From Flavobacteriaceae bacterium (lineage in GTDB: Bacteria > Bacteroidota > Bacteroidia > Flavobacteriales > Flavobacteriaceae), in assembly GCA_002725015.1 (NCBI GenBank), contig PBQM01000075.1:1-33331 (forward strand): 33,331 bases of DNA, in the 5' to 3' direction. Of the stretch, positions 1 to 33,331 are shown piece after piece; the stretch's first letter is position 1; each line of letters starts with the position of its first letter. The notes below the pieces were generated by a model, which ran no database searches, was not told the origin of the DNA, and saw nothing but the letters and a program-made list of their open reading frames with translations. Both the position numbers and the translations under genes were made by a program.

Positions 1-1
1 A

Positions 2-86
2 GGAGAAATGGCAGAGTGGTCGAATGCGGCAGTCTTGAAAACTGTTGAGGGTCACACCTCCGGGGGTTCGAATCCCTCTTTCTCCG
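2..86 (+). tRNA. tRNA-Ser (anticodon TGA)
   Basis: Acceptor stem GGAGAAA (2-8) pairs with TTTCTCC (79-85). Anticodon loop CTTGAAA flanked by CAGT/ACTG, long variable arm, T-loop GGTTCGAATCC. CCA tail not encoded. Confidence 0.95.
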
Positions 87-212
87 CAACTTACAGAGTA
101 GATTGTCTTGTGGTAGAATATATAGTAGAATAAACTACCAATATTTAGAGATCCATAAGGCAATTTATAGCTGTATGACCGCTTAGAACAACACCTCCTC
201 CAGGAAGATTTT

Positions 213-248
213 AAAAAAAAAGCCCATGTTTTTACATGGGCTTTTTTT
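213..248 (+). terminator. Rho-independent-type terminator (possibly bidirectional)
   Basis: AAAAAAAAAGCCCATG-TTTTTA-CATGGGCTTTTTTT: 8-bp perfect stem (221-228/235-242) with an A-tract before and a T-tract after. Confidence 0.85.
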
Positions 249-256
249 ATATATCT

Positions 257-292
257 AAAAATATCAAATCATAAATATGATTTGATATTTTT
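257..292. repeat. Perfect 17-bp inverted repeat with 2-nt spacer
   Basis: AAAAATATCAAATCATA (257-273) AA TATGATTTGATATTTTT (276-292) is an exact reverse complement. Confidence 0.9.
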
Positions 293-322
293 TGGCACCA
301 ACTCATATTTCATTTATTTTTG
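291..322 (+). promoter_or_regulatory. Bacteroidetes-type sigma promoter for the nitroreductase gene
   Basis: TTTG (291-294), 20-nt spacer, TATTTTTG (315-322) matches TTTG/TAnnTTTG. It lies just upstream of the ATG at 335. Confidence 0.55.
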
Positions 323-334
323 TTAGAAAAAAGG

Positions 335-967
335 ATGAGTCTTTTGAATGCTTTAAAATGGCGTTATGCCACTAAAAAATTTGATGTAAATAAAATTATC
401 CCTGTCTCTGATATTGATAAAATAAAGACTGGTTTTAATCTAACCGCTACTTCTTATGGTTTACAACCTGTTTCTTTGTTAATCATACACAATAAAGACA
501 TACAAAAAGATCTGATTCCCTTGTCAATGGACCAAAAACAAGTGGGTCAGGCCTCACATTTGGCTATTTTTTGTGTTAAAACAAGCATGGATGCTCCCTA
601 TGTTATGGATTATTTTGAACGAATTAAAAGCATCCGAAAAACTGAGGATAAAGTATTGGCATCCTTTAGAACGCACATCATTGAAAGCTTTAAACAAAAA
701 TCTTCGGAAGAGATATTTTTATGGGGCGCCAAGCAGGCCTATTTGACCATGGGCAATCTTTTGTCCTTATGTGCTGATTTGCGCATTGATGCCTGTCCTA
801 TGGAGGGTTTTGACCCTAATGCCTACGACAACTATTTCGATTTAAGAGCAAAAGGATTGCGATCGGTACTCATCATGCCCATGGGGTACAGGGCAGAGGA
901 TGATATGTTTTCAAAAATGAAAAAAGTTCGAAAGGAGATTTCTGAATCTGTCATTGAAATACACTAA
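335..967 (+). CDS. NAD(P)H-dependent oxidoreductase / nitroreductase family protein
   Basis: ORF MSLLNALKWRYATKKFD... has the typical nitroreductase N-terminus, plus GAKQAYLTMGNLLS and CPMEGFDP motifs. The ATG at 335 follows AAAAAAGG and is preferred over the TTG at 320, which overlaps the predicted -7 box. Confidence 0.85.
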   Translation: MSLLNALKWRYATKKFDVNKIIPVSDIDKIKTGFNLTATSYGLQPVSLLIIHNKDIQKDLIPLSMDQKQVGQASHLAIFCVKTSMDAPYVMDYFERIKSIRKTEDKVLASFRTHIIESFKQKSSEEIFLWGAKQAYLTMGNLLSLCADLRIDACPMEGFDPNAYDNYFDLRAKGLRSVLIMPMGYRAEDDMFSKMKKVRKEISESVIEIH

Positions 968-969
968 TT

Positions 970-2172
970 ATGCCAGGATTTGAATTATTTGGCGATGCCG
1001 AACGCAATGAAGTCCAAGACGTTCTAAACTCAGGGGTGCTCATGCGCTATGGTTTTGAGGGTCTTAGACAAGGGCATTGGAAAGCCAAAGACTTGGAAAC
1101 AGCCATAGAAAAAAGATTCCAGATAAAACACGCTCAACTTGTCAGCAGTGGAACCGCTGCTGTCAGTATGGCCTTGGCTGCTTCTGGTGTAGGTGCTGGG
1201 GACGAAGTCATCATGCCCTGCTTTACTTTTGTTGCTAGCTTCGAAGCCATTTTAATGATGGGAGCCACTCCTGTGGTAGTGGATATTGACGATTCCCTGA
1301 CCTTAGACATTGAAGCTGTAAAAGCTGCCATTACCCCCAAAACCAAAGCCATAATGCCCGTGCACATGTGCGGCAGTATGGCTAATTTAGAGGCTTTGAA
1401 AAGCATTTGCAAAGACAATGCCTTGTTGTTGATTGAAGATGCCTGTCAGGCCATTGGCGGTACTTACAAAGGACAAGCACTTGGAACAATTGGAGATTTG
1501 GGTTGTTTTTCTTTTGATTTTGTAAAAACAGTCACCTGTGGCGAAGGGGGTGTCGTCATTACAAACAATACAAAATATGCTCAACACCTCGATCATTACA
1601 GCGATCATGGGCATGATCATATTGGACAGGACCGCGGGGCAGAGGCCCACCCTTTTTTGGGATATAATTTTCGAATTTCGGAACTGAATGCAGCAGTAGG
1701 ATTGGCGCAATTTCGTCGCATTGATGAATTCTTAAGCCTTCAAAAAAAACATTACGAAATACTGAGAAACGCTTTAGAACCGCTGGATGGCGTGCGCTTT
1801 AGAACTGTGCCTAAAGGCGGTGTGGAAAGTTATGCGTTTTTAAACTTTTTCCTTGAAGATTTAGAGACAGCTAGAGCTGTGATTAAGGCCTTTGGTGACA
1901 ATGGGATTGATGTCTGTTTTCATTACTTTGACAACAATTGGCATTACATTCGCAAATGGGGACATTTAAAAGCTAAAAAATCGTTGTATCCACTTTCTCC
2001 TTCCATACAAGCTGGCCTAAAGCTTTTAAAAACCAAAGACTTTTCAAAATCTGACCATTTTATTGGAAGAAATATTTCCTGTCTTATAAAGTTGTCTTGG
2101 TCTGAAGCGCTAGTTAAACAAAGGGCCAAAACAATGGCCGATTGCATTCGCAAAGTCTGTTCTAGTATCTGA
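970..2172 (+). CDS. DegT/DnrJ/EryC1/StrS-family PLP-dependent aminotransferase
   Basis: SSGTAAVSMALAASGVGAGDEVIMPCFTFVAS, IEDACQAIGGTYKG and SFDFVKTVTCGEGGVVIT (catalytic Lys). Confidence 0.85.
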   Translation: MPGFELFGDAERNEVQDVLNSGVLMRYGFEGLRQGHWKAKDLETAIEKRFQIKHAQLVSSGTAAVSMALAASGVGAGDEVIMPCFTFVASFEAILMMGATPVVVDIDDSLTLDIEAVKAAITPKTKAIMPVHMCGSMANLEALKSICKDNALLLIEDACQAIGGTYKGQALGTIGDLGCFSFDFVKTVTCGEGGVVITNNTKYAQHLDHYSDHGHDHIGQDRGAEAHPFLGYNFRISELNAAVGLAQFRRIDEFLSLQKKHYEILRNALEPLDGVRFRTVPKGGVESYAFLNFFLEDLETARAVIKAFGDNGIDVCFHYFDNNWHYIRKWGHLKAKKSLYPLSPSIQAGLKLLKTKDFSKSDHFIGRNISCLIKLSWSEALVKQRAKTMADCIRKVCSSI

Positions 2173-3313
2173 GGTAATCTACAATTTCCAATCCATAGCC
2201 AATCATGCCTACGCGTTTTTTTTGTTTGCTGTTGGAGATCAGGTTAAGCTTGTGAATTTTCAGATCGTGTAATATTTGTGCGCCAATTCCAAAGTCTTTC
2301 GCATCCATTTCTATGGAAGGTGCTTTTACAAGCTTTCCTTGCTTTTGCATGGATTCAAGTGTTGACAGGCGTTTAAGAGTTTTTTCAGGACTGGTGTATT
2401 GGTTTATAAAAATAATTGCGCCCATACCCTCAGCGTTGATCACTTTAAACATTTCATCTAGCTTTTTATCAGAGTTGTCTGTTAAAACTCCCAAAATGTC
2501 ATTGTTAATCGACGTGGAATTAATCCTTGTTGGTACAACATCATTGTGACTCCAATGTCCTTTAGTCAGTGCCATATGAATGGCCTCATTGGTGGTTTGC
2601 TGATAGGCTCTTAGTCTAAAGCTACCAAAACGAGTTTCGATTTCAAAGTCATTTTTTTTCACAATTAAAGAATCGTGTTCCATTCGGTAGGCCACCAGAT
2701 CTTCAATAGAAATAATCTTTAGATCAAATTTTTGTGCGACTTCAAGCAGTTGTGGCAATCGGGCCATACTACCATCGTCATTTAAAATTTCAACCAAGAT
2801 ACCAGCGGGCTGAAAGCCGGCAAGTCTTGCCAAATCGACAGCAGCCTCCGTATGTCCTGTACGTCTTAAAACCCCGCCATTTTTGGCTTTTAAAGGAAAC
2901 ACATGTCCAGGACGGCCCAAGTTAAAAGGTTTGGTTTTGGGATCGACGAAGGATTTGATTGTTTTGGCCCGATCCACTGCAGAAATTCCAGTGGTGCATC
3001 CATGACCAATTAAATCTACAGACACCGTAAATTGGGTATGGTGCAAGACTGTATTGTTTTGTACCATCATATATAAATCCAATTCATTACAACGCGTTTC
3101 TGTGAGTGGAGCACATATCAGTCCGCGACCGTTGGTGGCCATAAAATTAATCATCTCGGCAGTGACCATTTCGGCAGCAGCAATAAAATCACCTTCGTTT
3201 TCACGATTTTCATCATCCACAACTACGACAATTTTACCGGCTTTTATATCGGCAATTGCCGCTTCGATTGTATTGAGCTTTCCAAAAGATTTAGATGGGT
3301 TTTTTGAGGTCAT
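2162..3313 (-). CDS. ribB: 3,4-dihydroxy-2-butanone-4-phosphate synthase with degenerate GTP cyclohydrolase II-like C-terminal domain
   Basis: N-terminal DDENRENEGDFIAAAE and RTGHTEAAVDLARLAG motifs. C-terminal GCHII-like domain retains DFGIGAQILHDL but lacks the zinc cysteines. Confidence 0.9.
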   Translation of the reverse strand: MTSKNPSKSFGKLNTIEAAIADIKAGKIVVVVDDENRENEGDFIAAAEMVTAEMINFMATNGRGLICAPLTETRCNELDLYMMVQNNTVLHHTQFTVSVDLIGHGCTTGISAVDRAKTIKSFVDPKTKPFNLGRPGHVFPLKAKNGGVLRRTGHTEAAVDLARLAGFQPAGILVEILNDDGSMARLPQLLEVAQKFDLKIISIEDLVAYRMEHDSLIVKKNDFEIETRFGSFRLRAYQQTTNEAIHMALTKGHWSHNDVVPTRINSTSINNDILGVLTDNSDKKLDEMFKVINAEGMGAIIFINQYTSPEKTLKRLSTLESMQKQGKLVKAPSIEMDAKDFGIGAQILHDLKIHKLNLISNSKQKKRVGMIGYGLEIVDYLRY

Positions 3314-3352
3314 AAGTTATTTTTTTCAAAGATAGGAGAACGGTATCAAAAC

Positions 3353-5335
3353 TTAAGAGATTTTAAATAAATCTTCTTTCATTTTTTTATTGAAATAAAG
3401 TCTGTATAAGAAAAACAAGCAAAACCCCAAAACAATAAAAACAATATTATTTGTCATAAATTTCTTTTTTAAGAGATTGTAAAACTCCGACTGATTTTTA
3501 AATACTTTGGGTAAAATAATTAAAAACAACACTGCAGCAAAGAATGCCAAAACAAGCATCAGTATTCCTATCAGTTCTAGGCCATTGTTTTTAAAAATCC
3601 ATCCCAAAATTCCAACCGCCAAGGCCATGGTGTGTGTGATTGCTGCCAGAGTGGCATTTTCGTGATAAGCCTCTAAAAATCGAATTCCAGATTCGTAAGT
3701 TTCATTGGATAAATTGCCTGAAATTTTTAATTCTAGTTCACTTATACCTCTAATTTTCAACACTTCAAGGGCCTTATTCTTGTGTGATAAGCTCAATCCA
3801 TAATGGCGGTAATTTTTGATAAGATCGATGAGCTTAGTCGTTTCGAAATGTTGGAAATCTTGTGCACCTGCCTCAGTATTTGTTGGTTTTTCTTCTAATG
3901 TTATCAAATGAGATTTTACAAAGTATTTTTTTAATGGAATTAAGATGGCATCTAAATCTATGAGTGCCCTGTCCTTTGTTGCCCTGCTTGTGAGGTATAT
4001 ACTAAAAGGCATCATTATAAGACCTGCTAGCCAGGTGGCAAAAACAGGATTTAAACTGCTGTCTTCAGAGCTGTTTTTAGCAAAAATACTGATAAAATGA
4101 TAGGTAAGGAAAATGAGAATGGCAATGACCATGGGCAAGCCAATGCCCCCTTTTCGAATCAGTGCTCCTAGTGGTGCCCCAACAAAAAACAAAACAATAC
4201 ACATCAACCCCAATGCAAATTTATCGTGAAATGCTATGATGTGTTTGTTGATATTGGTAGTGGATATTTGGTGTGATTTGGTTTTTGTCTTTAAGTCTTC
4301 TTCGATATTTTTTACAGATTTTAAGGCATATTCCAGTACATTGACAGTCTTGTTGACTGGAAATATTGATACAATATCTCCCTCAGCTGTTAGACTGTCT
4401 TGACCGGCTTTTTGTTGTTTATTTGGACTGTTTTTTTGATTTAATTTTTTGAGCATCGTTTTTGAAAAGGAAGCATAGGATTTTTCCTGTTTTTTATAAA
4501 GAGAATCAATGGTAGTACTGAGCTCAGAGACTCCTAGCATATTATATTTTGAAGCGGTCTCTTTTTGGTCAAAGTCAATATCATTAAATTGAGAAATATC
4601 GATATTGATGGTGTACTTGTCAAAAGTGCTTTTAATCTGTGGTCTGTTTTTTGTTCTTTTCTGATAATTGGCAGGCTGTAATTCATCGTAATAATTACCG
4701 TCAAACAGCACCAACTGCAATAGATCGGAGTCTTCGTTGCTAAAAAATTCACCAGTTTTTGATTTTATAACTGTGTAATTTCCGTAAGAATTCCCCTTTT
4801 TCTGATGAATGATGACGTCTTTCAAAAATTGACCATTTTCTCCACTTTTTTTAGCAACTTTAATATTGATGTCTTGCAACTGGTTAAATTGCCCTTCAGC
4901 GATGGCCATGGCTGGTTTTACTCTTGCGATGTTGCGTCTTAGATTGAAAAAATTATACTCTGCAAGCGGAATAACGTTGTTGGCAAAGAAAAAACTTATG
5001 ATTGATAGGAAAACAATAAAGATGCTCAAACTTTTCATTGCTCTTTGTAATGAAATTCCTGTTGATTTCATGGCTGCAAACTCATAATTCTCTGAAAAGT
5101 TTCCAAACACCATGATTGAAACCAACAATATTGTTAGGGGCAGTACCAGAACCACAATGCGAGGTGAAACATACAGCAGGAATTTTAAAATTACTTCAAT
5201 TTCAAGGTCTTTTCCTGCCAGTTCGGATATGTACACCCAAATGGACTGCAATAAAAAAATAAACATTAAAATGGTAAATACGCTAAAAAAAGACTTTAAA
5301 TAGGTTGATAATATGTAGCGGTCTAGAAGTTTCAA
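3353..5335 (-). CDS. LptF/LptG (YjgP/YjgQ) family permease
   Basis: MKLLDRYILSTYLKSFFSVF N-terminus, GNFSENYEFAAMKSTGISLQRAM coupling-region motif, C-terminal TM block GAPLGALIRKGGIGLP. Confidence 0.88.
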   Translation of the reverse strand: MKLLDRYILSTYLKSFFSVFTILMFIFLLQSIWVYISELAGKDLEIEVILKFLLYVSPRIVVLVLPLTILLVSIMVFGNFSENYEFAAMKSTGISLQRAMKSLSIFIVFLSIISFFFANNVIPLAEYNFFNLRRNIARVKPAMAIAEGQFNQLQDINIKVAKKSGENGQFLKDVIIHQKKGNSYGNYTVIKSKTGEFFSNEDSDLLQLVLFDGNYYDELQPANYQKRTKNRPQIKSTFDKYTINIDISQFNDIDFDQKETASKYNMLGVSELSTTIDSLYKKQEKSYASFSKTMLKKLNQKNSPNKQQKAGQDSLTAEGDIVSIFPVNKTVNVLEYALKSVKNIEEDLKTKTKSHQISTTNINKHIIAFHDKFALGLMCIVLFFVGAPLGALIRKGGIGLPMVIAILIFLTYHFISIFAKNSSEDSSLNPVFATWLAGLIMMPFSIYLTSRATKDRALIDLDAILIPLKKYFVKSHLITLEEKPTNTEAGAQDFQHFETTKLIDLIKNYRHYGLSLSHKNKALEVLKIRGISELELKISGNLSNETYESGIRFLEAYHENATLAAITHTMALAVGILGWIFKNNGLELIGILMLVLAFFAAVLFLIILPKVFKNQSEFYNLLKKKFMTNNIVFIVLGFCLFFLYRLYFNKKMKEDLFKIS

Positions 5336-5341
5336 AAGGAC

Positions 5342-5998
5342 TTAATCTAAATAATTGATGTAAAACTCTTTATAATTTGAAGCTTCAAATTTAAAAAATG
5401 ATTTAGGAATTGTAATGTTGGTCTGGAAGTTTGCGATGGTCAATGTTGTTTTTGTCGCATTCTCACCCATTTCAATAAGATTATAAACGTGTTTTGTTTT
5501 CTCCTCAACTCCGAGCAGGGCATAGCGGATTTCCGATTCTGAGTCTATGGGAGTTAGTTTTATATATTGGATATTTCGGCCATATTTGGCTTGTTTTATA
5601 TCCATGGAATAATTATAGCCTTCTTCAAAAAAGTTTAAAAGCGTACTGGGCGAAATGGTATTATTATCTTCGAAATTTTCTTCCGAAATGGTGACTTCTT
5701 CATCCTCAGGACTGATTGTAAACAGCTTTTGACCATCAAAAATTCTTTGGATTCCCAGTATTTCTAAAACATACTTGTCGCCTTCAACTGTAAGTTTTCC
5801 ACGAGTTTCTTGACGGATGTTTTCCAATTCGTTTTCTAGCACATAGCTAAAGTCAATTTGAATATTTTGGTAACTGTTTACTTTTTCATTCACAAGCTGT
5901 AAAAGAGCTTTGGCTTTTGGATCTTGATTTTGGGCCTGCAACATTCCAAATGCAAGGAGAGTAAAGAGAATAGATTTGATTTTATTGTGAAGATTCAT
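5342..5998 (-). CDS. LolA-like outer-membrane lipoprotein carrier family protein
   Basis: Signal peptide followed by NIQIDFSYVLENE...GKLTVEGDKYVLEILG...IFDGQKLFTISPEDEEV, typical of the LolA-like fold. Follows ftsK, as in other Flavobacteriia. Confidence 0.8.
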   Translation of the reverse strand: MNLHNKIKSILFTLLAFGMLQAQNQDPKAKALLQLVNEKVNSYQNIQIDFSYVLENELENIRQETRGKLTVEGDKYVLEILGIQRIFDGQKLFTISPEDEEVTISEENFEDNNTISPSTLLNFFEEGYNYSMDIKQAKYGRNIQYIKLTPIDSESEIRYALLGVEEKTKHVYNLIEMGENATKTTLTIANFQTNITIPKSFFKFEASNYKEFYINYLD

Positions 5999-8357
5999 TG
6001 TCTAACAATTGGTTTAAAGCCATAAGGTCTGTAATAAGGACTTGCCGCGCTTTACTGCCTTCAAACGGTCCGACAATCCCAGCAGCTTCAAGCTGATCAA
6101 TTAAACGGCCTGCACGGTTGTATCCCAATTTTAATTTACGTTGCAACAAAGAGGCGGATCCTTGCTGCGCGGTCACAATAACTTCTGCTGCCTCTCTGAA
6201 AAGCTTGTCGCGATCATTTATATCAATATCAAGACTTGTGCCAGAATCTTCGCTTATATATTCGGGCAATATATAAGCATTTGGATAGGCTTTTTGAGAA
6301 CCGATAAAATCGGTCAAGCGCTCTATTTCAGGGGTATCTACAAAAGCGCATTGAATTCTTACCAAATCATTTCCTTGAGTGTAGAGCATGTCTCCTCTGC
6401 CGATCAATTGATCAGCACCAGAGCTGTCTAATATTGTTCGTGAGTCTATTTTTGAGGTTACACGAAAAGCAATCCTGGCCGGGAAGTTTGCTTTGATAAT
6501 CCCCGTGATCACATTGACTGAAGGGCGTTGGGTGGCAATGATTAAGTGAATTCCAATGGCACGTGCCAATTGGGCCAAACGCGCTATGGGCGTTTCAACT
6601 TCTTTACCAGCTGTCATAATTAAATCAGCAAATTCATCTACCACCAGAACAATATAGGGTAAGAATTTATGACCATCGTTGGGATTTAACTTGCGAGTTT
6701 TGAATTTTGTATTGTATTCTTTGATGTTTCTGCAGAAGGCGGATTTGAGCAAGTCATAGCGGTTGTCCATTTCAATACAAAGAGAATTTAAAGTATTGAT
6801 TACTTTGGTATTGTCAGTAATGATAGCATCATCAGAGTCCGGAAGTTTTGCCAAATAGTGGCGTTCAATTTTATTGAACAATGTCAATTCAACTTTTTTG
6901 GGATCTACCAAGACAAATTTGACTTCAGCAGGGTGTTTCTTGTAGAGTAGGGAAGTGAGTACAGCATTCAACCCCACTGATTTTCCTTGTCCAGTAGCAC
7001 CGGCCATAAGCATATGTGGCATTCTTGTCAGATCTACCACAAAAGTTTCATTACTAATGGTTTTACCCAATGCAACTGGTAATTCCATTTCTGTCGTTTG
7101 GAATTTTTTGGAAGCAATCACCGAATTCATGGATACTGTGGTGGCGTTTTTATTGGGGACCTCAATTCCGATAGTTCCACGTCCTGGAATGGGAGCGATG
7201 ATTCGGATTCCCAAAGCGGACAATGAGAGCGCGATGTCGTCTTCAAGATTTTTAATTTTTGAAATGCGAATTCCAGCGTCTGGAATAATTTCATAAAGCG
7301 TAACTGTGGGGCCTACTGTTGCTTTGATGCTGCTGATGCCAATTTTGTAATTGTTAAGCGTCTCGACAATTTTATTTTTATTGTCTTCGAGTTCCTCTTC
7401 ATCTACGGTGATGCCTTCACTGTCATATTTTTTTAGCAAATCCAAGTGGGGAAAGATAAATTTTGACAGTTCCAATGTAGGGTCTACTTCTCCAAAATCC
7501 TCGACAAGCTTCGCAGCTAAATTGTCGGTTTCTGAGGCTTCCTCTTCGGCAATGGTCACTTCCATTTTTAGGCTTTCGACTTCAGCTTTAGGTTCAGGAA
7601 TTTGATCGCTGATTTTGTCTTTTTTGATATTGGAATGGTTCTCAATGGTGGGTTCTAAATTTTCTATAGGCATCTCAAAAGAGGAAGTTTTTGTCTGCTC
7701 CTCGTCTTTGAGACTGGAATTTTTTATTTCAATATTTGTTTCACCCTGCTTTTTTTGATCAAGTTCTGAGGCGGTTTTTTTTGAAACCTTTAAAATGGAT
7801 TTAAAAATTTGTCCAATTTGTTGAGGGGTTACTTTGAGTCGAATGCCTAAATACGATATGACACCAAGAAGTAAAAGCAAAGCAGTCCCTATTTTACCTA
7901 TATAATCTTGCAGGAACAGATTCAGTTCATAACCAATGGTTCCGCCAAGGTTAGGAAATTGTTGAAATGCAAAACCAAATGCTACAGAGATCCATATAAC
8001 AATCAAGGTGCCCCAAAACCAGTGCCGGTAAAGCTTTGTTTTTGAAGTACCAGCTAATACACTGACACCCGATAAGCCTAGCAATCCTGCCAGAATTATT
8101 GAAGCCACTCCAAACCCCTTGAATACCAAAAAATGGCTGATCCAAGCACCAGATTTACTCAACCAGTTTTCGGTTGTCGTGCTTCTATTGGTGAAATCAT
8201 TCAATGTACTCTGGTCACTCTCACCAGTAAAGAAATAGGAAGCGATAGACAAACCTAAAATAATTCCCAATAGGATTAAAAAACTTCCCAGTACAAGTTG
8301 TTGTGAACTACTGAGCGATTTATTTTTGGTTCCTTTAATCCCTTTTGACTTGAACAT
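5982..8357 (-). CDS. ftsK: FtsK/SpoIIIE-family DNA translocase
   Basis: N-terminal TM helices, Walker A GATGQGKSVGLN, Walker B LVVDEFADLIM, C-terminal winged-helix gamma domain ASLLQRKLKLGYNRAGRLIDQLEAAGIVGP. Confidence 0.93.
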   Translation of the reverse strand: MFKSKGIKGTKNKSLSSSQQLVLGSFLILLGIILGLSIASYFFTGESDQSTLNDFTNRSTTTENWLSKSGAWISHFLVFKGFGVASIILAGLLGLSGVSVLAGTSKTKLYRHWFWGTLIVIWISVAFGFAFQQFPNLGGTIGYELNLFLQDYIGKIGTALLLLLGVISYLGIRLKVTPQQIGQIFKSILKVSKKTASELDQKKQGETNIEIKNSSLKDEEQTKTSSFEMPIENLEPTIENHSNIKKDKISDQIPEPKAEVESLKMEVTIAEEEASETDNLAAKLVEDFGEVDPTLELSKFIFPHLDLLKKYDSEGITVDEEELEDNKNKIVETLNNYKIGISSIKATVGPTVTLYEIIPDAGIRISKIKNLEDDIALSLSALGIRIIAPIPGRGTIGIEVPNKNATTVSMNSVIASKKFQTTEMELPVALGKTISNETFVVDLTRMPHMLMAGATGQGKSVGLNAVLTSLLYKKHPAEVKFVLVDPKKVELTLFNKIERHYLAKLPDSDDAIITDNTKVINTLNSLCIEMDNRYDLLKSAFCRNIKEYNTKFKTRKLNPNDGHKFLPYIVLVVDEFADLIMTAGKEVETPIARLAQLARAIGIHLIIATQRPSVNVITGIIKANFPARIAFRVTSKIDSRTILDSSGADQLIGRGDMLYTQGNDLVRIQCAFVDTPEIERLTDFIGSQKAYPNAYILPEYISEDSGTSLDIDINDRDKLFREAAEVIVTAQQGSASLLQRKLKLGYNRAGRLIDQLEAAGIVGPFEGSKARQVLITDLMALNQLLDNESSQ

Positions 8358-8377
8358 GCACTTATTGATGGTTTAAA

Positions 8378-8385
8378 CAAAAATA
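8378..8385 (-). promoter_or_regulatory. Possible -7 element (TATTTTTG) upstream of ftsK
   Basis: Reverse complement reads TATTTTTG, matching TAnnTTTG. No clear TTG at -33. Confidence 0.3.
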
Positions 8386-8432
8386 CAAATTAATAAACTT
8401 TATTGAATTCTGATGATAAATTTGTTTTAAAC

Positions 8433-8458
8433 AAAAAACCCAGTTTTAACTGGGTTTT
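8433..8458 (-). terminator. Terminator of katG
   Basis: Minus strand AAAACCCAGTT-AA-AACTGGGTTTTTT: perfect inverted repeat ending in a T-run, just downstream of the katG stop. Confidence 0.75.
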
Positions 8459-8481
8459 ATAAATTTAGATTTTGAGTTTGT

Positions 8482-10605
8482 TTACATCAAATCAAAGCGG
8501 TCGGCATTCATTATTTTGTTCCATACAGCAATAAAATCATTTAGCAGTTTTTCTTTGCTATCATCTGCTGCATAGACTTCTACAATGGCCCGAAGTTCTG
8601 AGTTGGATCCAAAGACCAGGTCCGTTCGGGACGCGCTGCGTAGCACTTGGTGTGTATATCGGTCTTTAGCAACATAGCTGTTATGGCCCGTTTTTTCCCA
8701 TTTTACTTCCATGGACAACAATTTTTTAAACCAACTGTTATCGAGCTTTCCATTGCTCCATATTCCATCTCCGCTGTGGGAAACACCCATGGCTCTGAGT
8801 CCACCAACCAAAACGGTCAATTCAACGGGATTTAAACCCAATAATTGCGCTTTGTCCAGCATGATTTCTTCAGGTGACACTGCAAATTCTTTTTCAGAAT
8901 AATTTCTAAAACCACAAGCTTTTGGTTTTAAGAGGTTAAAAGAATCAATGTCGGTATTTTCTTGGGTAGCATCTCCACGGCCTGTAGTGACTTGAACTTT
9001 GCGACCGCTAGCCATTTCAACGCCAACTGCACCACCAATGACAATTGTATCCGCTATACTGACCCCTAAATTGGAAGCAATATTTTCTAAGCTTTCCAAG
9101 ATCCCTTGGAGTTGTTCGGGTTTATTGACCGCCCAGTTTTTTTGAGGCTCTAAGCGGATTCTGGCGCCGTTGGCACCTCCGCGATTGTCAGATTGCCTAA
9201 ATGTAGATGCCGAAGCCCAGGCCGTTTCGATGAGTGCTAATTGACTCAACCCACTGTCTGCAATGGCCGCTCTTACGGCCGTTTCTTTTTCGTTTGAAAG
9301 TTGTGGGCTGGACTCTACGGGATCTTGCCAACTATAATCAACATCTTTGTAGTCCCCTGTAATATAATTGCTTTTTGGACCCATATCCCTGTGAAGTAAC
9401 TTAAACCAAGCTTTGGCGAAGGCTTCTCCAAAGGCTTCTGGATTTTCCAAAAAGGATTTACAAATTTTATTGTACTCAGGATCGACTTTCATGGACATAT
9501 CCGCAGTGGTCATCATCGGCAGTACTTTTTCATCACTACCATCGACTTGAGGAACCATGTCTTCCTCAGCACAGTTTATGGGATGCCATTGCCAAGCACC
9601 GGCAGGACTTTTCTTACATTCCCATTCGTATTTAAACAATAGTTTTAAGTAGTCCATATCCCATCGAATTGGGTTGGGGGTCCAAGGCCCCTCTATACCA
9701 CTTGTAATGGCATGTACGCCTTTTCCACTTTTAAAACCACTGGTCCAACCAAACCCTTGTTCATGAATTTCAGCAGCCTCAGGGTTTGGCCCTTTGAAAT
9801 CTTCACTGTCAGCTCCATGTGCCTTTCCAAATGTATGACCCCCTGCAGTCAATGCTACGGTTTCCGCATCATTCATGGCCATGCGTTTAAATGTCTCGCG
9901 AACATCTTGCGCTGACAGTGCAGGATCGGGGTTTTCGTTTGGTCCTTGTGGATTTACGTAAATTAAACCCATTTGAACAGCTGCTAATGGATTTTCCAAA
10001 TCTTGGCGCGTCTTTCCATAGCGGTTGTCTCCTAGCCATTCGTCTTCAGACCCCCAGTAAATATCTTTCTCTGAATGCCAAATATCATTTCTTCCCAAGG
10101 CGGTACCGTGATTTGGTCCCCCCATATCCTCAATCGCAACGTTTCCTGCCAATACCAAAAGATCTGCCCAACTCAAGGCATTGCCATACTTTTGTTTAAC
10201 CGGCCAAAGCAATCGCCTTGCCTTGTCTAAATTTCCATTGTCAGGCCACGAATTAAGGGGTGCAAATCGCTGCGCTCCTGTTGCAGCCCCACCACGGCCA
10301 TCACCAGTTCTATAAGTACCTGCAGCATGCCACGTCATGCGAATAAAAAATGGGCCGTAGTGTCCATAATCGGCAGGCCACCAGTCTTTGCTATCCGTCA
10401 TCACAAATTTGAGGTCTTTTATAACCGCTTTAAGGTCCAGAGATTTTACTTTTTCTCTGTAATCAATTTCGTTAAGAGGATTGCTTTTTACATCGTGCTG
10501 CCGCAAGATATCAAGGTTCAGATGGTTGGGCCACCAATCTTTGTTTTGGGTGCCGAGGTTGACGGTTGTTGTAGCACCGTGGAAAGGGCATTTACTCTCG
10601 CTCAT
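8482..10605 (-). CDS. katG: Catalase-peroxidase
   Basis: [59 protein letters not shown]. The Trp-Tyr-Met crosslink residues appear conserved. Confidence 0.97.
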
Positions 10606-10717
10606 AATTTAATAAGATTAAGGATTAATATATATTTTTCAATTTACATAAAATTTATGCTTTTAATTTAGGTATCGAATTGTTAATCGCTATGACTTGA
10701 TAAATGTTTTCAATAGT

Positions 10718-12184
10718 TTATGATTTTAACTGTTTAATTTTGAAAGATAATCCAGCAATCAGCAGCGTCATGAATGGACTGATCCAATTAAAAAAGGCGT
10801 ATAGAAAATAGTCGGCGACAGAAACCCCGAGGACACTGCTTTGAAAGGCCCCACAAGTGTTCCAAGGGACAAGCACTGATGTTACTGTTCCAGAATCTTC
10901 TAGAGTTCTGCTGAGATTTTCAGGCGCCAGTCCTTTGTCTTTATAGGCCTTTTTAAACATCTTTCCAGGTATTACTAGGGCAAGATACTGATCCGACGCC
11001 GTTACATTTAGTGCCAGGCAACTGGCCACGGTACTAGCAAATAAACCGAAAGTCGAGGTCGCCAAACTCAACAGTGCCTTGCTAATTCTAGAAAGGGCAC
11101 CTATGGCATCCATCACCCCACCAAAAACCATGGCACAAATAATGAGCCATATTGTATTCAACATTCCTTGCATGCCACCAGAGGAAAACAAATCGTTTAA
11201 ATCCGCACTTGTGGTTTCCACTGCTGTTTCTACAGTTATGGACTGCATCACTCCTTTGTAGGCAGTTTCAAAATTATAGCTGTCAGTCTCCGCAATTGAC
11301 ATCAATATTTGAGGCTGTGCTAAAACGGATGTTAGAGCGGCCAATAAAGTCCCTGCCAACAAGGCTACTAGTGGTGGTGTTTTTTTGACAATTAAAACAA
11401 CCACTGCTAAGGGGACCAGCATCAACCATGGTGAAATATTAAAAGCGTTGTTGATGGCTTCAAGTTTATCAGAAACATTTGGGGTGCCACTGACTTCAAT
11501 ATTAAGACCAATGATAAAAAAAAGCAGAAGTGTTATTATAAAAGTTGGTACTGTTGTGATGGCCATGTATTTGATGTGTGTAAACAGCTCTGCACCTGCC
11601 ATTGCAGGGGCTAAATTTGTGGTATCGCTTAGAGGCGACATTTTATCTCCAAAATAGGCGCCTGATAAAACTGCACCAGCTGTCATTCCCAGTGAGATAC
11701 CAAGGGTTTCTCCAATACCTATGAGTGCAATACCCACCGTGGCTGAGGTCGTCCAGCTACTTCCAGTAGCAATTGAGATAATGGCACAAATGATGACTGT
11801 AGCAACTAAGAAAAAAGTAGGGTTTAAGAGTTGAAGACCGTAATAAATCATTGTTGGAATGATGCCACTGACGAGCCAAGTCCCAGACAATGCCCCTACC
11901 ATCAATAAAATAAGCAAGGCACCAGTTGTTGATTTTAAATTTTCAGACACTTCATTTAGCATTTGGCTGTAGGAGGTTTTTTTAAAAAACCCTACAATGG
12001 CAGCGACTGCGGCCCCTAGAAGTAAAATAAATTGATTGCTTCCGTTCAGTGCATTGTCTCCAAACACAAAAAATACATTGTAAAAAAGCATCAGTATCAG
12101 TGCAACAACCGGGATGAGTGCCTCAAAAATTGAAAGTTCTTTGTTTTTTGAATTATCAGCGCTGTTTGTCTGTGTTGGATTCAT
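10718..12184 (-). CDS. nhaC: NhaC-family Na+/H+ antiporter
   Basis: Polytopic protein with ATGSSWTTSATVGIALIGIGETLGISLGMTAGAVLSGAYFGDKMSPLSDTTNLAPA. Confidence 0.9.
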   Translation of the reverse strand: MNPTQTNSADNSKNKELSIFEALIPVVALILMLFYNVFFVFGDNALNGSNQFILLLGAAVAAIVGFFKKTSYSQMLNEVSENLKSTTGALLILLMVGALSGTWLVSGIIPTMIYYGLQLLNPTFFLVATVIICAIISIATGSSWTTSATVGIALIGIGETLGISLGMTAGAVLSGAYFGDKMSPLSDTTNLAPAMAGAELFTHIKYMAITTVPTFIITLLLFFIIGLNIEVSGTPNVSDKLEAINNAFNISPWLMLVPLAVVVLIVKKTPPLVALLAGTLLAALTSVLAQPQILMSIAETDSYNFETAYKGVMQSITVETAVETTSADLNDLFSSGGMQGMLNTIWLIICAMVFGGVMDAIGALSRISKALLSLATSTFGLFASTVASCLALNVTASDQYLALVIPGKMFKKAYKDKGLAPENLSRTLEDSGTVTSVLVPWNTCGAFQSSVLGVSVADYFLYAFFNWISPFMTLLIAGLSFKIKQLKS

Positions 12185-12257
12185 GGTAAAACCGTTTATT
12201 ATCTTGTAATATTACGATTTTTAAACCCTACAGACAAGTTCATTATTCCAGAAATTT

Positions 12258-14669
12258 TTATCTGAGCTTTGGATAGCTTTTGGGATCTACTTCATGAAAA
12301 ATATCATAAACCTTTTCAAAAATATCATTTTTCGACGGTTTACTAAAATAGTCACCATCAGAACCATAGGCAGGGCGATGTGGCTGAGCGGTCAATAATT
12401 GTGGAGCGCTGTCAAGATTTTCGTAGGCCCCATCTTGCTTTAAAATTTCGGTGAGTATATATGCTGAAGCTCCGCCTGGGACATCCTCGTCAACAATCAA
12501 AAGGCGATTTGTTTTTTGAAGGCTCTTTACAATGTCATTGTTTAAATCAAAGGGAATCAAGGATTGTACATCAATAATTTCACAATCAATATCAACTTCT
12601 AAAAGTTCTCGCACTGCTTGTTCTACAAGGCGCAGGGTAGAACCATAAGAAATGATGGTGATATCGCTTCCGTTTTTTACAGATTCAACCACACCAATAG
12701 CAGTTTTAAAATCTCCCATATTGTTTGGTTTTTTTTCTTTTAATCTGTACCCATTTAAACACTCCACTACCAAAGCAGCTTGATCGCTCTTGAGAAGTGT
12801 GTTGTAAAATCCAGCCGCTTTCGTCATGTTTCTAGGGACGAGGACATAAATACCTCGAACCAAATTTAAAATACCTCCCATCTGAGAGCCTGAATGCCAA
12901 ATCCCTTCAAGACGATGACCTCGAGTTCGAATGATCATTGGCGCTTTTTGTTTTCCTAATGTTCTGTAATGTAGAGTTGCCAAGTCATCACTGATAATTT
13001 GTAAAGCATACATCAAATAATCCAAATACTGAATTTCAGCAATCGGACGAAGGCCACGCATGGCCATTCCAATGCCTTGTCCTATAATAGTGGCTTCGCG
13101 AATCCCCGCATCAGCCACCCTTGTGGAACCATATTTTTCTTGAAGTCCTTCCAAGCCTTGATTGACATCCCCAATGGCTCCTGAATCTTGTCCAAAAATC
13201 AAGGCCTCTGGGTATTTAGAGAAAATTTGATCGAAATTATCGCGAATAATGATACGTCCGTCTACAAACTCAGAATCGTTTGAATAAGTAGGGGGAACCC
13301 CTTTGATAATATCTGCCCTCTGACTTGACTCGCTGTAAAGAAGACTGCTAAATTTTTGTTGTTCTGTTTGTGAATACTGATCAATCCAACGAATCAGCTC
13401 CATTTTTTCATTACTACTGTCGTGAACCAAGTATTTTAGCACGCCTCTAGAAATTTCTAATACATCTTTTTTGATGGGCTCTTTAATGGCTTCAAGTTTA
13501 GAAATTTCAGATTCAATTAAGGACTTGTGAACAGATTGGCCCGCCGCAGCGCGCATATAAAAAATAGCTTTGTTTGAGTTGGCTTTAATGGGTTTGATAA
13601 AATCATTCCATGCTTTTGTTTTTCCGGCTTTCACTTCGGCCTTGATTTGTTTTTCTAAATCAAATAATTCCTCCTCTGATGCGATATTGTTCAAAAGGAT
13701 CCATTCTCTAAACTTTAGATTACAATCATTCTTTTTTTCCCATTGAAGCCTTTCGGCATTTTTATAGCGTTCATGAGAACCAGAAGTAGAGTGGCCTTGG
13801 GGCTGTGTCAATTCTTCAACGTGAATCAAAACTGGAACGTGTTCCAATCTTGCGATTTGTCCTGCTTTTTCGTAGCAACTCATCAATTCTGCATAATCCC
13901 AACCTTTGACATTTAAAATCTCATAGCCTTGGTCTTTTTCATCTCTTTGAAATCCCTTTAAAATTTTGGATATATTTTCTTTGGTTGTTTGGTGTTTTGC
14001 ATGAACTGAAATTCCATAATCATCATCCCATACACTGATGACCATAGGTACTTGTAAGACACCCGCCGCATTGATGGTTTCAAAGAAAATTCCTTCGCTT
14101 GTACTGGCATTCCCAATGGTGCCCCAAGCGACCTCATTACCATTGACAGAAAACTTCGTCGAATCAAAATCCTTGATATTTTTATAGACTTTTGAGGCTT
14201 GTGCCAAGCCGAGCAGCCGCGGCATCTGTGCCGCAGTTGGAGAGATGTCTGCACTGGAGTTTTTTTGCTTTGTTAGGTCTTTCCAATTAAAATTTTCATC
14301 CAGCGAATGGGTCACAAAATGCCCCCCCATTTGACGGCCCGCACTCATCGGGTCAAAGTTTATGTTTGTATGGGCATAGAGCCCAGCAAAAAACTCTTCA
14401 ATGGACAATTTTCCAATGGCCATCATAAAAGTCTGGTCACGGTAATATCCAGACCTGAAGTCTCCATTTTTAAAAGCTTTAGCCCAAGCAATTTGTGGCA
14501 GTTCTTTTCCGCCACCAAAAATACCAAATTTTGCTTTGCCTGTGAGAACTTCTCGACGGCCTAAAAGACTGCATTCACGACTGGTAACGGCAGTTTTATA
14601 GTCCTTGAGTATCTCAACTTTAAACTCTTCAAATGTGATGTTTTCTGTTAAACTGCCCTTGGTCTCCAT
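12258..14669 (-). CDS. Fused alpha/beta E1 component of a 2-oxoacid (2-oxoisovalerate-type) dehydrogenase
   Basis: N-terminal half is E1-alpha-like (SGYYRDQTFMMAIG...GNASTSEGIFFETIN). C-terminal half is E1-beta/transketolase-like (IFGQDSGAIGDVNQGLEGL...GIREATIIGQGIGMAMRGLRPIAEIQYLDY). ATG at 14669 chosen because the upstream TTG overlaps the predicted -7 box. Confidence 0.88.
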   Translation of the reverse strand: METKGSLTENITFEEFKVEILKDYKTAVTSRECSLLGRREVLTGKAKFGIFGGGKELPQIAWAKAFKNGDFRSGYYRDQTFMMAIGKLSIEEFFAGLYAHTNINFDPMSAGRQMGGHFVTHSLDENFNWKDLTKQKNSSADISPTAAQMPRLLGLAQASKVYKNIKDFDSTKFSVNGNEVAWGTIGNASTSEGIFFETINAAGVLQVPMVISVWDDDYGISVHAKHQTTKENISKILKGFQRDEKDQGYEILNVKGWDYAELMSCYEKAGQIARLEHVPVLIHVEELTQPQGHSTSGSHERYKNAERLQWEKKNDCNLKFREWILLNNIASEEELFDLEKQIKAEVKAGKTKAWNDFIKPIKANSNKAIFYMRAAAGQSVHKSLIESEISKLEAIKEPIKKDVLEISRGVLKYLVHDSSNEKMELIRWIDQYSQTEQQKFSSLLYSESSQRADIIKGVPPTYSNDSEFVDGRIIIRDNFDQIFSKYPEALIFGQDSGAIGDVNQGLEGLQEKYGSTRVADAGIREATIIGQGIGMAMRGLRPIAEIQYLDYLMYALQIISDDLATLHYRTLGKQKAPMIIRTRGHRLEGIWHSGSQMGGILNLVRGIYVLVPRNMTKAAGFYNTLLKSDQAALVVECLNGYRLKEKKPNNMGDFKTAIGVVESVKNGSDITIISYGSTLRLVEQAVRELLEVDIDCEIIDVQSLIPFDLNNDIVKSLQKTNRLLIVDEDVPGGASAYILTEILKQDGAYENLDSAPQLLTAQPHRPAYGSDGDYFSKPSKNDIFEKVYDIFHEVDPKSYPKLR

Positions 14670-14684
14670 CGAGTTAATTTTGTG

Positions 14685-14715
14685 CAAATATACGGGATAT
14701 TATCCGTTCGGGCAA
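14685..14715 (-). promoter_or_regulatory. Bacteroidetes-type promoter for the E1 gene
   Basis: Minus strand TTG (14715-14713), 20-nt spacer, TATATTTG (14692-14685), an exact TAnnTTTG match. Confidence 0.65.
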
Positions 14716-14753
14716 TCTTATAAAAACCCTCTAATTCAAAATATTTGATAATA

Positions 14754-17570
14754 TTAAAACCATTTTCTGGTAAACAAAGTAGTGAGTTTAGAAATATCCG
14801 TTGTAAAGACAAAACGAATTTTTTGGGGGTAATTTGATTGTGTTATTTCCCATCCTAAATTTGATTGCACAGGAAAATAAAGTTCAAAATAATCTATAAT
14901 TAGATCCAAACGAATTCCTGAATCATAAGCAAAATAGGGCTTATATCCTCTGTTTTTAACCAAACCTATATCGCCATAGGCCTGAACGTAACGCCATATA
15001 GAAGCACTGGCATTGAGACTGGTCAACCATTGGTTGGCAGTGGCCGGATTTAACTTAGATTTAAATCCTCCCTCAGCATTGATAAACTGTTGGGATAATA
15101 TTCCAGAGGACTCCGATTGTCCCAAATAATTGTATTCAAAAAGATAATTACTAGGACGGTCTAAGGCATAATCGAAATTATTTTCATCAAATGGCAAGCT
15201 GTTGTAGATAAACGCACCTGCAAAGAGTCTAAGATTGTAATGTCTGTCTTTGGGCGTCCTTTTTCGGATTTCATAATTGAAATTAATTTTGCCGAATTCA
15301 TTAGACAACTGCAACCCCAGGTACCAATTTTTATAATCGGCAATATTGTTGTCGATACTGTTGTATCTAATATTAAATATTTGGTAGGGCGGAATCGTAT
15401 TTTCGTCCAGTGGATCGCTAGAGTTGTCTTTTTGAATGTTGATATAGCGCAACTGCAACAGGTCTGATGAATTGGACCGAAGATTTTCTCTAGACCGAAA
15501 AGTAAATTGAGCAAATGATTGAAACTTTCTAAAAAACGCTCCATAATTAAAACTATTGCGCTCTGTGGTCAACCCCATCATCGTGTTGTAAAGCTTCCCA
15601 TTTTCGTGAAACTTGTTGTATATAAGCTTTGCATTTCCCGTTAGGGTTTTGGATTTTGTTCCATAACTTGGTGCAACTATATAAATTAGCTGTTTTGCCA
15701 AAACCCCTCGATTGTTAAAATTAATCCCAAATTTAAAGCCATCGTATACATTTTGAAATTCGGTTACTGGCATAATGTTTAGTTGATTGTAATTGGGGTT
15801 TTGATAATCCCTTAAAAAACGGATTTGTAAGGGTTTATTTATCCCATATGAATCCATTGATTTCCAATTATTTTTCCTGTTAAACTCAGGGGTTTGGTGG
15901 CGATAATTGAGAGCCCAATGCTTAGAATTACTTTTTGGCAATACAACAGTTTTTTCGTTTTCAAACCCATCAATCCAATGGTGGGTACTTAGCATGTTAT
16001 TTTCAAATGAAGAGAGGCTAACAGGATAAGACCCTTTTCTTAAATTTTTGAGTTTTAGAAAAACAGAATCATTGGATTTAGAAATTGATTTTATTTTATA
16101 GTCTGCCGCATAAAACTCATTGGTAAATTCCTTAAAAAACCAATCTGTATTTTCATTGGTTTTAGATTTGATATAAGTTTCAAAATCAGCAATAGTAGTT
16201 TGTTTATTCTTTTGGTTGTTTGTGAATTCACTTACCCACATCACAGCATCTTCCGCATCCAAATAAGACTCAAGATACAAAAGTGCTATGGCAGCTTTAT
16301 AATAGGACGCAAAGCGCTCATTAAAACTCAAGAGCCTGTGTTTTGGAGTTGACAACGCTTGGTCTCGGCCTGTTCGCATCATCTGATAATAAGTGAGTCG
16401 GTATTGTTCTTTAAAATTTAACTTAGCAAAGTTATAGCTTCGAACGCCCCAGAAATCGGCAAGCTTCCCAATCAATTTTTGTTTGGGATGATAGGTTTCA
16501 AGATACTTTATAAGCAACAGCATTTGAAACCCATTTTGTAACCAATAATCCCTTCTTGGATCCATATTCATACGCTGGTCCAATTGTTTTTTAATGAGGT
16601 TTTTTGCAATCAGAATTTCATATTTGAAATCTTTTGGAAATGGCGACAAAAAATCAGGGAGCAATGCCAATCCATAGAGACTGTTTTTTTTCAAATCAAC
16701 ATTGGTGAGCACAAGTTTCTCTGTAGAAACCTCATATAATTGCTGTTTTAAAAAAAAATGAACACGAGAAATAATTTCATTTTCTTTTGTTGAGTTGGTT
16801 CTTTTAAGATGAATATTAGTTAACACTTCTGTAGACTCATTTTTAAAAGATTTAAAATTTTCGGTGGTGATATAAACATTGTGACTTTTTACGCCACGGC
16901 CACTGAATTGAAACTGATGCCGTTTGTTTTCAGCGCCGAGATTCAATAATTTTAATGCACTGTAGACATGGTAATCGCTGGGTACATCGACTGTTATTTG
17001 AACATTAGATTTGGCGCAGTAAGGATCATCAAAGTTTAGATTGCTGTACAATTTCCAATTGCTGCCATCAAATACTGCGGGGGTAAAATACCAGGCATTT
17101 AAATTGAAATTTCCACCCTTGCTGATTCCGTATGACGTAAAGCGATCACTTTGTATTTTTAGAACATAATTAAAATTTAAATTGACTTTTTGATTTTTAT
17201 TTAAAGGGGTTTTCAAAAATACTTTCAATAAATCTTTATGTTCTTTAACATACTGAAATTGAACGGGGTTGTTGGCTGAATCCGTAATTGATTCAATTCT
17301 AGTAAACCCGCGATCCTTATCTTTGGCAATGTATAAATGGGTTTGGAACTCATTTAAAAATTTCTTTACCATAGGGGTGTCGCTATCGCTGTAGCTGGAT
17401 GTCCAATCGTTGAGAACAATATAATTTACCGGAGTCTCCTGAGTGTTTACGTATGTAAGGCTTTGGACAATTGAAATTTTGTGGCTTTCAGGATTGACCT
17501 TAGCATGCACTGTGATATTATTTTGTGCTAGGTTAATTCCATAACACCCAATCACCATTAAAAAAGTCAA
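14754..17570 (-). CDS. M1 aminopeptidase-like protein lacking catalytic zinc motifs, with C-terminal beta-barrel-like region
   Basis: N-terminal hydrophobic signal-like segment, M1-like N-terminal beta domain (Q.LTYVNTQ..., FDPYCAKSNVQITVDVPSDYHVYSA). DYWLQNGFQ in place of WLNEGFA and no HEXXH. C-terminus has alternating beta-strand pattern ending in Phe. The start codon is uncertain (TTG in the ORF track; an open frame extends upstream). Confidence 0.65.
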   Translation of the reverse strand: MTFLMVIGCYGINLAQNNITVHAKVNPESHKISIVQSLTYVNTQETPVNYIVLNDWTSSYSDSDTPMVKKFLNEFQTHLYIAKDKDRGFTRIESITDSANNPVQFQYVKEHKDLLKVFLKTPLNKNQKVNLNFNYVLKIQSDRFTSYGISKGGNFNLNAWYFTPAVFDGSNWKLYSNLNFDDPYCAKSNVQITVDVPSDYHVYSALKLLNLGAENKRHQFQFSGRGVKSHNVYITTENFKSFKNESTEVLTNIHLKRTNSTKENEIISRVHFFLKQQLYEVSTEKLVLTNVDLKKNSLYGLALLPDFLSPFPKDFKYEILIAKNLIKKQLDQRMNMDPRRDYWLQNGFQMLLLIKYLETYHPKQKLIGKLADFWGVRSYNFAKLNFKEQYRLTYYQMMRTGRDQALSTPKHRLLSFNERFASYYKAAIALLYLESYLDAEDAVMWVSEFTNNQKNKQTTIADFETYIKSKTNENTDWFFKEFTNEFYAADYKIKSISKSNDSVFLKLKNLRKGSYPVSLSSFENNMLSTHHWIDGFENEKTVVLPKSNSKHWALNYRHQTPEFNRKNNWKSMDSYGINKPLQIRFLRDYQNPNYNQLNIMPVTEFQNVYDGFKFGINFNNRGVLAKQLIYIVAPSYGTKSKTLTGNAKLIYNKFHENGKLYNTMMGLTTERNSFNYGAFFRKFQSFAQFTFRSRENLRSNSSDLLQLRYINIQKDNSSDPLDENTIPPYQIFNIRYNSIDNNIADYKNWYLGLQLSNEFGKINFNYEIRKRTPKDRHYNLRLFAGAFIYNSLPFDENNFDYALDRPSNYLFEYNYLGQSESSGILSQQFINAEGGFKSKLNPATANQWLTSLNASASIWRYVQAYGDIGLVKNRGYKPYFAYDSGIRLDLIIDYFELYFPVQSNLGWEITQSNYPQKIRFVFTTDISKLTTLFTRKWF

Positions 17571-17611
17571 GATTTTGACCGATGCTATTTCTTTTAGATT
17601 TTGGATAACTT

Positions 17612-18298
17612 CTAAAAATTAGGGCTGAGTTGGTATTGTTTGTAAAAAGCATCTAAAATTGTGGTTACTTCCTCGGGAGTGTCAACCAAATGTATCAAAT
17701 CCATATCTTCAGGGCTGATGGCTTGGTATTGATTTAAAAGGACTTCTTTGATCCATTTTATAAGTCCTTTCCAATAATCGGTTCCAACTAGTATGATTGG
17801 AAATTTTTCAATTTTGTTGGTTTGAATCAAAGTAATGGCTTCAAATAACTCATCCAGTGTTCCCACGCCTCCAGGCATCACAACAAATCCTTGTGAATAC
17901 TTTACAAACATGACTTTTCGCACAAAGAAATAGTCAAAGTCTAAGCTTTTGTCTGTGTCTATAAAAGCATTGGCTTGTTGCTCAAAAGGCAATTCAATAT
18001 TTAAACCAACAGAAGTACCTCCTGCTTCCTTAGCCCCTTTGTTACCAGCTTCCATTATTCCAGGCCCACCTCCAGTTATGACGCCATAGCCTGATTTGAC
18101 GATGGCTTTGGCTGTATCTACTGCCAGTTTATAGTGTTCAGTATCTTGAGGCGTTCTCGCCGAACCAAAAATAGAGACGCAAGGACCAATTTTACTCATT
18201 TTTTCGAATCCATTGACAAACTCCCCCATGATTTTAAATAAAGCCCAAGAATCATTGGTTTTTATCTCGTTCCAGCTTTTGTGTTGTTGTAATCGCAT
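17612..18298 (-). CDS. LOG family protein (TIGR00730-type Rossmann fold; cytokinin riboside phosphoribohydrolase-like)
   Basis: GGGPGIMEAGNKGA and MPGGVGTLDELFE signature motifs. Confidence 0.92.
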   Translation of the reverse strand: MRLQQHKSWNEIKTNDSWALFKIMGEFVNGFEKMSKIGPCVSIFGSARTPQDTEHYKLAVDTAKAIVKSGYGVITGGGPGIMEAGNKGAKEAGGTSVGLNIELPFEQQANAFIDTDKSLDFDYFFVRKVMFVKYSQGFVVMPGGVGTLDELFEAITLIQTNKIEKFPIILVGTDYWKGLIKWIKEVLLNQYQAISPEDMDLIHLVDTPEEVTTILDAFYKQYQLSPNF

Positions 18299-18316
18299 AA
18301 TTTTTTATTTAGGGCC

Positions 18317-21148
18317 TTAAAGTAATTCTTTTTTTAAATATTTAGCGGTGTGACTCACTTTGTTTTTGACCATATTTTCAGGCGTTCCACACGCAATAAT
18401 TGTGCCACCGCCTTGCCCGCCTTCAAGACCTATGTCTACAATGTAATCAACGGCTTTTATGACATCCATATTGTGTTCAATAATAAGAACCGTATTTCCT
18501 TTATCGACAAGTTTTTGCAAAACATTCAACAGTACACGAATGTCTTCAAAGTGGAGTCCAGTAGTGGGTTCGTCTAAAATATAGATTGTATTGCCAGTAT
18601 CGCGCTTGCTGAGCTCAGACGCCAGTTTGATGCGTTGGGCCTCACCACCCGATAAGGTGGTGCTTTGTTGTCCCAAGGTTATATAGCCCAAGCCTACATC
18701 TTTAATGGTCTTGAGTTTTCTGTATATTTTTGGAATCTGATCAAAAAAATCTACGGCCTCGTCAATGGTCATATTTAAAACATCGCTGATAGATTTTCCT
18801 TTGTATCTAATTTCAAGTGTCTCGCGGTTGAAACGCTTCCCCATACAACTTTCACATTGCACATAAACATCGGGCAGAAAATTCATTTCAATCACACGCA
18901 ATCCACCACCCTTGCAAGTTTCGCAGCGCCCTCCTGAAACATTAAAGCTAAAGCGTCCAGGTTTATACCCTCGGATTTGTGCCTCGGGAATTTTAGCAAA
19001 TAAACTTCTTATCTCACTAAAAACACCAGTGTAAGTTGCGGGGTTGCTACGGGGAGTTCGGCCAATAGGCGTCTGGTTGATGTCAATTACTTTGTCCAAG
19101 TGTTCCAATCCTTCGATAGATTTATAAGGAAGTGGTTCTTTGACTCCATTGAAATAATAATTGTTTAAAATGGGATAAAGCGTCTCATTGATCAATGTCG
19201 ATTTTCCACTGCCAGAAACCCCAGTAATTCCAACCATCATACCGAGCGGTATTTTGACAGTCACATTTTTAAGATTATTCCCTGTACAGCCTTTGAGTTC
19301 TATAAATTTTCCATTCCCTTTTCGCCGCTTTTTAGGTATTTCAATGGCCAATTCTCCATTTAAGTAGGCAGCTGTGAGAGTTTTGGCTTTCAACAATTCT
19401 TTTGGGCCACCTTGGCTGATAATTGTACCTCCATTTTTTCCGGCATATGGACCGATGTCTAAAATGTGATTGGCCTGCTCAATCATATCTTTATCATGCT
19501 CAACTACAATGACAGAATTACCAACATCTCTAAGGGTCTTTAAAGATTGAATCAGTTTTTGATTGTCGCGCTGGTGCAATCCAATACTGGGCTCATCTAA
19601 GATGTAAAGGACGCCTACGAGCTCAGATCCAATTTGAGTGGCCAAGCGAATGCGTTGTGCCTCTCCACCAGAAAGAGACTTTGAACTTCTGTTTAAACTC
19701 AGGTAATTTAAGCCCACGTCTAGCAGAAATTGTAGACGCACACTAATTTCTTTTATAATTTCTTTGGCAATGCTGTATTGTTTACTGCTCAAATGACTTG
19801 GTAACTCCTTAAACCAATCTGATAAATCGCTGATATCCATGGCTGACAATTCAGCAATATTTTTGTTATTTATCACAAAATACAGTGCTTCTTTTTTTAG
19901 GCGTGTTCCTTGACAGGACGGACACTCAATTTTATCCATATAACGTTTGGCCCATCGCTTTATACTGCTCGAATCTGTGGTTTTATATTGGTGTTCTATA
20001 AAATTTGCAATGCCATCAAAATCAATGGCATATTCTCGTGAAAGTCCTAAAGTTTTGTTGGCCACTGAAAATTTATCCTTTCCACCAAATAAAATGAGAT
20101 CCATGGCTTCTTTGGGAATTTTTGATATAGGATCTGAAAGTGTAAAGTTGAAACGCTGTGCGATTAAATCTAATTGTTTAAATATCCAAGAATTTTTTTG
20201 GGGCCCTTGCGGTGCCAAGCCACCGTTTTTAATTGACAATTGCGGGTCAGGTATGATTTTATTTATATTGACTTTGTAAATACTGCCAATCCCGTTACAT
20301 TCTGGACAGGCGCCTTTAGGGGAATTAAATGAAAAATTGTTGGGCTCTGGATTGGGGTAGGACAGGCCAGTGCTTGGGCACATCAAATTACGACTGAAGA
20401 ATCTCGGTTTTTTCTCAGCTTCAGCCAATACCATCATTACATCATCACCTTGATTTAAAGCCATCAAAATGGAATCTTTAAGTCTTTTTGAATCCATGGT
20501 TTTCTCATCAATTTTTAATCGATCTATAACCACTTCAATGTCATGGACTTTATAGCGGTCTAAGCGCATTCCTGGGGTGATATTAACAACTTCACCATCG
20601 ACTCTAACTTTAACAAAACCCTGCTTGGCTATTTGTTCAAACAATTCGCGATAATGTCCCTTTCGAGAACGCACCAAAGGGGCCAATATGGAAATTCTCT
20701 TGTTGTTATAGCTCTCAACAATCAGTGATTTTATTTGATCGTCATGATAGCTTACCATTTTTTCGTTTGTTTTATAACTGTAGGCATCCGCTGCTCTTGC
20801 ATACAGCAAGCGTAAAAAGTCATAAACTTCCGTTATGGTACCAACGGTTGATCGTGGAGATTTGCTGGTTGTTTTTTGCTCAATGGCGATCACGGGAGAC
20901 AGACCATCAATTTTATCGACATCAGGGCGCTCCAATGAACCTAAAAATTGCCTTGCGTAGGCAGAAAAAGTCTCAATATATCTGCGTTGACCTTCAGCAT
21001 AAATAGTATCAAAAGCCAGTGATGATTTACCACTGCCTGACAGTCCGGTTATGACCACCAATTGGTTGCGGGGAATATTGACATCGATATTCTTTAAATT
21101 GTGAACTCTGGCGCCTTTGACTTCAATATATTCATCAAAATTTTTCAT
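18317..21148 (-). CDS. uvrA: Excinuclease ABC subunit UvrA
   Basis: [23 protein letters not shown], two LSGGEAQRI signatures, Zn-finger CxxC pairs, VVEHDKDMI. Confidence 0.98.
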
Positions 21149-21768
21149 ATCGCTTCTACAAATTCTCCAGCGCCTTGGCGGATAATTATTGGTCTTTCAT
21201 TGGTGGCATCAATAACGGTTGAGGGGACATTACCTCCAAAACCACTGTCAATAACAACATCTACTTTAGATTGCCATTGCTCAAAAATAATTTCGGGATC
21301 AGAGGTGTATTCAATGATGTTGTCATTGTCATGTATAGAGGTGGTAAGAATGGGGTTTCCCAGACGTTTGACAATTTCTAGTATGACTGAATGATTTGGG
21401 ACTCGGATCCCTACAGTTTTCCTTTTTTTAAAAGGACGTGGAAGGGCTTTATTGCTGGGAAGTATAAAAGTATAGGGTCCAGGTAAATATTTTTTAAGAA
21501 GTTTAAATGTACTGCTGTTGAGTTGGGCTGTATAGGCGCTGAGATTACTGAGGTTGTGACAAATAAAGGCCAGATTTGCCCGCTCTAATTTTTCCCCTTT
21601 AATCCGGGACAGTTGTTGCATTGCTTTTATGTTTTTAACATCACATCCCAAGGCATATACAGTATCTGTAGGGTAGATGACCAACCCCCCGTTTTTAAGG
21701 ATGTCAACCACCCTTTCTAGAATTCTTGGCTGGGGGTTTTCAGCATATATTTTTAGGAATTCAGCCAT
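21145..21768 (-). CDS. Sua5/YciO/YrdC-family L-threonylcarbamoyladenylate synthase-type protein
   Basis: GLVIYPTDTVYALGCDVKN, LPGPYTFILP, KRKTVGIRVPNH. Start set at MAEFLKI rather than the upstream extension overlapping uvrD. Confidence 0.88.
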   Translation of the reverse strand: MAEFLKIYAENPQPRILERVVDILKNGGLVIYPTDTVYALGCDVKNIKAMQQLSRIKGEKLERANLAFICHNLSNLSAYTAQLNSSTFKLLKKYLPGPYTFILPSNKALPRPFKKRKTVGIRVPNHSVILEIVKRLGNPILTTSIHDNDNIIEYTSDPEIIFEQWQSKVDVVIDSGFGGNVPSTVIDATNERPIIIRQGAGEFVEAI

Positions 21769-21769
21769 T

Positions 21770-24082
21770 TTAGGACAAGATTTCAAGTTTCGCAAAGCGC
21801 AACAACAGTTTTTTGACGCCAACTGCGCTAAATTTTATCTCCGCTTTTAAATCGGCTCCCTTGCCTTCAATTTTTAGGACTTCACCATTTCCAAAGCGTT
21901 GGTGGTTCACAACATTGCCTACGGTGAGATTGGAGTCAAATAAATTGGTGCTTGTAGCGCTGTTGTTTATTTTTTTTAAATGTTTTGGCGCTTTTGCGCT
22001 CAATGATGTCCTTTTGGGTTTAGATCGCGAAGGTTTTTTATAACGAATTTGATGGGGTTCAACATCTCCAAATATATCGGCACTTAGCATTGGGTTGAAA
22101 CGTTTTTCTTCTTTTGGGGTGGTGATATTTAAATAACGATCGTCAATTTCTTCAATAAATCGACTGGGCTCTGCGTCAATGAGTTTTCCCCAACGGTATC
22201 TGGAAAGTGCATAGGTTAAATAGACTTGCTTTTCGGCTCTTGTAACGGCCACATAGAACAATCTTCTCTCTTCTTCCAGCTCACTTCTTGTATTCATACT
22301 CATCGCACTGGGAAATAAATCTTCCTCCAATCCAACCACATAAACATAGGTAAATTCTAAACCCTTGGCCAAATGGATGGTCATCAAGGCAACCTTATCA
22401 CTGTCGCTATTTTCTTCATTGTCTAAATCAGTTGCCAAGGCCACATCCTCTAAAAATTCTGCCAATGCGCCCTTTGCCTCCGCCAACTCTTGTTGACCTT
22501 TTACAAAATCTTTAATTCCATTTAATAATTCCTCAACATTTTCCATCCGGGTGATTCCTTCTGGAGTGCCATCATTTTTTAATTCGCGAATCAGACCACT
22601 GACACGGCAAACGTGCTCGGTCAATTCAAAAGCATTCGCCGTCTGGTTCATCACTTGAAAACTTTCAATCATGGTACAAAAGTTAGTCAGCTTTGTCTTG
22701 GTTCCCGAATTGAGATTTATTTGAAAACTATGTATGTTTTTTATCAGCTCAAAAATAGACACTCCAGCAGCATTGGCAGCGACAATGAGTCGGTCTATTG
22801 TAGTTTGCCCAATTCCTCGGCCAGGAAAATTAATGATGCGCTTCAATGCTTCTTCGTCGGCAGGATTGACAATGAGTCGCAAATAGGAGAGGACATCTTT
22901 GATTTCTTTTCTTTGGTAGAACGAAAGCCCCCCATAAATTCTGTAATTAATACCTCGCTTTCGCAAAGCATCTTCAATGGCGCGGGATTGTGCATTGGTT
23001 CTGTACAGAACAGCAAAATCAGTATTTTTGGCTTGATGATTCATTTTATTTTCAAAAATCGAACTGGCCACATAACGCCCTTCATCCCCATCTGTTAGAG
23101 ATCGGTTCACCACAATAGGCATGCCCTCTTCATTGGCCGTCCAAACAACCTTGTCCAATTTTGTTTGATTTTTATCAATGATCGAATTGGCTGCATTGAC
23201 GATGTTTTTTGTAGAGCGATAATTTTGCTCTAAGCGGTAAACTTTTACATCATCGTAGTCTCGTTGAAAGTTTAGAATATTGTTGATATTAGCGCCTCGA
23301 AAGGCATAAATACTTTGAGCATCGTCACCCACGACACAAATGTTTTGAAACCGATCCGAAAGCGCACGTACAATTAAATATTGAGAGTGGTTGGTGTCTT
23401 GGTACTCATCTACCAAAATATAGCGAAACCGCTGTTGGTATTTGGCCAATACATCCGGAAATCGCGTCAATAATTCATTGGTCTTAAGCAAAAGGTCATC
23501 AAAATCCATAGCACCTGCTTTAAAACAACGGTCCACATAGGTTTTGTAAATGTCTCCCAGTTTGGGCCGCTTGGCCATGGTATCGGCCTCCAAAAGTTCT
23601 GGATTTTGAAAATAGGCTTTAACTGTGATAAGACTGTTTTTATAGGAAGAAATACGACTGTAAATTTGCTTGTATTTATAGAGGTCTTTATCCAAATTCA
23701 TTTCCTTTATAATAGAGGCGACAAGACGTTGAGAATCTTGGGTGTCATAAATCGTAAAATTTGAAGGGTATCCAAGGCGATCGGCCTCAAAGCGCAGTAT
23801 TTTGGCAAATACGGAGTGGAAGGTTCCCATCCACAAGTTCTTTGCTTCACTGTCTCCAACAATTGACGAAATTCTAGATTTCATTTCTCTGGCAGCTTTG
23901 TTGGTAAACGTAAGGGCCAAAATATTAAAGGGATCTACACCTTCACTCATCAAATAAGCAATTCTATAAGTCAGAACACGAGTTTTACCAGAGCCAGCAC
24001 CAGCAATGACAATCATTGGACCCTCTTTCTGTAAAGTGGGGGCCAATTGTGCCTCATTGAGTTGATTTAAATAAGCCTGCAA
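21770..24082 (-). CDS. UvrD/PcrA/Rep-family ATP-dependent DNA helicase
   Basis: Walker A AGAGSGKTRVLTYRIAYL, DEYQDTN, VGDDAQSIYAFRGA, VALMTIHLAKGLEF, YVAVTRAEK. Appears to start with TTG. Confidence 0.95.
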   Translation of the reverse strand: MQAYLNQLNEAQLAPTLQKEGPMIVIAGAGSGKTRVLTYRIAYLMSEGVDPFNILALTFTNKAAREMKSRISSIVGDSEAKNLWMGTFHSVFAKILRFEADRLGYPSNFTIYDTQDSQRLVASIIKEMNLDKDLYKYKQIYSRISSYKNSLITVKAYFQNPELLEADTMAKRPKLGDIYKTYVDRCFKAGAMDFDDLLLKTNELLTRFPDVLAKYQQRFRYILVDEYQDTNHSQYLIVRALSDRFQNICVVGDDAQSIYAFRGANINNILNFQRDYDDVKVYRLEQNYRSTKNIVNAANSIIDKNQTKLDKVVWTANEEGMPIVVNRSLTDGDEGRYVASSIFENKMNHQAKNTDFAVLYRTNAQSRAIEDALRKRGINYRIYGGLSFYQRKEIKDVLSYLRLIVNPADEEALKRIINFPGRGIGQTTIDRLIVAANAAGVSIFELIKNIHSFQINLNSGTKTKLTNFCTMIESFQVMNQTANAFELTEHVCRVSGLIRELKNDGTPEGITRMENVEELLNGIKDFVKGQQELAEAKGALAEFLEDVALATDLDNEENSDSDKVALMTIHLAKGLEFTYVYVVGLEEDLFPSAMSMNTRSELEEERRLFYVAVTRAEKQVYLTYALSRYRWGKLIDAEPSRFIEEIDDRYLNITTPKEEKRFNPMLSADIFGDVEPHQIRYKKPSRSKPKRTSLSAKAPKHLKKINNSATSTNLFDSNLTVGNVVNHQRFGNGEVLKIEGKGADLKAEIKFSAVGVKKLLLRFAKLEILS

Positions 24083-24305
24083 AGAATTGAATTTTAAAGC
24101 TGTGAAATTAAGTAATGTTATTCGGTTTTATATGCAGTTTAACGAATAATTATAAACAATCCCAGGCTGAAAACACGGATCTAGACAACTGTAAAATTGG
24201 ACCTATATCGGGACTGTTTAAAACACTTTAAAAGCGATTAAATATAGAGCTGCAAAATCCCTGCAAAATTATTAAATTAGTGGTTGTTAATCAACAATAC
24301 ATGTC

Positions 24306-24824
24306 ATGGGCGAAGAATTTTTTGGACTCTTTATTTACTGTATCCCCGCAGTTGTTACGGCCGCTATTGCTTTCTTCTTCTTTAGAGAATATTCCAAGCA
24401 CGAGAGCAGGCGCACAAACTCTTTCGCAAACCAAGCGATTCAAAAAGAGGTTTTAGTTGCTAAACTTCAAGCCTACGAGCGATTGACTTTGTTTTTGGAA
24501 CGCAGCTCAGCCCAACAGCTTTTGACACGTGTAGCGCCAATTGCCCCTCAAGCAGCCGCTTATAAAGATTTGCTAATTGCTACCATTAAGCAAGAATATG
24601 AGCACAATCTAGCGCAGCAAATTTATGTCTCTGAACCCTGTTGGCATCTGCTGTCCGCTGCAAAAGATAACAGCTTGCAAATTATTTCAAGTTTTAAGGC
24701 GGAAAAAGATGCCAATGCCGAAACCCTAAGACCCTTGCTTTTAGCAGCGCTTTCACAATCTGAATTATCGCCCAAAAAAGCCCTTAAATTTTTAAAAGAA
24801 GAAGTTTCAATCCTATTGAATTAA
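24306..24824 (+). CDS. Conserved hypothetical membrane-anchored protein
   Basis: 172-aa ORF: one N-terminal TM segment (FIYCIPAVVTAAIAFFFF), then a helical soluble domain. 4 bp upstream of recG. Confidence 0.7.
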   Translation: MGEEFFGLFIYCIPAVVTAAIAFFFFREYSKHESRRTNSFANQAIQKEVLVAKLQAYERLTLFLERSSAQQLLTRVAPIAPQAAAYKDLLIATIKQEYEHNLAQQIYVSEPCWHLLSAAKDNSLQIISSFKAEKDANAETLRPLLLAALSQSELSPKKALKFLKEEVSILLN

Positions 24825-24828
24825 GAAC

Positions 24829-26934
24829 ATGGCTGATGCTGTTTTACAGACACCAATTGATTATCTTAAAGGGGTAGGCCCCAACCGCGCTTCTCTTTTG
24901 CGTTCGGAGTTGGGAATACATACTTGCCAAGATTTATTGCATTTATTCCCCAACCGCTATATTGACAGAACTCAGTTTTATAATATTGCCGCACTAGAAC
25001 GCAATAATTCTGAAGTTCAAATTATTGGTAAAATCACTGCCTACAAAGAAATTTCTCAAAAGAACGGGAAGCGCTTGGTTGCTACTTTTTGCGATGCTTC
25101 TGGTCAAATGGAATTGGTATGGTTTCGGGGCCATAAATGGATACGAGAAAATTTAAAAATCAACACCTCTTATGTGATTTTTGGAAAAGTCAATTGGTTC
25201 AATGGTAATTTTAGCATGCCGCATCCTGATATGGAGCTAAAATCGGAATTTGACAAAGGTCTCAGAACCGCCATTCAACCTATATATCCTTCGACAGAAA
25301 TTCTAGGGAATCGCGGTATTTCAAATCGTGTCTTGTGTAAACTGATAGAGCAATTGTTTCTTCAAATAGACGGAAAATTTAAAGAATCACTTTCTGAAAA
25401 TTTATTAAACCAACACCAATTGATTTCCAAAGACGAGGCGCTTCTAAATATCCACTTTCCCAAAAATCAAAATTTATTAGCCAAAGCACAATTTCGATTG
25501 AAGTATGAAGAATTCTTTTTTATTCAATTGCAACTCATTTATAAAAACTTGATTCACAAATCCAAAATCAAAGGATTGGTATTTGAAGCTGTAGGGGCTT
25601 ATTTTAATGATTTCTATAAAAATCATTTACCATTTGACTTGACTGCTGCCCAAAAGCGTGTTGTTAAAGAAATCCGTGCTGATATGGGCAGTAACGCACA
25701 AATGAACCGCTTGTTGCAGGGAGATGTTGGTTCTGGAAAGACGATTGTAGCCTTTATGGCCATGTTGATTGCACTTGACAATGACTTTCAGGCTACCATG
25801 GTGGCCCCTACAGAAATCCTTGCCATTCAGCATTATACCGATCTAAAAATCCTTTGTGACGCTGTGGGCATTCAAATTGCTTTGCTCACAGGTTCAACAA
25901 AAACAGCCGATCGCAGATCACTTCACAAACATTTGCAAGACGGTCAACTACAGATTCTGGTTGGGACTCATGCGGTTTTAGAGGACAAGGTTCAATTTAA
26001 AAATTTAGGTTTGGCCATAATTGATGAGCAGCACCGCTTTGGGGTCGCTCAGCGCAGTAAATTATGGCATAAAAACACGACTCCTCCCCATGTTTTGGTC
26101 ATGACAGCCACCCCCATTCCAAGAACCTTGGCCATGTCGGTTTACGGAGATTTGGACATATCAGTCATTGACGAATTACCGCCAGGAAGAAAACCCATCA
26201 AAACGGTCCACCGTTTTGATAGCAACCGTTTAAAAGTTTTTAAATTTATTAGAGATGAAATTGTAAAAGGCCGTCAAATTTATATTGTATATCCCTTGAT
26301 CAAAGAAAGCCAAAAATTAGATTTTAAAGATCTAATGGACGGATATGAGAGCATTTCTAGAGAATTTCCCATACCAGAATATCAGATCTCCATTGTCCAC
26401 GGTCAAATGAAGGCCGCTGAAAAAGACTATGAAATGCAGCGTTTTGTCAAGGGCGAAACTCAGATCATGGTGGCAACCACCGTTATTGAAGTAGGGGTCA
26501 ATGTCCCAAATGCCTCTGTGATGCTCATTGAAAGTGCTGAACGCTTTGGCCTCTCTCAATTGCACCAATTGCGCGGTCGGGTTGGTCGTGGCGCTTCTCA
26601 GAGCTATTGTATTTTGATGACAAGTCACAAGCTAGGGAATGACAGTAAGACTCGAATGCAAACCATGGTGCATTCAAACGATGGATTTGAGATTGCAGAA
26701 GTTGATTTAAAGCTTAGAGGACCCGGCGATTTGATGGGCACCCAACAAAGTGGGGTGTTAAAACTTAAAATTGCCAATTTGATCCAAGATAAAAACTTGC
26801 TGGCTTTGGCTCGAGAATCTGCTAAAAAAACGCTCAAAGAAGACCCCAAACTGATGCTGCCGAAAAACGCCCCTATCAATACTACCTACATCGCCATGGG
26901 AACTTATAAAAATATATGGAATTACATCAGTTAG
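24829..26934 (+). CDS. recG: ATP-dependent DNA helicase RecG
   Basis: LLQGDVGSGKTIVAFMAM, IIDEQHRFGVAQR, TATPIPRTLAMSVYGDLD, QLRGRVGRG. Confidence 0.97.
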   Translation: MADAVLQTPIDYLKGVGPNRASLLRSELGIHTCQDLLHLFPNRYIDRTQFYNIAALERNNSEVQIIGKITAYKEISQKNGKRLVATFCDASGQMELVWFRGHKWIRENLKINTSYVIFGKVNWFNGNFSMPHPDMELKSEFDKGLRTAIQPIYPSTEILGNRGISNRVLCKLIEQLFLQIDGKFKESLSENLLNQHQLISKDEALLNIHFPKNQNLLAKAQFRLKYEEFFFIQLQLIYKNLIHKSKIKGLVFEAVGAYFNDFYKNHLPFDLTAAQKRVVKEIRADMGSNAQMNRLLQGDVGSGKTIVAFMAMLIALDNDFQATMVAPTEILAIQHYTDLKILCDAVGIQIALLTGSTKTADRRSLHKHLQDGQLQILVGTHAVLEDKVQFKNLGLAIIDEQHRFGVAQRSKLWHKNTTPPHVLVMTATPIPRTLAMSVYGDLDISVIDELPPGRKPIKTVHRFDSNRLKVFKFIRDEIVKGRQIYIVYPLIKESQKLDFKDLMDGYESISREFPIPEYQISIVHGQMKAAEKDYEMQRFVKGETQIMVATTVIEVGVNVPNASVMLIESAERFGLSQLHQLRGRVGRGASQSYCILMTSHKLGNDSKTRMQTMVHSNDGFEIAEVDLKLRGPGDLMGTQQSGVLKLKIANLIQDKNLLALARESAKKTLKEDPKLMLPKNAPINTTYIAMGTYKNIWNYIS

Positions 26935-27515
26935 AATTCCAAAATAAAGTCTTTTGAAACTAGCATTAAATCTTTGAAAACAAGCTTAAAATCGGCTTCA
27001 AATGCGTCATAATGTGCCATCAGCTCGCGCGTTGCTTGGTGCATTCCAGATTTTCCTTTGGTGCGGCGGTTCATTCCATTTAAAGTATCTGAAATACCGT
27101 CTATAAATTGGTAATTATACAGCCAATTGTTTTGGACCATATAGGGGAGCATATATTGTATTTGTGGGGTGAGTCGTTTAAAATTTTTTTGAAACAGTCG
27201 GTAGTTTTTGTCTGCAAACTCACTCAAACTTTGACTGCTGTAATCTTTCCAGTTTTTAGCCAAGAAGTGATCGTAAAAAATATCTACTATGATACCTGAG
27301 TAATGCCCATAATTGGCATGCAGCCGCTTGGTACTGCTTTTAAAGTTAGGATGGGCATCCGTGCTGGTATCGATTTGTCGGTGTAACAAAATACCTTTTT
27401 GAATGTTTTTATCAAAGGCTTTGTACTGTCGCCCCTTGATGCTGTCGGCCATAAAGTTTCCGATAATAACACAAGGGTTATTTCCTGAAAGATAGATATG
27501 TGCGAGGAAATTCAT
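26931..27515 (-). CDS. Acyl carrier protein phosphodiesterase (AcpH/DUF479) family
   Basis: MNFLAHIYLSGNNPCVIIGNFMADSIKG, LLHRQIDTSTDAHP, HYSGIIVDIFYDHFLAKNW. Confidence 0.88.
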   Translation of the reverse strand: MNFLAHIYLSGNNPCVIIGNFMADSIKGRQYKAFDKNIQKGILLHRQIDTSTDAHPNFKSSTKRLHANYGHYSGIIVDIFYDHFLAKNWKDYSSQSLSEFADKNYRLFQKNFKRLTPQIQYMLPYMVQNNWLYNYQFIDGISDTLNGMNRRTKGKSGMHQATRELMAHYDAFEADFKLVFKDLMLVSKDFILEF

Positions 27516-27561
27516 GGCTCAAAATTATGAATACTAATTTATTAAAGTAGAATTGAAATCC

Positions 27562-27569
27562 TATATTTG
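27562..27569 (+). promoter_or_regulatory. Possible -7 element (TATATTTG) upstream of glmM
   Basis: Exact TAnnTTTG match in the divergent intergenic region. No clear TTG at -33. Confidence 0.35.
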
Positions 27570-27584
27570 CTTAAATATTTTTAA

Positions 27585-28970
27585 ATGACTTTAATTAAAT
27601 CAATCTCCGGGATTCGCGGCACTATCGGAGGGGTCGTTGGACAAAATTTAACACCCATTGATACAGTTAAGTTTGCTGCCGCCTATGGAAGTTGGATCAA
27701 GCAACAACGCTCCAAGTCAACTTACCGGGTGGTCATTGGCAGAGACGCTAGAATTTCAGGTGAGATGATTGAAAATTTAGTCGTTAGTACACTGATTGGT
27801 ATGGGAATTGATGTGATCAATCTAAGACTTTCAACCACGCCAACTGTGGAAATTGCGGTGCCTATGGAACATGCCGACGGTGGTATCATATTAACAGCCA
27901 GCCACAACCCCAAACAGTGGAATGCTTTAAAGCTATTGGATGCCAAAGGGGAGTTTTTAAATGCCAAGCACAGTCAGAAGGTCTTAGATATAGCAGCTTC
28001 AGAGTCCGTTTCGTTTTCAGATGTAGGCAATCTGGGTAAGCTCTTTTATAATGATGCTTATTTTGACCTTCACATTGATGCTGTTACAAATCTAGACTTG
28101 GTGAATGTTGAAGCCATTCGAAAATGCCGCTTTAAGGCAGTCGTTGATGGAGTCAATTCAAGCGGTGGTATTGTCGTTCCATTACTATTAGAGCGCTTGG
28201 GTGTCACTGTCATAAAATTACACTGCAACCCCAATGGACATTTTCCCCACAATCCCGAGCCCTTAAAAGAGCACCTTAGGGATTTATCCGAAAAAGTTAT
28301 ACAAACCGGGGCTGATTTTGGAATTGCGGTAGACCCCGATGTAGACCGTTTGGCCTTTATGGACGAGAACGGATTGCTGTTTGGAGAAGAATACACCTTG
28401 GTGGCTTGCGCCGATTATGTGCTGAGCCAGAAAAAGGGCAATACAGTCAGTAATTTAAGTTCAACAAGAGCGCTGCGAGACATCACTGAAAAACATGGAG
28501 CTGTTTATACCGCCAGCGCCGTTGGGGAAGTCAATGTAGTGGCAGCCATGAAAACCAACAATGCTGTCATTGGGGGTGAGGGAAATGGCGGTATCATTTT
28601 ACCTGAATCGCATTATGGAAGAGATGCCTTGGTCGGTATTGCCTTATTTTTAAGCCTGTTGGCTGAAAAGCGATTATCAGTGAGTGCGCTTAAAAAAACC
28701 TATCCCTTATATTTCATGAGTAAAAAGAAAATTGATTTAAGTCAAGGATATGATGTGGAGGGGCTTTTAGGCAATATGGAAAAAAAATATCAAAATGAAA
28801 TCACAACGACCATTGACGGACTTAAAATTGATTTTTCTGATTCCTGGGTTCACCTTCGAAAAAGCAATACTGAGCCCATTGTAAGAGTGTATAGCGAGGC
28901 CCCTTCTCAAGAAGAAGCGGATACCTTAGCCAATCGTTTTATTTTTGAACTCAAATCCCTTTCCCAGTAA
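27585..28970 (+). CDS. glmM: Phosphoglucosamine mutase / phosphohexomutase
   Basis: SGIRGTIGG, catalytic Ser loop GGIILTASHNPKQWNALKLL, DPDVDRLAFMDENG, GGEGNGGIILPESH. Confidence 0.88.
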   Translation: MTLIKSISGIRGTIGGVVGQNLTPIDTVKFAAAYGSWIKQQRSKSTYRVVIGRDARISGEMIENLVVSTLIGMGIDVINLRLSTTPTVEIAVPMEHADGGIILTASHNPKQWNALKLLDAKGEFLNAKHSQKVLDIAASESVSFSDVGNLGKLFYNDAYFDLHIDAVTNLDLVNVEAIRKCRFKAVVDGVNSSGGIVVPLLLERLGVTVIKLHCNPNGHFPHNPEPLKEHLRDLSEKVIQTGADFGIAVDPDVDRLAFMDENGLLFGEEYTLVACADYVLSQKKGNTVSNLSSTRALRDITEKHGAVYTASAVGEVNVVAAMKTNNAVIGGEGNGGIILPESHYGRDALVGIALFLSLLAEKRLSVSALKKTYPLYFMSKKKIDLSQGYDVEGLLGNMEKKYQNEITTTIDGLKIDFSDSWVHLRKSNTEPIVRVYSEAPSQEEADTLANRFIFELKSLSQ

Positions 28971-28976
28971 ACCAAT

Positions 28977-29849
28977 CTAAGTTTTGCGGTGCTTCCAGCG
29001 CTTGTGGGTCCATAAGTAATACTCAGGCGCTTCATATATTTGATTTTCTACAAGCGCTATAAATTGATCCGTTATTTTGTAATCTTCAAAATTATTGGGC
29101 GCTTCTGTCAATGTTTTAAAGGTGGTTTCATAAAACCCTCTTTTGACACGCTTTACAGAGAAAAAAACAACTGAAAGGTCTAGTTTTTTAGAAAGCATTT
29201 CAGCTCCAGTGTGCACTGGAACATCAATCCCCATAAATTTATTCCAATGGTAAGCTTTATTTTTTTTAGGGCTTTGATCTGCGGCAAAACCATTGATGGT
29301 TAACAAGCCTTTTTTTTTGTTTTCCGTTAAAACAGCTGCCGTTTCTTTGGTTGTGATTAGATAGGAATCGTAGCGCGCTCTAATTTTACGGATCATACGG
29401 TCAAAGTATTTATTGTTGAGACGTTTATATATTGCAAAAGTTTTGTGTGATGTGTAGGCCTGAAGAATAAAAATCCACTCCCAGCTGCCATAATGCGCGC
29501 ACATCAATGAAATGCTTTTGTTTCTTTTTTCAAAGTCTTTGATGATTTCAATGTTTGTAAATTTAAAGCGCTTTTTCATATCCTCTTTACGGATATTCAT
29601 CGATTTGATCGCTTCAAGAATCATATCGCATAAGTGGTGGTAAAATTTTTTCTCAATGCGCTTTCGTTCGGCTTCTGATTTTTCTGGGAATACCAGTTTA
29701 AGATTTTCAGAAACCGTTTTTTTTCGGTAACCAACAAGTCGGTATAAAATGAAATATAAGCCATCGGATACCCCATACAGCAAGCGAAAAGGGAGCATGG
29801 AAGTGACCCATAAAATGGGATAAATAACCACAAAGGCTAATAATTGCAT
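28977..29849 (-). CDS. LpxL/HtrB-type lysophospholipid acyltransferase family protein
   Basis: CAHYGSWEW (HX4E motif), FAADQSPKKN, SLVLPF-like TM N-terminus, YLWTHKRWKHR C-terminus. Confidence 0.87.
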   Translation of the reverse strand: MQLLAFVVIYPILWVTSMLPFRLLYGVSDGLYFILYRLVGYRKKTVSENLKLVFPEKSEAERKRIEKKFYHHLCDMILEAIKSMNIRKEDMKKRFKFTNIEIIKDFEKRNKSISLMCAHYGSWEWIFILQAYTSHKTFAIYKRLNNKYFDRMIRKIRARYDSYLITTKETAAVLTENKKKGLLTINGFAADQSPKKNKAYHWNKFMGIDVPVHTGAEMLSKKLDLSVVFFSVKRVKRGFYETTFKTLTEAPNNFEDYKITDQFIALVENQIYEAPEYYLWTHKRWKHRKT

Positions 29850-29872
29850 AAATTAAACTTAAATTTACTGGG

Positions 29873-29880
29873 CAAAGATA
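29873..29880 (-). promoter_or_regulatory. Possible -7 element (TATCTTTG) upstream of the acyltransferase gene
   Basis: Minus-strand TATCTTTG matches TAnnTTTG and lies 24 bp before the start codon. -33 unclear. Confidence 0.35.
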
Positions 29881-29910
29881 CTTTATTTAGCCGAATTATT
29901 ATTTTTCTTT

Positions 29911-30552
29911 ATGAACCTACACACCTTAATTATTATCAGCAGCAATGTTTTAGTGTCCATGCGCGGTTTTAAAGACGCTGCTTTTTTTGAACGTTTTAAA
30001 TTTAACATTCGCGCTCTGATCGCTGGGGATTATAAGCGGCTGGTGAGCTCAGGCTTTTTGCACGTAGATTGGCAACACCTGCTGTTTAATATGTTCACTC
30101 TTTATTTTTTTGCCAACAGCGTCGTTTTTAAGTTGGGTGTTTTTAATTTTTATTTAATTTATTTGACAAGTTTATTGACCGGAAATTTACTGTCTTTTTA
30201 TTTTCACAAAAACGAACCCCAATACACAGCTGTTGGTGCTAGTGGGGCTGTGACAGGAATACTTTATGCAGCCATACTGTTAAATCCGGGTATGAAAATG
30301 TTTATTTATTTTATTCCTGTCCCCATTCCTTCCTATATAATAGGAGTCGGCTATTTGCTATTTTCTATTTATGGAATGAAAACAAAAATGGGCAATATCG
30401 GTCACGATGCCCATTTTGGGGGCGCTGTTGGTGGCTATGTAATGACCTTGATTTTGGCCCCAAAGATTCTAGAATATCATCTTATGATGGTATTGGTTTT
30501 AGCGGCCCCTATTATCCTTTTATTTTTGTTGAGGTGGCAAAAACGAATTTAG
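29911..30552 (+). CDS. Rhomboid-family intramembrane serine protease
   Basis: HVDWQHLLFNMFTLYFFA, AVGASGAVTG (catalytic Ser), HDAHFGGAVGGY (catalytic His). Confidence 0.92.
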   Translation: MNLHTLIIISSNVLVSMRGFKDAAFFERFKFNIRALIAGDYKRLVSSGFLHVDWQHLLFNMFTLYFFANSVVFKLGVFNFYLIYLTSLLTGNLLSFYFHKNEPQYTAVGASGAVTGILYAAILLNPGMKMFIYFIPVPIPSYIIGVGYLLFSIYGMKTKMGNIGHDAHFGGAVGGYVMTLILAPKILEYHLMMVLVLAAPIILLFLLRWQKRI

Positions 30553-31694
30553 TCCGCTAATAATTCGGCAATTTTAGCTTCTAGCGCCTGGCCTCTGAGA
30601 CGAGTAGCCAAAATTTTACCGTCACGATCCAGGATAAAAGTGGCTGGAATAGAGGAGATGTTATAAAGTTGTGCGATTGGATCCTGCCAAAATTTTAAAT
30701 TGGAAACATTATACCAATTGAGCTTGTCTTTTTCGATGGCTGAGACCCAAGCGGACTTTTGGCCCTTTCTGTCCAAAGAGACACTGATGATCTCAAGTCC
30801 TTTCTCGTGATATTTATTATATATTCTTACAAAATTCGGGTTTTCAACCCTGCAAGGTTTACACCATGAAGCCCAAAAATCGAGTATGGTCACTTCTCCT
30901 AGTATTTTACTGAGTGTGAGCATTTCACCTTCTGGATTTGGGGCTGTAAAATCAGCAGCTTTGGTTCCAACTTTAATCTCCACCTTATTGACTTCATTTT
31001 GGATTTTAAAATAAATTTTTTGGGTCAAATTTTTATTGTAGGGCTTTTTTAATAAAGCAATTGGCATGTTTTTAAAAACCTCTTGAGCCAACGCTGCATT
31101 AAATCCCTTTTGTTCCGTTATTACATCCAATAATATGAGTGAGAAATCTGAACCGGAATTGCTTTTTATAAAATTAAGACCGTAATCTTTAAGCTCAGAG
31201 CGCATCGATTTATTGCGTTTTTGAATTTCACTGACTGCCTCCGGATCGTTTATAGACAACATATAATCTTTTTGAAGTCTCGAAATCTTATCAATGATTA
31301 ATTGGTAGCCTTTTTTATAATCCGTAAAAACACGGTTATTATCCCCGCCTTTGGCAATTGATTTATAAATGCTGTCCTTGTAAATAACGGCCTGGGTCTC
31401 TCCAGGCTCTAAAACCAAAGCAGTTTGTCCAGCAATCCCATTGACCGTTAAAATACGCATTTGAGGGGCCTCTATAGTTCCCTTGAATTCGAAGAATTCA
31501 TTAACCACAATGGCTGTATCTGTTACCCGAGAATTTTGGCCACCCTCACTGGTTTTTAAATAAACGCGAACCCCATTGTAAATTCCTTCGGCTTGTCCTT
31601 TAATAACATACTCTTTTGCAGACGAATTTTTAGATTCACAGCCAAAAATTAGCAAGAGCAAACATAAAATTGAAAAGCGGCTGATTTGTAACAT
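30549..31694 (-). CDS. TlpA-like thiol:disulfide oxidoreductase, DUF4369-type N-terminus, probable lipoprotein
   Basis: Lipobox-like LLLLIFGCES; thioredoxin motif DFWASWCKPCRVENP; SIPATFILDRDGKI. Confidence 0.9.
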   Translation of the reverse strand: MLQISRFSILCLLLLIFGCESKNSSAKEYVIKGQAEGIYNGVRVYLKTSEGGQNSRVTDTAIVVNEFFEFKGTIEAPQMRILTVNGIAGQTALVLEPGETQAVIYKDSIYKSIAKGGDNNRVFTDYKKGYQLIIDKISRLQKDYMLSINDPEAVSEIQKRNKSMRSELKDYGLNFIKSNSGSDFSLILLDVITEQKGFNAALAQEVFKNMPIALLKKPYNKNLTQKIYFKIQNEVNKVEIKVGTKAADFTAPNPEGEMLTLSKILGEVTILDFWASWCKPCRVENPNFVRIYNKYHEKGLEIISVSLDRKGQKSAWVSAIEKDKLNWYNVSNLKFWQDPIAQLYNISSIPATFILDRDGKILATRLRGQALEAKIAELLAD

Positions 31695-31776
31695 CGGTCA
31701 ATTTTTAGTAAAAATAAATAAAATTTACCAACCTCAAGATTTGTTGGAATATTAATACTTTTGTAAAAAAAAAAGC

Positions 31777-33165
31777 ATGCATCAGCAAGATACCATCATT
31801 GCATTGGCAACTCCTTCCGGCGCTGGGGCAATCGGTGTGCTTCGAATCTCTGGCTCGCTGGCCATTTCCATAACGGAAAGCTTGTTTAAATCCATACACA
31901 ATAAGAATTTGACAACACAGCCTACGCACAGCATTCATTTGGGCCATATTTTTGATGGAGACACCCTTTTGGACGAAGTTTTGGTGAGTTTATTTAAAAA
32001 TCCAAAGTCTTACACTGGTGAGGATGTGGTAGAAATATCCTGCCATGGCAGCCATTACATTCAAACCAAAATTTTACAATTGTTTATTCGCCACGGCTGC
32101 CGCACAGCTGATCCTGGAGAATTTACCCTGCGGGCTTTTATCAACGGAAAAATGGATTTAAGCCAAGCGGAAGCTGTAGCCGACCTTATTGCCAGCGACA
32201 GTGCAGCAGCCCATCAAATTGCAATACAGCAGATGCGTGGTGGCTTTAGTTCTGAAATTAAAGCCCTGCGCGCTGAGCTTTTAGACTTCGCTTCTTTGAT
32301 AGAACTCGAGTTGGACTTTTCTGAGGAAGACGTTGCTTTTGCTGATCAAACACAATTTAAAATACTTTTGGAGCGCATTGTGAAAGTTTTAAAATACCTG
32401 ATGGATTCTTTTTCTACTGGAAATGCCATTAAGAATGGGGTCCCTATTTCTATTGTCGGGGCACCCAATGTAGGAAAATCAACACTCTTAAATGCCCTTT
32501 TAAACGAGGATAAAGCCATTGTGAGTGCGATTGCTGGGACCACTCGAGACGCCATTGAAGACGAATTAATTATTGAGGGTATTAAGTTTCGCTTTATTGA
32601 TACGGCAGGCATTCGCCAAACCGATGATACTGTAGAGTCTATCGGGATTGAAAAGACTTACACGAAAATGGCCCAATCTCAGGTGATTTTGCATCTTTTG
32701 GATGCTTCAGCCCTTACAGAAAGCAGCAGTACCACAATCTTAAAAGCCATTCAAGTCAGCATCGAAATGTACCCTGACATCAAATCCATGGTAGTTTTAA
32801 ATAAAATGGATCTTGTGAATTCAGCCGACGTTTCAGCATTGCTTTCAAAACTTAAGCCTTTACAACTAAGCGCCAAAACCGGGGCGGGGGTAGAGACCCT
32901 CAAATCAGAACTCTTGAGCTTGGTTCAAACTGGAAAGTTGCACAACAACGATACCATTATTACCAATGCCAGACATTACGATGCTTTGGGAAAAGCACTG
33001 CAAAGCATACAGACTGTACAAGCTGGGCTTGAATCCAACCTCTCAGGGGATCTTTTGGCTATCGACCTTCGCGAAGCCCTCTACCATTTTGGCAGAATTA
33101 CAGGTGAAATTTCTACAGACGATTTATTGGGCAATATCTTTGCCAACTTCTGTATCGGTAAGTAA
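31777..33165 (+). CDS. mnmE: tRNA uridine-5-carboxymethylaminomethyl(34) synthesis GTPase MnmE
   Basis: DTIIALATPSGAGAIGVLRISG, GAPNVGKSTLLNALL, FIDTAGIRQTDD, C-terminal FCIGK. Confidence 0.98.
   Translation: MHQQDTIIALATPSGAGAIGVLRISGSLAISITESLFKSIHNKNLTTQPTHSIHLGHIFDGDTLLDEVLVSLFKNPKSYTGEDVVEISCHGSHYIQTKILQLFIRHGCRTADPGEFTLRAFINGKMDLSQAEAVADLIASDSAAAHQIAIQQMRGGFSSEIKALRAELLDFASLIELELDFSEEDVAFADQTQFKILLERIVKVLKYLMDSFSTGNAIKNGVPISIVGAPNVGKSTLLNALLNEDKAIVSAIAGTTRDAIEDELIIEGIKFRFIDTAGIRQTDDTVESIGIEKTYTKMAQSQVILHLLDASALTESSSTTILKAIQVSIEMYPDIKSMVVLNKMDLVNSADVSALLSKLKPLQLSAKTGAGVETLKSELLSLVQTGKLHNNDTIITNARHYDALGKALQSIQTVQAGLESNLSGDLLAIDLREALYHFGRITGEISTDDLLGNIFANFCIGK
33148..33165 (+). other. Candidate trmE/mnmE-type chromosomal attachment site
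   Basis: TTCTGTATCGGTAAGTAA at the extreme 3' end of mnmE, overlapping the stop codon. It resembles the SGI1-family attB at the trmE 3' end. Confidence 0.35.
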
Positions 33166-33265
33166 AGTTAGTTTCCTTTCATTTATTTTTCTTTTCATTT
33201 TAGTGAATATAAGAATATATATTGCTCTATTCTTTGTTTTTATTTAGTTCTTATTTATTATATTT

Positions 33266-33326
33266 ATGTCATAATAGTGTCATAAGAATATTGATTAAGA
33301 CACAAAAGTGTCATAAAGTGTCCTTA
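33266..33326 (+). repeat. Cluster of GTGTCATAA-like short repeats
   Basis: TATGTCATAA, AGTGTCATAA, (inverted) GACAC, AAGTGTCATAA, AGTGTCCTTA. TGTC starts at 33267, 33278, 33309 and 33319. Confidence 0.7.
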
Positions 33327-33331
33327 TGTAG

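Follow-up and report, generated by a model that had tools for sequence, protein, structure and literature searches.

The window analysed here is an entire contig of 33,331 bp (G000:C75) from a MAG of 1.44 Mb that is 73.7% complete. Positions 320 to 31694 contain ordinary-looking housekeeping genes (ribAB, lptF/G, lolA, recG, phosphoglucomutase, rhomboid and others), followed by mnmE (trmE/thdF; 31777–33165, + strand), which encodes the tRNA modification GTPase and has orthologues in 40/40 relatives. The MnmE protein has the C-terminus NIFANFCIGK, and the last codons of the gene (FCIGK-stop) represent an integration target. A 20 bp attachment core, TTCTGTATCGGTAAGTAAAG (33148–33167, + strand), consists of the last 18 bases of mnmE, including the stop codon, plus AG; the identity of this core with the final bases of the gene had been missed in an earlier, sequence-only reading of the contig.

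The core is followed by an AT-rich spacer (33168–33264, + strand), and an array of short repeats begins 101 bp 3′ of the mnmE stop codon (33163–33165). With positions counted from TGTATCGG of the attachment core, the array comprises five predicted arm-type boxes: two direct copies of TGTCATAA on the + strand at +116 (33267–33274) and +127 (33278–33285), 11 bp apart, an inverted box GTGTCTTAA on the − strand at 151 (33295–33303), a further + strand copy of TGTCATAA at 158 (33309–33316), and a + strand TGTCCT box at +168 (33319–33324), located 10 bp from the fourth. The third and fourth boxes together form the inverted repeat GACAC-AAAA-GTGTC (33299–33312). This agrees fully with the sequence-only reading, which had placed same-strand TGTC(A/C)T cores at exactly these starts (TGTCAT at 33267, 33278 and 33309, TGTCCT at 33319), had recognised the inverted repeat, and had described the array as running into the edge of the window. 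The last box indeed ends 7 bp short of the contig end, with the contig stopping 166 bp past the mnmE stop codon, and since the window is a complete contig, the array is cut off by the contig end itself.

Within these 166 bp there are five TGTC/GACA words (P = 0.0015, 2000 dinucleotide shuffles), and the recurrence of exact 8-mers at a spacing of 10–11 bp was also rare in dinucleotide shuffles of the same 166 bp (P = 0.01). Single boxes are common, with 43 TGTCMT hexamers observed in the whole window versus 32 expected, and this could be taken to favour chance clustering in AT-rich intergenic DNA. As this window-wide excess is mild, it is the clustering and phasing of the boxes that count, and not the hexamer as such.

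A genus-wide search with a relaxed form of the doublet identified a second array in the same genome, located near the end of contig C46. On the minus strand of this contig, TGTC boxes are present at −60, −71 and −82 (11-bp steps) and at −135 before a core sequence (C46:14176–14195, − strand), with P = 0.003 and 0.008 in the same two shuffle tests as used for the window. The core forms a 20-bp direct repeat that is identical at both junctions, and TGTCATAA boxes are present at both. The genes past the core on C46 are 58–87% identical to orthologues located, with their order conserved, 3′ of mnmE in four same-genus relatives (G003, G005, G007 and G008), while two others (G009 and G010) gave partial matches in the short stretches compared there. 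As the gene order on C46 matches that downstream of mnmE, C75 and C46 were once neighbours, with an element now located between them. Judged from these sequences, C75 carries the predicted attL and C46 the predicted attR of an element with the mnmE 3′ end as its insertion site, and the gene remains intact because the core is duplicated at the right junction. On its element side, C46 breaks off within the tail of a gene encoding a TPR-repeat protein, approximately 475 bp from the attR core, and a search for contig-end overlaps did not recover the element interior. Differences in coverage or between strains are a likely candidate cause of both contigs breaking inside the element.

The array was absent downstream of mnmE in all ten same-genus relatives (0/10), the combination of doublet and mnmE core was found in no other genome among 398 of the order, and the doublet alone was present in five other genomes among 400 of the family, in none of which it was seen after mnmE. 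When 84,980 species genomes were screened for the core with TGTCATAA, most matches were due to chance and one was a true relative, a locus in an uncultured Algibacter MAG (L180). In this locus, boxes are located at +116(+), +127(+), 151(−), 161(−), 168(+) and 181(+), so that four positions and orientations (+116, +127, 151 and +168) are the same as in the window, though the spacer is only 63% identical (61/97 positions, ungapped); the Algibacter locus has an inverted box at 161 instead of the direct box at 158. Its array is followed by a short frame with an integrase-like start (MKVKLRKVKKGSRVYLSTDIF...), which breaks off and has no significant Pfam match, and since this short start is all that is found, the locus is probably a decayed copy. 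The recombinases of the Algibacter genome are XerC/D-like plus two others, with no arrays nearby. A chance origin of the window array is contradicted by the second junction and by the same register of the boxes in the Algibacter locus, next to the shuffle tests at both junctions and the restriction of core plus doublet to this one genome of the order, and we consider it hardly credible.

Several other matches were rejected. Viral contigs containing the core with TGTCATAA on either side proved to be only chance matches inside phage genes, the TGTCATAA doublets inspected in viral contigs belonged to unrelated phage families, four viral contigs with TGTCANAATAGTGTCANAA were unrelated, and a search for the core with GTGTCA yielded chance matches with a single box near mnmE. 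Separately, a phage family in IMG/VR (L044, L060, L065, L098, L099, L102, L108, L122, L130 and L138) has a conserved intergenic TGTCATAA array of about four boxes, which in the one member read (L060) is located upstream of a gene beginning MNISVFKSLFNSK. Another viral contig (L085, 12997–13347) contains two facing TTGTGTCATAATTGTGTCATAA...TTATGACAC regions approximately 330 bp apart, which are perhaps paired operators or ends.

A comparable layout is found in relatives with an integrase at the same site. A tyrosine integrase gene is located directly 3′ of mnmE in G012, G017, G036 and G014. The Pfam scan, which covered the integrases of G012, G017 and G014, detected the Phage_integrase and SAM-like Phage_int_SAM_5 domains in all three and additionally Arm-DNA-bind_5 in those of G012 and G017; the G036 integrase is 45% identical to the latter two. 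A TGTACC doublet with 11-bp spacing was found at +124 to +153 in G012, G017, G036 and the phage-like contigs L270/L275. Right-hand copies of the core were present approximately 26 kb away in G012 and 32 kb away in G015, in both cases with a TGTACC doublet 47/58 bp before the core, and inverted TGTACC copies were also present at attL of G015, in which no integrase related to those of G012, G017, G036 or G014 was found. The elements of G012 and G015, two genomes of the same family, and of L270/L275 thus resemble that of the window in having the core in the end of mnmE and an 11-bp-phased doublet (+136 to +153), and those of G012 and G015 also in the doublet before the right-hand core (−47/−58), with mixed orientation in G015, but they differ in the box itself, which is TTGTACCT and not GTGTCATAA. 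Other motifs occupy about the same place elsewhere: TGTTGCC boxes follow the core at a similar position in L168/L189, and G014 has TGTTTAC boxes at a spacing of 12 bp as well as inverted copies. Overall, mnmE-targeting elements of Bacteroidota with tyrosine integrases have 11-bp-phased doublets of motifs other than that of the window (TTGTACCT, TTGTTGCC) at roughly its position. No comparable array was detected at 24 control mnmE loci lacking an integrase. Two further observations were made at mnmE loci. In L025, L028 and L189, the elements' own phased doublets are followed at approximately +185 to +270, counted from the mnmE core, by GACAC boxes, which possibly form a second, regulator-type site; in L025 and L028, two of these boxes have a spacing of 10 bp. 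Also, the core recurs as TTCTGTATTGGAAAGTAACAGGAGTTTG, together with matching sequence downstream of it, approximately 4.3 kb after mnmE in G026:C1 (L380), pointing to a small element of about this length at that mnmE gene.

We consider it highly likely that the window terminates in attL of an integrative element inserted into the 3′ end of mnmE, with the phased boxes as putative arm-type sites of a tyrosine integrase. The array was assigned to this class because one motif is present at both ends of the element, with phasing of about a helical turn and at a fixed distance from the core. Very probably, the repeats at the contig end serve an integrase as docking sites and lie at one edge of a mobile element. 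The sequence-only reading had proposed a protein-binding array, with recombinase arm-type sites, iterons or an operator as options. The first is now strongly favoured by the lack of a counterpart in the ten relatives, the second junction and the integrase-bearing analogues. Plasmid iterons were set aside, because no rep gene was seen among those genes of the window that were read or profiled (these resemble chromosomal housekeeping genes), and no plasmid context was apparent. The third option survives as a possible extra function. A link between the array and a mobile element, raised in the same reading, fits the array-free mnmE loci of the same-genus relatives and of the integrase-free controls, and an integrase of the sort it proposed to look for is encoded directly after mnmE in four relatives; the integrase of the window element was not recovered in its own bin.

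According to the main rival, the boxes serve chiefly as operators or as excisionase (Xis/RDF) sites of the same element, where binding of a regulator would govern either the int promoter or the direction in which recombination runs. In the Algibacter locus, a short open frame does follow closely after the boxes, and elements with TTGTACCT doublets (L025, L028 and L189) carry separate GTGTC/GACAC boxes near the start of the next gene, but an operator is needed at one end only, whereas the same boxes are present at attL and attR; RDF sites are usually located in one arm, and the box-to-core spacing is conserved. As the principal function of the boxes we regard this as unlikely, although it may be an added role beside that of arm-type sites. 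Transposon ends, too, can have repeated TGTC boxes of either orientation nearby, and the array could accordingly represent a Tn7- or IS-like end with transposase-binding repeats, and not an attachment site. Against this, the 20-bp core common to both junctions is nothing other than the 3′ end of mnmE, as in islands inserted by tyrosine recombinases, the first box is found 101 bp beyond the stop codon of mnmE and not at the terminus of the element, and neighbouring element types at the mnmE site carry tyrosine integrases, making a transposon end very improbable.

In the preferred reading, that of an attachment site, the element would be a genomic island or prophage inserted into the mnmE 3′ end by site-specific recombination. 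An integrase with an N-terminal arm-binding domain, of the IntCTnDOT/SGI1-like subgroup of tyrosine recombinases, would grip the TGTCATAA boxes, on one face of the DNA given their spacing of about one helical turn, and would act at the mnmE core with its core-binding and catalytic domains, so that the DNA could be bent or bridged for integration and excision. The element presumably encodes this integrase itself, and may be, or may have been, mobile. The bin of the window (73.7% complete) yielded only XerC- and XerD-like recombinases and, elsewhere, a 57-aa integrase fragment; this C-terminal tyrosine recombinase fragment (G000:C53:7868–7993, − strand; L042) is located near a sucD-like gene and is a recombinase relic.

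The contig end is hereby explained as an insertion junction and not as a regulatory array of an obscure kind. The mnmE 3′ end, the target of SGI1 in Gammaproteobacteria, is also a recurrent insertion site for integrative elements of Bacteroidota, the Flavobacteriaceae included, and the mnmE core combined with phased boxes offers a simple means of detecting such elements and defining their boundaries. From the comparison, mnmE elements seem to have an attachment-site layout in common, with box motifs that switch. We tentatively propose, as a possibility that may well not hold, that the Bacteroidota mnmE elements share an attachment blueprint, with phased doublets at approximately +116 to +153 and −47 to −82, and with a box sequence (TGTCATAA, TTGTACCT, TTGTTGCC or TTGTTTAC) that switches with the arm-binding domain of the integrase. 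If true, the box sequences would constitute an exchangeable specificity code across element lineages.

The trmE 3′ end is a known target of SGI1 and MGIVchHai6 (PMC3285670, PMC4958241), with the last 18 bp of trmE/mnmE being the published attB of SGI1 (PMC3285670), and MGIVchHai6 being flanked by TTCTGTATTGGGAAGTAA (attL, at trmE) and TTCTGTATTGGCAAGTAA and having its int gene adjoining trmE (PMC4958241). Like these islands, the window element uses the final 18 bp of mnmE for its core, which is duplicated in direct repeats at attL and attR, but SGI1 and MGIVchHai6 are gammaproteobacterial and mobilised by IncC plasmids, whereas the window element has a Flavobacteriaceae-like host and TGTCATAA boxes; the likeness concerns the attachment site alone, and we do not assign the element to the SGI1 family. 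In a survey of tyrosine recombinases, the SGI1 integrase was placed in the arm-binding subgroup of the Bacteroides element CTnDOT (PMC8138268). The array is consistent with this IntCTnDOT subgroup, found in Bacteroidota, in the subterminal position of the arm-type sites, which in IntCTnDOT are bound by the N-terminal domain (PMC8138268), and the corresponding architecture (Arm-DNA-bind_5, Phage_int_SAM_5 and Phage_integrase) is present after mnmE in G012 and G017. No close described relative was found for the element or its repeat motif, although arrangements of this kind are already known.
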